DNA of 64,000 bases, taken from positions 806,290-870,289 of the forward strand of contig JAWBNK010000001.1 in assembly GCA_038827615.1 (NCBI GenBank). Reading direction: 5' to 3'. The notes below the pieces were generated by a model. It was not told where the DNA came from. It did no database searches and saw nothing but the letters and a program-made list of their open reading frames with translations. Position 1 is the first letter of the stretch. Every line of letters starts with the position of its first letter. A program made the translations under genes and the position numbers. Shown piece by piece: positions 1 to 64,000 of this stretch. The DNA is from Thermosphaera sp. (lineage in GTDB: Archaea > Thermoproteota > Thermoprotei_A > Sulfolobales > Desulfurococcaceae).

Positions 1-1340
1 ATTACTTCAGGCCTAAAGACCCCTCCGGGGAACACTTCCACCCATCCCAGACTAGGGTGTCTAATATAGCCCTCAACACTGGGCTCCGTGAATGGGAAAT
101 ATCCAGGTTTGAACCAAACCTCCTTTATACCCAGTGCTGCTGACAGTTCCTTAAAGAAGTACAGTAGATGTTTAAAGTTAACGTTCTTACCAACAATAAT
201 ACCATCCAACTGGTAAAATTCCATACTGTGTTTCGCATCAAGGTTTTCCGGACGAAATACTCGATCAATAGTGAATACCCGGTATTCCCCCTCTCCTCTT
301 TCAAATATTGTCCTCGCAGAGACCGCTGTGGTCTGGCTGCGTAGGACGAGTCTCACGGCTCTTTCAGGACTCCATTTATACTTCCACCCACTCTCATGAA
401 TTCTTCTAGCTCTCTCCAGCAACTCAGGAGGGATAATAGCTCTTGCTTCGTCCTTTATGTAGAAGGTATCATGGATCTCCCTAGCAGGGTGGTCTTGAGC
501 TTGGTAGAGAACGTCGAAATTCCAAAACTCAGCTTCAACATGAGGTCCCTTTACTTCTTCGAACCCAAGTGCAACCATGATGTCCCTTAGATCATCAATG
601 AACTCCATGAAAGGGTGTTTTCTAACCACTGGCACCCTCGGTAATGGGACCGATAGATCAAATTCCTTGATAGCATACTTTTGAAGATTCGATGCCATTG
701 ACGGTCTTACGATAGTGATTAACTCTTTCTCCTTGACTAACCCCTTACTAAACAAATCTAAGAGAAAACTTGATGGCCTCAGCTTGATCACTTTTCTCTC
801 AACTACTTCGATCATTTTTCTTTTTTTCAACTCCAGTGCTTCATCTTCCCGGATATCTTCATTGCTCTCTATCTTTTTCAGTAAATCTCTAATTACTCCT
901 GCCTTCGAATCGATCTCCCTGCAAGCTTCTTGGTTTATCATAATCAATGTGTCATTCATTATTTTGGCACAACCGGATTTTATCAAATACTGTACTCCAA
1001 TTGAAATCTCGCCTGGATTCATACCTGTTAACTCAGCTATACACCTAACTAGATTCGATAACATCTTCTCAGGGCATTTATCATAGTTCAACAGGATCAA
1101 TCTTTCTGGAACATCCTTCTCTAAGTATAGTTTTCCAATCCTAGATAGCCTGTATTTTTTCTCTACAATTTTCTCCACGTAGATCAAACCTTTATTGTTT
1201 AGCTCGGTTACATCCCTCATTAGATCGTCGGGTTTAAGCCCCATTTTCTCCGCAACTTTTTCTAGAGACTCGACACCATCTAGAATGTACAAGACTATTC
1301 TGTATTGCTTTGCAGGTAAATACACTTCACTAAGGCTCAT
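1..1340 (-). CDS. pheS: Phenylalanine--tRNA ligase alpha subunit (partial, C-terminus off window)
   Basis: Charges tRNA-Phe with phenylalanine in the cytoplasm as the catalytic alpha subunit of an alpha2-beta2 enzyme. The minus-strand frame opens at an ATG at 1340 and stays open to base 1, about 446 codons against roughly 490-500 for archaeal PheS, so only about 50 C-terminal residues (including class II motif 3) are missing. An N-terminal winged-helix region starting MSLSEVYLPAKQYR is followed by the motif 1 region GFEEVKGPHVEAEFWNF and motif 2 (FRPENLDAKHSMEFYQLDG). A purine-rich GGAGAAAGGT sits just before the ATG, and a TATA-like TTTTAAATG lies about 40 bp upstream, so it may have its own promoter behind the ABC operon. 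Family assignment is certain. Confidence 0.96.
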   Translation of the reverse strand, partial: MSLSEVYLPAKQYRIVLYILDGVESLEKVAEKMGLKPDDLMRDVTELNNKGLIYVEKIVEKKYRLSRIGKLYLEKDVPERLILLNYDKCPEKMLSNLVRCIAELTGMNPGEISIGVQYLIKSGCAKIMNDTLIMINQEACREIDSKAGVIRDLLKKIESNEDIREDEALELKKRKMIEVVERKVIKLRPSSFLLDLFSKGLVKEKELITIVRPSMASNLQKYAIKEFDLSVPLPRVPVVRKHPFMEFIDDLRDIMVALGFEEVKGPHVEAEFWNFDVLYQAQDHPAREIHDTFYIKDEARAIIPPELLERARRIHESGWKYKWSPERAVRLVLRSQTTAVSARTIFERGEGEYRVFTIDRVFRPENLDAKHSMEFYQLDGIIVGKNVNFKHLLYFFKELSAALGIKEVWFKPGYFPFTEPSVEGYIRHPSLGWVEVFPGGVFRPEV

Positions 1341-1384
1341 TACCTTTCTCCAGCATTATTTCTATTTGGTTGAACATTTAAAAC

Positions 1385-2179
1385 TTATAATGAAGCCCTA
1401 TAGCTTGCAATCAATAAACGAGTGTAATCGTGAGATGGTGACAAGAGTATTTTACCAATCTCTCCTTCTTCGACAATCCTCCCCTTATATAGTATTATCC
1501 CCCTGTCACCCAGGTATTGGGCAATCGCTAGGTCATGGGTCACGGTTAACATTGCTAGTTCGAGCTTCCTGTGAATTGAGTTTAACAAATTAATAACTTG
1601 AGCTTGTATCGAGACGTCTAACGCGGAAGTGGGTTCATCTAGGATTAGAATCTCCGGATCGTGTACGATAGCTCTCGCTATCAATACTCTCTGTAACATC
1701 CCGCCGCTCAACTGCATTGGGTAGTAGTCAAGTATTTTCTCATGTAGTTGTACAAGTCTGATCGCGTCCATCACTCTTTGAAGTTTCTCGGACTCGGATA
1801 GATTCGTTTTCTCCAAGGGCTCCATTATTACGGTTCTTATTTTTACACGAGGATTTAACGACCTATAAGGGTCTTGGGGAACATAACCTATCTGTTTAGT
1901 AATTTTTCTTCGCTCCTTGGCGGATAAGTCATATATGCTCTTACCTAATACGTAAACCTTACCTTTGAATGGTGGTAGAATCCCGAGTATCGTTTTTAGA
2001 AGCGTTGTCTTACCAGATCCACTCTCTCCAATTATGACGACTCGCTCTCCATCGACTACATTAAGGTTTATATCGTGTACAACGTATTGTCTTGTCTTTA
2101 AAACGGACTTCCATCCTTTCTGTGTTGTATAATACCCGAGAGCCACGTTTTCAAGCTTTACTATGATCTCATTATTCAT
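1385..2179 (-). CDS. Oligopeptide-type ABC transporter ATP-binding protein (DppF/OppF-like)
   Basis: Second ATPase of a peptide/nickel-type importer; it hydrolyses ATP on the cytoplasmic face of the permease pair. Visible motifs are Walker A GESGSGKTT, signature LSGGMLQRV, Walker B ILILDEPTSALD and the switch histidine in VTHDL. At 264 residues it lacks the long C-terminal peptide-family extension and may be slightly short for DppF. Its ATG overlaps the stop of the preceding ATPase gene (ATGA, 2176-2179), so translation is coupled. It is the last gene of a five-gene operon reading binding protein, permease, permease, ATPase, ATPase. The substrate cannot be told from sequence; peptides are the simplest guess given the aminopeptidase and IorAB nearby. 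Confidence 0.93.
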   Translation of the reverse strand: MNNEIIVKLENVALGYYTTQKGWKSVLKTRQYVVHDINLNVVDGERVVIIGESGSGKTTLLKTILGILPPFKGKVYVLGKSIYDLSAKERRKITKQIGYVPQDPYRSLNPRVKIRTVIMEPLEKTNLSESEKLQRVMDAIRLVQLHEKILDYYPMQLSGGMLQRVLIARAIVHDPEILILDEPTSALDVSIQAQVINLLNSIHRKLELAMLTVTHDLAIAQYLGDRGIILYKGRIVEEGEIGKILLSPSHDYTRLLIASYRASL

Positions 2180-3138
2180 TTCTCAAGATACCTCCAACAC
2201 TCAACTATTCTCTCGTGAATAAACGCGGAGGGCGGATGCGAAGTGCTACATTTTTCGAATTTTTTCGGACACCTGTCAAGAAATATGCATCCCTTTACCT
2301 CAACAATTGGAGACGGTGGTTCACCGGGGATTGCTTTCAAAGGTTTTAACAGACCTAAAACCGGCACTGAGTCAACTAGTAACTCCGTATATGGATGCAA
2401 AGGTTCCGTCAATATTTGGCCAGATGCTCCCATCTCTAATATCCTTCCTGAATACATTATAGCGATTTTATCACATATTTTTCCAGCAGAAAGCAAGTCA
2501 TGGGTGATAAATACTAATGTCAATCCGGCAGAATCCCTTAATCGCGTCAGCAGTCTTATTAAACCAAGCCGCAGGTGGGCGTCTAAAGCCGAGGTCGGTT
2601 CATCTGCTACTATTATCTTCGCACCAGTAGAGAGCGCTAGCGCGATGGCTGTTCTCTGCTGCATCCCCCCGCTGAGTTCGTGAGGGAACTGATCCATGAC
2701 TCGTTCAGGATCTAGTTCAACGAGTTTCAAGTATTTCGACGCTTCTTCAATAGCTTTCTTTTTATCCCAACCATAGATGCTGTTTAATACATAATAGAAT
2801 TGTTCCTCGATAGTCAGGTAGGGATTGAGGCTTGAGCCCGGGTTCTGAGGGACGTATGAAACTATCCGCCCCCTAATCCCTGTGTAATCTCTCTTATTTC
2901 CCTGTATGACAGTTTTTCCAAAAATTCTCAAGACCCCATCGGTGACTGCATAGGGGGGCAAAATGCCTACGATCGCATTCCCGGTAGTGGACTTTCCGCA
3001 ACCACTCTCCCCTACTAGGCAAAATATCTCGCCCTCTTCAACACGGAATGAAACTCCTTTTACAGCCCAAATCGTGGTGTCATCCTCGTAACCTATCTTT
3101 AACTCTTCTGCTTCTATAGCTAAAACCATAGCCTCCAC
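2176..3138 (-). CDS. Oligopeptide-type ABC transporter ATP-binding protein (DppD/OppD-like)
   Basis: First ATPase of the importer. Walker A GESGCGKST, signature LSGGMQQRT, Walker B IIVADEPTSALDA and the H-loop ITHDL are all present. The C-terminal oligopeptide/dipeptide extension carries a cysteine cluster (CIFLDRCPKKFEKC plus a later VECW), a hallmark of this ATPase group that can bind an Fe-S or metal centre. The frame overlaps the 3' end of the upstream permease gene. A GTG at 3138 and an ATG at 3129 are both possible starts; GGAGG lies directly before the ATG. Family is clear, substrate unknown. Confidence 0.93.
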   Translation of the reverse strand: MEAMVLAIEAEELKIGYEDDTTIWAVKGVSFRVEEGEIFCLVGESGCGKSTTGNAIVGILPPYAVTDGVLRIFGKTVIQGNKRDYTGIRGRIVSYVPQNPGSSLNPYLTIEEQFYYVLNSIYGWDKKKAIEEASKYLKLVELDPERVMDQFPHELSGGMQQRTAIALALSTGAKIIVADEPTSALDAHLRLGLIRLLTRLRDSAGLTLVFITHDLLSAGKICDKIAIMYSGRILEMGASGQILTEPLHPYTELLVDSVPVLGLLKPLKAIPGEPPSPIVEVKGCIFLDRCPKKFEKCSTSHPPSAFIHERIVECWRYLEK

Positions 3139-4070
3139 TTCCTTCTCAACTTTGGATCGACTTCCTCCCTCAAGCTATCCCCGATAAGGCTGAATCCAAG
3201 GGCTGTGACCAAGAGGAAAATACCAGGAAAAACACTAATCCACGGTGAGATCGAGATATACTGTATACCCTCCTGCATGATAACTCCCCATTCCGGTGAG
3301 TCAGGTGACAATCCAAGTCCAAGGAAATTTATGGCAGAGGCTTCGAGGAGAACACTACCTAAATCGGTCACTGCTTGAACAAATACTGGTGGCGACGTAT
3401 TTCTGAAAACATGCCTGAAGATGATTTTGTAACTTGGAACACCAGACAATTTAGCCAAAAGAACATAGTCCATCTCCACGATGCTTCTAGAGTAAATGTA
3501 AGCCATCCTACCATACCAAGCCCACCATGTCGTTATGAGGGATAGTACTACAGTAAGCATGCCTGAGCCTATTATAAGCCTCAAAGCCAATGCAATAACA
3601 ATAGCTGGTATACTCATGAACAGCTCAATTAGATAGCTTATCAAGGTTTCAACGAAACCTCTATAATATGCTGCGAGCACGCCCATGAACAATCCTATCA
3701 ACAAACTGGATGAAACCACGATAAATATTTGCAACAACGCTGACTGTATTCCCAGTAGAACTCTGGAGAAAACATCTCTTCCCCGCGTGTCAGTTCCAAA
3801 GATATGTTGAGAAGACGGGGGCAACCGCAATTTCTGTAACGCATCTTCCGGAACAAATCCCATTCCATCCCTGGGATATGGGGCTATGAGAGGCGAAAGT
3901 ATACCCATAATAATTATGACAATCGAGATGCTGAGACCGATCTTAAGCCTTAGACTTCTTCTCCAGGCCCTAACGACAGAGTCTAGGAAACCAAAGGTGA
4001 GGAAAATCCTTTTGCGAATCCCTTCATTGTGAGGGTTTGCACTGTGGTTTATTCCTGATTTACTGTTCAT
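3120..4070 (-). CDS. Oligopeptide-type ABC transporter permease (DppC/OppC-like)
   Basis: Inner-membrane permease subunit of the importer. It has the DppC layout: a basic cytoplasmic N-terminus, one early transmembrane segment (SIVIIIMGILSPLIAPYP), the family sequence HIFGTDTRGRDVFSRVL, then five hydrophobic helices with the ATPase-coupling loop (ASAINFLGLGLSPDSPEWG). Length (316) is typical. The ATG at 4070 directly abuts the stop of the DppB-like gene (TGA, 4071-4073), with a GGTGA ribosome binding site inside that gene's 3' end. The 50-residue hydrophilic N-terminus is a little long for the family. Confidence 0.93.
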   Translation of the reverse strand: MNSKSGINHSANPHNEGIRKRIFLTFGFLDSVVRAWRRSLRLKIGLSISIVIIIMGILSPLIAPYPRDGMGFVPEDALQKLRLPPSSQHIFGTDTRGRDVFSRVLLGIQSALLQIFIVVSSSLLIGLFMGVLAAYYRGFVETLISYLIELFMSIPAIVIALALRLIIGSGMLTVVLSLITTWWAWYGRMAYIYSRSIVEMDYVLLAKLSGVPSYKIIFRHVFRNTSPPVFVQAVTDLGSVLLEASAINFLGLGLSPDSPEWGVIMQEGIQYISISPWISVFPGIFLLVTALGFSLIGDSLREEVDPKLRRKWRLWF

Positions 4071-5099
4071 TCAAAGCTTCACCCTCGGGTCGATTAAAGC
4101 CTGAACGACGTCCGCTAGCGTATTAATTATCAGGTAAAACAGTGTAACAGTCACCAACAATCCGATCGCGAGCTTGAAGTCGCTGTAATTCAATGCATCT
4201 ACGAGGAGTCTCCCCAATCCTTCTCTTCCGAATATAGCGTATTCGACAACCATGGCGTCTATTAAGCTGTACGCGAAGGCCAACCCAGATACTTGAACGA
4301 GGGCAGGTATACTAGCTCTGAAAGCATACCTCCATATAACGCGCCTTCTTTTTACACCCCACGCAACTGCTACTCTCACAAAATCCTCAGTTAGCGACTC
4401 AGCCAAAAGCGTTCTAGTTAATCTTATTGAAAGACCGAGAGGATATATTCCGATTATTAAGCTTGGCGGAATCAATTTCCCAAGGACGTCGAAGAAAATT
4501 AGTATATTACCCTGGAGTATGCTGTCTAACAAGTAAAACCCGGTTATAGGTTTGAATCCGGTTTCTAATACTAGTCTTGTGTCAATTCTTCCATAAACCG
4601 GATTACCGGTTGAAACAAGAATAAGGAATACAATTGCCCCCAGCCAAAAGGCTGGCGTGTTCGCCATGATAGTACCAATAGATTGTAGTAAATCATCGAC
4701 AAACTCGTCTCTATGAAGAGCTGAGTAAACTCCAAGGAAAATTCCTATGGGAAGAGCTATTATATAGGAGCAAAAAAGAAGCTCCAGGGTTGCAGCAATA
4801 TTAGTGTATATGATTGAGAAGACTGGCTGCTTATACGCAATACTGGTGCCCAAATCACCGGTGAAAACTTTAAAGACGAAATCAATAACTTGCAAGTATA
4901 GGGGTTTATCGAGTCCTAGCTCTCGTCTAGCTGTCTCTATCGCAAGAGTGGCGTTAACTCCTCTTGGATTTCCCGCCCATTTGACTGCGGGATCTCCGGG
5001 AGATAATATGATTACTAAGTAGGAGAAAACTACGACACCAATCAACACTACTATGCTCCAAAAAAATCTTTTTATCAAGTAGTTTAGACTAACCGGCAT
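4071..5099 (-). CDS. Oligopeptide-type ABC transporter permease (DppB/OppB-like)
   Basis: The other permease subunit of the importer. Six predicted membrane helices, the DppB-type N-terminus (YLIKRFFWSIVVLIGVVVFS, then LSPGDPAV), the NTPAFWLGAI helix start and an EAA-like coupling loop near RTLLAESLTEDFVRVA support the call. Length 342 is normal. It follows the binding-protein gene with a 3-bp gap. Its ATG at 5099 has a GGGTGGG site upstream that lies within the end of the binding-protein gene, as expected for coupled translation. Confidence 0.93.
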   Translation of the reverse strand: MPVSLNYLIKRFFWSIVVLIGVVVFSYLVIILSPGDPAVKWAGNPRGVNATLAIETARRELGLDKPLYLQVIDFVFKVFTGDLGTSIAYKQPVFSIIYTNIAATLELLFCSYIIALPIGIFLGVYSALHRDEFVDDLLQSIGTIMANTPAFWLGAIVFLILVSTGNPVYGRIDTRLVLETGFKPITGFYLLDSILQGNILIFFDVLGKLIPPSLIIGIYPLGLSIRLTRTLLAESLTEDFVRVAVAWGVKRRRVIWRYAFRASIPALVQVSGLAFAYSLIDAMVVEYAIFGREGLGRLLVDALNYSDFKLAIGLLVTVTLFYLIINTLADVVQALIDPRVKL

Positions 5100-5102
5100 T
5101 TT

Positions 5103-6719
5103 CTACTGGCCCACCCTCACGTACTGGAAGAATATAACGTACATGTACAAGGGGTTCACAGCATTATCCGGGATCTCTATCCTGGGGTTATATATGAAGG
5201 GTTTGATTTCATCCCATAGATTAATGCCTATCACTTCATTGAATAGGATCTCCTGTGCCTCCTTGTATTTAGACAGCGCGAGTTCGTAGTTGACTCCCTC
5301 AAGCATCCATGCTTCATCGATTAGTTCATCGAAGTATGAGTTCTCGTAGCCAGCATAATTCCACTCCTTTGATTCACTGTGAAACATCGAGTACAAGTAG
5401 TCATAAGGACTTGGGATGGTTGGCCACCAATCTGCAATAATTAGATGAGGTGTGTCCTCTGGGTTTTCCCAGATACCCTTAGCGATCTCCTTCAGAGCAG
5501 TCCAAGGTTGCGGATTCAATACTACCTCGATACCGAGCTGCGAGAGTCTGGATTTAATAGTCTCAGCAAGAACCCTATTCTCCTCGTAGTCTACTTGATA
5601 TAGAAACTCTATCCTTACCGGCGTCGTAATGTTTGATTGATCCAAATATTCTCTTGCTTTCGTCAAGTTATAACTGTAGACTAAATTGTCTACATGCCCA
5701 GGGAAATAATGGGGAACGATTCCCGAACCTTTCAATGCAAATCCTTTCATGCAAATTGTTACGAGCTCGTCAAGATTTATGGAATGAGCAATCGCTTTCC
5801 TAAACTCGGTCACATTAGTCGGGTATCTTTTCGTATTGAAAAACAATATGTAGTTGTGATAGGTAGTTAGATTATAGGACTTATAACCCCTGCTCAGAAG
5901 CTCGCCGACATAATCTCTTGGAATGCTGGATGCTATATCTATATCTCCGGTTGTCAGACCATTGTATTGCGATTGAGGCTCGGTCAGGATTCTTATAACC
6001 ACATAGTCCGGAGCACTAGGGTTATTGATAATGCTCCAACCCCACCAGTCATCAAACTTCTTAAGCCTCACCTCGGAGTCGGGTTTGTAAATTTCTATAG
6101 TATACGGTCCCGTTCCCACCGAGTTACCCTGGTTGAACCAATCTTCAAGCCTTCTATCCAAGGGGTCTGTGACGCCAGCTTTTTCCAGCGCTGCTGGAGA
6201 AAATATGTAGGCAGCGTAAGATGCCGATGCTATCAGGTCGAGCCTAGCCGGATACTCCAGGACGAATTTAACGGTGTAAGGATCCAATATTTCTATTTCC
6301 GAGACCATGTCCCATATGTATCCCATTCCGCGTCCCGTCGACCTATATATGTCTCTAGCCCTCTCTATGCTGAGCTTCACAGCCGAAGCGTTGAAAACGG
6401 AGCCGTCATGAAAAACTACACCTTCGCGGAGTTTGAAAATCCATTCCGTGCCTTCATCGTTTCTCGTCCAATTAACTGCAAGTGCCGGTAAGAACTCATT
6501 TGTCCGAGGGTCATAATACACGAGGGGTTCGTAGACAGATCCTAGCACAACTAAACCGGTATCATCCTCCAGGCTCGGGTCTATACCAGTGATTCTATCA
6601 TTATAGGCATATATGACAATCCTCCGCGTTGCCTCCGGTCTTGAAAATGAAAACCATGCAAATGCTCCAATCGCAATCAATATTATTACTGTCAAACCCG
6701 CGAGAATTTTCTTGTTCAC
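5103..6719 (-). CDS. ABC transporter solute-binding protein (family 5, peptide/nickel type)
   Basis: Extracellular, membrane-anchored receptor of the importer. A signal/anchor helix (residues 5-25, LAGLTVIILIAIGAFAWFSF) is followed by a family-5 solute-binding domain with EPLVYYDP, LREGVVFHDGSVFNASAVK and TGPYTIE, all standard for this group. Length 538 is typical. The GTG start at 6719 is set by GGGTGGG six bases upstream. A TATA-like element lies at 6756-6766, so this gene heads the operon. Peptide binding is inferred from family and from the genome's peptide-catabolic genes; some members bind sugars or nickel. Confidence 0.93.
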   Translation of the reverse strand: MNKKILAGLTVIILIAIGAFAWFSFSRPEATRRIVIYAYNDRITGIDPSLEDDTGLVVLGSVYEPLVYYDPRTNEFLPALAVNWTRNDEGTEWIFKLREGVVFHDGSVFNASAVKLSIERARDIYRSTGRGMGYIWDMVSEIEILDPYTVKFVLEYPARLDLIASASYAAYIFSPAALEKAGVTDPLDRRLEDWFNQGNSVGTGPYTIEIYKPDSEVRLKKFDDWWGWSIINNPSAPDYVVIRILTEPQSQYNGLTTGDIDIASSIPRDYVGELLSRGYKSYNLTTYHNYILFFNTKRYPTNVTEFRKAIAHSINLDELVTICMKGFALKGSGIVPHYFPGHVDNLVYSYNLTKAREYLDQSNITTPVRIEFLYQVDYEENRVLAETIKSRLSQLGIEVVLNPQPWTALKEIAKGIWENPEDTPHLIIADWWPTIPSPYDYLYSMFHSESKEWNYAGYENSYFDELIDEAWMLEGVNYELALSKYKEAQEILFNEVIGINLWDEIKPFIYNPRIEIPDNAVNPLYMYVIFFQYVRVGQ

Positions 6720-6810
6720 CTATTGCCCACCCCAATGGTTTACTAAAGCCCCAGGGTTTTTAAAATTGAACTAGAATCCGTTTAAATATTTATTGCTGAG
6801 ATAATAATAA
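6720..6810. promoter_or_regulatory. Divergent promoter region, ABC operon / carbamoyltransferase
   Basis: A 91-bp gap between divergent genes. On the minus strand TTTTAAAAACC (6756-6766) is placed for a start near 6735 and the GTG at 6719. On the plus strand TTTAAATAT (6781-6789) is centred 26 bp before the ATG at 6811, the spacing expected of a leaderless mRNA. No further operator is obvious. Confidence 0.6.
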
Positions 6811-7890
6811 ATGCAGGTGAAATCAATGCCCGCATTAAGACACCTTGTGAGAGAGCTAAGCGGTAAAGACCTAATATCCACTCTAGATTGGACTGATGAT
6901 CAAATAGAAATTGCGCTCAAACTAGCTAAAGAATTCAAAGAAATAGCTCACTACTACGGCACCGAGCAAATACCCAAGATATTATCGGGCAAAGTATTCT
7001 ACATGTTATTCTTCGCCGGCTCGACGAGAACTAGGGCCGCATTCGAATCCGGGATGGCGTTCCTAGGTGGACATGCTGCCTTTATAGATGCAACAACCAC
7101 TAGGATGGCTTTTGGAAAGCAGGAAAAAGCTGGAGAAGCTATAAAAGATGTTGCCGCAATGTACGATGTGTACGGACATGGATTGGGAATCAGGATTCTC
7201 GATAAGGCAATCGACTACTTGTATGGTGTAGGAAATAGTTATATCCGCGAGATGGCCCAGGCGGCAAACATTCCAGTGATCAACATGGCTGACGACATGT
7301 TTCACCCTACACAGGGGCTGGCCGATATATTTACATTTAGGGAGAGATTCGCAAATCCCCAGGGCAAGAAGTACGTTATAATGTGGGCATACAGCCCAGA
7401 AATCCGGGGTTGGTGCAGTGTCCAAGAAGACATGATACTGTTCCCGCGTTTCGGGGTCGACGTCGTAGTGGCTCGTCCGCCGGGCTTTGATTTAGATCCT
7501 AAGCTAGTTGAAAAGGCGAAAGAACTCGCTAGAGAGCATGGAGGAAGCCTAGAATTCACCGACAATCTTGAGGAGGCTGTGAGAGGAGCGCATGCCGTGT
7601 TTCCGAGGAACTGGGCATCGCCAACTCTAGTAAGTGTAGGATATAGCAAATTCAAGGATGAAGAATTGAAACTGTATGAAAAATACAGGAATTGGAAAGT
7701 AACTCGCGAATTAATGGACTTAATGGATAAGAGCGGCGTGTTAATGCATGTACTACCCATATTCAGAGGTTACGAGGCAGATGACGAAGTTATAGATGAT
7801 CCGAAGAGATCCGTCATTTATGAGCAGGCTGAAAATGGTTTGTGGACGAAAATGGCTGTTCTAGCATTAACGATGTATGGCGTAAAATAA
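6811..7890 (+). CDS. Aspartate/ornithine carbamoyltransferase family protein, YgeW-like
   Basis: A carbamoyltransferase: it moves a carbamoyl group between carbamoyl phosphate and an amino or ureido substrate, or runs in reverse. The carbamoyl-phosphate motifs are STRTR (residues 71-75) and HPTQ (165-168). Two features separate it from classical OTC and ATC: the ornithine HCLP loop reads HVLP (313-316), and the middle section (MWAYSPEIRG, then FGVDVVVARPPGFDL and VFPRNWAS) follows the knotted bacterial YgeW protein closely. YgeW belongs to the bacterial anaerobic purine-breakdown set, and this window also holds adenine deaminase, an SsnA-type amidohydrolase and a xanthine-dehydrogenase-like enzyme. 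The ATG at 6811 fits a leaderless mRNA; an ATG at 6826 has an AGGTGA site five bases upstream and is equally possible. The substrate is unknown; ornithine catabolism is the main alternative. Confidence 0.85.
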   Translation: MQVKSMPALRHLVRELSGKDLISTLDWTDDQIEIALKLAKEFKEIAHYYGTEQIPKILSGKVFYMLFFAGSTRTRAAFESGMAFLGGHAAFIDATTTRMAFGKQEKAGEAIKDVAAMYDVYGHGLGIRILDKAIDYLYGVGNSYIREMAQAANIPVINMADDMFHPTQGLADIFTFRERFANPQGKKYVIMWAYSPEIRGWCSVQEDMILFPRFGVDVVVARPPGFDLDPKLVEKAKELAREHGGSLEFTDNLEEAVRGAHAVFPRNWASPTLVSVGYSKFKDEELKLYEKYRNWKVTRELMDLMDKSGVLMHVLPIFRGYEADDEVIDDPKRSVIYEQAENGLWTKMAVLALTMYGVK

Positions 7891-7921
7891 TACTTCTTTT
7901 AAAAACAACGTTCTTTTTCTT
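7891..7921. terminator. T-rich convergent terminator
   Basis: Between convergent stops there is CTTCTTTT followed by TTCTTTTTCTTC on the plus strand. Archaeal transcription ends at such T-runs, so this is a plausible terminator for the carbamoyltransferase mRNA. Confidence 0.4.
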
Positions 7922-8293
7922 CTAACTTAAATATTCCTTCATATCTACTTCTTTACCATTCTTCACGAATTTTATCCGCAAATCCGGCTTGATATCCAAC
8001 CCTATCCCTCTAGCAATACTTAACAATGTTAATCCATCCAACTTCTCGATAACGCCTTGCCGGATCGCTTTATACAATTCTCTGATCAATAAATCGTATA
8101 CCTCGGGGTATTTCATCTTAATTTTACTCATGATTTCCTGAGCCCTCTCATCGGAAAGAGCACTCCATACTTTTTTCTCGGGGTCTTCTTTATCCTCTTC
8201 TTTCTTAACTGTCTCCTCGCCTTTACTACCCAACTTTGTTAAATATTTCCGATATAGCTTCAGCCTTAATTCGACAGGTAAGTCCTCACTCAT
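7922..8293 (-). CDS. Conserved small protein resembling the PDCD5/TFAR19 DNA-binding family
   Basis: A 123-residue, highly charged protein. After a KE-rich linker (residues 25-40) comes a helical block, RAQEIMSKIKMKYPEVYDLL then KAIRQGVIEKL, ending in LRIKFVKNGKEVDMKEYL. The order of elements (arginine-rich helix, hydrophobic K/P turn, paired helices, short basic beta tail) matches the double-stranded DNA-binding PDCD5 family, but conservation is too weak to be certain. The ATG at 8293 has GGCGGATC before it and a TATA (TTTTATATAAAG, 8314-8325). It is divergent from the molybdoenzyme gene. Alternative: an unrelated crenarchaeal helical protein. Confidence 0.5.
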   Translation of the reverse strand: MSEDLPVELRLKLYRKYLTKLGSKGEETVKKEEDKEDPEKKVWSALSDERAQEIMSKIKMKYPEVYDLLIRELYKAIRQGVIEKLDGLTLLSIARGIGLDIKPDLRIKFVKNGKEVDMKEYLS

Positions 8294-8366
8294 GATCCGC
8301 CATCCCTGCAGTTTTCTTTATATAAAATAATACCTTGCAAACCTTATATTTATCTAGGGGTTTTCA
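8294..8366. promoter_or_regulatory. Divergent promoter region
   Basis: Holds a minus-strand TATA (TTTTATATAAAG, about 8314-8325) for the PDCD5-like gene and a plus-strand TATA (CCTTATATTTATC, about 8341-8353) plus AGGGGT ribosome binding site for the gene starting at 8367. Confidence 0.55.
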
Positions 8367-9305
8367 ATGAGATGCTATGCTGTTGAGGAAAAAGGAACTC
8401 GTCTCAAGGGAATTGACGTTGTAATCGACTGTCGTGTTGAAGATGAACGAGTCGGTGGCACGAATGATATCATTAGACTGGCTGAGAAAGTCTTTAGAAT
8501 AGTTTTCGGCACACATGATGGTTTTAATATAGCATTCGAATCAAACGAAGCGATTGGAAATAAGCACATCCTTTATAGACTTAGAATTCCAATTGATAGT
8601 GAAAAATACATTGGTGTAAGAATAGTGTCTAGATACAATGTTGTTAAGAGGGTTTTGTTCACATTACCGATAGGTCTACGCGAGAAGTTGAAGCTAAACC
8701 CTACTCCTTACGATCCCCCCACGTTCATCAATAATGATGGCGAAAGGAATAACGAGGTCCCGGGACAAACTTACATACCGGATCTAATAGTCTATAATAT
8801 TCTCGGTGTTCCCAAATTCTCTCTAACTGAGTGGCGCCTTGAGGTATCAGGGTTGGTTGAAAACCCGGTTAAGTTGACTCTCAAAGATTTATACGAGCTA
8901 GGGACACGCGACTATACCATCGATTTTCATTGCGTTACAGGCTGGAGTGTGAAGAACATTGCCATGAGAGGGGTGCCTTTCGAGAAAATCATTAACATGG
9001 TCAAACCCGCGAGCAATGTTAAATGGGTTTACACTCAGGGAATGGATGGATATGCCACCGTCTTTCCTTATCAGGAGGTCTTTAAGTCTTCAGCATTCCT
9101 AGCGTTAGAGATGAATGGAAGACCCCTAGAATTCCTACACGGCTATCCCGTTAGACTCATAATACCTCATCTCTACGGTTGGAAGAGCGCCAAATGGTTG
9201 AAAAACATAGTGTTCACGGACAAGTATGTTGACGGGTATTGGGAGGCTCTCGGATATCATCCGAGAGGGGATGTGTCTAGAGAGGAAAGGTTTAAAGAAT
9301 ATTGA
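8367..9305 (+). CDS. Molybdopterin-dependent oxidoreductase (sulfite oxidase / MsrP fold)
   Basis: A molybdenum or tungsten cofactor enzyme of the sulfite-oxidase superfamily. Residues about 125-312 carry the family core: PGQTYIPDL, SLTEWRLEVSGLVENPVKL, DFHCVTGWS with the cysteine that ligates the metal, and YGWKSAKWLKNI. The first 120 residues (including FRIVFGTHDGFNIAFE) match nothing I recognise. There is no twin-arginine or other signal, unlike bacterial MsrP, so the protein should be cytoplasmic. An ATG at 8367 follows AGGGGT. The substrate is not predictable; MsrP-type sulfoxide reduction is only one option. The neighbouring genes give no partner subunit. Confidence 0.85.
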   Translation: MRCYAVEEKGTRLKGIDVVIDCRVEDERVGGTNDIIRLAEKVFRIVFGTHDGFNIAFESNEAIGNKHILYRLRIPIDSEKYIGVRIVSRYNVVKRVLFTLPIGLREKLKLNPTPYDPPTFINNDGERNNEVPGQTYIPDLIVYNILGVPKFSLTEWRLEVSGLVENPVKLTLKDLYELGTRDYTIDFHCVTGWSVKNIAMRGVPFEKIINMVKPASNVKWVYTQGMDGYATVFPYQEVFKSSAFLALEMNGRPLEFLHGYPVRLIIPHLYGWKSAKWLKNIVFTDKYVDGYWEALGYHPRGDVSREERFKEY

Positions 9306-9311
9306 GGAGGG

Positions 9312-10280
9312 CTAACCCCGGTTTAGATTGAGGAAACGATTATGCTTAGTTAAGGAGTCTACTGTGTATAAAGCGATCGATGAAACCACTAAATCTGCTA
9401 TGGAAGCTGGATTAACTTTCATCTTCCTGATTTCGCTATCTAAAGAGCCAACTATCCCAGCCCAGTCAGTCTGACCCGCCACTAACACCTTTATGATGAT
9501 TTTCCCAGCTAGATCCCTGACCCTGGCAGCCACTTCAAAACCATGTTCCCTGGCAATCACCGTGTCATGGTCTCGGCTTAATAAGTATAGATATGTTTCT
9601 ACAACGGCCCTATTCCAATTTTTATGCGCGTTAAATCTTTCGGAGATGAATCTTAAGGCATTAATGCTCCGGGGGTATCCGTTAACTAGCTCGTGCGCCA
9701 CTATATCGTGAGAAGAGCTGAACTCCAGAACGTCTTTAAGCCTATGCCGCTTTGCCTTAAGTTTCTTCTTAAAATCATGGTCCCACACGTTCACATAATC
9801 TCCCGTCTCATCGCTCGGCTTGATGTAGCTCGGCTTGGCCTCCCTAACGGCCCTGTAAAACTCGATCGAGTCCTCGATTGTAGATGCAGATAAGACTTCG
9901 CCAACCATTTTGAGAAAACAGTCTAGAATCTCCTCCCCGCGCCTGAGACACAGACCTATCGCAACACTCAACGGCGCTAATAGTAAGCTCGATCCGAGAC
10001 AGGTATTAGAAGAGCCTGACTTCCTTATAGAGTCCGAGACAATGCCGTAAACTAAGTCGCCGAAGACGACGCTCCCCCAGCCCTTGACACCTCTTCTCAC
10101 CCCTTTTTCCAAGTATTTCAATGAAACTATGCTTGTTACCAGGAAGGCTTCGTATGAAAGCCCAGGCAAATCATGAAGCCTATCCACATTACCTGGCTTT
10201 GGATAACCAGAGGCTTCAAGCGCGAATGCTAGAGACAGTGCTTCAGCGTACTCGATTGGTTCTGGCAAAGTATTCCCCAC
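9312..10280 (-). CDS. Triphosphoribosyl-dephospho-CoA synthase family protein (CitG/MdcB-like)
   Basis: Members transfer a triphosphoribosyl group from ATP onto dephospho-CoA to make the precursor of the citrate or malonate lyase prosthetic group. The family N-terminus is clear: EALSLAFALEASGYPKPGNVDR is present around residues 13-34, with the diagnostic PKPGNVDR, and the later SSHDIVAHELVNGYPRS also fits. No citrate or malonate lyase genes are in view, and archaeal members are often orphan, so the substrate may differ. It starts at a GTG (10280) and ends convergently 6 bp from the molybdoenzyme gene. Confidence 0.82.
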   Translation of the reverse strand: MGNTLPEPIEYAEALSLAFALEASGYPKPGNVDRLHDLPGLSYEAFLVTSIVSLKYLEKGVRRGVKGWGSVVFGDLVYGIVSDSIRKSGSSNTCLGSSLLLAPLSVAIGLCLRRGEEILDCFLKMVGEVLSASTIEDSIEFYRAVREAKPSYIKPSDETGDYVNVWDHDFKKKLKAKRHRLKDVLEFSSSHDIVAHELVNGYPRSINALRFISERFNAHKNWNRAVVETYLYLLSRDHDTVIAREHGFEVAARVRDLAGKIIIKVLVAGQTDWAGIVGSLDSEIRKMKVNPASIADLVVSSIALYTVDSLTKHNRFLNLNRG

Positions 10281-10371
10281 AACTTATAACCTTAACCTGA
10301 AAGTAAAAAATGTTTAACTCTATGGAACAATTTATTAGCGAACCCCCGTATAAGTATAACTTGGTGATATT

Positions 10372-10857
10372 GTGGACGCGGAATTATTGAAAGCGTTCAA
10401 TAAGCAGTTGAATCAAGAGCTTCAAAATGCGTATTTATACCTATCAATGGCAGCATTCTTCGATGAAAAATCCTTATCAGGGTTCTCACACTACTTCAAA
10501 ATCCAAGCTAAGGAAGAATTGGAACACGCCATGAAGTTCTATGAACACATCATTGACCGAGGCGGAGAGATAGAACTCTACGATATCCCAGCCCCTCCTA
10601 AACGATGGAACTCCCCTTTAGAGCTTATGGAAGAATTCTATAACGCAGAAAGAAGAAATACTGAGAGGATATGGGAGCTAGTCGACTTGGCAATAAAGCA
10701 TAATGACAAAGCTGCTGAATCATTTCTCAAATGGTTTGTAGATGAGCAAGTAGAGGAAGAGAAAAACGCGAGCGAGCTTCTAGCTAAAATCAAACTAATA
10801 GGAGACAACATAGCTGGCTTGCTTCAATTAGATAGAGTCCTAGCCGAGAGAAAATGA
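10372..10857 (+). CDS. Ferritin
   Basis: Iron-storage protein forming a 24-subunit cage that oxidises Fe(II) at a di-iron centre. Four-helix-bundle ligands are visible: the glutamate in NQELQNAYLYLSMAAFF, the ExxH pair in KEELEHAMKFYEHI, the helix C glutamate in EFYNAERRNTERIWEL, and EQVEEEKNASELL. Length 161 is normal for prokaryotic ferritin. GTG start at 10372 with GGTGAT four bases before it; a TATA-like AATTTATTAG (10329-10338) is placed for a start near 10360. An aminopeptidase gene follows after 12 bp, so they probably share an mRNA. Confidence 0.95.
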   Translation: MDAELLKAFNKQLNQELQNAYLYLSMAAFFDEKSLSGFSHYFKIQAKEELEHAMKFYEHIIDRGGEIELYDIPAPPKRWNSPLELMEEFYNAERRNTERIWELVDLAIKHNDKAAESFLKWFVDEQVEEEKNASELLAKIKLIGDNIAGLLQLDRVLAERK

Positions 10858-10869
10858 AAGGGGATATTT

Positions 10870-11976
10870 TTGATTGACCCTAGGATCCAGAAACACGCAG
10901 AAATAATCACAGAGTATTCTTTAAACCTGAAACCGGGAGAGGAGGTATTGATAAACGCTAGCATCGAGGCAATACCTCTGGTCAGAGAACTCGTGAGAAA
11001 GATCGTGGAGAAGAACGCTTACCCGGTCATGATAAGACTCGACGAGGAATCGATAACGGAAGCTTTTTATAAAGCGGCTTCCCCTACAGTCCTTTCTCAC
11101 GTGAGTCCTATTGAAAAGGAACTCATAGAAAAAATCAATGCCTCTATCAGCATTATCTCACCGTCCCACACAAAGCCGCTAGTGAGTGTGGACCCGGAAA
11201 AAATCAGAATTAGATCTAGGGCAAGACAGGAATTAAACAAGATATTTCTTGAGAGGAGTGCTAAAGGAGAGCTTAAGTGGGTGGTGACGATCTACCCGAC
11301 TAAGGCACTTGCACAGGAAGCTGGTATGAGCATATCCGAATATGAGGATTTCGTCTTCCACGCTCTCCACGCTGACAGCGAAGACCCGGTGGGGGAGTGG
11401 ATGAGGATTGGAGACCATATTTCAAAGATTGCTGAATTCCTCAACAAAGTTAAGGAGTTAAGATTTGTCGGACCGGGAATAGATTTGCTGGTAAGTGTAG
11501 AGGGGCGGAAATGGATCGCTGACGATGGCCGGAACAACATGCCTGGCGGCGAGGTATTTACTGGCCCCGTCGAAGAACTTGTCGAAGGTTTCGTAGAGTT
11601 TGAATACCCAGCCATATGGCGTGGTGTGGAAGTAGAAGGCGTCAGGCTGGTATTTAGGAACGGTAAAGTTGTCGAAGCGTCTGCTAGACGAGGGGAAGAG
11701 TTTTTGAAAAAGATGCTATCGACGGATGAGGGCGCCTCCAGACTTGGGGAGATAGCTTTCGGACTTAACTACAATATAGAGAGGTATACAAAAGAAATTT
11801 TGTTTGATGAGAAAATAGGCGGAACCATTCACATGGCCTTGGGATCCTCATATCCGGAAACAGGTGGAAGAAACGTTTCATCCATCCACTGGGATATGAT
11901 CAAAGATATGAGCAAAGGGAAAGTTTACGCGGATGGTACTGTTATATATGAGAATGGGCGGTTCATTTCTATTTAG
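10870..11976 (+). CDS. M29-family aminopeptidase (thermophilic metalloprotease)
   Basis: Cytoplasmic dimetal aminopeptidase that trims peptides from the N-terminus. The family N-terminus (KHAEIITEYSLNLKPGEEVLI) and the metal-binding C-terminal half are clear: NNMPGGEVFTGP, FEYPAIWRGVEVEGVRL, RLGEIAFGLN and GRNVSSIHWDMI supply the glutamates, histidine and aspartate. Length 368 is typical of AmpS/AmpT. The TTG start at 10870 is fixed by GGGGAT just upstream, and the gene lies 12 bp behind ferritin. The 3' end overlaps the convergent ecfT stop by 4 bp. It fits a peptide-fermenting lifestyle with the importer at 1.4-6.7 kb. Confidence 0.94.
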   Translation: MIDPRIQKHAEIITEYSLNLKPGEEVLINASIEAIPLVRELVRKIVEKNAYPVMIRLDEESITEAFYKAASPTVLSHVSPIEKELIEKINASISIISPSHTKPLVSVDPEKIRIRSRARQELNKIFLERSAKGELKWVVTIYPTKALAQEAGMSISEYEDFVFHALHADSEDPVGEWMRIGDHISKIAEFLNKVKELRFVGPGIDLLVSVEGRKWIADDGRNNMPGGEVFTGPVEELVEGFVEFEYPAIWRGVEVEGVRLVFRNGKVVEASARRGEEFLKKMLSTDEGASRLGEIAFGLNYNIERYTKEILFDEKIGGTIHMALGSSYPETGGRNVSSIHWDMIKDMSKGKVYADGTVIYENGRFISI

Positions 11977-12554
11977 TCTTTTTCTACTCCTCGAGCTAAC
12001 AATGCGTCTTCGATGCTTGCAAGTCTTATAATGGAGAGTTTGATGGCATCTACTAATATAACATAGTACTTCAAAATATTGCATCCTGGTTCCCAACCCC
12101 TAGCTTTCTTGGAATCAAGCATCTCATTAAGTTCTTCAACTATATTGAGAACTAGGAAAAAAGCTACGTCTAAGTGTGTTTTTTCGAGGAAACGTAGGAA
12201 TTGCCTTCGGGGAGTAGTTGATATGAGCATGATCATAGTGATGAAAACAGTGTAACCGTAAATGAGTATTATGAAGGTTTTCATGGTTAATGTCGCGAAA
12301 ACGTAGTTTACTCCAGTTATTAAAAGGGCCGCAGGGAAGTAAATTGCTAATGACTCCAGGAAAATTTTGTAGCCTTTTCCCAGTAATAGTAAAATAGCGG
12401 ATGCTAAGATTATGCAGAAAAACACGCTAAAAGACTCTATAATGATCGAGCTATAAGATATAACTAGAAGAGCGGTTTTGACGGAAAATAGCTCGTCTCT
12501 ATGTATAACACTAGACGTCTCCTGGTGCTTAATTATCTTTACTAGTAAACTCAT
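11973..12554 (-). CDS. ecfT: ECF transporter transmembrane subunit EcfT
   Basis: Membrane scaffold of an energy-coupling-factor importer, linking the ATPase to the substrate-binding S component. At 193 residues it is shorter than usual EcfT (about 250). It keeps the two Ala-Arg-Gly coupling motifs that contact the ATPase: SKKARGWEP and ALLARGVEK near the C-terminus. Three to four hydrophobic segments lie between residues 25 and 110. The gene is separated from the ATPase gene by a single base and completes the order small membrane protein, QueT, EcfA, EcfT. Confidence 0.85.
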   Translation of the reverse strand: MSLLVKIIKHQETSSVIHRDELFSVKTALLVISYSSIIIESFSVFFCIILASAILLLLGKGYKIFLESLAIYFPAALLITGVNYVFATLTMKTFIILIYGYTVFITMIMLISTTPRRQFLRFLEKTHLDVAFFLVLNIVEELNEMLDSKKARGWEPGCNILKYYVILVDAIKLSIIRLASIEDALLARGVEKD

Positions 12555-12555
12555 G

Positions 12556-13260
12556 TTAGATTCTCCTTGGAATCACTTCATTTCGAATCAAATCATCATC
12601 GGATAGGTTCTTCCATTCATCTACAATAATCGATCTAATGTGTTTGTCAATGAGCATGTAATAGTCGGGGTTCAAAAGCTCCGCCAAGCTAGGATAATGC
12701 GTCGTAATTATGATGATTTTTCCTTCTTCACGCCCATGTTTAATAAGGTCTATTAAAGTTTTGACCCCACTGTAATCTAGTTCATTAAATGGTTCATCAA
12801 GTAACCACACTGGTTGATTTAATGATAGAACGCTAGCAAGGCTAACCCGTTTAGCCTCTCCACCGCTCAATGTGAAAGGGCTTCTATCAAAAAATTCTAG
12901 TGGTACCAATTTGAATATTATTCTCTTATCTCCCTCGACGCCTGTCTGCTTATTGATGAAAAAAATCTCTTTTTCAACCGTTGGCTCGACGAACCCGTAA
13001 AAAGGGTTTTGCCACACATAACCTATAATTCTGGCTAATTGTTTTCTTTTCATTGTGTAAGGTCGAATTCCGTTCACATATACCTCTCCTTCAAGAGGCT
13101 TCAATAAGCCGGCGATTGTTTTTAGAAGGGTTGATTTTCCGGAACCGTTAGCTCCAAGTAAGACGTATGTCCCATTGGTTAATTTGAAGTTTACGCGTGT
13201 TAATAATGGAAAATTTTCATCATATCCGATCGTTAAATCTTCAGCTATGATATTGTTCAT
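12556..13260 (-). CDS. ecfA: ECF transporter ATP-binding subunit EcfA
   Basis: ATPase of the ECF importer. Walker A GANGSGKST, Q-loop YVWQNPFYGF, signature LSGGEAKRV and Walker B VWLLDEPFNELD are intact. Only one EcfA gene is present here, so it would work as a homodimer rather than the usual EcfA1/A2 pair, which is common in dedicated group I transporters. Its ATG at 13260 overlaps the stop of the queT-like gene by 4 bp. Confidence 0.9.
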   Translation of the reverse strand: MNNIIAEDLTIGYDENFPLLTRVNFKLTNGTYVLLGANGSGKSTLLKTIAGLLKPLEGEVYVNGIRPYTMKRKQLARIIGYVWQNPFYGFVEPTVEKEIFFINKQTGVEGDKRIIFKLVPLEFFDRSPFTLSGGEAKRVSLASVLSLNQPVWLLDEPFNELDYSGVKTLIDLIKHGREEGKIIIITTHYPSLAELLNPDYYMLIDKHIRSIIVDEWKNLSDDDLIRNEVIPRRI

Positions 13261-13748
13261 TTAACAAAATACCTCTCTAGTGATCTTAAAACCATGTAGC
13301 CAACGACTCCTATGACGATTAATTCGCTTATTAACACGTAGGCGACAGTGATCAACGGTAGTTCATACACTAAATGTAGTTCAAAGAAGCCCACCATCAC
13401 AGCTATGATCACTGAGGCCGTAATCGAGCCTATCGCGTGTTTTACTGTCAAATTACTCCTAACTTTTCTCCCCACGAGATATACTACCAACGATGCAAAG
13501 AAGTTTGTTATTGGACCGAATATTAAATCCCAAGGCTGGAACGGGCTTGTGATGTTCCCAAGAAAGCCGCCGACCGTCAGTCCAATTATTGCCTCGATCC
13601 CCAGCCTGGGAAGAAGTGGGAGTATGATCATCGCATCGCTTAATCTGAATTGGAGTTCGCCGTAGGAAAGCATTCCAAGCAAGACTGTCAAAGCAGTATA
13701 TATAGCTGCAATGACCATTGATTTAACCCATATTAATCGACTTTTCAT
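13257..13748 (-). CDS. queT: QueT-type ECF substrate-binding (S) component
   Basis: Membrane S component likely to bind a queuosine-type deazapurine precursor. It matches QueT in the N-terminal MVIAAIYTALTVLLG, the conserved GELQFRLSDAMIILP, and GGFLGNITSPFQPWDLIFGP. Length 163 and six hydrophobic segments fit. In archaea a preQ0-like base feeding archaeosine in tRNA would be a sensible cargo (inference). CTGGGGGT precedes the ATG at 13748. Being operonic with ecfA and ecfT makes this a self-contained (group I) importer. Confidence 0.85.
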   Translation of the reverse strand: MKSRLIWVKSMVIAAIYTALTVLLGMLSYGELQFRLSDAMIILPLLPRLGIEAIIGLTVGGFLGNITSPFQPWDLIFGPITNFFASLVVYLVGRKVRSNLTVKHAIGSITASVIIAVMVGFFELHLVYELPLITVAYVLISELIVIGVVGYMVLRSLERYFVK

Positions 13749-13769
13749 TTAAACCCCCAGGAAAGGATT

Positions 13770-14045
13770 TTAACGTTTCAACAGGTTATAAAAGTTAAAC
13801 CCAAACTTCATAGTCTTAAGCCATTTAACATCAAAGTCTGAGATTATTTCCACTCTAAGCTTCCTAGGAACCTTGTATTTGTATAAGTATATTGTCAAAA
13901 GTATTCTATTTACTGTGTACTTGACAATCATCGTAAAGAGGAAATAAATGAACAACATTAATAGAAATAGCAGAATCCCCAAGACGTCCGCAACTATACT
14001 GAGAAAACATCCAGCTTTAACCAAAAAATCCTTTGCTCCTTTCAA
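13770..14045 (-). CDS. Small membrane protein upstream of queT
   Basis: I do not recognise this 91-residue protein. A strongly hydrophobic stretch (residues 12-40, IVADVLGILLFLLMLFIYFL within it) forms one or two membrane helices and the rest is basic and cytoplasmic. The TTG start at 14045 has GGGAGGG upstream and a TATA (CTATATAGT, about 14087-14096). It is the first gene of the ECF operon, 21 bp ahead of queT, so a link with that transporter is possible but unproven. Confidence 0.6.
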   Translation of the reverse strand: MKGAKDFLVKAGCFLSIVADVLGILLFLLMLFIYFLFTMIVKYTVNRILLTIYLYKYKVPRKLRVEIISDFDVKWLKTMKFGFNFYNLLKR

Positions 14046-14242
14046 GACCGGTTCCCTCCCTTAAGAACATTATATTATTGTGGGAGAACTATATAGATAT
14101 CTCACAGACTTGCTGGAGAAAATAAGTTGTGGTCAGGAACGTTTTCATTGATTTAGAAACCTAGTGTAATTTGCTTTAATTATCTCACCATACCACATCC
14201 TGCCTTGAGTCCTTTAATAATGGGTTTTAAGTAGCTAATCTA
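14046..14242. other. Intergenic gap with ECF-operon promoter
   Basis: About 200 bp. It holds the minus-strand TATA and GGGAGGG of the gene starting at 14045. I looked for C/D-box motifs and hairpins and found none that hold together; the rest shows nothing clear. Confidence 0.4.
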
Positions 14243-14695
14243 CTAATCAGGTTTTCTCGAACGACCTTCCTCGCTACATGATTTAAGCATAACCTTAGGT
14301 CTTTGATTAGAACCTATGTTGACAACTATTCCCCTGGCAATAAGACCCTTTACCCTGTCGCTTATAATTCTTCTCGAGGAAGTGCCCCTTATTTCTCTAA
14401 CTTTCTTAGTGAGCTCAGAAATACTGTACGAATCGCATGTCGATAACGTATAAACAATGGCCCTACTAATAGAGTCGATCTCGGTTAAGCTGGCTATAAC
14501 AGAGTAAGCTCGTCTTGCTATCTCAAGGGTATCTACCAAGGGCTTTGAAAAAGACGTGGCTATCTCTAGTGCAATGCGATACATCCCTGGGTCTAGACCA
14601 ACCTTGTTGAACTCCGACTCCAATTTCTCCAACTTCACTAATACTCGAGTCAGCAACTCAATGACTACCTCGATTTTCTCATCAAGTGTCATCAA
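14243..14695 (-). CDS. Winged-helix domain protein, unknown function
   Basis: A 150-residue protein. Residues 5-30 look like a short coiled coil (EVVIELLTRVLVKLEKLESE). Residues 80-140 form a winged helix-turn-helix (AIVYTLSTCDSYSISELTKK, then SDRVKGLIARGIV and a beta wing NQRPKVML). The tail is basic. It lies 27 bp behind an acidic helical protein gene on the same strand, and the two probably form an operon. A role as a DNA-binding regulator is inferred from the fold only. Confidence 0.6.
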   Translation of the reverse strand: MMTLDEKIEVVIELLTRVLVKLEKLESEFNKVGLDPGMYRIALEIATSFSKPLVDTLEIARRAYSVIASLTEIDSISRAIVYTLSTCDSYSISELTKKVREIRGTSSRRIISDRVKGLIARGIVVNIGSNQRPKVMLKSCSEEGRSRKPD

Positions 14696-14722
14696 TGCAC
14701 CCGATAATTTGCTGGAACTGGA

Positions 14723-15100
14723 TCACTTTGATTCTTCTTCCTCTTCTTCACCAATGAACTTCGTAAGACCACTGATCAATTTCTCGATAGATGGAATAGC
14801 GTCCATCCTTCTCTTGTAATAATCCCTTACCATCTCGATTACCAGGTCCTCGGGTAAGCCCTGGTTTTTCAATTCTTGATAAAACCTGCCCACATCCTCC
14901 CCTAGTTTTTTCCCATCTAATCCGCTGGTCACTAATCCGATTATTTCTTTAACCCAGTCCTTCAACCTTTCCAAAAAAGGTGAGACAGCATCAAGCACTT
15001 CTCTCAGTTCTTCCACATCGGTCCTCTCCCTGCGAGTCTCGCTTTCCTCTTGAGCTTTTCCTTGCGACTCTTCTCTCTTATTTTCTTCACGAGTATTCAT
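14723..15100 (-). CDS. Acidic helical protein, unknown function
   Basis: Not recognised. The 125-residue product has a disordered, charged N-terminus (residues 1-30, E/R/K rich), a helical core (EELREVLDAVSPFLERLKDW and later DLVIEMVRDYYKRRMD) and an acidic tail ending EEEEEESK. The ATG at 15100 is followed 27 bp after the stop by the winged-helix gene, so the pair may act together. Confidence 0.6.
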   Translation of the reverse strand: MNTREENKREESQGKAQEESETRRERTDVEELREVLDAVSPFLERLKDWVKEIIGLVTSGLDGKKLGEDVGRFYQELKNQGLPEDLVIEMVRDYYKRRMDAIPSIEKLISGLTKFIGEEEEEESK

Positions 15101-15173
15101 GCTTTCACCAAGGATTATTCATGTCTGAGCACGTATATTTTTTTAATGTATAAATAAGTGAACAGTGGTTTGC

Positions 15174-15779
15174 TCACTCAATATTCGCATGTCTATTCAA
15201 TAATTCTTCTTCAGTGATGCCAAGCCTGTTCATTAATTCAACGATGACTCCATCTAAGAATATTAACGTGGTGTCTTCAAACAATGTGCCCAGTGGCGCG
15301 AGGGGTTCGTGAATTCCCAGTATCTGTCTACTAATGTAATCCTCTTCGACAGCCATTTTAGTTCTACCAGGTATTTTCACTACTAAATCTGCCAATCTAC
15401 CGAGCGGGGAGTCAGGATATGAAGTGATGGCTAGGACTTTCATTAATGCCCCTCTAGCAGCCTCCGCGGCTGCAACCACGAGTTTCGTCCTACCTGATCC
15501 CGAAATAGCTATCAATATGTCCCCCGGAGATGCTCGTGGCAGAATCGTCTCACCTATTACATAAACGTTAAAGCCGAGATGTAGAAGCCTCATTGCGAAA
15601 GCCTTAGCAATCAACCCGCTCCTGCCGGCTCCTATAACGAAAACCCTTCGATTTTCTTTTCTCGCGCTAGTTAACAGATTTATCATGTTTTCCTTGCTGG
15701 AATCATCGATTGAATCTATCGATTTGAGTATGAAATTAATAATCTCGATCATAGCGTCCTTAGTTATACCTGAAACCAT
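15174..15779 (-). CDS. hxlB: 6-phospho-3-hexuloisomerase (SIS domain)
   Basis: Interconverts D-arabino-hex-3-ulose 6-phosphate and fructose 6-phosphate, the archaeal route to pentose phosphates. It is a 201-residue single SIS-domain protein with VIGAGRSGLIAKAFAMRL, ISGSGRTKLVVAAAEAA and AITSYPDSPLGRLAD, closely matching archaeal PHI. The usual partner, hexulose-6-phosphate synthase, is not in this window. A minus-strand TATA (CTTTTAAATG) lies near 15810. Length and motifs leave little doubt. Confidence 0.9.
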   Translation of the reverse strand: MVSGITKDAMIEIINFILKSIDSIDDSSKENMINLLTSARKENRRVFVIGAGRSGLIAKAFAMRLLHLGFNVYVIGETILPRASPGDILIAISGSGRTKLVVAAAEAARGALMKVLAITSYPDSPLGRLADLVVKIPGRTKMAVEEDYISRQILGIHEPLAPLGTLFEDTTLIFLDGVIVELMNRLGITEEELLNRHANIE

Positions 15780-15848
15780 TAGATCCCTATGTTAGGTATC
15801 TGTAAACACATTTAAAAGCGTTAAACAACACATGGTAAACGTTATTAG

Positions 15849-15863
15849 AGTTTAAAATATATT
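15849..15863 (+). promoter_or_regulatory. TATA box for the H/ACA-like RNA
   Basis: GTTTAAAATATATT is centred about 20-25 bp before the first base of the GC-rich hairpin at 15872, the position expected for an archaeal promoter. Confidence 0.55.
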
Positions 15864-15871
15864 AAGATAAT

Positions 15872-15944
15872 GCCCCGCCTTCCCACACCTCCAAGAGACC
15901 CCTGGGGGAGATGGAGATGATGGAGGTCGGTCGGGCGGGGTACA
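15872..15944 (+). ncRNA. Probable H/ACA guide RNA
   Basis: A GC-rich hairpin stands out in an AT-rich gap. The lower stem is CCCCGCC (15873-15879) with GGCGGGG (15934-15940), plus a G-U pair. The upper stem is ACCTCCA (15887-15893) with TGGAGGT (15921-15927). Between them lies an internal pocket of 7 and 6 bases. ACA (15942-15944) follows the lower stem directly, 14 bases after the base of the upper stem, which is the archaeal H/ACA spacing. Above the upper stem, AGA-GA on the left strand faces GA on the right, the core of a kink-turn for L7Ae, although the outer helix is imperfect. A TATA box sits upstream. It should guide pseudouridylation in rRNA or tRNA. A structured leader of the downstream gene is the alternative. 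Confidence 0.6.
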
Positions 15945-15971
15945 TGTAGCCAGTAAATTAGGTGCTATTAA

Positions 15972-16880
15972 TTGGGGATGAAGCATAAGGGTGAAACCAC
16001 TAGGGTTTTGAAAAGGTTTGATCCCTGGAGATCTAGCCTTTGCACATGTCCGTTAAAGTACACCCTTCATCCATACACGGGTTGTAGCCACTACTGTTTA
16101 TATTGCTACGCTACTTCGTACATTGGGAGAAAGATGAGCACTCCTAAGCGGGACTTCATTAATCATTTGATCAAAGATCTTTCGAAAATAGAGCCGAAAC
16201 AAATCATTGAACTCAGCACTAGTAGCGACCCTTATCCGCCTATCGAGGAATGGATACAACTTACTCGTAAAACCCTTGAAATACTTTCCCAGAGAGAGTT
16301 TAAGATATTGATAACCACGAAGTCAACTCTAGTCACCAGGGATATCGATTTATTAATCAAGTCGAGAATCGCTGTAATGATCACAATAACAACGCTTGAA
16401 AACACTCTCTCTAAAAAACTCGAGCCTGGAGCACCGTCCCCAAGTGAGAGGTTGAAGGCAGTTAGGATTTTAAGCGAAAACGAAATACCAGTAGGTGTTA
16501 GAATAGACCCGATAATACCTGGCATTAACGAAGACCCTTTCTACATAAAAGAACTCGTTGATGCCGTGGTCGACGCAGGTGCCATTCATATCGTTACATC
16601 TACATTTAAGGCTAGAATGGATAGTCTAAAAAGGTCAACAGAGGTCTTCGGAGACAACCACTTGGTTGAACTATATAAGAGTAGGGGTGAATGGATCCAC
16701 GGCTCCCTCTATCTTCCAGTTGAGGAGAGGAAACGCCTCCTAAAACCCGTGGTAGAGAGAGCTAAAAACCATGGTGTCTCGGTCGCTACGTGCAGGGAGG
16801 GGTTAGGAAAAGAATTTTTTAGAGCAAAATCTTGTGATGGTTCACACATGATAGGCTTTAAACCCAGGGTGAGAAAGTGA
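15972..16880 (+). CDS. Radical SAM protein, SPL-like family (COG1533 type)
   Basis: A [4Fe-4S]/S-adenosylmethionine enzyme that starts radical chemistry. The cluster motif CSHYCLYC (CX3CX2C) sits in the family context LHPYTGCSHYCLYCYATSY, followed by ELSTSSDPYPPIE and GVRIDPIIPGIN, as in spore-photoproduct-lyase-like proteins. The substrate is unknown. The TTG at 15972 has GGTGC six bases upstream; an ATG at 15978 is the alternative. The next gene (ZPR1-like) overlaps its stop by 4 bp, so the two are cotranslated. A second member of this family lies at 31487-32287. Confidence 0.85.
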   Translation: MGMKHKGETTRVLKRFDPWRSSLCTCPLKYTLHPYTGCSHYCLYCYATSYIGRKMSTPKRDFINHLIKDLSKIEPKQIIELSTSSDPYPPIEEWIQLTRKTLEILSQREFKILITTKSTLVTRDIDLLIKSRIAVMITITTLENTLSKKLEPGAPSPSERLKAVRILSENEIPVGVRIDPIIPGINEDPFYIKELVDAVVDAGAIHIVTSTFKARMDSLKRSTEVFGDNHLVELYKSRGEWIHGSLYLPVEERKRLLKPVVERAKNHGVSVATCREGLGKEFFRAKSCDGSHMIGFKPRVRK

Positions 16881-17425
16881 ACGAACCGGTTAAAATCAAC
16901 GAGCAGGATGAAGCTTGTCCAATATGTAAACAGAAAGCTAGAAGCGAAGAGTATGTTTACAACATTCCATATTATGGAGACATATTGATCTCTGTAACTA
17001 CTTGCAGTTACTGCGGGTTTAAAAACAGAGATGTCAAAACAATGTCTAGCGATAGGCCAAAGAGAATAATCTACAAAGTAGAGAAGCCCGGCGATGAGAA
17101 GGCCTTATTGATTAGAGCGGGGGGTTCTAGGATAATAATCCCTGAGCTAAACCTAGAGATTTCCCCTGGTCCTTTCTCCCAGGGTTTCATTACAACTGTC
17201 GAAGGATTAATAATGGATTTCATTGAAAAATCCGAGTTTCTATGCGAATCCTACTTAGAAAAGCCTGAAGAATGTGAGAGAGTGAGAGAGCTCCTGAGTA
17301 AAGCTAAGGATGGATTGGTCAGTTATACCGTGATCATAGATGACTACAGCGGAAAAAGCGATATTGTCAGTGAACGAACAATATACGAAGATATTAGAGA
17401 AAATGAAGAGAAAAAAGAAAGCTAG
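16877..17425 (+). CDS. ZPR1-type zinc-finger protein
   Basis: A single-module archaeal relative of eukaryotic ZPR1, which acts in translation-factor handling. The zinc ribbon is CPICKQKA, with the second half CSYCGFKN about 30 residues on (C14, C17, C42, C45 approximately), followed by the beta domain GGSRIIIPELNLEISPGP and FITTVEGLIMD typical of the family. Length 182 is normal. The GTG at 16877 lies inside the stop of the radical SAM gene. Its 3' end overlaps the convergent ade gene by 4 bp. The archaeal function is not established. Confidence 0.85.
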   Translation: MNEPVKINEQDEACPICKQKARSEEYVYNIPYYGDILISVTTCSYCGFKNRDVKTMSSDRPKRIIYKVEKPGDEKALLIRAGGSRIIIPELNLEISPGPFSQGFITTVEGLIMDFIEKSEFLCESYLEKPEECERVRELLSKAKDGLVSYTVIIDDYSGKSDIVSERTIYEDIRENEEKKES

Positions 17426-19245
17426 GTTCTCAAGACTTCCTCTACTAAGGGGATCAGTCTTCCCTGGGTGACATCGACCAAGCCCTTATCTGTAATCCTA
17501 ATCTCTGGAATAACGGGCAAAGATATGAGGGCAAGCGTCATAAAGTATGATTCAAAATTTAATCCGTAGGACTCGTGAAGCGTCTTGAACATGCTTACAT
17601 ATCTCTCGAATACTATCTCAGGGGGTTCAGTACTCATTAGACCGGCTAGCCTAAGGGGGATTTCTGCTAACACCTTTTGATTGTCTACTACAACTATTCC
17701 TCCTTGCATTCTACTAATTTCCTTCACAGCTATACTCATATCGGATGGATTCCAGCCAGATACGATCAGGTTATGAGTGTCGTGTGCGATTGTTTGAGCT
17801 ATGGCACCAGCCTTGAAACCAAGTCCTTTTACAAAGCCGGTGGAAAAGCTTCCACTGCCTGTATGTCTATCCGCTACCATAACATACATTATGTCTCTCA
17901 GAGGGTCGGCTTTGATCTCTCCTCCGATCACCTCCATCTCCTCGATAACTCTCTTAGTTAGCGCTGAACCTGGTTGCACACTAATCACGTTTACTCGTGC
18001 AATGCCGTTTGGCTCCTTTACTGATGGAGTGAACCTCAGCTTATCTAGAAGTCCATCGATATTGACTGTGCGAAGCGCTTTTTCAGGGTATTTGGGAACA
18101 GGGAACTGTCTTCTCAGCTCTCCCTTGTAATAAATTATCTCGCCATTACATACCACGGTGTGAGGCTCCACATGCTCAATCCTTTTGGTGAATACAATAT
18201 CAGCTAATCTTCCAGGCGCTAGTAGTCCAATATGATCCTCCAGGTGTAGGCGAATCGCTGGGTGAAAAGTTGCGTACTTTATCGCTCTCAAAGGGTCCAA
18301 ACCATATTCGATGGCAACGTTGACGATCCTATCCATATGACCTTCAAGAAATAAGTCATAAACATTTACATCATCACTGACGAAGGCGCAGAGTTCACAA
18401 GTATCTTTCTCCAATAGAATCCTGGATAGTTCACGAAGATCCTTCCAAGCACTTCCTTCTCTAATGTAGAGCCACATTCCTTTCCTCAATTTCTCCAATC
18501 CCTCAATATATGAGGTTGACTCGTGATCGCTTGTTATTCCAGCAGAAAGATACGCGTTAAGCATCTCTCCAGTAAGCAGAGGTGCGTGTCCATTCACTAT
18601 TAATTTCTTCTCACTCGCTACTTGAATTTTCCCGAGTACTTTATCATCGGTTTTCACAACGCTCAGATAATCCATTACTTCTCCCAAACCTATTACGTTG
18701 TCAAGACAAGCCAGATTTAGTAAGTCAGGGGCGAGGAGCTCATGAGGGGTCGTCTCCAATCTAAGAGAAGGATCTGTGGCAGGCACGCAACTGGGAAGAT
18801 CAATAAGTATTTTCAATGGAAGTTTTTTCGCAACATCTACAAATAAGGAGACGCCTTCGACGCCTAAAACATTAGCAATTTCGTGGGGGTCTGCTACAAC
18901 AGTAGTTGTTCCATGTTTAAGGACTATTTTAGAGAAACCCACTGGATCCAATAGGGACGATTCTATGTGAACGTGAAGATCGATGAATCCAGGGATAACG
19001 TATTCTCCGCTCCCATCGATGATTAGGGTTTGCTTGGAAACGTATTTCGATATGGTTCTATCATCCACAATACCTGCTATTCTGGCCCCCTTTACTAGTA
19101 TATTATAGTTCTCGAGGATCTCGTCGGTTTGCACAGAGACAATGTTAACACCCGTTATAACGATGTCAGCAGGTACTTTACCAATAGCTGCCTGTATTAA
19201 CTGCTTCCTATCATCAATACTGTATTTCGTAAAGAAGGATTTCAA
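17422..19245 (-). CDS. ade: Adenine deaminase
   Basis: Hydrolyses adenine to hypoxanthine and ammonia. It is a TIM-barrel amidohydrolase: GFIDLHVHIESS (HVH at residues 91-93) gives the first metal ligands, VVADPHEIANV and VNGHAPLLTG the next histidines, and FVSDDVNVYDL the catalytic aspartate. The C-terminal adenine-deaminase domain has MYVMVADRHTGSGSFSTGFV and IAHDTHNLIVSG. Length 607 is typical. The TTG start at 19245 is set by AGGTGGT, with a TATA (GGTTTAAATG) near 19270. It is transcribed divergently from another amidohydrolase across an 84-bp gap, which suggests joint control of nucleobase salvage or breakdown. Confidence 0.95.
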   Translation of the reverse strand: MKSFFTKYSIDDRKQLIQAAIGKVPADIVITGVNIVSVQTDEILENYNILVKGARIAGIVDDRTISKYVSKQTLIIDGSGEYVIPGFIDLHVHIESSLLDPVGFSKIVLKHGTTTVVADPHEIANVLGVEGVSLFVDVAKKLPLKILIDLPSCVPATDPSLRLETTPHELLAPDLLNLACLDNVIGLGEVMDYLSVVKTDDKVLGKIQVASEKKLIVNGHAPLLTGEMLNAYLSAGITSDHESTSYIEGLEKLRKGMWLYIREGSAWKDLRELSRILLEKDTCELCAFVSDDVNVYDLFLEGHMDRIVNVAIEYGLDPLRAIKYATFHPAIRLHLEDHIGLLAPGRLADIVFTKRIEHVEPHTVVCNGEIIYYKGELRRQFPVPKYPEKALRTVNIDGLLDKLRFTPSVKEPNGIARVNVISVQPGSALTKRVIEEMEVIGGEIKADPLRDIMYVMVADRHTGSGSFSTGFVKGLGFKAGAIAQTIAHDTHNLIVSGWNPSDMSIAVKEISRMQGGIVVVDNQKVLAEIPLRLAGLMSTEPPEIVFERYVSMFKTLHESYGLNFESYFMTLALISLPVIPEIRITDKGLVDVTQGRLIPLVEEVLRT

Positions 19246-19329
19246 CCGACCACCTTATTTTGCTTATACATTTAAACCTTATTGTTTTATAAATTTTTCC
19301 CACAAATAATAGATCCTAGATGATGTAAA
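19246..19329. promoter_or_regulatory. Divergent promoter region, ade / amidohydrolase
   Basis: Minus-strand TATA GGTTTAAATGTATAAGC (about 19260-19276) serves ade; plus-strand TTTTATAAATTTTT (about 19284-19297) serves the amidohydrolase. The two boxes are so close that the genes are probably coregulated. Confidence 0.55.
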
Positions 19330-20730
19330 TTGACAGATATTTATATAAGAGGAGGGTGGATTATCACTCTCGACTCGAAAAGGAGAATAATAAAAGATGG
19401 GGCAGTGGCAATTAGCGATGGAATTATCGTTGACGTCGGTAAAAGAGATCAGCTTGATCCTACCTATAAGAGCTTTAGCGATATAGTGATTGAGGCGGAC
19501 AGGAACATAGTGATGCCCGGTCTTGTGAACACTCATGTACACCTCGCGCAAGGGCTAATAAGACATTGCGCAGATTACCTTCCACTGATAAAATGGTTGA
19601 AAGAAAGAGTGTGGCCGCTCCAGGGAAACTATAAGCCTGAAGAGGCCCTTGCATCGGCAAAACTCGTGGTCGTAGAAATGTTGAAATCTGGAACCACCAC
19701 GTTTCTTGAAACCGGACTGGTTGGACGCTATGGTCCAGACAAAATAATCGAGTTTCTGCTCGATACAGGTATTAGAGCCGCAGTAGCTAGACACGTTATG
19801 GATCTCAAAGGGTATGCTCTCGAAGAGAACATTCTTCATGAGGGTCTCGTGGAGCCGGGGGATACAAGTTTCAAAGACACTATTAGATTGTATCATAAAT
19901 ACCATGGTCTAAATAATAGAATTTGGATCTGGTTTGGTCCTAGAACTCCAGGCGCAGTTAGCCTAGAATTATATAGGAAGATATCTGAGAAGGCTCGCGA
20001 GCTTAACACCGGTATCACAATGCACCTGGCAGAAGTTAGAGAAGACGTAGAATATACGATTAAGTCTTTCGGGAAGAAGCCGGTGGAATTCTCCCATTGG
20101 CTGGGGTTAACTGGAAGGAATGTAGTTCTAGTTCACGTAGTATGGGTAGATGACAACGAGATTAGACTGTTAGCTGAGACGGGGACCTCCGTAAGCCATA
20201 ATCCCTCAAGCAATATGAAGCTAGCAAGTGGAGGAGCTAGAATCTCAGAGATGGTGAAAGCCGGTGTGAATGTATCCCTGGGAACAGACGGAGGGCCTAG
20301 TAACAATACCTACGACCTCATGAGGGAAATGAAGCACGCTGCTCTCTTACAACCCCTTAGAACTCTCGATGCTGGTGCTATTAGGGCTGAGAACATTTTG
20401 GAGATGGCTACGATTAATGGCGCAAAAGCCCTTATGATAGACAACCTCGTTGGAAGCATTGAGAAGGGGAAAAGGGCGGATTTGATTATTCTCGACTACT
20501 GGGTACCACACCTTCATCCCCTTGTGAATCCCATATCTCACCTAGCATACGCTGCATCCGGGAGCGACGTCAAGCACTCCATAATCGATGGCAAGCTTGT
20601 AATGTTTGACAGAAAGCTGTTGACAATTAATGAAAGGGAAGTTATCGAGGAAGCTGAGAAGGCTGCTTGGGATGTTTATAATAGAACCGGTATTTGTAAA
20701 AATCCCGAAACCGTTTGGCCGATCTTATAA
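19330..20730 (+). CDS. Amidohydrolase / nucleobase deaminase (MtaD / TrzN / SsnA-like)
   Basis: A metal-dependent aminohydrolase that likely deaminates a purine, pyrimidine or thio-adenosine compound. Ligands are HVH (69, 71), HLAE (232), VLVHVVWVDDNEI (269) and GTDGGPSNN (D320), with the family signature SHNPSSNMKL. Its closest styles are 5-methylthioadenosine/S-adenosylhomocysteine deaminase, 8-oxoguanine or guanine-type deaminases, and SsnA of the bacterial purine cluster. Sequence alone does not separate them. The TTG start at 19330 follows a clear TATA; the length of 466 is normal. Divergent pairing with adenine deaminase favours a purine substrate. Confidence 0.85.
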   Translation: MTDIYIRGGWIITLDSKRRIIKDGAVAISDGIIVDVGKRDQLDPTYKSFSDIVIEADRNIVMPGLVNTHVHLAQGLIRHCADYLPLIKWLKERVWPLQGNYKPEEALASAKLVVVEMLKSGTTTFLETGLVGRYGPDKIIEFLLDTGIRAAVARHVMDLKGYALEENILHEGLVEPGDTSFKDTIRLYHKYHGLNNRIWIWFGPRTPGAVSLELYRKISEKARELNTGITMHLAEVREDVEYTIKSFGKKPVEFSHWLGLTGRNVVLVHVVWVDDNEIRLLAETGTSVSHNPSSNMKLASGGARISEMVKAGVNVSLGTDGGPSNNTYDLMREMKHAALLQPLRTLDAGAIRAENILEMATINGAKALMIDNLVGSIEKGKRADLIILDYWVPHLHPLVNPISHLAYAASGSDVKHSIIDGKLVMFDRKLLTINEREVIEEAEKAAWDVYNRTGICKNPETVWPIL

Positions 20731-20944
20731 TACAAAAATTTTTCTACAGATCGTGCTCAACACTATTTATTTTAAATTAAATCAACAATGTTCAATTATT
20801 TTTACTGTGTATGAATACCTTACATATATTTTTAAATAAAAAAATCTTAGTTAATTAATTCCATTTTAAATGAAATTTATGTTAATGATTAATGTAAAAT
20901 CATACATAATTTGGTATTATTTAATGTAATTATTGCAAAACGGA
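20731..20944. other. Strongly AT-rich intergenic region upstream of chromatin protein gene
   Basis: About 215 bp that is almost entirely A and T, with runs such as TTTTTAAATAAAAAAA and short imperfect inverted repeats (ATTTTAAATGAAAT near 20863; TTAATGATTAATGTAA near 20882). It holds no gene. Neighbouring gaps are far less AT-biased. It could bend or unwind easily and may regulate the downstream gene; there is no direct evidence of function. Confidence 0.4.
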
Positions 20945-21002
20945 AAGTTTAAATAAATCCTATACATTATAATAAACTTGAATGCATGAAATGGGGATAA
21001 AT

Positions 21003-21170
21003 ATGGCCGAGAAGCTAAAGTTCTTCGACCTAAAGGCGAAGAAATACTTCGAGACAGACAAATATGACGTTGTCATAAAGGAAACCAAGAGGGGCAAGAT
21101 AAAGATCGCCTTTGCTGTTAGCCCCTACACGAACAAGAAGTTTGCCAGGATCATTGGACCTGCGAAGTAA
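21003..21170 (+). CDS. Small basic chromatin protein, CC1-like
   Basis: A 55-residue basic protein starting MAEKLKFFDLKAKKYFETDK and ending AVSPYTNKKFARIIGPAK. The pattern of short beta strands with many lysines, and the KFFDLKAKKYFETDKYDV opening, resemble the crenarchaeal 6-kDa DNA-binding protein CC1. The ATG at 21003 is preferred: GGGGAT lies four bases upstream, and the TATA (GTTTAAATAA, 20948-20957) would start the mRNA near 20975-20980. An upstream in-frame ATG at 20982 would add seven residues. It would bind double-stranded DNA without much sequence preference (family knowledge). Confidence 0.65.
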   Translation: MAEKLKFFDLKAKKYFETDKYDVVIKETKRGKIKIAFAVSPYTNKKFARIIGPAK

Positions 21171-21174
21171 AAAT

Positions 21175-21200
21175 CCCGTCTTAAAATACTTTTTTTAACC
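21175..21200 (+). terminator. T-run terminator after the chromatin protein gene
   Basis: A seven-T run (ACTTTTTTTAACC) directly follows the gene, in a 37-bp gap between convergent genes. Confidence 0.4.
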
Positions 21201-21207
21201 CATAATC

Positions 21208-22566
21208 TTAACTACCTGTACAAACCGCTTCTGGTTTTTCTTTTTTCAAAGACTCTTTAAGATGGATTATTTTCTCCAGGCTTTCGATAAAGTAATCGAT
21301 CTCTTCATAATTGTTGTATATGTAGTAGCTGGCCCTTACGCTTCCGTAAATGGTAAGTCGTTCTTCAACGTTTTCGGGGGGTCTCTCCGGCGGGTTCTCA
21401 AGATAGGATATCTTTAACGAATAGTGGAGGGGATGTGCGCAATGCATTCCAGATCTCACCGCGATCCCGAATAGATCAAGGGCTTTGGCAACAGTGTGAT
21501 GGTTTAAACCTATGATATTGAATGCTATTACTCCTGTTTTTTCATCGGGGTTTCTGGGTCCATATACTTTAATGTCTTCTTGAAACTCTTCGGTTAATCT
21601 CTTGATTGTGTATTCAACTAGTCTTTTCTCGTGTTCTCTTACGTTTTCCATTCCCAACCTCATCAGATACTCTGCCGCCACCCCCAGTGCTACTCCTGCC
21701 TCAATATTAGGGGTTCCTGCCTCATACCTCCATGGGAGGTCGAGCCATACTGTATCCTCAAGGGTTACATCTCTGATCGTGTCTCCCCCAACCTTGAATA
21801 CATCCATTTCTTCAAGCACATCCATCCTTCCCCATAAAACCCCGCTACCAGTAGGACCAAGCATTTTGTGTCCGCTAAACCCCAGGAAGTCGACGCCCAG
21901 TTGCCTCACATTTGTTGGTAGGTGGGGAACGCTCTGTGCCCCGTCAGCAACCGTTAATGCACCTACTTCTTTAGCTCTTTTTACAATCTCTTCTACCTTA
22001 TTGATAGTGCCTAGAACGTTGCTGGCAACGGGAAAGACAACGACTTTTGTGCGAGAGGTTATGATTTTATCCAGAGTCGAATAGTCTAAGTAGCCCTCCG
22101 GAGTTACTGGAATGTATTTGACCTTTGCCCCTTTAATCTTGCCGATTCTCCTCCACGGTAGAATCGTGCTGTGATGATCCATTACTGTGACAACGACTTC
22201 ATCCCCCTCGTTCAAATTTTTCAACCCCCATGCATAAGCAACCAGGTTCATAGCGTCAGTCGTGTTGTTGCAAAAGATGATCTCTTTCCACGAGTATGCA
22301 TTAATGAATTTAGCGAGCACTTCATGGGCTTTTTCATACATCTCGCTGGCTTCTTGGCTTAAAGTGTGTAATCCCCTATGAATGTTTGCATAGTGCTTAC
22401 TATAGAAGTCCACGATTGCGTTAATTACTTGTATAGGTTTTTGCGTAGAGGCGGCGTTATCGAAGTAAATCAAGGGCTTATCGTTGACTCTGCGCGAGAG
22501 GATTGGGAAATCTCTTCTGATCTCTTCAGGATCAAACAACTTAATCACCACTTCTATTTTTGACAT
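21208..22566 (-). CDS. sufS: Cysteine desulfurase (SufS/CsdA type)
   Basis: PLP enzyme that takes sulfur from cysteine for Fe-S clusters and thiolated tRNA. It shows FDNAASTQKP, the histidine in VTVMDHHSTILPWR, the PLP lysine in GFSGHKMLGPTG, and the active cysteine loop SGMHCAHPLH, the group II (SufS) arrangement. The open frame extends to 22626, but the first 20 residues overlap the upstream gene and look non-native; the ATG at 22566 (MSKIEVVIKLFDPEEI) begins at the normal family position. It sits 16 bp behind the AsnRS-like gene, probably in one operon. No SufBCD genes are in view. Confidence 0.93.
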   Translation of the reverse strand: MSKIEVVIKLFDPEEIRRDFPILSRRVNDKPLIYFDNAASTQKPIQVINAIVDFYSKHYANIHRGLHTLSQEASEMYEKAHEVLAKFINAYSWKEIIFCNNTTDAMNLVAYAWGLKNLNEGDEVVVTVMDHHSTILPWRRIGKIKGAKVKYIPVTPEGYLDYSTLDKIITSRTKVVVFPVASNVLGTINKVEEIVKRAKEVGALTVADGAQSVPHLPTNVRQLGVDFLGFSGHKMLGPTGSGVLWGRMDVLEEMDVFKVGGDTIRDVTLEDTVWLDLPWRYEAGTPNIEAGVALGVAAEYLMRLGMENVREHEKRLVEYTIKRLTEEFQEDIKVYGPRNPDEKTGVIAFNIIGLNHHTVAKALDLFGIAVRSGMHCAHPLHYSLKISYLENPPERPPENVEERLTIYGSVRASYYIYNNYEEIDYFIESLEKIIHLKESLKKEKPEAVCTGS

Positions 22567-22582
22567 ATGGTGAGTAAAAAAG

Positions 22583-23746
22583 TTATGGACCGAGCAAGCC
22601 TGGTATCCTGGGATGAGCCGTTGCAAATGCTATGTGTTCTAAGCCGTTGATAATCTTAACAAATCTCTCGAGGCCAAAGCCCCATCCACAAGTCGGTTTA
22701 ACTAGTTTTTTGCTGACCAATTCTAAAAACCATTTATAATCAGCCGGGTTCTCGCCAGAAGCCTCTATCTTCTTAACTATCTTTTCGGCATGGTACTCTC
22801 TACAACCACCGTCTAAAATCTCGCCATCCGTGGTTATAAGGTTCCAATCAACGTTGTACCCAGGCCTGCTTGGGTCCTCAAGGTAGTAGAATCCTCTTGA
22901 CTCGGAAGGAAAGCTTGTCAGCCACACCGGTTGCTCGAACACCTTACCCAAGTAGACCTCGGCTTCATGCGACAACTCCTTCCCTTTCCTTACTTTAAAT
23001 CCTTTCCTTATCAGAAAGTCACATGCTTCTTCATAACTTATCCTTGGGAACCTCCCAGACAGGAATGTTTTCTCCAACCACTCCGCCCTATTCCTTTCGA
23101 TCAGATCCTCCTGTTGGTTAAGGAATTCTCTTATTACCTCCTTTAGAAGGGTTTCGGCAGTATTCATTGAATCCTCAGGGGTTGTAAAGGCTTGCTCAAC
23201 GTCTACTTGAGTGAACTCGACCAAGTGTCTCCCTGTATAAGCGTTTTCCGTAGGTTCGATCCTGACGTTTCTTGCGAAATAGAATATTTTTTCAAAGATG
23301 CTTGCATATATCTGCTTGTACATTATTAGGCTAGAATGAACTTCATATTCTTTTCCATATAGGACTATTTTTGCCTTGACTGCTCCTCTCAACCCGGGAT
23401 CGGATTTCCATCCTATTACAGGAGGAGGGAGCTCTGTGAACATTCTTGATGTAAGTATCCTTCTAATGATCATTGATATTAATGATGTCGTCCTCAGGAC
23501 TTTGAAAAACCTTGGAACTCTCGTGTACTCGAAGTATCTTAGTGTGAAATCAAATGGATCGTTTAGATCCTTGCTGGAACACTCTACTTCGCCCCTGTAA
23601 ACTACTTTGTAATCCAATACGTGCAAGTTTTCATTGTTTACAATACCATCAATTAGAATCCAAGTCTCACACGGCAACTGTAATATTTCTCCTATCCTCT
23701 CTCCACTCAGAATAAACTCCTTAATAGCCGAAAGATCTCTTAACAA
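22583..23746 (-). CDS. AsnRS-like class II synthetase paralogue (archaeal asparagine synthetase-type)
   Basis: The catalytic core of an aspartyl/asparaginyl-tRNA synthetase. Motif 2 is RIEPTENAYTGRHLVEF and motif 3 is CGWGFGLERFVKI, with STRxEF-like TDGEILDGGCREY. The OB-fold anticodon-binding domain is not recognisable; instead there are about 90 N-terminal residues of unclear origin. Archaeal paralogues lacking the anticodon domain make asparagine from aspartate, so that is the likeliest role; tRNA-independent amino-acid activation is the alternative. It starts at a TTG (23746) with AGGAGGA about 11 bases upstream, a long spacing. See the separate leader entry for a possible N-terminal extension. 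Confidence 0.75.
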   Translation of the reverse strand: MLRDLSAIKEFILSGERIGEILQLPCETWILIDGIVNNENLHVLDYKVVYRGEVECSSKDLNDPFDFTLRYFEYTRVPRFFKVLRTTSLISMIIRRILTSRMFTELPPPVIGWKSDPGLRGAVKAKIVLYGKEYEVHSSLIMYKQIYASIFEKIFYFARNVRIEPTENAYTGRHLVEFTQVDVEQAFTTPEDSMNTAETLLKEVIREFLNQQEDLIERNRAEWLEKTFLSGRFPRISYEEACDFLIRKGFKVRKGKELSHEAEVYLGKVFEQPVWLTSFPSESRGFYYLEDPSRPGYNVDWNLITTDGEILDGGCREYHAEKIVKKIEASGENPADYKWFLELVSKKLVKPTCGWGFGLERFVKIINGLEHIAFATAHPRIPGLLGP

Positions 23747-23916
23747 TAGTTTTTTGTCCTCCTGGTTTACGCCAGTTATAGCAGCGAAGAGAATAGCTCT
23801 TTGTACACCGTTCTCGGTTATTTGACCTAGAAGGGTTCTCTCATCACGAGGCTGTGTTAAAACCCATACCTCGCACCTTACGGTAACATAAATGAAAGGG
23901 TTAGTTTTTAAACTTA
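23747..23916 (-). promoter_or_regulatory. Promoter and about 135-nt leader of the AsnRS-like gene
   Basis: TATA AGTTTAAAAAC (23904-23914) predicts a start near 23883, giving an unusually long leader. The leader has strong ribosome binding sites AAGGTGCGAGGT followed by an ATG (23867) that opens only seven codons, and a second mini-ORF MREPF. The frame of the main gene is itself open back to about 23918 and reads like protein, but has no ATG, GTG or TTG. It may be a regulatory leader, a noncanonical start, or a frameshift. Confidence 0.45.
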
Positions 23917-23933
23917 ACTAAATACCTGTTCAA

Positions 23934-24716
23934 TCAAGGATACGACTTCACTTCTTTATCTCCGATTATCACATGTACTTCGATCATATTTTTCAAAGGA
24001 GTCGTCTTTATCTTGGGAATAAGTACTTCATCAACTTGGAATATCCCAGCATATTCATTCATATAAATGTTTATTCTAATAGGATTGGACTCACCAGGAT
24101 TAATCTCAACCCTTCTAATACTGAGAGCAGAAACACTGTGAATGGATACTCCTCCAAGCCTATAGGGAACCCTTGCTCTTCCTTCAGCCATATCCAAACC
24201 ATCTCCTACCTTGACGGTTCCAGCCTCAACGGTGAGACATTCCACATCGTAACTTGTACAGTAGATAGCATGTGCTATCTCTTGTCTGATCTTAATAACA
24301 TCTCGCTCGTCATTCACCACCTGCCTAAGCAATCTGTCGATAATTGGAACTGCGAGGAGGGCGCCTATTTTCTCATGCATATCCCTATGGATGCTGTTCC
24401 CTATATCGTGCAGAAGACCGCCAATCAGCGGAACAAGCATCGCATATTCGTTACTAGATACCACTCCGTCTCGGATAAGACTAGGCGTTAACCCTCTCTT
24501 CAGCAGCATTTGAAAAATACTCAAAGCCGCACCAGCAGCTATGTGAGCATGCACGGGTCCATGATCATTATACTTCAGTCTTTTGACAGCCATTATGTTT
24601 GAATGCTCCCAGAGGGTCAGTAATTCGATATCGGAGATTGCTACCTCGTATGTTTTCTTCAACAACGGGTTATTGGATATTAGCTCGAGCAATAAGCTTG
24701 GACCTACTAAAACCAA
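23934..24716 (-). CDS. HD-domain phosphohydrolase
   Basis: A metal-dependent phosphohydrolase acting on nucleotides or cyclic nucleotides by family. HD ligands appear in NDHGPVHAHIAAG (first His) and GGLLHDIGNSIHRDMHE (HD and following His), with the conserved aspartate in VKVGDGLDMAEGR. The C-terminal 80 residues form a beta-rich extension. The TTG start at 24716 is fixed by AGGTGA eight bases upstream. It is divergent from the PA14-domain gene. The exact substrate is unknown. Confidence 0.85.
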   Translation of the reverse strand: MVLVGPSLLLELISNNPLLKKTYEVAISDIELLTLWEHSNIMAVKRLKYNDHGPVHAHIAAGAALSIFQMLLKRGLTPSLIRDGVVSSNEYAMLVPLIGGLLHDIGNSIHRDMHEKIGALLAVPIIDRLLRQVVNDERDVIKIRQEIAHAIYCTSYDVECLTVEAGTVKVGDGLDMAEGRARVPYRLGGVSIHSVSALSIRRVEINPGESNPIRINIYMNEYAGIFQVDEVLIPKIKTTPLKNMIEVHVIIGDKEVKSYP

Positions 24717-24776
24717 TTATTTCACCTTATACAATTATATTTGCTAGAACAGTATTAAGATATATTGGGGTTTTAT

Positions 24777-25496
24777 TTGCCAAGACGTATTTTAGTAAAA
24801 ACCAAAAGCGGTTTACTCAACGGACTTTCAACGAAGTTTTATACTTGGAAAGGTGATAAACCCCCGGAGGATACTAATGGCTTAACCCCCATTGCCGAAT
24901 CAGTCTCACTTAACATAAACTTTCTCTACACTGATAGACCTCATCCCCAGGTCCCTCCCGACTACTTCATGATCGAATGGAATGGTTACCTGAGAATAGA
25001 TTTTCCAGGAACATACAGATTCTATGTGATCACATCAGATGGTTGCAAGGTCTGGATCAATAAGGAATTATTAATAAACGAGTGGTATGATCAGCCGAGT
25101 CGATTGCATCTAAGCCGAGAAATAAGGCTTTTAAGAGGATTTCATCCAATACGAGTTCTATACTATAATAGATTCAAATTCGGAGAGATTTCTCTTGGAT
25201 GGATTAAACCAGATGGAGTTAGCGAAGTGATCCCTCAGAATCATTTCCACTTCATTGTAAGTAATAAGGTTTTCTTCACAGGCATCATTGATGATTATCG
25301 CATACTATTAAAATCTGTTTCTTCTGGCAAAACGTATGAATGCAGTTTTATAAATCAATTATGTATGATAACTATTTTAGAAGAGGTTTTTCCAGTTTTA
25401 GCGAGGATCGAACTTTACAATTCTAAAGGGGAAACCGAATTTTTACTAGATACACCTGTTGAAATATGGGGAGGGGACGAGTATTTAATTAAATGA
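24777..25496 (+). CDS. PA14-domain protein without signal peptide
   Basis: Residues 15-160 follow the PA14 beta-barrel: IEWNGYLRIDFPGTYRFYVI, TSDGCKVWINKELLINEW, then HPIRVLYYNRF and ISLGWIKPDG. PA14 domains bind carbohydrate and are normally secreted, yet there is no signal sequence or membrane helix. The last 85 residues are beta-rich and unrecognised. The TTG at 24777 is chosen because GGGG lies six bases before it; a TTG at 24765 is in frame but has no ribosome binding site. A TATA-like TTATACAATTATAT (24727-24740) lies upstream. The function is unknown; intracellular glycan or polyphosphate sensing is speculation. Confidence 0.7.
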   Translation: MPRRILVKTKSGLLNGLSTKFYTWKGDKPPEDTNGLTPIAESVSLNINFLYTDRPHPQVPPDYFMIEWNGYLRIDFPGTYRFYVITSDGCKVWINKELLINEWYDQPSRLHLSREIRLLRGFHPIRVLYYNRFKFGEISLGWIKPDGVSEVIPQNHFHFIVSNKVFFTGIIDDYRILLKSVSSGKTYECSFINQLCMITILEEVFPVLARIELYNSKGETEFLLDTPVEIWGGDEYLIK

Positions 25497-25516
25497 AATA
25501 GTCCGAGTGATGTGCG

Positions 25517-26401
25517 ATGAATGAATCATATTTGCTCATATTGATAATTTTGATAGCCGTGATCATTAAATCAATTGCGTCCAAAAGGTTTAAAAACGAT
25601 AAGGGCCTGGAGAGGTTTACAAGCAACCTAACCAACGTCGTATATTACGTGTTGATCCCTCTCGCATTCATATATACTTTCTCGTTGAGAGGGGTTCAAA
25701 CCAGCGACTTACTAATCATTGCCTCGTTCCTGGTCTACTTGATAATAGGATCCGCGTGTTTCAGATTAATGGCCAGAGGCTGGGAAGCGGGGGAAAAGAA
25801 TGGCGTATTTCTTACATCCCTTTTTCCCAATACCGTTTTCCTAGGGTTTCCAATCAGTCTTGCCTTATTCGGGGATGTTCGTGTAGCATCCGTTCTCGGA
25901 TTAGCAACAATCGCATTAAACGTGTTGGTGCCCGATATAATGGCGCTCGGCAGATTCAGCGTGGTCAAACTATTGAAGCTCCCAGCTTTAATCGGGTTCA
26001 TTATTGGAGTGACGTTTAACGTTCTATCGTCTCCCACTCCATATATATCATACCTCCTATGGTGGTCTCCAAAGGCATTGAGTTATTCCGCAACATTCGT
26101 GTTGGGTTTGAGGCTTCCGTTGCAAATACAGAGTCTAAAGGGCGTGGGAAGACCACTGTTTATTTCTGCTATTTATCGTTTCCTATTATCCCCTCTTGTA
26201 ACAGGGGTCTTCGCTTTTATAGTTGGACTATCCACTAATGACGCTATTCAGCTCACAATCGTATCCGCAATGCCCCCAGCAGTGATGAATACTATAATGG
26301 CTTCCAAATACGGATGGAGGCCTGATATTGTAGCGTACGTAACATTTATACTTACTATTCCAACAGTCTTGGCAATCCCATTACTAGAACTCTTTATTTA
26401 G
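25517..26401 (+). CDS. AEC-family transporter (auxin efflux carrier fold)
   Basis: A secondary transporter of the auxin-efflux/malonate-carrier family. It has 294 residues and about ten hydrophobic helices in two repeats. Family features include LTNVVYYVLIPLAFIYTF, SLFPNTVFLGFPISLALFG and SAMPPAVMNTIMASKYG. It follows the PA14 gene by 20 bp on the same strand and may be cotranscribed. Bacterial members move organic acids; the substrate here is unknown. Confidence 0.87.
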   Translation: MNESYLLILIILIAVIIKSIASKRFKNDKGLERFTSNLTNVVYYVLIPLAFIYTFSLRGVQTSDLLIIASFLVYLIIGSACFRLMARGWEAGEKNGVFLTSLFPNTVFLGFPISLALFGDVRVASVLGLATIALNVLVPDIMALGRFSVVKLLKLPALIGFIIGVTFNVLSSPTPYISYLLWWSPKALSYSATFVLGLRLPLQIQSLKGVGRPLFISAIYRFLLSPLVTGVFAFIVGLSTNDAIQLTIVSAMPPAVMNTIMASKYGWRPDIVAYVTFILTIPTVLAIPLLELFI

Positions 26402-26445
26402 AAACACCGCGTTTAATCCTTACAAATAAAGAGGTTCGGAAAAAT

Positions 26446-26454
26446 TTTTATACT
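26446..26454 (+). promoter_or_regulatory. TATA box of trpB2
   Basis: TTTTTATAC. A transcript from it would begin near 26476, downstream of the ATG at 26462, which argues that translation starts at 26498. Confidence 0.5.
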
Positions 26455-26497
26455 TGACCGAATGATTCTATTGACATCGTGGTGGGACCTTGTTGGA

Positions 26498-27811
26498 ATG
26501 GAGATAAAATCTAGACGTGACGAGTTCCTGATACCCAGTAGATGGTACAATATAGTTCCCGACCTTCCCGAACCTCTACCACCACCCATCCTGCCGAACG
26601 GACAACCCGTTGATGAAAAAATGTTGAGCCAAATATTTCCCGTCGAGCTTGCAAGGCAGGAGTTTGCAACTGAAACCTACATATCGATTCCATCAGAGAT
26701 AATTGATTTGTATTCCCAGCTCGGTAGACCGACACCATTGATAAGGGCCAGAAATCTCGAATCAGTATTGAAAACAAACGCCAAGATTTATTTCAAGTAC
26801 GAAGGAATATTGCCGACAGGATCTCACAAAATCAATACTGCACTTGCACAAGCCTATTATAATAAGAATGAAGGTGTTGAGATACTTTGCACGGAGACAG
26901 GCGCTGGTCAATGGGGTAGCGCACTTTCGTTGGCCGGAAAAATGTTCGGACTGAAAACAATAGTCTTCATGGTTAGAGCAAGTTATATTCAAAAACCGTT
27001 TCGCAGAGTGTTAATGGAGATGTATGGAGGAGAGGTGCACCCAAGCCCAAGCACGTTGACTAGCGTCGGCAGAAAATATCTTTCTGAGAATCCTGAACAC
27101 CCGGGGAGCCTGGGGATAGCGATCTCTGAGGCCATAGAATACGTTGTTTCGAGCTCATTCAAGGCAAAATATAGTCTCGGTAGCGTGTTGAATCATGTGC
27201 TATTACACCAAACCGTCATAGGACTTGAGGCTTTGAACCAGCTCGAGGACCTGGGAATGGGGCCAGAGGACGTTTCATACGTAATTGGCGCTGTCGGCGG
27301 CGGAAGCAATTTTGCAGGGCTATCGTATCCGTTCATTCGATACCGATTAAAGGGAAAGACGAATACCAACTTCATAGCTGTTGAACCTAGGGCAGTTCCA
27401 TCAATGACGAATGGATCGTATAAGTATGATTTCGGCGATTCCGCTGGATTAACGCCAATGTTGAAGATGCATACTCTTGGACACGAATATATACCTCCAC
27501 CAATACATGCTGGGGGGTTAAGATACCACGGAGTTGCGCCGACTCTAAGTATCCTAATAAAGCATTCCGTGGTGAAGCCTATCGCCTATTCCCAACATGA
27601 AGTGTTTGAAGCGGGAAGACTGTTCGCCACTACGCAGGGATTTGTTCCCGCACCTGAGAGCGCTCATGCTGTAAAAGCAGTCATAGATATTGCGAGAAAA
27701 TACGTGAACAGCGAGGAGAGGCCAGTGATCCTATTCAATTTGAGCGGTCATGGATTATTAGACCTCTCAGGGTACAGTGACTTCATTAATGGTTTGCTAC
27801 AAAACGTTTAG
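26498..27811 (+). CDS. trpB: Tryptophan synthase beta chain-like protein, TrpB2 type
   Basis: PLP enzyme joining indole to serine. The PLP lysine lies in [14 protein letters not shown], followed by [14 protein letters not shown] and the phosphate-binding GAVGGGSNF. The long N-terminus ([13 protein letters not shown]) and lack of the TrpA-contact region mark the TrpB2 branch, which works without TrpA. No trpA or other trp gene is nearby, so it probably serves indole salvage. The open frame reaches 26462, but the TATA position and GGTGGG at 26481 favour the ATG at 26498 ([13 protein letters not shown]). Confidence 0.92.
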
Positions 27812-27823
27812 CTTACGTCATCT

Positions 27824-29254
27824 CTACTCCTTTTTTCTCTCATCAATCAAAGCGCCTGCAACAACTATAATAGTGGATATTATGAGCACCCATGCTGACA
27901 ATGGAAGGTAAAGGTAAGATGCGAAGAATGTTTTAAGGGCTCCGATCGTTATGAAAGAGTACATCGCTATTCCGCTCCCAATAACGATCGCGATCACTGC
28001 GCAAATACTGGATATTTTCGATGGTCTCCCGTGTCTTAGGACGCCAACTATCGTGATAGGTGCTAGTGGTAGCAGGATAACCGAGGTCAGAACAGAAAGG
28101 TCTACTATGTATCCGAGCCTGAGAAGTGCGAGAGCCGATGCGACCATGGTTAATACAAGGTTTAGGAGGAACGCTGTTCTCAGAGACGTCTCCCGGCTGT
28201 TCAGGATGTCCTTGAATATCGAACTGGATACTGTTAATACTATGCTGTTTGCGGTCGAAATCGCGGCAGCCATTATGGAAACGCTTATTAATGCCGAAAG
28301 TACAGGGCTCATAAGCGATAAGATATGCGGGGTAACAGCATCCCTCGCTAGATTACCGGGAATAAGCCCCGATACAGCCATCACTCTAGCGAGTATTCCA
28401 ACACCAACGGCGATCAATGTATAAATGAACCCGTATATTGAGAACAAGACGACACTCCTCTTAAAGACTGCAGAGTTCTTGTGAACGTAAAGTCTTGAGA
28501 CCACCTGTGGATTGGTGATGGCGAAGAAGATCCACGGTATCGTGTAAGCCAGAAACACTTGAGGGCTCCAGAAACTTGTTATCCCTAAATACCCTTGCTC
28601 TCCAACTATCTTAATAGATTGCCATAGGTCTGTTTTCTCCTGAACCGTTCCCACCATCCACGATAAGTAGACTACTCCGCCGGTCAACATCAATAATCCT
28701 TGATAAAGATCTGTAGAAGCCACGCTCCATATTCCAGCTAAGAGGATCCATAATACTATGACGAATGCTCCCAAGATAACGCCATACATATATTCAAGTC
28801 CACTGATCTGCAACAATATCCCTAAGCCCTGGATCTGCGCAACGGTATAAGGCAACATTGCAAACAAGTACAGAGAAGCTGTGACCGTGGCAAGGGTTTT
28901 AGACTGGTATAGATCTCCGATCATTTGGGAAGGTGATATCCACCCTCTAGCTCTTGATAGAGACCAGATTTTGAGTCCCAGCGTGGATAACATAAACACA
29001 GTTGCAACCAAGTATATGAGTTCAAACCCTAGGGCTCCTATACCGGTTTGAAACGTTAATCCAACCAACCCTATCATCATGAATGCGCTGTATGTAGTAG
29101 CAGCGTAAGTTCCGGTTGCTAGTAAAGCTCCCATCCTACCTCCTGCAACGTAGTAATCGGATGCGGACTTCACTCCCATTCTTCTCGATAAAATTGCTAT
29201 AAAAGTTCCAATCAAAACGAACATACCCAGTGCTACTAAGTTAATGTAGTTCAT
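27824..29254 (-). CDS. Sodium:solute symporter family (SSS) transporter
   Basis: A Na+-coupled carrier with 12-13 membrane helices. It shows the SSS N-terminus ending VKSASDYYVAGGRMG, then TTYSAFMMIGLVG, and WSVASTDLYQGLLMLTGG. The true start is the ATG at 29254, preceded by GGTGAGAGA; the 62 extra codons open upstream belong to a different frame from the small membrane gene. It overlaps that gene by ATGA (29251-29254). The substrate is unknown; pantothenate, proline and organic acids are typical of the family. Confidence 0.92.
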   Translation of the reverse strand: MNYINLVALGMFVLIGTFIAILSRRMGVKSASDYYVAGGRMGALLATGTYAATTYSAFMMIGLVGLTFQTGIGALGFELIYLVATVFMLSTLGLKIWSLSRARGWISPSQMIGDLYQSKTLATVTASLYLFAMLPYTVAQIQGLGILLQISGLEYMYGVILGAFVIVLWILLAGIWSVASTDLYQGLLMLTGGVVYLSWMVGTVQEKTDLWQSIKIVGEQGYLGITSFWSPQVFLAYTIPWIFFAITNPQVVSRLYVHKNSAVFKRSVVLFSIYGFIYTLIAVGVGILARVMAVSGLIPGNLARDAVTPHILSLMSPVLSALISVSIMAAAISTANSIVLTVSSSIFKDILNSRETSLRTAFLLNLVLTMVASALALLRLGYIVDLSVLTSVILLPLAPITIVGVLRHGRPSKISSICAVIAIVIGSGIAMYSFITIGALKTFFASYLYLPLSAWVLIISTIIVVAGALIDERKKE

Positions 29255-29427
29255 TCTCTCACCTTTGCGTGCAGGTATATGGATGATACTACGATCCAAA
29301 TAAGGCTCAGTGAAGTCCAGTACATTAATAGCGTGAAGTCTTTCACGTCGTGATACATGATATATGGAACTAGATACATTAAGATTAACACTAAAATGCC
29401 CAACACTATATACAAACGATGCCTCAT
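29251..29427 (-). CDS. Small DUF3311-like membrane protein, SSS partner
   Basis: A 58-residue protein with two hydrophobic helices (LYIVLGILVLILMYLVPYIM and MYWTSLSLIWIVVSSIYL). DUF3311 proteins have this size and sit directly upstream of SSS transporters, as here with a 4-bp overlap. The ATG at 29427 has GGGGGT six bases upstream; a TTG at 29433 is too close to that site. A TATA (TTTTTTAAAACC) lies near 29476. It probably assists assembly or stability of the carrier (inference). Confidence 0.72.
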   Translation of the reverse strand: MRHRLYIVLGILVLILMYLVPYIMYHDVKDFTLLMYWTSLSLIWIVVSSIYLHAKVRE

Positions 29428-29516
29428 CTTCAACCCCCATTCCTCCTATAAGGATGGAGCATTGGTTTTAAAAAATTAACAATATTGAGGGGCTTTTTCG
29501 TTTAAAATCTAACCAT

Positions 29517-30683
29517 CTAGTAATAATCGCTTAAAAGCCACTCGTTCCCTATGAAAACTCTTTTCAAGCCAGCGGCTAATGCCATTTCATAGGCTTTTTT
29601 CACATGGCTCCTGCTGGTGGGAGGTAAGTCAGCAAGCAAATGGTCTGGATGAAACGCTAATAGAACAAAAGGAATGTCCTGGCTAATGGATGCAAGGTAT
29701 TCTGCTATCCCCTTAACCTCGTTTTCATCAACATAACCTGGAACTAGCAAAGTACTAACCACGAGAAGAGGTATCTCGGATCTAACTAACCCTATCTCCC
29801 ATGCTCTTTTCACATTCAACTTAATCCTCTCGAGGGCTTTATCACCGTTAACTCCTGTTAAGGCTTGATAGATTACGGGTGTCCAAGCCTTCCAATCGAT
29901 CTTCACGATCCCTCCGGACTCTAAGCTCAGCCTAGCCATTTCTTCAAAGATAAGGGGGTGAACCAATCCGTTCGTCTCCCAGCAAATCCTTTTAATCTGG
30001 TTCCTTTTCTGCGACTCTCTAAGGATTTTCCTAGATAATTTTAGAGCGTATACTATCTGGGGTCCCGGGTCGCCTCCGAAATAACAAACACAGGTAACTC
30101 TCCTATCTAGCGCCTTGGTTTTTAACTCGTCAACGCTTTTTATATTTTTCCAAGAAATAATGCTTCTAGCAAGCATTTCCTTGTGCTCCCAATTTTGACA
30201 ATAGAGACAGTTTAATGAACACCCTGCAAAGAAGACGGCAAGGTTATAGTAGCCGGCTTCCACTTGGGGATGAACTGCGTATTTAGGATAACCAGAACCC
30301 GTTGCAGCGGGACAAACAGGTGTCGCCACGCAATTCGTAGGGAGAGGATCGTAATAGTAGTGAAGTAGTCCCTGGTTTGAGCCGAAAATATTTTTCAAAA
30401 CTCCGTCACTATTAATCCAAATACCGCAAAATCCCCTTTCACCTAGCCTCATCACACATTCGTTCACACAGATATTACACTTGGCCCCAACTTCACCTCG
30501 AGGGGGATTAAGGGGAAGGCCGAACCTTTTCCTATCGTATTCGTGGAGTTGAGCAGAATACTTTAATCCATACTCAGGGAAACTTCTCAGACAACTTGCG
30601 CAGACGCCAAGCAAGCCGCTTATTGTTGGCGATGATTTACCACATATTTTACAGGTACCCATTTTTGAACCAAATAAAATCAT
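29517..30683 (-). CDS. Radical SAM protein, PflX-like (pyruvate formate-lyase activase homologue)
   Basis: An uncharacterised radical SAM enzyme. The cluster motif is CSLNCLYC in FFAGCSLNCLYCQNWEH. Two further cysteine groups precede it: a zinc-ribbon-like CKICGKSS with CASC, and CNICVNEC with RGFCGIW, which is characteristic of the PflX branch. Length 388 fits. No glycyl-radical enzyme is near. The ATG at 30683 could be leaderless (TATA TTTTAAAA near 30710); an ATG at 30662 (MGTCKICGK) is the alternative. Confidence 0.85.
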   Translation of the reverse strand: MILFGSKMGTCKICGKSSPTISGLLGVCASCLRSFPEYGLKYSAQLHEYDRKRFGLPLNPPRGEVGAKCNICVNECVMRLGERGFCGIWINSDGVLKNIFGSNQGLLHYYYDPLPTNCVATPVCPAATGSGYPKYAVHPQVEAGYYNLAVFFAGCSLNCLYCQNWEHKEMLARSIISWKNIKSVDELKTKALDRRVTCVCYFGGDPGPQIVYALKLSRKILRESQKRNQIKRICWETNGLVHPLIFEEMARLSLESGGIVKIDWKAWTPVIYQALTGVNGDKALERIKLNVKRAWEIGLVRSEIPLLVVSTLLVPGYVDENEVKGIAEYLASISQDIPFVLLAFHPDHLLADLPPTSRSHVKKAYEMALAAGLKRVFIGNEWLLSDYY

Positions 30684-30706
30684 TGTTAAATGAGCCTTAT
30701 AGTGTT

Positions 30707-31195
30707 TTAAAACAAATCTTTAACCATGTAGTAACCGTCTTCGAACCCATAATATCTAGGAAGCCGCTTGACTACTCGGTATCCTCTCTTTCGATACATG
30801 TTCAATGCAACAACATTGGAAACCCTGACCTCCAGAACTATCTTCTTCGCTCCTTTCTCCCTCGCTATGGATTCAAACTCTTCAATGAGTCTTTCTCCAA
30901 TTCCCCTACGTCTGAACAATGGACGAACAGCAATTGAGGCAAGGTGAACTGTCATCGGGTCTTCGAAAAAACCCAAAGCATATCCTACAACAGATTTATC
31001 ACACCATTCAGCAATCAAGAAGATACTATCCAACCTCAAATAGTATGTGAATGTGAGCTGATCAAATCTCTCGGATTCTGAAAAACACTCTCTTTCAACA
31101 ATCAAGACGCTCTCTAAATCGTCGCGCCGAAACCTCCTAATCCTCAAACACTGGTTCAAACCCGGTGATTCCTCCATTATATTCAATCCTTCCAT
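30707..31195 (-). CDS. GNAT acetyltransferase, RimI-like
   Basis: Likely N-alpha-acetyltransferase for proteins, as for archaeal RimI/Ard1. Acetyl-CoA motif A is visible as ASIAVRPLFRRRGIGERLI and the C-terminal part as EVRVSNVVALNMYRKRGY. The frame opens at a TTG at 31222, but the TATA (CATATATTTTT, 31228-31243) would place the mRNA start below that codon. The ATG at 31195 or that at 31177 (preceded by AAGGAT) is therefore more likely. It ends 23 bp before the PflX-like gene on the same strand. Confidence 0.85.
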   Translation of the reverse strand: MEGLNIMEESPGLNQCLRIRRFRRDDLESVLIVERECFSESERFDQLTFTYYLRLDSIFLIAEWCDKSVVGYALGFFEDPMTVHLASIAVRPLFRRRGIGERLIEEFESIAREKGAKKIVLEVRVSNVVALNMYRKRGYRVVKRLPRYYGFEDGYYMVKDLF

Positions 31196-31269
31196 ACTAT
31201 TAAAGCCCCGAAAAATTTGCAACTAATAAAAAATATATGGTTGTTAAAGCAACACTTTATTGATGAACA

Positions 31270-31482
31270 ATGAAACTCAAATGTCCAAAATGCGGTTTCG
31301 AAGGAGATTCAAAGATTTTCTTATTCATGTATGAAACTACTCTATATCTTTTAGATCATGAAACGATTCCCGAAGAGAGAGAAAGACCAATATTGATAAT
31401 ATGTCCGAAATGTGGAGAAGGATTTTTCGTAGAATCTCCCTACAGGAAGGCGGTTGAAACTCTTAGGGATACGTTAATGTGA
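31270..31482 (+). CDS. Small zinc-ribbon protein
   Basis: A 70-residue protein with two CPKCG knuckles (CPKCGFEG near the N-terminus and CPKCGEG around residue 46), enough for one treble or zinc-ribbon site. The middle contains a short helical stretch (MYETTLYLLDHE). The function is unknown; a nucleic-acid or protein-binding adaptor is the usual role. The ATG at 31270 lies close behind a plus-strand TATA. The stop is 4 bp from the convergent radical SAM gene. Confidence 0.7.
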   Translation: MKLKCPKCGFEGDSKIFLFMYETTLYLLDHETIPEERERPILIICPKCGEGFFVESPYRKAVETLRDTLM

Positions 31483-31486
31483 AGAG

Positions 31487-32287
31487 TTAATATTCGAACC
31501 CCCCACGGCAAGACACGCCATATTCTAGGCATTTTCGCTTCAATCGGTTGATGGTTTCCTTTAATCGCTGTTTGAAGTCTCCAGCAACAAAGACGCCTGA
31601 CAAGGGATGCTGAAGATTTACCATGAATGGTTTAAAGCGCAGGGGATCGTAAAACAAGGTACTGCCGGTTTCATGAGACAATTCTACTAGAGCGGTGATT
31701 GTTTTATCATCATCATTAAAGCTGGGTATAATTGGGCCATAAAATACCCATGTATTGAATTTCTCCCTGCTCAGGGTTCGAACCGCGTTTATTCTCGCCT
31801 CTGGGCATGGAGCATTTGGCTCAATGATTCTAGACTTATCACAACTTATAGTGGTTATTGTAAAGCCTACGTCCACGATAGACTTGTTGGCACTCAAAAC
31901 GTCTTTATCCCTCAGCACTAACGGATTTTTAGTTTGAATGGATACGTGAAAACCGTTGTGAACAAGGATTTCAACGGCCCTGCGAGTGAGTTTAAATGCT
32001 GCCTCAACAGGCTGATACGCGTCCGTTATTGTTCCCACGCCAACAACTCCTTTCTTAAGTCTTTTCACCTCGCTCAAGAGGATGTTTGTAAGGTTCTCCT
32101 TTACGATAATCACGTGTCCCCAGTTCTCTGAAACCCTCTTATCCCTAGTGTATTGCCTCGCGTAACAGTATATGCAGGAATGCGAGCAACCTATGTAAGG
32201 ATTTAGAGCATAATCCAGCCCTGGAAGACCGCTTTTCGATAGCCCCGTGGTCACCCTTTGTTTGATAATGATCAAATTTCTGAACAT
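31487..32287 (-). CDS. Radical SAM protein, SPL-like family (second copy of type)
   Basis: A paralogue of the protein at 15972-16880. The cluster motif CSHSCIYC is in the family context LNPYIGCSHSCIYCYARQY, then GVGTITDAYQPVE and FYGPIIPSFND. At 266 residues it is slightly shorter. It follows the Nre gene with a 5-bp gap, so the two are almost certainly cotranscribed. This suggests, but does not prove, a nucleic-acid-related role for the radical chemistry. Start is the ATG at 32287. Confidence 0.85.
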   Translation of the reverse strand: MFRNLIIIKQRVTTGLSKSGLPGLDYALNPYIGCSHSCIYCYARQYTRDKRVSENWGHVIIVKENLTNILLSEVKRLKKGVVGVGTITDAYQPVEAAFKLTRRAVEILVHNGFHVSIQTKNPLVLRDKDVLSANKSIVDVGFTITTISCDKSRIIEPNAPCPEARINAVRTLSREKFNTWVFYGPIIPSFNDDDKTITALVELSHETGSTLFYDPLRFKPFMVNLQHPLSGVFVAGDFKQRLKETINRLKRKCLEYGVSCRGGFEY

Positions 32288-32292
32288 GGATT

Positions 32293-33528
32293 TTAACCTT
32301 TCTTAAGGTAATCAGTAATCCTTCTCCCCCCGAGGATCCGCCGTAATAGTCTCGACGAGGAAATCCATTTCGAAGACCCAAGCCTTGTGCTTCTATTGAG
32401 AAATTCGATAACTTCGTTGAAGCTTGTTGTTTTCAGAACAGGAGGCTTTGAATACATCGTTCTAACCGACTCTCTTACAAACCATACTCCAATGGGTATA
32501 TTAAAACTTGGATAAATCTCTCTTAAAAGGATGGCGGTTGCCTGCCTCTTGAACCTGTTTAAATGCTCGAGAGTTGCAAGCATGCTTGCATAGTAGCAAC
32601 CACCTATTCCTGGATAATCATCTCTGCCTTTGTATTCTTCATAGTCTCCCTCTACAACAACATTCGTTGATAACGGGTTCCAAGCCGAGCCAGGCCACCA
32701 AGCCTCCATCCATTCATAACTCCACTTCTCGGGGTAAAGAATTGCAATGAAGAGGTTTCCGTGAATCCTCAATTCATAGACGTGAATCTCGTTCATGACC
32801 TCGTATTTTTTAACATTTCTCAAAAGATTCCTTGAAATTATATAGTCGACAGCAGTTATGCTCCACCTAGTTGGAACGAGTCTTCGTTTGTCCCTAATGC
32901 CCAGTGTTCCGACACTAAAAACTTTCTGAATATGAGAGATGGGGATTCCACTAGTGTACAATTTTAACACTGCCTCCTCAGCTTTTAGGTCATGGTCTGA
33001 GTAGACCGAGTCTACGGGCTTTGGGATGGCTGGGTTTCCAATTACGCGTATTTTCTCGAGTTGGGACCGAGGACCCATCGGAGGCACGTGTTCATCAAAG
33101 GTTATTATAGGCTTGGGGGGCTTTGAAACCTCGAGATAAATGTCAACAGGCTTAATACTCATTGCAACTAACTTAATATTCTCCAGGAGTGGGTTGTCAA
33201 CACTTCTGACTTGACTCACTGTGAACCCTGTTATTAGACTCCATCTAAAATCCAGAATGTCGTCGAGCCTCAAGCTTAACCATTTCTCAGGGTAGTCATA
33301 AATAGAAGTATCACCAATTAGAGGGGGTGTTGACGTTCCTACTCTCACGTAGGGGTATCCATGTCGGCCCACGAAAACTGCAGGCGGTGATGAACCCTCT
33401 ATTACTTTAGAGTCTTCAACTTTTCTAAGCTTAAGCTGAGCCCTACTCTTCGATAAAACGGGACAGTATGAGAGCCCGCAGTATCCCCTACCCCTACATA
33501 ATATACATATACTTGGATCCAGCTTCAT
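32293..33528 (-). CDS. nre: Archaeal Nre DNA-repair protein
   Basis: Nre proteins (DUF650/DUF651) help repair DNA damage and bind PCNA in some archaea. The N-terminal zinc-finger-like segment CILCRGRGYCGLSYCPV is diagnostic, followed by PPAVFVGRHGYPYVRVG and, in the second domain, RRLVPTRWSITAVD and GDYEEYKGRDDYPGIGGCYY. Length 411 is typical. A clear C-terminal PIP box is not seen (the tail is GRRITDYLKKG). It starts at the ATG at 33528. Confidence 0.9.
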   Translation of the reverse strand: MKLDPSICILCRGRGYCGLSYCPVLSKSRAQLKLRKVEDSKVIEGSSPPAVFVGRHGYPYVRVGTSTPPLIGDTSIYDYPEKWLSLRLDDILDFRWSLITGFTVSQVRSVDNPLLENIKLVAMSIKPVDIYLEVSKPPKPIITFDEHVPPMGPRSQLEKIRVIGNPAIPKPVDSVYSDHDLKAEEAVLKLYTSGIPISHIQKVFSVGTLGIRDKRRLVPTRWSITAVDYIISRNLLRNVKKYEVMNEIHVYELRIHGNLFIAILYPEKWSYEWMEAWWPGSAWNPLSTNVVVEGDYEEYKGRDDYPGIGGCYYASMLATLEHLNRFKRQATAILLREIYPSFNIPIGVWFVRESVRTMYSKPPVLKTTSFNEVIEFLNRSTRLGSSKWISSSRLLRRILGGRRITDYLKKG

Positions 33529-33603
33529 ACCAGCAATATCTCTCCATAGAGTAGTTAAGAGTTGTCCCTAAATAAAATCTACGCTATCCACTGAGGTCCT
33601 TCC

Positions 33604-34836
33604 CTATTTTTCAATATCGGGTAGTTTTGCATAAGCTATTGTTGCAGTTAATCCCCTCAACAGACTTGAAGTCAAAAGGACGGTGCTAACGTCGCCCGTT
33701 GACACGGCTATGATCGTTCCAACCATCGAGGCAAGGCTTGAAACAGTATTCGTTGTGAATCCCAATAGCGAGATATACGATGGTCGGACTTCCCTGGGAG
33801 AAAGGTAGGTATTGTATAAGAAGAAGGACAAGTCCAGTGGAGCCCACACGTATCCACTAAAGGATTCGATTCCTAGAATAGTCGTTGTACTTGCGAAATC
33901 CTTGTATAAAACTGGGACGAGCACTGTGGAAGCCATTCCCGCCACTGTCACCTTCTTTAAACCAAACTTAATTATTTCTCTCCTCCAGAAGGTTAAAGTT
34001 AAAGATTTCACGACAAGACTAACAACGTTTTTTAATATAACTATCAACTCGTTCCCTCCAATTATTTCCATGACTATGTAATCCCAAAATGGAGCCGGAA
34101 TGTTTACTGAGAAATTAAAGAGCGATATCACTGTGAGGTAACTCCTAAGTTTCTTGTCCTGAATAATCATCCTGAACGTGTTAAAATCATTAAGAGTTCT
34201 ACCATACGGTTTTATCTCCCCAGAATCAACAAATGGATCCTTAATACGTATTAAAAACACTGATGAAACCACACCCGCGATAAACGAAAGAACGTACAAG
34301 AACTGGTATGATGGAGTATGATCTGGAAAAAAGGCAAAACTCGTAAAGGACGTAATAAACGCGAAGCTGATAGCAATATAGTTTAACTGGTTCACTCTCG
34401 AGAAAAATCTCGCCGACTCTTCTCTCGGTATAATATCTGCTAGTATATCAGAGGCTGCAACTCCAGCCACACCTCCAGCGAATTGCGTAATGAACGAAAT
34501 GAAGACTACAAAAATTAGAGAATATTCTCTCGGCATATATACCGATAAAATTAAGAAGGCTGGACCAATCCTATTTATTGCTCCGAAAACAGTCCACAGC
34601 ATTTTCCTTTTTCTGCGAAAACGCTCGACGAGGAAGGCTGCAGGAACTTGGCTTACGGCGTAAGCAAGGATTCTCGTAAATGTTATGATTCCTAATTCAG
34701 TTACTCCATAAGAAAGGAGGCGTATCAGTAAGGCGTTGCTTATTCCCAGTGAAATATTGATGGCAAAATTATACGTGGTTGTTTCAAGCAAATACCTTTT
34801 CCTATTTGCCTGAAGCGTATTTACGTGAAAATTCAT
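33604..34836 (-). CDS. Major facilitator superfamily transporter
   Basis: A 12-helix secondary carrier. The MFS motif A region appears as FLVERFRRKRKMLWTVFG between helices 2 and 3, with further helices spaced as expected to residue 400. I cannot name a substrate. The ATG at 34836 (MNFHVNTLQ) is preferred because GAGGT lies six bases upstream; the frame also reaches an ATG at 34860. A TATA lies within a palindromic ATATATATGTATATAC stretch. Confidence 0.82.
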   Translation of the reverse strand: MNFHVNTLQANRKRYLLETTTYNFAINISLGISNALLIRLLSYGVTELGIITFTRILAYAVSQVPAAFLVERFRRKRKMLWTVFGAINRIGPAFLILSVYMPREYSLIFVVFISFITQFAGGVAGVAASDILADIIPREESARFFSRVNQLNYIAISFAFITSFTSFAFFPDHTPSYQFLYVLSFIAGVVSSVFLIRIKDPFVDSGEIKPYGRTLNDFNTFRMIIQDKKLRSYLTVISLFNFSVNIPAPFWDYIVMEIIGGNELIVILKNVVSLVVKSLTLTFWRREIIKFGLKKVTVAGMASTVLVPVLYKDFASTTTILGIESFSGYVWAPLDLSFFLYNTYLSPREVRPSYISLLGFTTNTVSSLASMVGTIIAVSTGDVSTVLLTSSLLRGLTATIAYAKLPDIEK

Positions 34837-34948
34837 CTTTAAAACCTCAATTGTATTCATATATATGTATATACTTTTAAAAGTGTGTACAAATAATCAA
34901 TTGAAATATAAATGAAAAAATGAAAGTACTTATTAAAAACTATTCCTA

Positions 34949-35956
34949 CTAAATATCCAACTCTTCGAGAATCTGCCTCTTACTCGTTGTCTCTCTCTGC
35001 TTCTTGAATAATCTAGTACTAAAATATCTAGCAGCATAATCTGGTAAAATCGTAACTACTTTATCCCCTCTTCCCAATCTATGAGACTCGGCAAGTTTGA
35101 TTGCAGCTACGACGTTGGCTCCACTACTTATTCCTACCGGAAGCCCTTCGTTCCTCGCGATTTTCCTAGCCATCATTATTGCCTCTTCGCTAGTGACTGT
35201 GACGAAATCGTCAAGCAACCCTTTATACCTCATTACGATTTCAGGTATGAATCCGTCTCCAACACCTTCTATTTCATGCCTACCCCATGGACCCGGTTTT
35301 CCAGTTTTGAACCATTCGGCTGCCACAGGGCATTCTGCCGGCTCTGCTCCGGCCACAATAACGTCCCTACACTCTTCTTTCAATCTTTTAGCAATCCCCA
35401 TTAATGTTCCACCAGTACCCACCTCAGCTACAAACGCCTTAGGACAACCTACCTGCTGGAGGATTTCCTTCCCCGTCGTCTCATAATGAGCCTCGATGTT
35501 TGCTTCATCGCCCCATTGGTCGAAGAAGTAGTACTTATCCGGGTTTTCCGACGCAAGTTTCCTGGCTATGTCAAGAGCTTTATCAGCATCGCTCTCTCCA
35601 CCAGGGGTGAAATAAAACTCGGCGCCAAACAGTCTCATTAGCATAAATCTTTCAGCACTCATTTCCTCCGGGATAACTATTAGTACTTTAAAGCCGAGTA
35701 CGCTTGCTAAGGCCGAGAACGCTATTCCCGTGTTTCCTGTTGTAGGAACTACCAGGGTCATACCTGGCTTTAACTCTCCTTTCTCCATCGCTCTCTTGAT
35801 CATGTAATACGCCATCCTATCTTTTACACTTCCCGTCGGATTAGTGAATTCCATCTTCGCCCATATCTCTGGCTGAAATCCTTCTGGAATCACCCTGGAT
35901 AGCTTTATGATTGGAGTATTACCTATACACTCCACCATGTTATTACACACTTTCAT
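34949..35956 (-). CDS. cysK: Cysteine synthase family protein (CysK-like)
   Basis: PLP fold-type II enzyme that makes cysteine from an activated serine and sulfide. The N-terminus is VECIGNTPIIKLSRV, the PLP lysine is in NPTGSVKDRMAYYMI, followed by TTGNTGIAFSALA and GTGGTLMGIAKRL. Length 335 is normal. In crenarchaea the substrate may be O-phosphoserine rather than O-acetylserine; sequence alone does not decide. The ATG at 35956 has AGGGTG six bases upstream. There is no adjacent serine acetyltransferase gene. Confidence 0.92.
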   Translation of the reverse strand: MKVCNNMVECIGNTPIIKLSRVIPEGFQPEIWAKMEFTNPTGSVKDRMAYYMIKRAMEKGELKPGMTLVVPTTGNTGIAFSALASVLGFKVLIVIPEEMSAERFMLMRLFGAEFYFTPGGESDADKALDIARKLASENPDKYYFFDQWGDEANIEAHYETTGKEILQQVGCPKAFVAEVGTGGTLMGIAKRLKEECRDVIVAGAEPAECPVAAEWFKTGKPGPWGRHEIEGVGDGFIPEIVMRYKGLLDDFVTVTSEEAIMMARKIARNEGLPVGISSGANVVAAIKLAESHRLGRGDKVVTILPDYAARYFSTRLFKKQRETTSKRQILEELDI

Positions 35957-36045
35957 ATTGACACCCTTCGCTCACGAGTATGAATAAGTTGATATAAAAG
36001 TGTTTCTTAATGTCCACATACGGATTATACGATAAGTATTAATTG

Positions 36046-36060
36046 AATATATATTTAAGA
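36046..36060 (+). promoter_or_regulatory. TATA box of the molybdenum hydroxylase operon
   Basis: ATATATATTTAAG predicts transcription from about 36078-36085, ahead of the GGTGAG ribosome binding site at 36100-36105. Confidence 0.5.
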
Positions 36061-36110
36061 TTTTTTAACCCACTCGTGGATAACTTTATCCCGCTGAGAG
36101 GTGAGTTCTA

Positions 36111-36995
36111 ATATTCGGATTATATAGGCCGAAATCCCTTGACGACGCCCTCGAGTTCTTGTCGAAAAACGCCCCCGAAGTAAGACCTATTGCGGGTGGA
36201 ACAGAACTTCTAGTATTACTGAGGGATAAGAAAATACCTACTCCTAAATACCTCCTAGATCTTAGCCCATTGAAGAATCAACTCTCATACGTTAAAGTCG
36301 AGGGAGAGGTTGTTAAAATTGGGGCCACAACTACTCTGTACGAGCTCAGCAAAACCTTTCTCCATAAAGACGTGAGGTTTGCGGGATTCGTTGATACGTG
36401 GAGAAAGTTTGGAACGTTTGCCATTAGGTTCTCAGCAACAATAGGGGGCAACATAGCGGCCGCAACTCAGTACAGCGATTACATAACCCTGTTGTTAGCT
36501 TACGATGCAAGCGTAAGGGTTATCAGTGTGAAGGGCGAGCGCGTCATCCCACTTGAGCATTTCATAGTTGATAAGAGAAATATACGTCTGCAACCTGATG
36601 AACTCATTGTGGAGGTAGAGTTCCCAAACCCGCCGGATAGAACCAGTAGTAGTTTCATAAAATTCGACAGGAGAGAGTTGCTCATCGCGGGAATAGTCAC
36701 AGGGGCATGCTACTTAAGCCTCGATGGTAGTAGAATTCGAGATGTAAAGATAGCGTTCGACATGGTAAGAGACAAGAGGATCCCAGCTAGGCTCAAAGAA
36801 GTTGAAGATTTCCTAAGGAATAGAGAATTCTCCGAGGAGATCATTGAAAAAGCCTCGGAGGAAGTCCTCCCAGCGAGCATGAAGAGGATAAGCGATTGGT
36901 GGACGAGTGCTGAATATCGTTTAGACATGTCAAAAGTTTCTTTGAAAAGAGGGCTCTTGAGATCGAAAACACGCATAGAGAGAGGGGTGATATGA
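36111..36995 (+). CDS. Molybdenum hydroxylase FAD-binding (medium) subunit, CoxM-like
   Basis: Electron-transfer flavoprotein subunit of a xanthine-dehydrogenase-type complex. FAD motifs are PIAGGTELLV and TIGGNIAAATQYSD. The first standard start codon is a TTG at 36159, but the frame runs in the conserved family N-terminus upstream of it (FGLYRPKSLDDALEFLSK). A perfect GGTGAG at 36100-36105 lies five bases before an ATA at 36111, with an in-frame stop just ahead (36102-36104). I therefore place the start at the ATA, an unusual initiator. It leads a three-gene operon with the 2Fe-2S and molybdopterin subunits. Confidence 0.85.
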   Translation: MFGLYRPKSLDDALEFLSKNAPEVRPIAGGTELLVLLRDKKIPTPKYLLDLSPLKNQLSYVKVEGEVVKIGATTTLYELSKTFLHKDVRFAGFVDTWRKFGTFAIRFSATIGGNIAAATQYSDYITLLLAYDASVRVISVKGERVIPLEHFIVDKRNIRLQPDELIVEVEFPNPPDRTSSSFIKFDRRELLIAGIVTGACYLSLDGSRIRDVKIAFDMVRDKRIPARLKEVEDFLRNREFSEEIIEKASEEVLPASMKRISDWWTSAEYRLDMSKVSLKRGLLRSKTRIERGVI

Positions 36996-36996
36996 G

Positions 36997-37536
36997 TTGA
37001 GTATGAATTTAAAGGTGAATTTAAAAGTCAATGGTAAAAATTATGAATTAGAAGTGCCGGCTCACGAAAGACTTGTAGATACCCTCAGATATAGGCTTGG
37101 CCTAGTCAGCGTGAAAGAGGGGTGTGGACGCGGCGAGTGCGGTACTTGTATCGTGTTAGTTAATGGGTTACCACGGCACTCTTGCCTCACCCTGACGTCT
37201 ACTCTAGATGGGGCTGAAGTAACAACGCTGGAGGGCTTGGCTCCTGAGGGAAAGCTTCACGCGATTCAGGTCGCTTTCATTGAAACGAGAGGTGTTCAAT
37301 GCGGTTTCTGTACTCCAGGATTCATAATGATGACTAAGGCTTTGTTAGATTCTAACCCTGAGCCTTCCCAGGAAGAAGTGAAAGAGTGGTTGAGCAGCGT
37401 ATTATGTCGTTGCGGAAGCTATCACTACTACTTTGCAGCCGCTAAGCTAGCTGGAAAATACATCAAGGAGGGCAAGATATACTTCGACGAGAAACAAGTT
37501 AGAGAAAAATATCACATGAAAGTGGTGGGAAGGTGA
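36997..37536 (+). CDS. Molybdenum hydroxylase 2Fe-2S (small) subunit, CoxS-like
   Basis: Carries two [2Fe-2S] clusters that pass electrons from the molybdenum site to FAD. Plant-type ferredoxin cysteines are C43, C48, C51 and C63 (EGCGRGECGTCIVL). The second cluster uses C102, C105, C137 and C139 (QCGFCTPGF and LCRCGSY). Length 179 is slightly long for the family. The TTG at 36997 has GGGGTGAT five bases upstream; an ATG follows at 37003. It lies 1 bp behind the FAD gene and 4 bp ahead of the large subunit. Confidence 0.95.
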   Translation: MSMNLKVNLKVNGKNYELEVPAHERLVDTLRYRLGLVSVKEGCGRGECGTCIVLVNGLPRHSCLTLTSTLDGAEVTTLEGLAPEGKLHAIQVAFIETRGVQCGFCTPGFIMMTKALLDSNPEPSQEEVKEWLSSVLCRCGSYHYYFAAAKLAGKYIKEGKIYFDEKQVREKYHMKVVGR

Positions 37537-37540
37537 TAAT

Positions 37541-39943
37541 ATGAGCAAGCCAGACTATGTCGAAATAGTCGAAGAAATTTTCATGAAGACTAAGGATAAA
37601 GCAACGAAGGATTTCAACTACCTTGGAAAACATGTCGTTAGATGGGACGCCATTTCGAAAGTCTCTGGTAAACCACTATTCACTGCCGATATGATAAACT
37701 TGTTCAAAAACCCCGTATTCGTCTACAGTGTTCGCGCGAAATATGCACACGCTAGGATCAAGAGTATCGATTATGGCGAAGCACTGAAATACCCAGGAGT
37801 CTTGAAAGTGCTAACGGCAAGGGATATACCCGGGATAAATGACGTGGGCTACGTGTTACCGGACCAACCCCTACTCGCTGACAAGAAAGTAAGGTATATT
37901 GGAGACACAGTAGCACTGGTTATCGCGGAGTCCCTTGAAAACGCGAGAGACGCTGGAGAACTCGTCAACGTCGATTATGACCCCTTACCGGTATATACCG
38001 ATGCGCTACAAGTTATTGACCTGGATACTCTCAGCGAGAAGGAACACGTGTTAATACATGAGGAAAGAGGAAGCGATGTATTATCGAGATATAAGATAAG
38101 GGTGGGAGATATTGAGAAGGCATTCAACGAGGCCGCAGTCATAGTTGAAAATGACTACAGAACTCCAATGCAGGAACACGCGTACTTAGAGCCCGAGGCA
38201 GCGATTGCTATCCCAGAGCCTGATGGAGGCGTGACGATATATGCGAAGACACAATGCCCGTTCGACACGAGAAGGGCGGTTTCAAATGTCCTGGGCATAC
38301 CTTTCAACATGGTTAGGGTGATCGCCCCCGCGCTTGGAGGAGGATTTGGAGGAGCCGAAGACGTTGGGAACGAAATAGCTGCAAAAGCTGCTTTAGCTGC
38401 ACTGTCATTAAAGAGAACGGCCGTGGTTCTTCACACCAGGGAAGAGTCAATCATCGGCCACACTAAGCGCCATCCCATGATAGCGAGGTATAAACACGCT
38501 GCAAGTAGGGATGGGACTCTACTAGCTGTTGAAGCCAACATAGTGCTCGATACCGGGGCTTACGCTAGTCTCGGGCCGTTTGTAGGATGGCGTGCCACAG
38601 TTCACAGCACTGGACCCTACAAGCTGAAAAACGCTCGAGTAGATTTGGCTGTGGTCTACACTAACAGGATCCCTGCAGGAGCTTTCAGAGGATTCGGAAA
38701 TCCACAAGTAACATTCGCGGTTGAAAGGCAAATGGATCTGATAGCCGAGGAGTTGGGAATCGATCCTGTGGAATTAAGACTTAAAAACATTCTGAGGCCG
38801 GGTGATAGAACGGTTCATGGACAATTATTGGATCATGGAGTTGGTCTGGAAGATGCCATTAAGAGAGCCTTAGAGATAAGCGGATGGAGCCGCAAGAGAG
38901 AATTGTATAGTACTCTAAAGGGTGCTTCAAGGAGAGGTATCGGAATAGCCCTAATGTATCACGGAAACAGCATTGGTGCGGAGGGAGCCGACTTTTCTTC
39001 AGTTTCATTGATTATACAGAGAGACGGTAGCATAATATTCAGAACAGGACTCACTGATATGGGGCAGGGAGCCATCCAGGGATTGGTAAACATAGCTGCG
39101 GAGATACTCGGGGTGCCTCCAAGCTACTTCAAAATAGAGCCACCTGATACCGCTTCAACGCCAGATGCTGGTCCCACGGTTGCATCAAGGTCCACCGCTA
39201 TGGGTGGAAACGCCACTCTGGTAGCAGCGTTCAAGATAAGGCAGAGGCTGAATAAACTCGCTGCAGAGATGTTAGGATGCGTCAGTCCCGAGGATGTCGT
39301 CATCCAAGCCCCCAAGGTGTATTGTAGAGATCAACCTGACCACTATATCACTTGGAAAGAGCTCGTTGAGCAAACATTCTGGAAAGGCATTCCTGTGCAG
39401 GAATACGGGTACTACAGGGCTCCTCCAGCAGAATGGCATGAGGAGACCGGGACAGGACATCCATATTTCACATACACTTTTGGAGCCGTTGTGAGTGACG
39501 TAGAAGTTGATCTCGAAACAGGCGTTTGCAAAGTCGTAGAAGCTACCGTGGTCTACGACATTGGACGAGTAGTCAACAGGACGGGGGCGGAGCATCACGG
39601 CGTTGGAGGATACATCCAAGGAATGGGGTATGCCTTGATGGAGGATACTGTACACTCCGAGAGTGGACAGGTATATACAACATCCTTCTCAACTTATCAT
39701 ATTCCGACGGGTCTCGACATTCCAGAAAGAATTAACGTCGACTTCGTAGAAGCAGGCTTCATAAGAGGGCCATTTGGCGCAAAAGGTCTAGGTGAACCTT
39801 CAATAGTTGCAATAGCACCATCGATAGTCAACGCTATAGGACACGCCTTACGGAATAAGACTTCGAACAAGATGCTCAACAAAATTCCTGCTACTCCCGA
39901 TTACATCAGGTCGATAGTAAAAAAGACTAATTTAATCAGGTAG
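37541..39943 (+). CDS. Molybdenum hydroxylase molybdopterin-binding (large) subunit, XDH/CoxL family
   Basis: Catalytic subunit. Cofactor motifs are GGGFGGAED (266-274), AGAFRGFGNPQ (around 380-388) and, near the C-terminus, GAKGLGEPS with the catalytic glutamate. AFRGFG is the xanthine-dehydrogenase/aldehyde-oxidase form, and the CO dehydrogenase loop (with its CSFR cysteine) is absent, so CO oxidation is unlikely. Substrates of this group include purines, aldehydes, nicotinate and aromatic CoA esters. Adenine deaminase elsewhere in the window makes hypoxanthine/xanthine worth testing. Maturation genes (XdhC, CoxDEF) are not adjacent. Start ATG 37541; length 800. Confidence 0.94.
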   Translation: MSKPDYVEIVEEIFMKTKDKATKDFNYLGKHVVRWDAISKVSGKPLFTADMINLFKNPVFVYSVRAKYAHARIKSIDYGEALKYPGVLKVLTARDIPGINDVGYVLPDQPLLADKKVRYIGDTVALVIAESLENARDAGELVNVDYDPLPVYTDALQVIDLDTLSEKEHVLIHEERGSDVLSRYKIRVGDIEKAFNEAAVIVENDYRTPMQEHAYLEPEAAIAIPEPDGGVTIYAKTQCPFDTRRAVSNVLGIPFNMVRVIAPALGGGFGGAEDVGNEIAAKAALAALSLKRTAVVLHTREESIIGHTKRHPMIARYKHAASRDGTLLAVEANIVLDTGAYASLGPFVGWRATVHSTGPYKLKNARVDLAVVYTNRIPAGAFRGFGNPQVTFAVERQMDLIAEELGIDPVELRLKNILRPGDRTVHGQLLDHGVGLEDAIKRALEISGWSRKRELYSTLKGASRRGIGIALMYHGNSIGAEGADFSSVSLIIQRDGSIIFRTGLTDMGQGAIQGLVNIAAEILGVPPSYFKIEPPDTASTPDAGPTVASRSTAMGGNATLVAAFKIRQRLNKLAAEMLGCVSPEDVVIQAPKVYCRDQPDHYITWKELVEQTFWKGIPVQEYGYYRAPPAEWHEETGTGHPYFTYTFGAVVSDVEVDLETGVCKVVEATVVYDIGRVVNRTGAEHHGVGGYIQGMGYALMEDTVHSESGQVYTTSFSTYHIPTGLDIPERINVDFVEAGFIRGPFGAKGLGEPSIVAIAPSIVNAIGHALRNKTSNKMLNKIPATPDYIRSIVKKTNLIR

Positions 39944-39975
39944 GCCTTTTTTCTTTATCTCCTTTCTTTCTTTAA
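39944..39975 (+). terminator. Pyrimidine-rich terminator of the hydroxylase operon
   Basis: CCTTTTTTCTTTATCTCC and CTTTCTTTCTTT directly follow the stop codon, in a 38-bp convergent gap. T-runs of this kind end archaeal transcripts. Confidence 0.5.
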
Positions 39976-39981
39976 TATGAA

Positions 39982-40821
39982 TTATTTAGAGAGAATCACC
40001 CCGTGATCCGGTACCAGTACCCTTTTATTCCTTCTGTCTTCAATTACTCCTCCTGCAATATAGTAGTCTCCGGGTGTTAGCTCCGAGTAAACCTCCCTGA
40101 GCGTCTCCATCTCCAATTCCTCACCTTGAATCTCTATTAAATACCGGGAGGGTATAAGGGGGGCTGTCAGTCTTTTTAAAACCCTAAAAGAGCCGTTGTA
40201 GCTAGATAGGTCCTCTACTTTATCGTAGCAATCATTGAATCCGCTGGAGAATGATATGAGTTTAACATTAACGTGCGAGTCTCCAAGCATAAAATGAAGA
40301 ATCGTGTTCCGCTTTAATTTCAAATAGTTTTCAAGACTCATTCTGGACGAATGTTTCTCTACGTATTCTCTAATGAGGAAATAATTATTAATTTTCTTTA
40401 GAACATCCTTCTCAATCAGTATCTCCAGAAGGGAGGCCGTTTCTACTTCGCTTTGATACAATATTATATCCACATCTCTATAGCCGTCGTTTAACAACGA
40501 TGAACCAGACAACTCTATCTCTTCTTCATCTTTGTCCAACAATCTTGAAAGGCTGTCTATAATAACACCTATTCGTGAGTTAAAGCCCCGACTAAGCTTC
40601 AAAGATTCTTTAACAGGAATAACGGGTACATCCCTTTTTATGCACTCCCAGCTCAAAATATTCATGCTTAATCGCTGTAACTCCCATTGATGGAGTTTCC
40701 TACCGTTAATCAAATCATATCTGGGGTATGCCACTACGTGACCAGACGGGTGTTGATATCCTTTAACAACCCATCCAACACCCTTGTACGCTAGTACTTC
40801 ACCCTCCAGGAGCCGCAACAA
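39982..40821 (-). CDS. Predicted nucleotidyltransferase (COG1665-like)
   Basis: A 280-residue archaeal protein whose middle contains a polymerase-beta-type signature: LSGSSLLNDGYRDVDIILYQ, with the GS and D-x-D expected for a minimal nucleotidyltransferase. The N-terminus (LLEGEVLAYKGVGWVVKGYQ, then HPSGHVVAYPRY) and C-terminus are conserved-looking but unassigned. The frame extends to 40896 inside the ABC ATPase gene; the TTG pair at 40821/40818, preceded by GGGGGT, is the better start. It follows the metal-transport ATPase gene on the same strand with no clear separate promoter. The substrate is unknown. Confidence 0.6.
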   Translation of the reverse strand: MLRLLEGEVLAYKGVGWVVKGYQHPSGHVVAYPRYDLINGRKLHQWELQRLSMNILSWECIKRDVPVIPVKESLKLSRGFNSRIGVIIDSLSRLLDKDEEEIELSGSSLLNDGYRDVDIILYQSEVETASLLEILIEKDVLKKINNYFLIREYVEKHSSRMSLENYLKLKRNTILHFMLGDSHVNVKLISFSSGFNDCYDKVEDLSSYNGSFRVLKRLTAPLIPSRYLIEIQGEELEMETLREVYSELTPGDYYIAGGVIEDRRNKRVLVPDHGVILSK

Positions 40822-40847
40822 TCGAGATTGACCCCCATCTTTGATCT

Positions 40848-41609
40848 CTAGTGCCAGTCGACGATGTGAACATGGTCTCTTGCCTCTATAAAACACTCTC
40901 CGTAGATTTTACCTAATACTCCTCTTGCAAGAACCTCTTGAGGAGGACCATAGAAGGCCAAACCGTTTCCAAGCAGAAGGATCCTTGAAGTATATGGCAT
41001 GAGAAGTATTGGATCGTGGGAACTTAATATCAAAAGCTTCTCCCTAGAGATGGAGCCCAGGAGGTCGGCAATCGTTTTCTTTCCTTCAGGATCTATGTTT
41101 GAAAGAGGTTCATCCATGATGATCATTGGTGTGTTCAACGCTAATGTCCTCGCGATCATTACCCGTTGAAATTGTCCACCAGATAAGCTTGAAACAGGCG
41201 CATCCCAAAAGTCCTCCGTCAATCCTACTAGTTTTAATGCCGAAACTATTTTTTCGCTATCTATCTTCTTTGAGAAAGTCCGAGGCCAATGATTATTTAA
41301 TCTGATGCAACATTCCATCAATTCCTGGACAGTTATAGGGAGGTTTCTAGGAATTTCAAATTTTTGCGGAAGATACGATACCATGCTCTTCAATTTTCCC
41401 GGAGAGCCCGTAGCATCTATATCATTAATATAAATCCTTCCACTAACAGGTTTAATTAGTCCGAGTATGGTCAGGAACAATGTCGTCTTACCAGCTCCGT
41501 TAGGACCTATTACTTGTATCAAGCCCGGACCCTTGAAGGTAGCGGTGAGATTTTTAACGATCAATTTTCCACCGCGGATAATTGTCAAATCATCAAGGGC
41601 GATTCTCAT
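40848..41609 (-). CDS. Metal-type ABC transporter ATP-binding protein (ZnuC/MntA-like)
   Basis: ATPase for the metal importer whose other parts are encoded divergently. Walker A GPNGAGKTT, signature LSGGQFQRV and Walker B MIIMDEPLSNID are intact; the body (VSYLPQKFEIPRNLPITVQE) matches the zinc/manganese group. The ATG at 41609 (MRIALDDLTI) is preceded by GGGAGG; the frame runs further upstream to 41687 but those codons cross the divergent promoter and are not native. The separation of the ATPase gene from its permease on the other strand makes the shared inverted repeat at 41619-41661 meaningful. Confidence 0.88.
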   Translation of the reverse strand: MRIALDDLTIIRGGKLIVKNLTATFKGPGLIQVIGPNGAGKTTLFLTILGLIKPVSGRIYINDIDATGSPGKLKSMVSYLPQKFEIPRNLPITVQELMECCIRLNNHWPRTFSKKIDSEKIVSALKLVGLTEDFWDAPVSSLSGGQFQRVMIARTLALNTPMIIMDEPLSNIDPEGKKTIADLLGSISREKLLILSSHDPILLMPYTSRILLLGNGLAFYGPPQEVLARGVLGKIYGECFIEARDHVHIVDWH

Positions 41610-41618
41610 CTGCCTCCC

Positions 41619-41661
41619 TGTGCACAAAATTTTTAAAAAACCCTTAAAGATTTTATGCACA
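41619..41661. promoter_or_regulatory. Inverted-repeat operator over the divergent metal-transport promoters
   Basis: TGTGCACAAAAT (41619-41630) and ATTTTATGCACA (41650-41661) are inverted copies matching at 11 of 12 positions, 19 bp apart. The spacer (TTTTAAAAAACCCTTAAAG) contains TATA-like sequence for both directions. A repressor bound here would block both transcripts. The ribbon-helix-helix gene at 43530 in the same operon is the natural candidate. Confidence 0.65.
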
Positions 41662-41677
41662 ATAGGTGTGTATACTA

Positions 41678-42661
41678 ATGCGAGCACTTATGATCGCACT
41701 AATAATAATAGGGTTAACAGGCTTAACCCCAACACATGCCGATGAGAACGGTTTAAAAATCGTTTCAACCTTCACCAGTTTAGTACCTGACATAACTCTT
41801 CTCACATGCCCTGGCGACGTAGTAAGAGGGTTGATTCCCAACAACGTTGACCCTCATGATTATGCACTAACACCTAATGATATAACCTCCCTAAAGAATG
41901 CTGACGTCATTATATCAACTGCGCACACCCAAGCAGAGCTAAGCATTAAAGAATTAGTTAATTCTGGAGAAGTGTCAAGCATCCTGATTGAATTAACGCA
42001 AATAGAGGGGATCGTGATACTAAGCAACCCCAATACTGGCCAACCTAATTATCATGGTATTCTATATGATCCCTTAAACTACATAGCTTTCGCGTACAAC
42101 TTGTCAAAAACTTTCATGAACTTGAACCCATCAAAGAAGGAGTGCTATGTTGAAAAATATCTAGCATTACAGGACACTTTATTGAAGAACGTATTAATGC
42201 ATAGAAGTAAATACTATACCACAGCTGTTGCAGATACGCCATTAACACAGTATGCAGTTGAATGGATGGGAATTAGGGTGATCAAGTTATTAAAGGTCGA
42301 GCACGACTTGGATGTTGCACCATCCGACATGATGAAAATTGAAGAACTGGTGAAGAACAGGGAAGTGGGTGTGGTAGTTTTATCGACTCCCTCATCAAGG
42401 ATATCTTCTTATCTTGAGGAGATTGCACTGGAGAACGGTCTACCAGTCTTATACGTTGAATCCCCTCTGACAAACAACTCCTTTGTTTCAAGATATATAA
42501 GCTTGATCTCGCAAGATGTTAAACCACTGGATGTCAACCCCCGTAGCGAGGTGGAAAACTCCAACCCGCTTGCGAACACGTTATACACCTTAGCGGGTAT
42601 CTCCACCGGTGCTATTTTGGGTTTTCTCATGGGATTATTGATCAAGAGGAGATCGCGGTGA
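41678..42661 (+). CDS. Metal ABC transporter solute-binding protein (ZnuA/MntC-like), membrane-anchored
   Basis: Captures a divalent metal outside the cell. A signal peptide (MRALMIALIIIGLTGLTPTH) leads into the family fold with LIPNNVDPHDYALTPNDI; histidines at PHDY, TAHTQ and NYHGI are candidate ligands. A C-terminal membrane helix (TLAGISTGAILGFLMGLLIK) tethers it to the membrane, an archaeal habit. AGGTG lies nine bases before the ATG at 41678; a GTG at 41666 is possible. Its stop overlaps the permease start by 4 bp. Zinc or manganese is likely by family, but the metal is not decided by sequence. Confidence 0.85.
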   Translation: MRALMIALIIIGLTGLTPTHADENGLKIVSTFTSLVPDITLLTCPGDVVRGLIPNNVDPHDYALTPNDITSLKNADVIISTAHTQAELSIKELVNSGEVSSILIELTQIEGIVILSNPNTGQPNYHGILYDPLNYIAFAYNLSKTFMNLNPSKKECYVEKYLALQDTLLKNVLMHRSKYYTTAVADTPLTQYAVEWMGIRVIKLLKVEHDLDVAPSDMMKIEELVKNREVGVVVLSTPSSRISSYLEEIALENGLPVLYVESPLTNNSFVSRYISLISQDVKPLDVNPRSEVENSNPLANTLYTLAGISTGAILGFLMGLLIKRRSR

Positions 42662-43533
42662 AAAAACATAATGGTACAATTTTACTCGCAACATTAACCG
42701 CCCTAACCATCTTCTTCACAATTCTCTCTATGCTTAGCTTTGACCCCAGAAAAGTCTTCACATACTTGATAATGGGGCTTGCGTTCTCCCTAGTGAGTAT
42801 TGTTGTTTATTTCAGAAAGCTCGAGTTTCTGGCCTCGAGTGCCACACACACGAGCCTTCTAGCGGTTATTATCGGATTAATGATCGAATCATTAACAAGG
42901 ATTCATTACTTTCTATGGTCCATGATCATTGGCTTAGCAATTATCCATATAGCAGGATTTATGATAAGGAAGGGAATAGAGCCAAACAATACTTCTGCAA
43001 TAATTGTAGCCTCCACTTCAGCTTTCAGCGTTATCGCCGCATACATCCTAGTGACAAGATTTCCCATAGGATATAATTTGAACTCTCTTTTTCTTGGTGA
43101 TCCACTATTGATCACATACACTGACATGAGCTTCGTGGCCGGCGTAACTATCATAATTTCTATAATATTCGCATTATCATTGTTTGAAATTCTTTCTCTG
43201 GGTATTGATGAAGTAACTCTCAAGATACTTGGATTGAAAACTACACTATACGATTTAATGACGTACACTATAATAGGATTAGCGACGATTGGGTTATTGA
43301 GAGTCAGCGGATACATTCTGCAACATGTCTTAATACTCTTGCCTGCAATCACCAGTTCATTCTACTCAAGAAGCGGCAAAGAACTGATTCTCTTATCTAT
43401 CACATTGTCGCTATTTGCCTCTAGTGTAGGATTCTTTATCTCCTTACTGGTAAATCTTAGTCCAACCGGGGTCACAGGAGTCGTTCTTGTCACATGTTTG
43501 ATCCACGGGGTTCTTAAAAGGTGGGAAAAATGA
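42658..43533 (+). CDS. Metal ABC transporter permease (ABC-3 family, ZnuB-like)
   Basis: Membrane channel of the metal importer. 291 residues with eight or nine hydrophobic helices; ABC-3 features include FLASSATHTSLLAVIIG and LGLKTTLYDLMTY before GLLRVSGYILQHVLILLPAI. A GTG start at 42658 overlaps the binding-protein stop. Its 3' end overlaps the regulator's ribosome binding site, so binding protein, permease, regulator and methyltransferase form one tightly packed operon. Confidence 0.88.
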   Translation: MKKHNGTILLATLTALTIFFTILSMLSFDPRKVFTYLIMGLAFSLVSIVVYFRKLEFLASSATHTSLLAVIIGLMIESLTRIHYFLWSMIIGLAIIHIAGFMIRKGIEPNNTSAIIVASTSAFSVIAAYILVTRFPIGYNLNSLFLGDPLLITYTDMSFVAGVTIIISIIFALSLFEILSLGIDEVTLKILGLKTTLYDLMTYTIIGLATIGLLRVSGYILQHVLILLPAITSSFYSRSGKELILLSITLSLFASSVGFFISLLVNLSPTGVTGVVLVTCLIHGVLKRWEK

Positions 43534-43928
43534 GTAAGAAGAGAAGATTCGGGATCAGTATTTCAACCGAACTGGCTAGCCTAGTAGATGAGTTAGCCAG
43601 AGACCATGGTTGTGAAAGATCTAAGATTATTGAGAATGCCATAAACGAATACTTACACGAGAATCTACATTCTGAAACGAAAAAACACACATGTATCTCA
43701 GTATTAATATCAGTTACACAAAAATCTGTTTCATCGAAAATTATAGATAAACACAGAGAGGTTGTAAAATCTCTAATCTATCACCCGCTCGGGGACTCCT
43801 ATCTTCTAATAATCATTGCAGAAGGGGACTCCGAAGCCATATCCAGACTTAAAAGAGACCTCGGAAGAACATCGGCAAACCTAAGACTCGTACCCTTAGA
43901 GTCGATGGTCGGCTACCATGAAGAGTGA
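43530..43928 (+). CDS. Ribbon-helix-helix metal regulator, NikR-like
   Basis: A transcription factor with an N-terminal ribbon-helix-helix (RRFGISISTELASLVDELAR, then CERSKIIENAINEYL) and a C-terminal ACT-like domain (ISVLISVTQKSVSS to LRLVPLESM), the NikR layout and length (132). Of the nickel ligands known in E. coli NikR, a histidine in DKHREVV may be kept, but the His-x-His and Cys positions (SLIYHPLGDSYLLIII) are largely replaced. It may therefore sense another metal. GGTGGG precedes the ATG at 43530. The operator at 41619-41661 is its probable target. Its 3' end overlaps the methyltransferase by 11 bp. Confidence 0.8.
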   Translation: MSKKRRFGISISTELASLVDELARDHGCERSKIIENAINEYLHENLHSETKKHTCISVLISVTQKSVSSKIIDKHREVVKSLIYHPLGDSYLLIIIAEGDSEAISRLKRDLGRTSANLRLVPLESMVGYHEE

Positions 43929-44784
43929 ATACGTGTTCCAACCAGTTGAAGGGTATTGGTTTACAAGCTGGTTGATCGATTTTCTAAAAGCCTTCGAAAA
44001 CTGCCTCGAAACAACGCTCGACCTTGGAGTCTCACGCCATAAGGTATGTGTTTCCAATGGGAAAATCACAATAGATAATGTAGAGTTAGACCTCGACTTA
44101 GTTCAGCCTAGTGAAAAAGATAGAATCGTGTTATATGAAAAGGGAAAGATTTACGAAATAACTACCGCCTCGGCAAATGGATATTACAAGCTGAAAGCTG
44201 TTGGTCCTGATCTTCCTCCTACCATTGAAATAAATGGAATACATATGCATCGAATAATTGATTTGAACCCGTGGGAAGATGCTGTATTGAAAATTCATGC
44301 CGCCAGAGTTAAGAAGGGCGATATAGTACTCGATACTTGCACAGGACTTGGATACACAGCAATAGCCTCTCTGAGAAAAGGAGCATCAAAAGTGTTAACC
44401 TCTGAAATCGATCCCAATGTCCTATGGATCGCCGAACGGAATCCATGGAGTAAAATGCTTAAGAGGGAAAACGTGACAATCTACAATGAAGACGTAATCT
44501 CAATCGCCCACGAGCTACCAGACAACCGGTTTGACAAAATAATCCATGATCCTCCAAGGTTTAGCTCTTCAACTGGGGATCTGTACGGGTTTGAACTGTA
44601 TCGCGAGTTCTTCAGAATATTGAAACCCGGTGGGACTCTATATCATTACACCGGAGTCCCGGGTTTGAAGAGCAATTACAGTATATTAAAAGGGATTAAA
44701 AACAGATTGGAAACGGCCGGATTCATAGTACTGTTTTTTGATCATAGGTCTCAGGGATACATTGCTAAAAAACCTAGTCGCTAA
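43918..44784 (+). CDS. SAM-dependent methyltransferase (COG2521-like archaeal)
   Basis: Class I methyltransferase: motif I VLDTCTGLGYTAIASL, the acidic residue at motif II in LTSEIDPN, and motif IV HDPPRFS, which is of the type seen in nucleic-acid and small-molecule N-methylases. The N-terminal 110 residues are beta-rich and conserved-looking. It overlaps the NikR-like gene by 11 bp, so it is expressed with the metal transporter. The role in metal handling is unknown; making or modifying a metal ligand is one idea without direct support. Its stop overlaps the convergent gene by 11 bp. Confidence 0.8.
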   Translation: MKSEYVFQPVEGYWFTSWLIDFLKAFENCLETTLDLGVSRHKVCVSNGKITIDNVELDLDLVQPSEKDRIVLYEKGKIYEITTASANGYYKLKAVGPDLPPTIEINGIHMHRIIDLNPWEDAVLKIHAARVKKGDIVLDTCTGLGYTAIASLRKGASKVLTSEIDPNVLWIAERNPWSKMLKRENVTIYNEDVISIAHELPDNRFDKIIHDPPRFSSSTGDLYGFELYREFFRILKPGGTLYHYTGVPGLKSNYSILKGIKNRLETAGFIVLFFDHRSQGYIAKKPSR

Positions 44785-45124
44785 CGATTTTCTCAAGGCT
44801 TTTGGACACGCCAGTCTCCAACGATTTATACTTCTTTCTAAGATACTCCCTTATCCATTCAGCCAAGTTGAAAACACCCATATTGTATTCAAGAAATCCG
44901 CGTCTAATTAGGCTAGTTATTATGGTTAACAGTTCTCTCTCTATAACCGCGTCATCCGTATCCGAGTACTGTAACTCTCCTGTCTTAATCCTCTTCTTAA
45001 CCTCCTCCCTCAGGTCGAGAATCGCTATTATTTCCCCAACACTTATATTCCTGAGAAAATACTCCATTATTAATTTCTCAATGTTGTTCAAAGCCAACAA
45101 TTCTCTAATGTCTCTTTCAGACAT
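44774..45124 (-). CDS. Small helical protein, unknown, paired with the Fe-S glycosylase-like gene
   Basis: 116 residues, mostly helical with no membrane segment. A winged-helix-like section may be present (ERELLTIITSLIRRGFLEYN, then GVFNLAEWIREYLRKKY). I do not recognise a family. The ATG at 45124 lies 13 bp behind the stop of the upstream Fe-S protein gene, on the same strand, so they probably act in one pathway. The last 11 bp overlap the convergent methyltransferase. Confidence 0.6.
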   Translation of the reverse strand: MSERDIRELLALNNIEKLIMEYFLRNISVGEIIAILDLREEVKKRIKTGELQYSDTDDAVIERELLTIITSLIRRGFLEYNMGVFNLAEWIREYLRKKYKSLETGVSKSLEKIVSD

Positions 45125-45137
45125 CGCTCCTCAACCC

Positions 45138-46091
45138 CTAGTAAAACCAAGTGTTAAAATACAAGTGTTCAACCACCATGAATGCGTTATTTCTTCGGGC
45201 TCGACATACACCTTTGAACATGCACTTCTCGCAAAGCGGTTTCTCGTCGCGAAGGCATATGTTCCGTCCATGATTCCAAAAATGATCATCAAGTTCCCAA
45301 GTACTTACACCACTCTTCTCCGAGAGGTAACTATACGCTTCCCTAACCACTAAACGAATCATTACATCCTCTTCGGGCGAGGCTTCTATCTTATTTACTA
45401 TCTTATTCCATAAACGTCCAGACAAAACCACGAGGCCCGTTCTCAAGGCTATCCGGGTTAGATGATTATCAACAGGGATATACGGCTTATCAACGGGTTT
45501 GAAAATGTCACGCATGAATAGAAACTTAGCTAGGAGCATAGATTTTTTCTCAACCGGATCTTGATATGCTGTGAATAATTTAAGCAGTTCTACCAATCCC
45601 GGGTTAACTCCGTCCCCATGAAGCCTATTATTCACGGAATTAATTATGGATGAAACACTTCCTTCGAATATTTTCAAAACTTTTAAACCCAAGTCTTTTA
45701 AGAGAAACGTTCGCAGCTCTAAATCAACCGGTCGGGCTTCACCCACGCTTAACCATTTTTCAACTTCTTCGAGCCTTATTTGCGATAGTTTTTCCGGGTT
45801 GTAAAAATCCGGGGACTCGTCAAACTTTTTCTTTCCAAGCCTATATAACAAATCTGCTCCTTTGTAGCAACCGTCTTCAAGGCATGCATAATATACTTTT
45901 CCAGGTCTGCTCAACCGATGATCCATTGCCACCATGACTAAGAAGTACCGGAGAATGTTTTCCAAGTCCTCGTTGCTGTCAGGGTAAAACCTATTATCGT
46001 AGATATTCATTCTTTGGAGCTCGCTCCTATTCCTGCTCAGGATCCTGGCAACTTTCTCCACTACAGATGTATCAATCCCGAGTAATTCCAT
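45138..46091 (-). CDS. Fe-S HhH-GPD / endonuclease III-like N-glycosylase-related protein
   Basis: 317 residues. The C-terminus ends in the iron-sulfur loop CLRDEKPLCEKCMFKGVC (C279, C287, C290, C296), with the endonuclease III order W..HGR..C. About 70 residues before it, PVDNHLTRIALRTG has the place and form of the catalytic aspartate segment (VDTHxxR) of endonuclease III. The helix-hairpin-helix lysine loop is not obvious; instead YQDPVEKKSMLLAKFL occupies that region, a pattern that also recalls queuosine-salvage (DUF2419) proteins. The N-terminal 130 residues are unassigned. It could be a DNA glycosylase, a nucleoside-type N-glycosylase or a non-enzymatic relative. ATG at 46091. Confidence 0.6.
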   Translation of the reverse strand: MELLGIDTSVVEKVARILSRNRSELQRMNIYDNRFYPDSNEDLENILRYFLVMVAMDHRLSRPGKVYYACLEDGCYKGADLLYRLGKKKFDESPDFYNPEKLSQIRLEEVEKWLSVGEARPVDLELRTFLLKDLGLKVLKIFEGSVSSIINSVNNRLHGDGVNPGLVELLKLFTAYQDPVEKKSMLLAKFLFMRDIFKPVDKPYIPVDNHLTRIALRTGLVVLSGRLWNKIVNKIEASPEEDVMIRLVVREAYSYLSEKSGVSTWELDDHFWNHGRNICLRDEKPLCEKCMFKGVCRARRNNAFMVVEHLYFNTWFY

Positions 46092-46173
46092 AAGACTCTA
46101 TCTCCGCAAAACACCATTACAATATTTTTTATTAAACCTGCACTTATGTCTTATAAAAGACGTGTTGATAAAT
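46092..46173. promoter_or_regulatory. Divergent promoter region
   Basis: Minus-strand AATATTTTTTATTAAACC region and plus-strand TTATAAAAG (46151-46159). The plus TATA sits in a short inverted repeat (GTCTT-ATAA-AAGAC, 46148-46161) and is placed for a leaderless start at the ATG at 46174. Confidence 0.45.
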
Positions 46174-46662
46174 ATGCAGAAAAACGAACCGATGATATGC
46201 GAAGCAACGTATTATTTGAACGGGTTTAATGATCACATTATAAGTTGCGGAGAAGTATTTGTTAAAGGATTTGTTAATGCGAAATTAATCATCGGAAGAG
46301 ATGTTATCATAGCTGGAAAAGGAAGGGTCTCCTTCTTAGCCGGTGAAAACTGCTTATTAATAGGAACAGGGAACATTTTAATAGTGGAAAATGCTTACTG
46401 CATAAACCTCATATCCGTGGGGGGGAAGGGTCACGTGTGGATTAACGAGGTCAACTCGCGCAAGTCCTACCTGGCAAAAACACATGTCAACATATTGAAC
46501 ACGGAAGAGTTGTGGTTGTCAAAACTCTCCAATGTAAAAGTCTTATCTAAATCGTCTAAAATAGTCTTCAATTCACCGAATACTTATATCGAGAAGATCC
46601 TTCCAGCGAGGCTAGACATAGTATACACATATAATCCGTATCGCATGGAAAACAATAATTGA
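46174..46662 (+). CDS. Beta-helix-like hypothetical protein
   Basis: No family recognised. The 162-residue product has alternating hydrophobic/polar short strands throughout (AKLIIGRDVIIAGKG, ENCLLIGTGNILIVENA, KVLSKSSKIVFNSPNTYI), which suggests a single-stranded beta-helix like bactofilins or polymer-forming proteins. No signal peptide or membrane helix. The ATG at 46174 is chosen from the TATA spacing (leaderless); a GTG at 46162 is in frame. The stop is 17 bp from a convergent gene. Confidence 0.6.
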   Translation: MQKNEPMICEATYYLNGFNDHIISCGEVFVKGFVNAKLIIGRDVIIAGKGRVSFLAGENCLLIGTGNILIVENAYCINLISVGGKGHVWINEVNSRKSYLAKTHVNILNTEELWLSKLSNVKVLSKSSKIVFNSPNTYIEKILPARLDIVYTYNPYRMENNN

Positions 46663-46679
46663 AAAAAGATGAGGAGAAT

Positions 46680-46865
46680 TCAAGTTAATTCTCTAATCTC
46701 GATGATTTTCTCTCGTAAAATAACGATAGTTTCATAAATCTGGTACAGACTTCCAGATGAAATGGGGTCTCCTACGCGAATCCGTGAAAGTATTGATTCT
46801 AGCTTATCTATCAAATCAATGGCCTCTTCGATTTTTCCCAAAATCACCGCCTTTTTATCCTCCAA
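46680..46865 (-). CDS. Small coiled-coil protein downstream of iorB
   Basis: 61 residues, nearly all helical with heptad-like leucine/isoleucine spacing (AIDLIDKLESILSRI and YETIVILREKIIEIREL). The ATG overlaps the iorB stop by 11 bp, so it is translated with IorAB. The function is unknown; it could stabilise the oxidoreductase. Confidence 0.6.
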   Translation of the reverse strand: MEDKKAVILGKIEEAIDLIDKLESILSRIRVGDPISSGSLYQIYETIVILREKIIEIRELT

Positions 46866-47457
46866 GTCTACTCCTCCCAGCTTCGTATGATCTATGTAGA
46901 ATCTCTTTATTCAATTCAGCCGACTTACCTTTAAACATATCTTCAATGGCTCTCTCGATGTCTGCTTTCTTAATCAATTCTTCAAATAACGGGTTTACGG
47001 ATAGTGAGAAGCCAAGGAGAGCTATATTGGATGATATTGGGGAACCTGTGATCTCCTTGCTCACTTCTTCAGCATTGTACAGGTAGAATTTTCCAATCTT
47101 GCTCCTTAAACTCTCGACAACAACCTCTCTACTAGGATATTTCACAAGCGGTGGGGGGAGAATTAAATCGTTTACAACCATAACCGTATCTTTGTTCGCA
47201 TACCTCGCCGTTCTCCCTGCTTCCAGTATCTCCATCGCAATTATATGGTGAGCCGCTCCACTAGGTATAATTGGTGATTCTCCCTCTCCAATTCTGACGT
47301 GAACAACCACGCTTCCCCCTCTCTGACTCATTCCATGTACTTCAGCGATTGTAACATTTCTCCCCGCTAGTATACAAGCCCTTCCTATCAACCTCCCAAG
47401 AGTAATTAATCCTTGTCCACCCACCCCAGATAAGATGAGATTGAACCTCTCCTTCAT
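46855..47457 (-). CDS. iorB: Indolepyruvate:ferredoxin oxidoreductase, beta subunit
   Basis: Gamma-domain partner of IorA in oxidative decarboxylation of aromatic 2-oxo acids to acyl-CoA. The family sequence LILSGVGGQGLITLGRLIG, then EVHGMSQRGGSVVVHVRIG, is clear. The ATG at 47457 (MKERFNLILSG) has GGTGGGGATC directly upstream; the longer open frame to 47550 lies inside iorA and is not native. 200 residues is normal. The gap from iorA is 10 bp. Confidence 0.95.
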   Translation of the reverse strand: MKERFNLILSGVGGQGLITLGRLIGRACILAGRNVTIAEVHGMSQRGGSVVVHVRIGEGESPIIPSGAAHHIIAMEILEAGRTARYANKDTVMVVNDLILPPPLVKYPSREVVVESLRSKIGKFYLYNAEEVSKEITGSPISSNIALLGFSLSVNPLFEELIKKADIERAIEDMFKGKSAELNKEILHRSYEAGRSRLGG

Positions 47458-47467
47458 GATCCCCACC

Positions 47468-49378
47468 TCACCATAGTTTTTCCCACTCACTTGAAGGCGT
47501 GTTGGAAACCTGGATAGCCTTGTAGGGACAAATGCTAGCGCAGAGGCCACATCCAGCGCACAAGTCTTCGACTATGACTGGCTTCCGAGTATTAGGGTCT
47601 ACTACGAGGGCTGGGCAGGCCGCTAAGTTGACGCATGCTTGACAGGCTGTGCACTTCTCGGGATCAACTCTATATACGGGTAAGACAACGCGGGATCTCC
47701 TAGCATCCCTCATTACTTCTAAGGCGCACCGGGCTCTTGAAACTATGGCAATGTTCTTTCCCTTCTTAAACTCCTCCAGCGCCTTCTGCAGTGTAGCCAC
47801 AGACTCCTTGACTCTTAACGGATTAATTACATAGGTCTCAAAGCCCACGGCTTTCAAAACATCCTCAGGCAGTATTTTAGCAGTAGCTTCTCCTGTGGCG
47901 GTGTATCCGCTTCCGGGATGCGGCTGGTGTCCTGTCATCGCAGTAACCGAGTTATCCAATACTACAGGAATGGCTCTTCCCTTGTTGAAGACGAGATTTA
48001 CAACTCCTGGAATTCCTGCATGATAGAATGTTGAATCACCTACTATTGCAATGACTAATTCGTCGACGACCTTACTGAGTCCGTGCCCTATACCTATCGC
48101 ACCTCCCATTTCGAAGCTTGTCATTTGAGTTTCAAAGGGTTTTTGATAACCCAGGGTGTAGCACCCAATGTCTCCCGTGTATATAACGTTCCTGAAACCA
48201 GCTCTGTTAAGACTGGTCTTCAAAATATAATAGCTACTTCGATGGGGACAGCCGGGGCACAAAACAGGGGGTCTTGGAGGGATGGGAGGGTCTGTTTTTA
48301 TGTCGCCGATCGACTCCCATCTCTGGGGCGAACATGATCCTAAGAACTTACATATTGCATCATAGACGGCTTGGACCGATAATTCATCGTTTAACGGGAC
48401 GTATTCTTTTCCAAATATCTTACTAGTCGAGCCAATCTCTAAGGATATCCTTTTAACTTGATCTTCTACAATGGGATCAAGTTCCTCGACAACCAAGACT
48501 TTTTCAGCTGTACTCAAGACCTCCTCTATTGGTTTCCTTGGCAACGGAACAGGCATATTTACTTTCACAACAGTGATTTTATCGTCAAGACCTGTGAGAT
48601 TCAACACCTCACTAACGTGTGAATAAGCGATCCCGCTTGCTATTACTACGGTCTTCATACCCGGGTTTATGATTTTTACAAAGGGTTCACTGGTCTCCAT
48701 TTGAATTTTTCTCCAAATCTCCATCAGCTTTGACTTTAATTTTCTCGCGTGTCCTGGGACTAGAACCCATCTTTCAATAACTCTTTCGAAAGAACCTTTA
48801 CATGCCTTCTCAATGGGAATATCCTCCTCGAGTAGGATAGGTTGCCGCGTGTGACTTATCCTTGTCGTAGACCTCAGAATTACTGGATGACCGTATCTTT
48901 CACTTAATTTGAATGCTTCTTTCACGTAGAAGTATGCCTCACGAGCACTGCTAGGCTCGATAACGGGAATATGCGATATGAATCCATACCACCTATTATC
49001 TTGCTCGTTCTGACTACTATGATGCCCCGGATCATCCGCTGAAATTATTACAAACCCAGCCTTTACACCAGCATATGCGCTACTCATTAATATATCGGCC
49101 GCCACGTTTAATCCAACGTGTTTCATCGCAGTTAAGCTCCTAACTCCAGATATAGCGGCCGCATACGCAGTTTCGAAAGCCACTTTCTCGTTAACACTCC
49201 ACTCCACGTATGTCTTGGTGTATTGTGCAACCTCTGCTAATGTCTCAACGATTTCTGTCGATGGCGTTCCAGGATATGCTGCGGCGAGACATATCCCGGC
49301 TTCAAGTGCGCCTCTCGCTATCGCCTCGTTCCCCATTAATAGAACAGTTTCTCCTTTCCTAGCTAGGACTGGATGCAT
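47468..49378 (-). CDS. iorA: Indolepyruvate:ferredoxin oxidoreductase, alpha subunit
   Basis: Thiamine-diphosphate enzyme that oxidises indolepyruvate and related 2-oxo acids from aromatic amino acids, reducing ferredoxin. The N-terminal half has GNEAIARGALEAGICLAAAYPGTPSTEI; the TPP-binding half has CPGCPHRSSYYIL, GDIGCYTLGYQKPF and GDSTFYHAGIPGV. Two [4Fe-4S] ferredoxin motifs end the protein (CTACQACVNLAACP and CAGCGLCASICP). The ATG at 49378 is chosen; a GTG at 49387 is in frame. It fits peptide fermentation. Confidence 0.95.
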   Translation of the reverse strand: MHPVLARKGETVLLMGNEAIARGALEAGICLAAAYPGTPSTEIVETLAEVAQYTKTYVEWSVNEKVAFETAYAAAISGVRSLTAMKHVGLNVAADILMSSAYAGVKAGFVIISADDPGHHSSQNEQDNRWYGFISHIPVIEPSSAREAYFYVKEAFKLSERYGHPVILRSTTRISHTRQPILLEEDIPIEKACKGSFERVIERWVLVPGHARKLKSKLMEIWRKIQMETSEPFVKIINPGMKTVVIASGIAYSHVSEVLNLTGLDDKITVVKVNMPVPLPRKPIEEVLSTAEKVLVVEELDPIVEDQVKRISLEIGSTSKIFGKEYVPLNDELSVQAVYDAICKFLGSCSPQRWESIGDIKTDPPIPPRPPVLCPGCPHRSSYYILKTSLNRAGFRNVIYTGDIGCYTLGYQKPFETQMTSFEMGGAIGIGHGLSKVVDELVIAIVGDSTFYHAGIPGVVNLVFNKGRAIPVVLDNSVTAMTGHQPHPGSGYTATGEATAKILPEDVLKAVGFETYVINPLRVKESVATLQKALEEFKKGKNIAIVSRARCALEVMRDARRSRVVLPVYRVDPEKCTACQACVNLAACPALVVDPNTRKPVIVEDLCAGCGLCASICPYKAIQVSNTPSSEWEKLW

Positions 49379-49502
49379 CAGCACCACGCGATTTCTAAGT
49401 ATGTGACCCGGTGGTTAATGAATATTTTCTTTGATTAGTGGGATTTAGTGATTATAAAAGTTTAAATATTTGAATTCCCACTATCTTATACAGGGTGATA
49501 TT
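49379..49502. promoter_or_regulatory. Divergent promoter region, iorAB / small gene
   Basis: Plus-strand TATA GTTTAAATATT (about 49459-49469) serves the gene at 49503. The minus strand has TTTTATAATC near 49450-49458 at some distance from iorA, implying a leader of about 50 nt or more. No other structure seen. Confidence 0.45.
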
Positions 49503-49856
49503 ATGGTTAGAGGGAAAATAGTGTACGAGGACATCGACCTCGTCGTCGAGATAGCTCCAAGAGATAGCGAGCTCCCAGACATGGTATTGAACGCAATAAA
49601 AACAAAGGGAAGACCATTATTCTTCGACGAACTGGTAAGAGAGTTCAGTGGAATTGCGGGAGAGGATAGAGTGAGAAAAGCCGTTAACCATCTATTAGCG
49701 TTAAAGCTAATAATGGAGTATCCTGATGGAAGCCTTGGCTTACCGGGAATGAAGTGGGAACCGAGAACCGGTAAGAAAAGGCGTAGAAAAAGGACCCCTC
49801 GTTTAATGACGGATATTGAAGAAGGAAAAACTTACTACAAGACCCCGATACACTGA
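49503..49856 (+). CDS. Conserved small protein, winged-helix-like, unknown
   Basis: 117 residues. The central part looks like a winged helix (DMVLNAIKTKGRPLFFDELV, then RVRKAVNHLLALKLI and a hairpin YPDGSLGLPG), followed by a very basic segment (GKKRRRKRTPR). The ATG at 49503 is set by GGGTGAT four bases upstream and by the TATA spacing; the frame also extends to 49470. A nucleic-acid-binding role is inferred from fold and charge. Stop lies 2 bp from the convergent gene. Confidence 0.6.
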   Translation: MVRGKIVYEDIDLVVEIAPRDSELPDMVLNAIKTKGRPLFFDELVREFSGIAGEDRVRKAVNHLLALKLIMEYPDGSLGLPGMKWEPRTGKKRRRKRTPRLMTDIEEGKTYYKTPIH

Positions 49857-49858
49857 AA

Positions 49859-50494
49859 CTATTTTTGCCCGCTAGCTCTTCCCCTTTTTTTCTCGAATAT
49901 GGATGAAACCTTCTCTCCTGTACATTTCTCAAAACCCTTTAGAATTACTCCGTACCTCTGCTGTAATTCGCATATAAAATCCTCTGGAACAATAGCCACG
50001 GCATTCCTACTCGTCTGTATCGAGTATGACTTCGATAAAAGAGGGGAGACAACCCCTTCTTCAACAATAACGTCTAGGTAAACCGGGAGCCTCGTCGTGT
50101 TCACGTAACCTCTTTGTCTCTTAACCCCGTATTTGTCAGTAAAAATTTCCCCAACCTTCAGTCCATCAAGACAGACTCCTTTGTTATCACATTCAATAGG
50201 TTTTATATCTTCCTCGAGAACCTTGTCGAGGATATCACTCTCTAATCCATGCAGAAGTTCCTTGCTCTGGCTTTCTAATGAGGGCTCTTTCTTGCCGCTG
50301 GTTTCCCGAGTTTTCAATTGCTTGCTATGAGCATCCAGTAGGCTTAAAACATGTTTTACTATATCGTCTTCCACATTGGAGTGCGTTTGTGGCTCTTCTT
50401 TCTTCTGGGGGGCGCGACTCTCATCAATATTTTTTTCTGACTGTTTGAAAAACTCAGTCAATTTTCTATTTCGCGGTTTCTCCTTAGACGGCAA
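49859..50494 (-). CDS. Hypothetical protein with N-terminal PIP-box-like motif
   Basis: 211 residues, no recognised family. Residues 9-16 read NRKLTEFF, which fits the PCNA-interacting peptide (Q-x-x-L-x-x-F-F) except for Asn in place of Gln. Residues 17-95 are charged and low in hydrophobics, probably disordered. The C-terminal 110 residues look folded (CDNKGVCLDGLKVGEIF, then VYLDVIVEEGVVSPLLSKSY). The TTG at 50494 is the start. A replication or repair adaptor is a reasonable guess only. Confidence 0.55.
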   Translation of the reverse strand: MPSKEKPRNRKLTEFFKQSEKNIDESRAPQKKEEPQTHSNVEDDIVKHVLSLLDAHSKQLKTRETSGKKEPSLESQSKELLHGLESDILDKVLEEDIKPIECDNKGVCLDGLKVGEIFTDKYGVKRQRGYVNTTRLPVYLDVIVEEGVVSPLLSKSYSIQTSRNAVAIVPEDFICELQQRYGVILKGFEKCTGEKVSSIFEKKRGRASGQK

Positions 50495-50547
50495 CGTCTC
50501 ACATTATTAATATGATGTTTCCAAAGTAATTTAAATCGGTGAGTATT

Positions 50548-51051
50548 TTGCAGTTAACACCTAGAGGCTTGCTGGTACTTTCCATTTTCCTTCTGGTATT
50601 GTCGATTATTTTTTCACTAATTGGGAGCCTCGAGACTGTCCAAATGGTTGAGAGAGAGAAAATTATTTACGTTAACGAAACCTCGTACTATACACTTTCG
50701 CTTCTTCTTCGAGAAAACATCATCTCAGAAGCTAGAGGCGCGACCATTTCCATTACAAACGAGGGAGGGGCATCCGTTGAGATAATGGTTTTCTCCAACG
50801 AGACATTGCTTTACCATGTTATCCTGAACCCTGATGAGTTGAAAACATTCCACTTAAACGGAACCAATCTACAATATAACGTGATTAGATTGTCATCTAA
50901 TGGAACCCTAGTAAGATTGTCTTTCACGCTCGAAATCCCATCGATGCCTTTCACTGAATTCTCTATTGCATCACTAATCGTACTGATCATTGGAACCGTG
51001 CTATTGATTCAATACGTTGCTGTTAAAATCAGCTTAAGAACCGAAAAATAA
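50548..51051 (+). CDS. Membrane protein with extracellular domain, unknown
   Basis: An N-terminal membrane helix (LLVLSIFLLVLSIIFSLIG), a 95-residue beta-rich loop with several N-glycosylation-type sites (NET, NGT), and a second helix near the C-terminus (FSIASLIVLIIGTVLLIQYV). The family is unknown. GGTGAG four bases before the TTG at 50548 sets the start; a GTG at 50539 is in frame. It ends 33 bp before the tRNA gene. Confidence 0.6.
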   Translation: MQLTPRGLLVLSIFLLVLSIIFSLIGSLETVQMVEREKIIYVNETSYYTLSLLLRENIISEARGATISITNEGGASVEIMVFSNETLLYHVILNPDELKTFHLNGTNLQYNVIRLSSNGTLVRLSFTLEIPSMPFTEFSIASLIVLIIGTVLLIQYVAVKISLRTEK

Positions 51052-51060
51052 ATATAAAAG
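51047..51060 (+). promoter_or_regulatory. TATA box of tRNA-Lys
   Basis: AATAAATATAAAAG lies 25-30 bp before the 5' end of the tRNA and overlaps the stop region of the upstream gene. Confidence 0.55.
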
Positions 51061-51084
51061 CACCTTGCATATTAGAGAAGCTTG

Positions 51085-51158
51085 GGGCCCGTAGCTCAGC
51101 CTGGTAGAGCGGCGGGCTCTTAACCCGTAGGTCCCGGGTTCAAATCCCGGCGGGCCCG
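51085..51158 (+). tRNA. tRNA-Lys (anticodon CTT)
   Basis: A 74-nt cloverleaf. The acceptor stem GGGCCCG pairs with CGGGCCC and is followed by discriminator G; the D arm is GCTC/GAGC. The anticodon stem GCGGG/CCCGT holds loop CTCTTAA with anticodon CTT, and the T arm is CCGGG TTCAAAT CCCGG. There is no intron and no encoded CCA. All stems are GC-rich, as expected at high temperature. It reads AAG lysine codons. Confidence 0.97.
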
Positions 51159-51187
51159 CTACTCTTTTCTTAAATGGTGGTGGATGA

Positions 51188-52087
51188 TTGCTTAGAAGGT
51201 TGTTCCAGGAAAATAGTGGCTTAGAAATTTTCATTATACCTGGAACATCGTTTCTTTACACTTCCGATTCAAGGACTTTAATAATGGCTGATTTACACCT
51301 GGGTTTCGAGGAGGCAGTAGCGCGAGGATTGGACTATACTTTGAGGGGTGGAAGTAGCTACTCCGCCATGTTTCTCCCACGTGTTCAATTTAAGAAAATC
51401 ATAGAAACTTTGGAGAATGTTCTAACACGTGTCAAGGTTGATCGTGTAATCATAAACGGTGACTTGAAACATGCTTTTGATAGGTTGTTAAGACAGGAAA
51501 AATCAGAGGTCCGCGAACTCATCAGGTATCTGAGGAATGCTGACATAGATGAAGTTGTTTTGATAAGAGGAAATCACGATAATTTCATTAAAAAGATAGT
51601 TTTAGAGGAAGGTGGACGAATTTACAACGCCTTAAGCTTAAATATGAACGGAACCCGTTTATTCATAACCCACGGCCACGAGTATTTCCCCATAGATGAA
51701 CATGACATCATAATTATTGGACATGAACACCCTAGCATTAGGTGCTTCGGTGGACGAAGATACCCAGTTTTCCAAAAAATCCCGATAGATCATGGGAAAT
51801 GGATCGTAATTCAACCAGCTACCGGTCCATATCACCCGGGCACTCTTGTTACACCTGATCCCGCGAATTACTTATCACCCTATGTGAAAAAATCAAGACT
51901 TCTTCATAAATCAAGGGTGATTCTCTGGGTTGAGTTAGAGAAAAACAGCGAAATGGTGGATCAATTCTCTTCAGTCATCGACTCGCCCCTAGTTCGAATC
52001 GATAGGATTAATTTCGGGGAGAGAGAGTTCGGCATAATAGAGTTCGCAGATTTAGAGACAACAATGTTATTCTGTATGTATGAGTGA
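51188..52087 (+). CDS. Metallophosphoesterase
   Basis: Calcineurin-type phosphoesterase with two metals. Motifs in order: MADLHLGF (D-x-H), INGDLKH (GD), RGNHDN (GNHD), THGHE and GHEHP. At 299 residues it is longer than the archaeal 230-residue members, with about 80 extra C-terminal residues. The TTG at 51188 follows GGTGG; the ATG at 51184 hits a stop at once. The substrate is unknown; DNA-related activity is one possibility for archaeal relatives. Confidence 0.87.
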   Translation: MLRRLFQENSGLEIFIIPGTSFLYTSDSRTLIMADLHLGFEEAVARGLDYTLRGGSSYSAMFLPRVQFKKIIETLENVLTRVKVDRVIINGDLKHAFDRLLRQEKSEVRELIRYLRNADIDEVVLIRGNHDNFIKKIVLEEGGRIYNALSLNMNGTRLFITHGHEYFPIDEHDIIIIGHEHPSIRCFGGRRYPVFQKIPIDHGKWIVIQPATGPYHPGTLVTPDPANYLSPYVKKSRLLHKSRVILWVELEKNSEMVDQFSSVIDSPLVRIDRINFGEREFGIIEFADLETTMLFCMYE

Positions 52088-52088
52088 A

Positions 52089-52146
52089 ACTCAGACAATC
52101 GACCCATCATCAAAATTGTCAGATTATGTCGGCATCAGCATCAATT
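52089..52146 (-). ncRNA. Candidate C/D-box guide RNA
   Basis: On the minus strand, in a gap between convergent genes: a C box TGATGC (52137-52132, or an equivalent copy at 52143-52138), D' box CTGA (52122-52119), C' box TGATGA (52112-52107), a 12-nt guide (52106-52095) and D box CTGA (52094-52091). The 12-nt C'-D spacing is the archaeal standard. A TATA (TTATTTAAG, 52174-52166) predicts a start near 52144, at the C box. The guide TGGGTCGATTGT would direct 2'-O-methylation of the U in ACAATCGACCCA. The weak points are the C boxes ending in C instead of A. Confidence 0.55.
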
Positions 52147-52184
52147 AATATATCGCTAACACGGTCTTAAATAATATTCGATAA

Positions 52185-52574
52185 TCAAGACTTACGGGAT
52201 TTCCTTTCAATAAATATCCTGTAGAGGCGTAATACTTCTCTACCATTAACTAACCTACCATGTGGCCTAAGGCCTCCCTTAAGGTTTCGCGGAACATGTA
52301 AAAGTTCATGTATTAGTACTTTAACTTTCTCGCCAACTGGTAGGTTATCAAACCCCTCCGAGATGACCTCGATCACATATATTGGTTCGACCCCTAATAC
52401 AAATGAATAGATTCGTGGAAACCCGTGGACCCGCGCAATCGCTCTAGATTTACTACCTACTGATCTCACTGCCACGATTCGTTTGAGATCAATATGTTGG
52501 AGTTCGGGCTGGAGAGTGGATACGATATCTTTAATCATGTCGGAAACGTCATTAGCCCAGAAATACTTAATCAT
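52185..52574 (-). CDS. Putative metallopeptidase (archaeal, HExxH)
   Basis: 129 residues with a zinc-protease motif, KVLIHELLHVP (HELLH), and a downstream third-ligand candidate in GGLRPHGRLV. This small single-domain layout is a known conserved archaeal family of predicted metallopeptidases. A beta section (YSFVLGVEPIYVIEVI) precedes the motif. The physiological target is unknown. Start ATG 52574. Confidence 0.75.
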   Translation of the reverse strand: MIKYFWANDVSDMIKDIVSTLQPELQHIDLKRIVAVRSVGSKSRAIARVHGFPRIYSFVLGVEPIYVIEVISEGFDNLPVGEKVKVLIHELLHVPRNLKGGLRPHGRLVNGREVLRLYRIFIERKSRKS

Positions 52575-52730
52575 TTACTACACCAACGATGATTGTTCCC
52601 TATATTGAGTCAATATTTTCGACTTATTAATGAACATTTTTATTCGTTGAATCCAGTATTATGGTTGTTCCATACCCTTTACAATCACTACAAGAAAACT
52701 TTCAACACTCTGATGATCACGCTTTTCACA

Positions 52731-52738
52731 TTTATAAA
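52731..52738 (+). promoter_or_regulatory. TATA box of htpX
   Basis: TTTATAAA lies about 26 bp before a predicted start near 52760, fitting the GGTGAAGGTT ribosome binding site and ATG at 52772. Confidence 0.5.
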
Positions 52739-52771
52739 GTCCTGACGAATTAATCCATCTCGGTGAAGGTT

Positions 52772-53908
52772 ATGTGGATGTTGTTTTATGATGTACCACT
52801 ATTCTTGGCAATGATTATTGCATATGCCATAGGATTTGTAGCGCTAATGTTGCTAGCTGGACTAATCGCACCTAAGGTGGCTAGGAGGTTGACTAACAAA
52901 TTCTCATTATATACGTCGATGTATCTTGCAGGTTTCATAGCGGTTTTCACGGGTGTTGCGGGATTGGCCCTGATTTCGATAGCATTGGCTGATGTCCTAG
53001 GCACAATAGTGACAGCCGCGTTCATAATTGGACTGGCATTGTTTATATTAATCATAAACGTATTCTCATATCTGTTTTCCCCGCTAATGATAAATTTAGC
53101 ATACAGAGCAACACCGGATAATCAGCTCCAAGAGATTGTCAACAGAGTCGCTGGAAAAGCTGGCTTCAAGAAGCCACCCAAAGCAGTAGTGGTCAGAGGT
53201 CCTCCAAACGCTTTCGCATATGGAAATCCAATCTTTGGGAAGTATGTAGCAGTATCATCAGAGATGCTTAGGATCACTAACAGGGAGGAGTTGGAGGCCG
53301 TAATAGGGCATGAACTGGGACACCACAAACACAGAGATAATGCGATAATGCTCTTCATGGGAATATTCCCAAGTATAATATACTACTTGGGGGTAATGCT
53401 CATAAGACTGGGCATAATAAGCGGTGCTTCAAGACTATCCAGAGACCGTAGAAGCAATGGTGGAGTATTTTTCATTCTTATTGGAATAGCCGCGGTAATT
53501 TTGAGTTTCATTGTGCAGATCCTAGTATTGGCCTTCAGCAGGCTAAGGGAGTACTATGCTGATGCTCACGGGGCCAAAGTGTCTTCACCGAGAAACATGC
53601 AACGCGCACTGGCTAAGCTACACCTTTACTACGAGTACAACGATGTTGGATACGAACGGTTATCCAATAGTAAATTAAAAGCCCTCTTTATCTATGCTTT
53701 GAGCGAAGCATTCGCGAATCCATTTTACCATTATATTCCTCCCCCGAGAGACTTTAATGTCGATGTTGATCAAGCCATTGAAGAATTGAAGAAAAAGGAA
53801 GAATCCGGGTTTAAGGAGATAATGAGCACTCATCCTCCGATACCAAAGAGGCTGCGATTCTTGGACTATGTTGGATATCGTCCCGTTAAAGTTGAAGAAT
53901 ACGTTTAA
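52772..53908 (+). CDS. htpX: Membrane zinc protease, HtpX-like (M48)
   Basis: Integral membrane protease for quality control of membrane proteins. Helices near residues 10-35, 50-75 and 80-110 lead into EAVIGHELGHHKHRDN (HELGH near residues 180-184), with the third ligand in FSRLREYYADAHGAK. Two more hydrophobic helices follow the motif. The ATG at 52772 is preferred by the ribosome binding site; a GTG at 52763 is in frame. The C-terminal 40 residues (HPPIPKRLRFL) are typical of M48. The stop overlaps the convergent gene by 4 bp. Confidence 0.92.
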   Translation: MWMLFYDVPLFLAMIIAYAIGFVALMLLAGLIAPKVARRLTNKFSLYTSMYLAGFIAVFTGVAGLALISIALADVLGTIVTAAFIIGLALFILIINVFSYLFSPLMINLAYRATPDNQLQEIVNRVAGKAGFKKPPKAVVVRGPPNAFAYGNPIFGKYVAVSSEMLRITNREELEAVIGHELGHHKHRDNAIMLFMGIFPSIIYYLGVMLIRLGIISGASRLSRDRRSNGGVFFILIGIAAVILSFIVQILVLAFSRLREYYADAHGAKVSSPRNMQRALAKLHLYYEYNDVGYERLSNSKLKALFIYALSEAFANPFYHYIPPPRDFNVDVDQAIEELKKKEESGFKEIMSTHPPIPKRLRFLDYVGYRPVKVEEYV

Positions 53909-54408
53909 CATTCTACGTAAATGGTATTGCCTCCTTTTTTCTTCAAACGCTTTATTATTCTAACTGCTTTTTTCCTACCTAAAGTTGCAAAATAGGCCTC
54001 ACGCCTATCACGTGCTGGTCTGGCTATCACGTAGTCTCCGATTACTACTATTGTTATCCCAACCCCCATGGTGTTGATTATCTCCTTTATCATCCTCAAA
54101 TCTTCAATTATACGCGAGACTTGCTCACACCCGAAAGGTATCTCTATTAAAGCTTCTTCAGTGCCTCTTTCATAGTCTAACCCATACACGATCACACTAT
54201 TGTATTTTATAGCAAAGGACTCTACTAATCTAGTTAACTCGCCAGTTACAAGGTTTGGAGTATATTGATCTAGTCCCCTGCTCATAGTATACTCTTTGAA
54301 GCCATCCAAGTCCATAAGTATAATGATACCAGGCACCATCCTGGAAAATGAATGATCAGAGTGAGCTGTAAGGTCATCATCCCTTTCCGGGTCCATGAGG
54401 CTGCCCAC
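53905..54408 (-). CDS. Stand-alone palm / GGDEF-like domain protein, unknown
   Basis: 167 residues. The fold pattern resembles a minimal nucleotide-cyclase or GTP cyclohydrolase III half: beta1 with acidic residues IILMDLDGFKEYT, then helix and a GLDYER turn in place of GGDEF, then GVGITIVVIGDYV and GRKKAVRIIKRLKKKG. If catalytic, the D-x-D in beta1 would bind metal. It sits 33 bp downstream of tbp on the same strand, but a TATA-like GGTTAAATAAAC lies between. The start is a GTG at 54408 or an ATG at 54396. Fold assignment is tentative. Confidence 0.5.
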   Translation of the reverse strand: MGSLMDPERDDDLTAHSDHSFSRMVPGIIILMDLDGFKEYTMSRGLDQYTPNLVTGELTRLVESFAIKYNSVIVYGLDYERGTEEALIEIPFGCEQVSRIIEDLRMIKEIINTMGVGITIVVIGDYVIARPARDRREAYFATLGRKKAVRIIKRLKKKGGNTIYVEC

Positions 54409-54441
54409 TTCATCACTAAAAACACATGTTTATTTAACCAC

Positions 54442-55023
54442 TTATATTTCCTCTCTCGCTCCAGCTATACATCCAAGCTCTAATAATTGTTTGCCAATAT
54501 TCACAACAGCTTTTTCTACTTCAGATTCCTCCTTTGCCCCAGTTATGACCATTTTTCCACTACTAAAGATTAAGAGAACAACTCTGGGTCCTCTCATTCT
54601 ATGAATAAGCCCGGGAAACTGCTCGGGTTCATACATGCTGTCCTCAAGAAGATAAGCGGCTTTCTCCAAGTGAACGTATGCTCCGATGTCCCCGCTCGCA
54701 ACGATATTTTGTATCTGTATCCTGGGTTTCCCGGTGACTTTGATACTGTACTTTAATAAGACTTTAATCATTCTCTTTACTGCTTCTATCAATTGCTGAG
54801 TACTTTTGGCCCCAGTGACAACCATCTTACCCGATTTGAAAATCAATGCAGTTGTTTTAGGCTTGTCTAGTCTAAATATTAAGCCGGGAAATTGATCGGG
54901 TTTATAAGTGATGGCTGGAATCCGGGTCTCTATGAGTTCGAGATCAAGCTCGTGTTCCAATATGACGGTGGCCACAATATTCTCAATTTTATAACTAGGC
55001 TTCAAAACAGTTTCTTTACTCAT
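54442..55023 (-). CDS. tbp: TATA-box-binding protein
   Basis: General transcription factor binding the TATA element. Two direct repeats are visible: [18 protein letters not shown] with [20 protein letters not shown], and [17 protein letters not shown] with [20 protein letters not shown]. Each ends GKMVVTGAK or GKMVITGAK. 193 residues with a short acidic tail fits archaeal TBP. The ATG at 55023 ([10 protein letters not shown]) follows GGGTG; a GTG at 55032 is in frame. Its own promoter has TTTATAAATAAA near 55041-55052. Confidence 0.97.
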
Positions 55024-55070
55024 ATCAAACACCCATTGAATTTATTTATAAACCCCGGGTTTAAAAAAGT

Positions 55071-56759
55071 CTAAAATCCCATCAAATTCCACAGGAATTT
55101 AACAATCCATGGAGTTAGGAAGGCGTAAGAGACTAGTAGGACTGCTGATTCAACATAAGATTCTCTAAGTATTTTCTCAAGAAGGATAGCGGCGTCTCCC
55201 ATCAGTTTAACGTTCATCCTTCCCTTTTTTAAACAAATCCCTAGATCCTCCTTTAAACCATTAAAACGGTCGATATGTTCACTCAAATCTCTCGTAAGTT
55301 GCTCACTGTTATGAACTGGGATATAAGTGATGTTGGCCCTGACACCGGTTTCAGTGTGTTCATCATTAGTTAACACTTCTATTATCGCGTCATTACCAAG
55401 CTTATTCCTTAATAATCCGAGAAGAGTGTCGCGCAAGCCGGGCGCCATGTTATTTCCCCGCAACAAGAGAAGAACTACTTTTTCATGAGTCACACCTCGA
55501 ATTTGAAGGATACATACCTCGCCTTTTATGAGACCTGGAGCTTGTGTCGTAAAACAATGATGTTTTACAAAGGTGTCTTCGGGTTCCCTAGCTCTGAGTT
55601 CCTTAACGATGCTTAGAGACTCGTCGAGAGCTTTTCTTAAACCATGAAGATCTATTTCTTCCTGCCTCTCCCAATTATGGGCGTCGATAAGGATTAAATC
55701 TCCTAGACCATACTCCTTAGCCTTTAAACCGTACTCTGTTTGAAACTCGTATGGTAGGTCATCTATTCCCATTAGCGGTCGGGACACTATTAAGAATGAT
55801 ACCTTATCGAAAACTATCCCGGTCACTTCCCAGTTATTCTCAAACTTGTTTTTGAAGGCGCCATGGTACTTCAAAAATGTACTGCAATTTTCAAACAACA
55901 AAGGAGTTAGTTGTCTCAAATAGTCCTTCATGTATTTTGAAGATGCAATGTTCCTATCGTGTGAGCCGAATCCGTGGAGCAAGAAGACGTCTAATCCGAC
56001 CTTCACACAATCCTCTCTAACAAGCATGGGTAATTGACTACTTCCGGTATTCGAGAAGGGGCCGTAATGAAGATCGGTATAAATTAAGGCAAAACCGTTT
56101 GATTTAACAACATATGTTGATACGTTAGAGAAGACTCCCAACCTCTCGAAGACCTCTTCTATTTCTCTCGAACCATTGAGCCAGTTCTGCAAGAATAAGG
56201 AGCCAATATCGGGGGCCTTAAACCCGTTTATTTGCCGCCTACCCATTATTGCATAGACTAGGATATTTAACAATATTATTATCGAATAGCTCATGATTAA
56301 AGGATATATTACATCAAACATCTCTGTTGAGGAAACAATATTCTCATAAACAATTACAGTGAGGAAAGAGGGCAGGATCCCTATGATGTAACGCCACCAA
56401 GAAGTTCCATCCAAGCCTTGGAGGACAATAATGAACAATATTGCCGAAGAAACCGATGAGAGTCTCCAATCCCTGGATAAAACATAATACAGTATGGAGT
56501 AAATGAGTATAGTAAGAGACATTCCCGTTATCCTCTTCAGCTTCCAGAATACGGTTCTCCCGTGAATTTTACGATACATGACCAGGGTGAGTAAAACGAA
56601 TACCGTATTAAGAATAAACGGGACCGAACCCTTTCCCAACAAGACTACGGTTAATGAGAGTAGAAATATCATAATTAAAGTTATTAACTTCCAGTGCGGA
56701 AGAGAAAACAGTATGGAGTAGTATTTGCTCACAGCTGTTCTGGGATGATATAACCCCAC
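55071..56759 (-). CDS. DUF2070 family membrane protein
   Basis: A conserved archaeal protein of unknown role. Six to seven hydrophobic helices in the first 190 residues are followed by a long soluble domain with the family core YTDLHYGPFSNTGSSQLP, FLLHGFGSHDRNIA and LILIDAHNWE; these histidines and aspartates look like a metal site. A last hydrophobic segment lies near the C-terminus. The GTG at 56759 is preferred: GGTG lies upstream, and the codon overlaps the previous stop (TAGTG). The frame also reaches 56789. 562 residues. Confidence 0.82.
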   Translation of the reverse strand: MGLYHPRTAVSKYYSILFSLPHWKLITLIMIFLLSLTVVLLGKGSVPFILNTVFVLLTLVMYRKIHGRTVFWKLKRITGMSLTILIYSILYYVLSRDWRLSSVSSAILFIIVLQGLDGTSWWRYIIGILPSFLTVIVYENIVSSTEMFDVIYPLIMSYSIIILLNILVYAIMGRRQINGFKAPDIGSLFLQNWLNGSREIEEVFERLGVFSNVSTYVVKSNGFALIYTDLHYGPFSNTGSSQLPMLVREDCVKVGLDVFLLHGFGSHDRNIASSKYMKDYLRQLTPLLFENCSTFLKYHGAFKNKFENNWEVTGIVFDKVSFLIVSRPLMGIDDLPYEFQTEYGLKAKEYGLGDLILIDAHNWERQEEIDLHGLRKALDESLSIVKELRAREPEDTFVKHHCFTTQAPGLIKGEVCILQIRGVTHEKVVLLLLRGNNMAPGLRDTLLGLLRNKLGNDAIIEVLTNDEHTETGVRANITYIPVHNSEQLTRDLSEHIDRFNGLKEDLGICLKKGRMNVKLMGDAAILLEKILRESYVESAVLLVSYAFLTPWIVKFLWNLMGF

Positions 56760-57277
56760 TATATGACACCCTTCGACTCGAAAAGCCATACGATTCTAAA
56801 CATGACCAAGAAGCCTGTGGCAATCAATGAAGGTATTGCTCCAATCCACGATTCTAAAGATACATATACTAGGGTTGCCCCTACCAGTATTGCCACACCG
56901 GTTATTGCATGCTCAATCAGCATGTAAGCTAAAATAATTATCACCATTAAAATTAGAATAGAAATCGATGAAAATTTCGCGATACCCATAAGGCTGGTTA
57001 AAAGATACCACATAGTAATACCTGATAGGAAGCTTAGAGATGCTTTGAATATCCACCATCCAACCACAACACCGATGATGAACATTAATAGGAAAACTAT
57101 TAGGCCGCCCCCTGGACCCGAGATAATAGATGCGATGACAAATCCTACAGCCCCGAGAAATGCCCCGAATCCGACCCCAACCATTAATTTGATTACAGTT
57201 TTCCCCGCGAAGATGAGTATAAATCCATATGTAAACATGAAGAATGCGGCCACAGGGTCGATGTATAAATTATCCAT
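56759..57277 (-). CDS. Polytopic membrane protein, unknown
   Basis: 172 residues, almost entirely hydrophobic, five to six helices with glycine-rich packing (VGVGFGAFLGAVGFVIASI, then GGGLIVFLLMFIIGVVVGWW). It looks like the DUF4203-type membrane proteins but I cannot confirm that. The ATG at 57277 (MDNLYIDPVAAFF) is fixed by GGAGGAT; 14 upstream codons in frame are basic and non-native. It is translationally coupled to the DUF2070 gene by a 1-bp overlap. Confidence 0.65.
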   Translation of the reverse strand: MDNLYIDPVAAFFMFTYGFILIFAGKTVIKLMVGVGFGAFLGAVGFVIASIISGPGGGLIVFLLMFIIGVVVGWWIFKASLSFLSGITMWYLLTSLMGIAKFSSISILILMVIIILAYMLIEHAITGVAILVGATLVYVSLESWIGAIPSLIATGFLVMFRIVWLFESKGVI

Positions 57278-57358
57278 TATCCTCCGCCTTTTGAAAATGT
57301 AACGTTTCTTGTTGTGCACTAACGAGTCAAAATAATCCTAGTTGCTTATAAAATATTT

Positions 57359-58132
57359 TCAAGTTAAATCCCCGCACACGCAGAATGCCTCGTGAAGTAA
57401 ATCATTCAGGTTCTTTAAACTGCTTTCATCGTATATTGAGACCAATACGGCTCTCAATGCCCCTCTAGTCTTCTCGGCAATGTTGATCAGTTCTGGAAGC
57501 AACTCGGCTTGAAGCCCATGAGTCATCTCTCTCCCAATTAGCCCAGAGGGGTTCTCTATCAGAGTTCTAAGCACTGAGAGGTTTCGTGCCACGTCGGACT
57601 TACTTATTATCGGAACCGTTAACAATCCCGTCTTCAGTTGAATTAAAACGTACATGAACCATGATGTAACAGCATCAGGCACATTATCAATGATGGAAGA
57701 GTCGATCAAATAGGCTATGACCGTGTTACTTCTTCGAGAAATTCTTGATAGAAACTTCCTCGATTCAGGTCGGAAGATGAAGGCTTCAAGCTGTCCGGGA
57801 GTATCTATGAGAATATAGTCCCATTTCATTAGGTCTGTGAATGGTTCATCCTGCATGATATTTTGGGTAAGAGCTTCTATCTCCTCTGCAGATTTTAAAA
57901 AAGCCGCGTTGGGACCAAGCCTGTATTTCCTCATCAGATATGATAGAGTAAAGTACTTTCTTATATCAAATACAGGCTCGTAAGGCAAGTCTTCAACGCC
58001 TGGATCCAAGTTCACTGTAGCAATTTTTGCAGAAAGGTTTTCAGCAAGCCACCTAGAGTATTCAGCCACGATGCTTGTTTTACCACTTCCAGCCATTCCA
58101 GCAAAAACGATAGTAGAGGGCAACTGTCTCAC
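57359..58132 (-). CDS. GPN-loop GTPase
   Basis: Archaeal homologue of the eukaryotic Gpn/XAB1 GTPases that help assemble RNA polymerase. P-loop GMAGSGKTS (12-20), the Gly-Pro-Asn insertion in YRLGPNAAFL, G3 DTPGQ, and the base-recognition SKSD. 257 residues is typical; it should dimerise. Start ATG 58132. It lies between the DUF2070 pair and DNA ligase on the same strand. Its assembly function in archaea is inferred from eukaryotes. Confidence 0.93.
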   Translation of the reverse strand: MRQLPSTIVFAGMAGSGKTSIVAEYSRWLAENLSAKIATVNLDPGVEDLPYEPVFDIRKYFTLSYLMRKYRLGPNAAFLKSAEEIEALTQNIMQDEPFTDLMKWDYILIDTPGQLEAFIFRPESRKFLSRISRRSNTVIAYLIDSSIIDNVPDAVTSWFMYVLIQLKTGLLTVPIISKSDVARNLSVLRTLIENPSGLIGREMTHGLQAELLPELINIAEKTRGALRAVLVSIYDESSLKNLNDLLHEAFCVCGDLT

Positions 58133-58205
58133 CTAGGTTTACTGAATCTAGATAAAAAGCAGATTAATAAACCATGAATGCATAAAAATCAGATGACCCG
58201 CGACA

Positions 58206-58256
58206 CTCCGCTAACGCTCCCTGGATTGGGAGGGGATGAAGCGGGGGCTCGAGACA
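58206..58256. other. GC-rich hairpin between ligase and GPN GTPase genes
   Basis: CTCCGC (58206-58211) pairs with GCGGGG (58241-58246); inside, CTCCC (58217-58221) pairs with GGGAG (58228-58232) around loop TGGATT. On the plus strand GCATAAAAATC (58179-58189) would put a transcript start close to 58206. An ACA at 58254-58256 is 8 bases beyond the stem, which is wrong for an H/ACA RNA. It could be a small RNA on either strand or a processing/termination hairpin after the ligase gene. Confidence 0.3.
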
Positions 58257-58263
58257 GAGGAAC

Positions 58264-60099
58264 TTACTTTTCTTCTCCAGGCGCCATAGGCTTCTCGCTT
58301 ATCCTCTTCAACTGCATCTTGTACATTTCAATCAATTCATCGCTTGTCGTAGCATCTTCTGGTCCTTTATCATCTCTCCATCGGATGAATCTGGGGAACC
58401 TGATCGAGACTCCGGCATCGCTTTTTAACCTTCCATACGCGCAAGTGTGCACTGGAGAAAGGGTTAACTCTGCACCTATGATTTCTGCGACAAGGGCCGG
58501 TTCAACCCATACGTCTGGTTCGACTTTGGCCACTACCCTCAATGGTTTTCTATCCTTAATGTACGGTTTTATTAGCTCAGGTATTTTTTCTAAGTCTTCA
58601 TCCGTGAAGCCTGAGCCTACTTTACACACTGTTTCAAATGTATCGTTACTCGGATTGTATGATGCCATGAGCAGTGTGCCGAATTTCCCGCCTCTTCTAC
58701 CTCGTCCATAGAAAGCTCCGACTACCACAAGGTCAACGGTATCGACCATTTCACTTCTATAGTCTCGTTTAAACTTTATCCAGAGCCATCCCCTCGTTCC
58801 TGCCTGGTAGATTGATGCTTCATGCAGGGCTTTCACCATAACGCCCTCGGCCCCCTCGCTAATAGCCTGAAGGAAGAACTTTTCTAGCTCGGCTGGGTCC
58901 GAGGTTCTTATGTACTCTGCTATTCTGAACTCATCGGTCTGTTGAATTATTTCTTCCAGCTTTTTCCTCCTTTCAATTAATTTTTTCACAGTGTAGTCAA
59001 CGCCATCTTCAAATAACAGGTCGAATAAGAATACTTTTACCGGATTTTCCTTAACGGCTAGATGAATATCATATTTTCTCTTCCTATGCATTAGCTCCTG
59101 GAATGGTTTCAACTCGCCCGTCGCTGGATCGTAAGCGACTATTTCTCCCTCCATGATCACCTTTTCCGCCTTGACGTTGTTTAAGACCATTTCAACTACA
59201 TCTGGATATTGAAAAGTTATGTTCTCCAATCTGCGAGAGTATATTATTACCTTGTTTCCATCCTTGTGAATCTGAGCTCTCTCACCATCATACTTATATT
59301 CCACAAAAGCCTCGTTGCCTACTTTCTCCAAAATCTCCTTAGGATCACTCAGGCGTTCTGCAAGCATTGGACGAATCGGAACTCCAACGGAAGGGGTTAT
59401 ATTCTTAATGGCTTCTACACCACTAGTTGCCAATATCTTTGCAACCTCCCCTAGATCCGCCCGCAAGTTATACGCCCGCTCGATCAAAGGTCTAAATGAA
59501 GCCGATCCCGCGTAAACCACCGCTAGCGCGTCCATTATGGTCGCATCTCCAATCCCAAGCCTCAATTTCCCTTCGACAAATCGTACAATATACTTAGCTT
59601 CCTCGGGAGATGCCTCAGAAAGTAATCCAGCGAGAAGTCTAATCTTTAAATCCTTGCTTCCCTCACCCTGCGCCAACGCTATCCGGGTTAGAACGTCGTA
59701 AACCTTGTTCACAGTTAACTCTTCCTTCTTCTCGACGAAGGAGAACAGAGTTGTTGCCTTTCCTTTCTCAACCATTTTCAGTTTTAAGAATTCAACTGTT
59801 AATCCAGCGTCTCCTTTTGACTTCAAAACTTCTTCAACCATTTTCTCTGAAGAATGAGTGGCAGAGGATATAGCTTTAATCAACAATCTTTCAGCTATCC
59901 CTAGCTCGGGTAATCCTTTCCAATCAGGCCACAGTCTGGTTTGTATTATGTAAACGACTTTATCGATTACTTCGGGGGGTGTTTGCTTAATAAGATTAAC
60001 AAGTATCGCCGTTAGTTGAGTTCTAGCTGTCGTGGTCTCTAGTTTTTTGAAAAAATCTACGATAACCTTAAAATGAAGGTCGCGTTGAACCATGGACAT
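58264..60099 (-). CDS. lig: ATP-dependent DNA ligase
   Basis: Seals nicks in replication and repair. The adenylated lysine is K269 in VEYKYDGERAQIHK (motif I), followed by IMEGEIVAYDP (motif IV region), GAEGVMVK and WIKFKRDY (motif V). An alpha-helical DNA-binding domain fills residues 1-230 and an OB fold the C-terminus, with RFIRWRDDKGPEDATT at the end. 611 residues is the standard archaeal/eukaryal-type length. ATG at 60099, with another at 60093. It is divergent from a protease gene; a 6-bp hairpin (GGGGTT/AACCCC, about 60132-60151) lies in between. Confidence 0.96.
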   Translation of the reverse strand: MSMVQRDLHFKVIVDFFKKLETTTARTQLTAILVNLIKQTPPEVIDKVVYIIQTRLWPDWKGLPELGIAERLLIKAISSATHSSEKMVEEVLKSKGDAGLTVEFLKLKMVEKGKATTLFSFVEKKEELTVNKVYDVLTRIALAQGEGSKDLKIRLLAGLLSEASPEEAKYIVRFVEGKLRLGIGDATIMDALAVVYAGSASFRPLIERAYNLRADLGEVAKILATSGVEAIKNITPSVGVPIRPMLAERLSDPKEILEKVGNEAFVEYKYDGERAQIHKDGNKVIIYSRRLENITFQYPDVVEMVLNNVKAEKVIMEGEIVAYDPATGELKPFQELMHRKRKYDIHLAVKENPVKVFLFDLLFEDGVDYTVKKLIERRKKLEEIIQQTDEFRIAEYIRTSDPAELEKFFLQAISEGAEGVMVKALHEASIYQAGTRGWLWIKFKRDYRSEMVDTVDLVVVGAFYGRGRRGGKFGTLLMASYNPSNDTFETVCKVGSGFTDEDLEKIPELIKPYIKDRKPLRVVAKVEPDVWVEPALVAEIIGAELTLSPVHTCAYGRLKSDAGVSIRFPRFIRWRDDKGPEDATTSDELIEMYKMQLKRISEKPMAPGEEK

Positions 60100-60172
60100 G
60101 ATTATTACTCCATGAATTATTTATTTTGAAAGGGGTTAATTATTAAACCCCATATTTGATTATTATTAAAAG

Positions 60173-60228
60173 GTGATGATAACCCGGCAATTATGAGCTA
60201 ACGCAGTGATTGTTCAGTGTTACGCTGA
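60173..60228 (+). ncRNA. Candidate C/D-box guide RNA in the protease leader region
   Basis: C box GTGATGA (60173-60179) is a perfect match; C' is GTGATTG (60206-60212), followed by a 12-nt guide TTCAGTGTTACG (60213-60224) and D box CTGA (60225-60228). The D' box is weak (ATGA at 60193-60196, 13 nt after C). TTATTAAACC (about 60139-60148) would start a transcript near 60170. The D guide is complementary to CGTAACACTGAA. It lies just upstream of the protease ribosome binding site, so it may be part of that 5' region instead. Confidence 0.4.
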
Positions 60229-60247
60229 ATAGTAGGAGGTGTATTGT

Positions 60248-61984
60248 TTGAAAAATATCTCCCTAGTACTCCTTTTTATATTTGCAATAGGGTCTTCAGC
60301 AGGGTTCTTTGAAAGCGAGTCCACTATTAGGTCAACGCATAGGCTGAGTCTACTGGCAATTGATAATGATGGACGAGGGAAGACTATCGATGTCTTCATT
60401 ACAATCTATTCACCTGGAAGGGGGGCAATAACCGTGGTACCTTCAAACGCCTTTGCACAAGATACTATTATTTCCTTCAAGCTAGCACTGCTTTATTCTT
60501 CTCTTCTAACGGGGGAAGACTATAGGAAGTATGATTACACTATCTCAGTTCATGGGATCACACAAGTCGAGGGAACAAGTGCCAGCCTCCTCTTCTTGCT
60601 GTTCTCAATTTCGCTCTTTAAAAATGAATCAATCGATTCCCTTAAATCAGCTACTGGAATAATAGGCCCTGGAGGAGTTGTGGGTAGAGTAGGGGGGATT
60701 CCCCAGAAGACCGAGGCAGCGCGTCTTTCAGGGCTTAAATTAGTGATTGGCCCGTCAACTGCGGAGATTAACGATGAAATATATCGCCCCGTATTAACTG
60801 TTTTTCAAGCATACGAGATATATTCCAACAATGCTTTCCTACCAGACGTTAAGTATGGCGAGATGTTCTCGCCGGTCTTAAATGATTTCTTCAAGGAGAT
60901 ATGGAACTATTTCTATGGAAAAACTTCAGAGACTATATCATATTTGAATGACACCCAGTGGGATGATTCATTTCTTAATAATGCTTTAAGACTATTGAAT
61001 GATTCAACCAAATACGCTGAAATTAACCACTATTATACTGCTTCATCAATAGCTTTTCAAGCTTATTTCTACGCCTACTCAAGCTTGCTTAATTACTCTT
61101 ATTATAACTCACCAGTTGATTTCTCAAATCTAATATTAAAGCTAAAAGAAAATGTTTCACAAGCTAGAATAGAGTTCGAGAACACAACTAGCTTTTTGAC
61201 ATGCGTCAACCCCTTCATGATAGATGCCATCGCAAATGCCTATAAGAGGCTAGAAGAAGCTGAGGCTTCGCTCGTGCTTGCGGAGTCTTCAAGTGGTCTG
61301 ACAGAGAAGATAGGAAATTATTCGTATTCAATAGCAAGAGCTGAAACAAGCATCACCTGGCTAAGACTAGCCGCATTGTATGGAGGGAAGTATTGTCTCT
61401 CCAACTCCTCACTAGTAAGTGCTCTATGGTGGATGAGGGAACTTGTCTCAACTAGCATTTCATACTATAGCGTGATGTCATACTTGACTGGTATTTCCAT
61501 TCCAAGTCCTACGGGAAACCCACTACTGGATTTAATCTATTTATTCGGCCTATTAGAAGAACTCTCTAACCAATTATACGCGAACCCTCTTTTAATCAGG
61601 AACCAGATATTTCCCGTAGTAAATGACACAATCGTTGAAGATTTTATGATTGAATCGCTGAAGGCCGTCAGCGTTTACACTATGAATAAACTCGGTATGC
61701 CAATACCATCATTGATAACTATGATTGAATTCCTGAATGATGCATCGAACCTATCAAACAACATCGAATCAATAATAATTCAATTATTAACTAGTCATGG
61801 GAACGCTATTGCATACTTAGTTTTCACGATGCAACATACGCAGAAATCAACGCTCGAATACCTCTACGACCCTTCACTCGTACCTCAGCTCCTACTTCCT
61901 GTTCTGGTCTTTCTATCGCTAGCTGGATTCCTGCTGGTCATAAGCGGTTTGGAGCGGGTGAAGCTAATTCCTGCTAGTCCGTAA
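60248..61984 (+). CDS. Membrane-anchored S16 (Lon-type) serine protease, archaeal COG1750-like
   Basis: An extracytoplasmic protease with a Lon-type Ser-Lys dyad but no ATPase domain. A signal peptide (residues 1-20, ISLVLLFIFAIGSSAGFF) and a C-terminal membrane helix (LVPQLLLPVLVFLSLAGFLL) bracket the protein. The nucleophile is S111 in VEGTSAS and the lysine K154 in GGIPQKTEAARLSG, 43 residues apart, exactly as in Lon. The middle 300 residues are helical and rich in Tyr, Ser and Asn. The TTG at 60248 is set by GGAGGT; an in-frame stop lies at 60233. Substrates are unknown. Confidence 0.85.
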   Translation: MKNISLVLLFIFAIGSSAGFFESESTIRSTHRLSLLAIDNDGRGKTIDVFITIYSPGRGAITVVPSNAFAQDTIISFKLALLYSSLLTGEDYRKYDYTISVHGITQVEGTSASLLFLLFSISLFKNESIDSLKSATGIIGPGGVVGRVGGIPQKTEAARLSGLKLVIGPSTAEINDEIYRPVLTVFQAYEIYSNNAFLPDVKYGEMFSPVLNDFFKEIWNYFYGKTSETISYLNDTQWDDSFLNNALRLLNDSTKYAEINHYYTASSIAFQAYFYAYSSLLNYSYYNSPVDFSNLILKLKENVSQARIEFENTTSFLTCVNPFMIDAIANAYKRLEEAEASLVLAESSSGLTEKIGNYSYSIARAETSITWLRLAALYGGKYCLSNSSLVSALWWMRELVSTSISYYSVMSYLTGISIPSPTGNPLLDLIYLFGLLEELSNQLYANPLLIRNQIFPVVNDTIVEDFMIESLKAVSVYTMNKLGMPIPSLITMIEFLNDASNLSNNIESIIIQLLTSHGNAIAYLVFTMQHTQKSTLEYLYDPSLVPQLLLPVLVFLSLAGFLLVISGLERVKLIPASP

Positions 61985-62579
61985 AAAGATGCTGGATTTC
62001 TTCAACTTTTTCTCTTATTACTTTTCCAAAATCTTCTTCTAGGATTTTCCTCAATTTAGGATTATATAGGGTTGCAGCAGGGTGGAATGTGGGAATCAAT
62101 ACGACATCTAATCCAAATATATGGGTTTCAACGATTTTTCCGTGGTCTTTCATAACCCCATTCCATTTCAATCCAGCAAATCCCATCACCGTCTCCGCAG
62201 CAGTGTTTCCTAGTAGAATAACGACCTTAGGTTTCAAGAGTCTTATCTGCCGAATCAAGTAAGGAGCACACTTAAGGATTTCATCCTTCCTCGGCTTTCG
62301 GTTGCCAGGAGGTCTGCATTTGACTATATTGGTTATAAAGACATAACTCCTCCTCAAACCTGCCCTTTCGAGGAGTAAATCGAGAAGTTTTCCAGCCGCT
62401 CCTACGAAAGGCTTCCCAGCCAAATCCTCCTTCTCGCCAGGGGCTTCTCCAATCAAAAGTATTCGAGCATTGAGAGGCCCCTCCCCCGGGACCGGCCTAA
62501 CTCTTGTCTCGGAGAGTCTACATTTCATGCAGCTATTAATCTCATCGACGATTTTATCCCATTCTTCCGTGCCAACCAA
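61974..62579 (-). CDS. udg: Uracil-DNA glycosylase, family 4 (Fe-S)
   Basis: Removes uracil from DNA, important at high temperature where cytosine deaminates. Fe-S cysteines are in NSCMKCRLSETR (C17, C20) and later KCRPPGNRKP and ILKCAPYL. Active-site motifs are GEAPGEKEDLAGKPFVG and TFHPAATLYNP. 201 residues is typical. The TTG at 62579 is the only start that includes the first cysteine pair with room to spare. The 3' end overlaps the protease gene by 11 bp. Confidence 0.95.
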   Translation of the reverse strand: MVGTEEWDKIVDEINSCMKCRLSETRVRPVPGEGPLNARILLIGEAPGEKEDLAGKPFVGAAGKLLDLLLERAGLRRSYVFITNIVKCRPPGNRKPRKDEILKCAPYLIRQIRLLKPKVVILLGNTAAETVMGFAGLKWNGVMKDHGKIVETHIFGLDVVLIPTFHPAATLYNPKLRKILEEDFGKVIREKVEEIQHLFTD

Positions 62580-62644
62580 GACCCTCTATCCCTACAATTT
62601 TAATTAATCTCAAGAATGTTAATAATAGCTCGGGTTTCGTTTAA

Positions 62645-63430
62645 TTGGTAAAGTGGGATAAACACTACAAGCTGTGTAAAGGTTTTGACCGTGGTTCAAA
62701 GATATACGTTCGCTCAGAGTTCGAGGATCTTTGTCATAAGCTAACGCATATTCGAGTATCAGACGATAATCTATGCATAAAGGTTTATGCAAAACTTCCT
62801 TCCACAGCTAAGATCTATCTTTTAGTAAAATCGTTCTCCTCTTTTTCCCTTCCAAAATTTGGTAATCCAATAGCTATAGTCATTGACATGGATGTAGCTA
62901 ATTCTATCGAAAATCTTGTTTGTAAGGCCCTTGAGATTTCTCTAGATGAAAGAGATTGGAAGGTCGTAGTTAAGAACAATTTACCATTAGTCCTCGCCCT
63001 CCCCATTTTAGAGCCCAATAGAGTCGTTAGATTCCTTTTAGTTGGAGCAATGGGCAGTATTGTTAATTTAGCCGTTGCTCAATCGATCTTCAACGTGCTT
63101 ACGAGGATAGGATTAACGGAGTTTGTGAGAAATCCGCTGTCCTCAGCATCAGGATTCGAGTCCAGTGTTTTATTCAATTTTATTCTTCACGAAAAATGGA
63201 CCTTCAGGGATTCTGGGATAAGAAAAGATCTACGGAGCATCCTTTTGCGCTTGATAAAATACCATGGCGCTAGCATAACTAGTTTCTCGTCTCAATTGCT
63301 TCTCGCGACAATCCTCCCTATCACGATTGGATTAAGGTTTTGGGTTGCTCAATTAATCGGTATTGTAGTTGGATTCGCATTAAACTTTATATTGGGCTAC
63401 GTGTATACGTGGAGTGGAAGAAGCGTTTGA
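62645..63430 (+). CDS. GtrA-domain membrane protein with novel N-terminal domain
   Basis: The C-terminal 135 residues form a four-helix GtrA domain (VVRFLLVGAMGSIVNLAVAQ, then FNFILHEKWTFRDSG and IGIVVGFALNFILGYVYTW), usually involved in moving lipid-linked sugars across membranes. The first 125 residues are soluble and unrecognised (CIKVYAKLPSTAKIYLLVKS, LPKFGNPIAIVIDMDVA). GtrA proteins normally have no such domain, or follow a glycosyltransferase domain. TTG start at 62645. It is likely cotranscribed with the next gene. Confidence 0.75.
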   Translation: MVKWDKHYKLCKGFDRGSKIYVRSEFEDLCHKLTHIRVSDDNLCIKVYAKLPSTAKIYLLVKSFSSFSLPKFGNPIAIVIDMDVANSIENLVCKALEISLDERDWKVVVKNNLPLVLALPILEPNRVVRFLLVGAMGSIVNLAVAQSIFNVLTRIGLTEFVRNPLSSASGFESSVLFNFILHEKWTFRDSGIRKDLRSILLRLIKYHGASITSFSSQLLLATILPITIGLRFWVAQLIGIVVGFALNFILGYVYTWSGRSV

Positions 63431-63440
63431 GGGGACTTAC

Positions 63441-63677
63441 ATGGGTCTAAAGCACGGCAAATATATCTACGTTGACCGGTTGGATGGGACTTTCGTTAAG
63501 GTTAGAGTACTGAATATTAGGTTTCACAAGAAGACGGAGGAAAAAATAGATGTCACGAATCCTACTCGATACATTGTGACGGGAGTTGTTTCCGAGAGAC
63601 CTCCTCGAAAGGCTGTTGTGATCAGTATTGAGGCGTTGCCCGAGGAGGTAAAAAACGCTATAAGATCAATCGCCTAG
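63441..63677 (+). CDS. Small beta-rich hypothetical protein
   Basis: 78 residues, soluble, no family recognised (MGLKHGKYIYVDRLDGTFVK, later VTGVVSERPPRKAVVISIEA). The ATG at 63441 has GAGGGG six bases upstream; an in-frame GTG-type extension to 63414 lies inside the GtrA gene. It sits 10 bp after the GtrA stop and is probably in the same operon. Confidence 0.55.
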   Translation: MGLKHGKYIYVDRLDGTFVKVRVLNIRFHKKTEEKIDVTNPTRYIVTGVVSERPPRKAVVISIEALPEEVKNAIRSIA

Positions 63678-63730
63678 AAATAAGACTAGAGGCCTCAGCG
63701 ATCAATAAATAATTCTCCTATGCGACTTCT

Positions 63731-64000
63731 TCAACTCCTAAAGAGCTTCACATCAACCTTCTCCCCGATCAACTCGAGGACTCCGAAATTCCCCTTCATC
63801 AATGGACCAGGATGTATCACCACAGTCCTCCCGCGTCTCACAACTCCTTTGTGTTCGTGAACATGCCCCGTGATCCATGCGAGAGGACCACAACTCTCCA
63901 TGAAATTGAGAAATGATGCGGAGCCTATGTTTAAGCCCCTCACCTCGTCGAACATCCCCTTGATTGGAGTATGTGTAACCATTATCAATTTCTCGCAAAT
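63731..64000 (-). CDS. Metallophosphoesterase, C-terminal part (runs off window)
   Basis: The minus-strand frame is open to the right edge, so this is the 3' part of a longer gene. MVTHTPIKGMFDEV and WITGHVHEHKGVV give the last two histidine motifs of a calcineurin-like phosphoesterase, followed by VVIHPGPLMKGNFGVLEL, the usual ending of such proteins. The N-terminal D-x-H and GNHE motifs are outside the window. The exact subfamily cannot be told. Confidence 0.82.
   Translation of the reverse strand: MCEKLIMVTHTPIKGMFDEVRGLNIGSASFLNFMESCGPLAWITGHVHEHKGVVRRGRTVVIHPGPLMKGNFGVLELIGEKVDVKLFRS

Follow-up and report, generated by a model that had tools for sequence, protein, structure and literature searches.

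The window, as we call the whole 64 kb stretch of DNA analysed here, contains a 97-bp gap (52088-52184) between two convergent genes, encoding a calcineurin-like phosphoesterase and a putative metallopeptidase. The minus strand of this gap carries, at 52144-52090, the sequence TTGATGCTGATGCCGACATAATCTGACAATTTTGATGATGGGTCGATTGTCTGAG, which reads as a C box, a 12-nt guide, a D' box, a 6-nt spacer (CAATTT), a C' box, a second 12-nt guide and a D box, and which is referred to below as the sRNA. The features of the locus are as follows.

51188-52087, plus strand: convergent gene, calcineurin-like phosphoesterase, whose 3' end adjoins the sRNA in several relatives.
52090-52144, minus strand: core of the C/D box sRNA gene (with an uncertainty of a few nt at the mature ends), delimited by box order, uniqueness in the window and conservation of homologs over exactly these limits.
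52091-52094, minus strand: D box CUGA, from the sequence and alignment with relatives.
52095-52106, minus strand: D guide TGGGTCGATTGT, 12 nt, from the 23S target scan.
52107-52112, minus strand: C' box UGAUGA, from the sequence and alignment with relatives.
52119-52122, minus strand: D' box CUGA, from the sequence and alignment with relatives.
52123-52134, minus strand: D' guide TGCCGACATAAT, 12 nt, from the 23S target scan and covariation.
52135-52141, minus strand: C box AUGCUGA (variant), from alignment with relatives.
52137-52143, minus strand: C box in the alternative register, UUGAUGC (DNA TTGATGC), from alignment with relatives.
52166-52174, minus strand: putative TATA-like promoter element TTATTTAAG, from a consensus match only, at a position common to relatives.
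52185-52574, minus strand: putative metallopeptidase (PF18894), upstream of the sRNA on the same strand and kept within the genus.

An earlier note had proposed a C/D box guide RNA at this place, and the gap, the order of the four boxes on the minus strand and the 12-nt guide before the D box (52106-52095) are all as it described. Its remark that the other convergent gaps are nearly empty holds for 10 of 14, which measure at most 38 bp or are overlaps; when only ORFs of at least 100 aa are counted, there are also intervals of 192, 298 and 477 bp. The end of the D box lies three bases away from the phosphoesterase stop codon. A tRNA-Lys (CTT) gene at 51085-51159 adjoins the phosphoesterase gene, and this tRNA gene also lies near the sRNA in several relatives, at loci L098, L099, L121 and L117.

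Measured from C to D, flanks included, the sRNA is about 55 nt long, within the 50-70 nt range of its class, and both guides, at 12 nt, lie in the class range of 10-12 nt. The D', C' and D boxes match their consensus exactly (CUGA, UGAUGA, CUGA, respectively), and the C box matches RUGAUGA with one mismatch. The C box claimed earlier is indeed present, but in the register homologous to that of the relatives it is the variant AUGCUGA, in which a C replaces the A of the k-turn GA dinucleotide. This dinucleotide is present in D, D' and C'; the C box has GC in the homologous register and GA when shifted by 3 nt. The alternative register UUGAUGC restores GAUG but lies 15 nt from D', and it is missing from another member of the genus, G001 (GAATGCTGA). 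Many homologs in relatives have a canonical C box, AUGAUGA or GUGAUGA. Upstream, a TATA-like run ends about 25 nt before the C box, in keeping with the TATA box that the note had placed for a start at the C box, and AT-rich TATA-like motifs of the relatives, likewise found by consensus matching, concentrate between -36 and -31 relative to the C box. The element is suitably placed to be a putative promoter.

A scan of both strands of the window, tolerating one mismatch each in C, D' and C', returned a single C-D'-C'-D arrangement, the sRNA itself, with one mismatch over all boxes. In 30 first-order Markov shuffles, the yield was 0.27 arrangements per shuffle, all with at least two mismatches. 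When Rfam was searched at gathering and relaxed thresholds, no family reached threshold for the sRNA and only weak C/D families appeared; sR11 scored best (16.8 bits against a gathering threshold of 39), with snoPyro_CD and others also below threshold, and the homologs of the sRNA had no match in Rfam either.

DNA similarity to relatives, as seen by BLAST, spans query positions ~57-112, that is from the C box to the D box, and fades outside. In an alignment of 11 homologs, the conserved parts are the boxes and the guide cores, GCCGACA for D' and GGGTCGAT for D; the length of the D'-C' spacer and the 1-3 guide bases adjoining D and D' vary. A sequence model built from this alignment (R1, E <= 0.01) found homologs in box-and-guide register in 136 of the 214 genomes of the order, a count that includes near-threshold weak matches, not all of which were inspected. 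Outside the order, convincing copies occur in two genomes of the same class; one match outside the class (G312) was dropped as a generic C/D sRNA with different guides. Loss of the boxes in close relatives, named beforehand as an observation that would count against the guide RNA, is not what we see: throughout the order, the boxes and the cores of the guides are preserved.

The genomes of family f11 (loci L113, L122, L157, L155, L156 and others) show a further feature directly upstream of the sRNA homolog, 2-7 nt before its C box: a hairpin that is conserved, ends in ACA and contains an H/ACA-like internal loop. This arrangement suggests that an H/ACA guide and a C/D guide form one unit of two RNAs.

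In archaeal C/D RNPs, the C/D k-turn and the C'/D' k-loop are both bound by L7Ae, which is joined by Nop5 and fibrillarin; the nucleotide that fibrillarin methylates is the one pairing with the fifth guide base counted upstream from D or D' (N+5; PMC7994747). We scanned both guides against the organism's own 16S and 23S rRNA. For each guide, the best target lies in 23S rRNA, where guide positions 4-11, counted from the adjoining D or D' box, form eight consecutive Watson-Crick pairs; 16S rRNA holds no target comparable to these. The D guide pairs with CCCATCGACCCC, which places N+5 opposite U2639 of the organism's 23S, and the D' guide pairs with TCGATGTCGGCT, which places N+5 opposite U2664, the two sites being 25 nt apart. 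In an alignment to the E. coli sequence, these residues correspond to E. coli U2479 and U2504, respectively. The methylation sites predicted by the N+5 rule are thus U2479 for the D guide and U2504, in the peptidyl-transferase centre, for the D' guide. Among 20,000 composition-preserving shuffles of the guides, the fraction with both 8-bp matches at most 100 nt apart was 5e-5. The search of the rRNA for targets, which had been proposed as a check, thus yielded an exact match for each guide.

Some observations concern single groups or sites. An exact genome search with ACAATCGACCCA found one other perfect site, outside the rRNA operon, which we set aside; the real target differs from this sequence at guide positions 1-3 and 12. 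In family f6 (G060, G064, G065, G068, G069, G076, G085), the D guide is GGGTCAAT, with a mismatch to its 23S target at position 6. In the Sulfolobaceae-like genus g72 (G190, G191, G194, G195, G196), position 8 of the D' guide is mismatched and the pairing is moved towards the D' box, which may reflect decay or a change of register of the 2504 guide in this genus. The 23S loci of G019, G028 and G035 (L089, L091 and L090, respectively) contain 38-52 extra bases between positions 152 and 153 of the 200-nt query, a pattern that a small rRNA intron or insertion would give.

The strongest evidence for the predicted sRNA is the covariation between the D' guide and its target. Position 2504, which lies in the peptidyl-transferase ring of 23S rRNA, is C instead of U in two families of the order, f2 and f3, where the target reads TCGACGTCGGCT (G026, G036, G117, G119, G120, G123, G124 and G125; further G135, G136, G138, G139, G140, G144 and G150, with L170, L176, L179 and L190 as example loci). 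At N+5, the D' guide has A in 57 genomes with U2504 and G in 14 genomes with C2504, with no exceptions, counts which span related, non-independent genomes and to which we attach no probability. Of the U/A pairs, 53 were read by script, and the remaining four, from G180, G191 and G196, which have divergent cores, and from the genome of the window, by eye. The same correspondence would predict U2504 in G116 and C2504 in G118, G121, G126, G131, G141, G145 and others whose guide has G. Model R1 has no match in the U2504 genomes of genera g17, g27, g58 and g60 in family f2. The change from U to C may have happened only once or twice. The covariation suggests that exact pairing at the putatively methylated position is selected, although pairing alone would also select for it. 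It is likely that a C/D sRNA guides 2'-O-methylation of 2504 throughout the order and that, when two families changed U to C, the guide changed at N+5 and the modification was kept, as Um or Cm.

By every defining feature that could be tested, the predicted RNA is an archaeal C/D box sRNA. Because its box and guide anatomy, its conservation, the exact complementarity to its targets and the guide-target covariation all point the same way, we are highly confident that the locus encodes a double-guide sRNA which would direct 2'-O-methylation of two nearby 23S uridines. Conservation, 23S targets and covariation lend the same support to the identity put forward in the earlier note. Transcription, RNP assembly and methylation are steps that we infer from the sequence. 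The sRNA would be bound by L7Ae, Nop5 and fibrillarin, the genes for the last two being present side by side in this genome. Within domain V of 23S rRNA, the D guide would then direct 2'-O-methylation at U2639 (E. coli U2479), and the D' guide at U2664 (E. coli U2504) in the peptidyl-transferase ring. The sRNA might also help to fold this region of 23S.

That last role is the core of an alternative in which the sRNA is real but serves chiefly to chaperone rRNA folding, and methylation occurs at just one of its two sites in this genus, where the variant C box would weaken the k-turn. Chaperone roles and single-site methylation have been proposed for some double guides (PMC4644070), and the AUGCUGA box of the genus would fit them. 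The covariation of the N+5 base with 2504 speaks for selected exact pairing, which leads us to consider this alternative unlikely, even though selection could act through pairing alone.

The remaining alternatives dispense with a guide RNA altogether. A regulatory RNA acting as 3'-UTR or antisense to the flanking convergent genes would agree with the three bases that separate the sRNA from the phosphoesterase stop codon and with neighbours that are kept in several relatives. Other families, however, place the RNA in different surroundings, for example behind the H/ACA-like hairpin in the family to which Sulfolobus-like genomes belong, and its guides are still matched to 23S, so that we regard such regulation as very improbable. 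Given that the boxes are short and that one C box register is non-canonical, it might be suspected that an AT-rich intergenic spacer resembles C/D boxes by chance. This is refuted by conservation in 136 genomes, and the dual targets and the covariation also contradict it, leaving this explanation with practically no weight. We thus retain the double-guide sRNA as the reading of the locus.

The sRNA shares with known archaeal C/D sRNAs the box order and consensus, the length of 50-70 nt, the 12-nt guides and the N+5 rule (PMC4644070, PMC7994747). It also shares with them two 23S sites less than 100 nt apart and overlap or near-overlap with gene ends (PMC4644070, PMC7994747); a spacing of at most 100 nt between the two sites is typical of double guides (PMC4644070). 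It differs in the variant C box AUGCUGA of the genus and in the pairing of 8 bp per guide, one short of the usual criterion of nine (PMC4644070). This is an ordinary kind of gene, but one of its guides has varied together with a rare substitution in the rRNA that it matches. The guide RNA family, whose predicted targets are E. coli 2479 and 2504, is well supported and seems not to have been annotated before, although it may already be catalogued in RNA-seq lists of Sulfolobus acidocaldarius. Within the open literature, which leaves many journals and supplementary tables outside, we found no report of archaeal methylation at 2504. The change from U to C at this position, with the matching change in the guide, offers a natural test of selection on N+5 pairing or methylation in hot-living archaea.

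The predicted site at 2479 has two known counterparts. The D' guide of Thermoproteus tenax sR50 is listed as targeting 23S alignment position U2753 (PMC4644070, Table 3), which corresponds to E. coli U2479 by the 274-nt offset that other sites in that work show. The D' guide of sR50 and the D guide of the sRNA thus share this residue. When compared by their listed targets, the two RNAs differ in that sR50 reaches U2479 through its D' guide and has a partner guide targeting 2883 and 2783, whereas the sRNA would reach it through its D guide, with the D' guide directed to 2504. AviRb of Streptomyces, which makes Um2479 in 23S rRNA (PMC1829167), acts on the 2'-OH of the same nucleotide in E. coli numbering, but it is a bacterial, protein-only SPOUT methyltransferase that works without a guide RNA.
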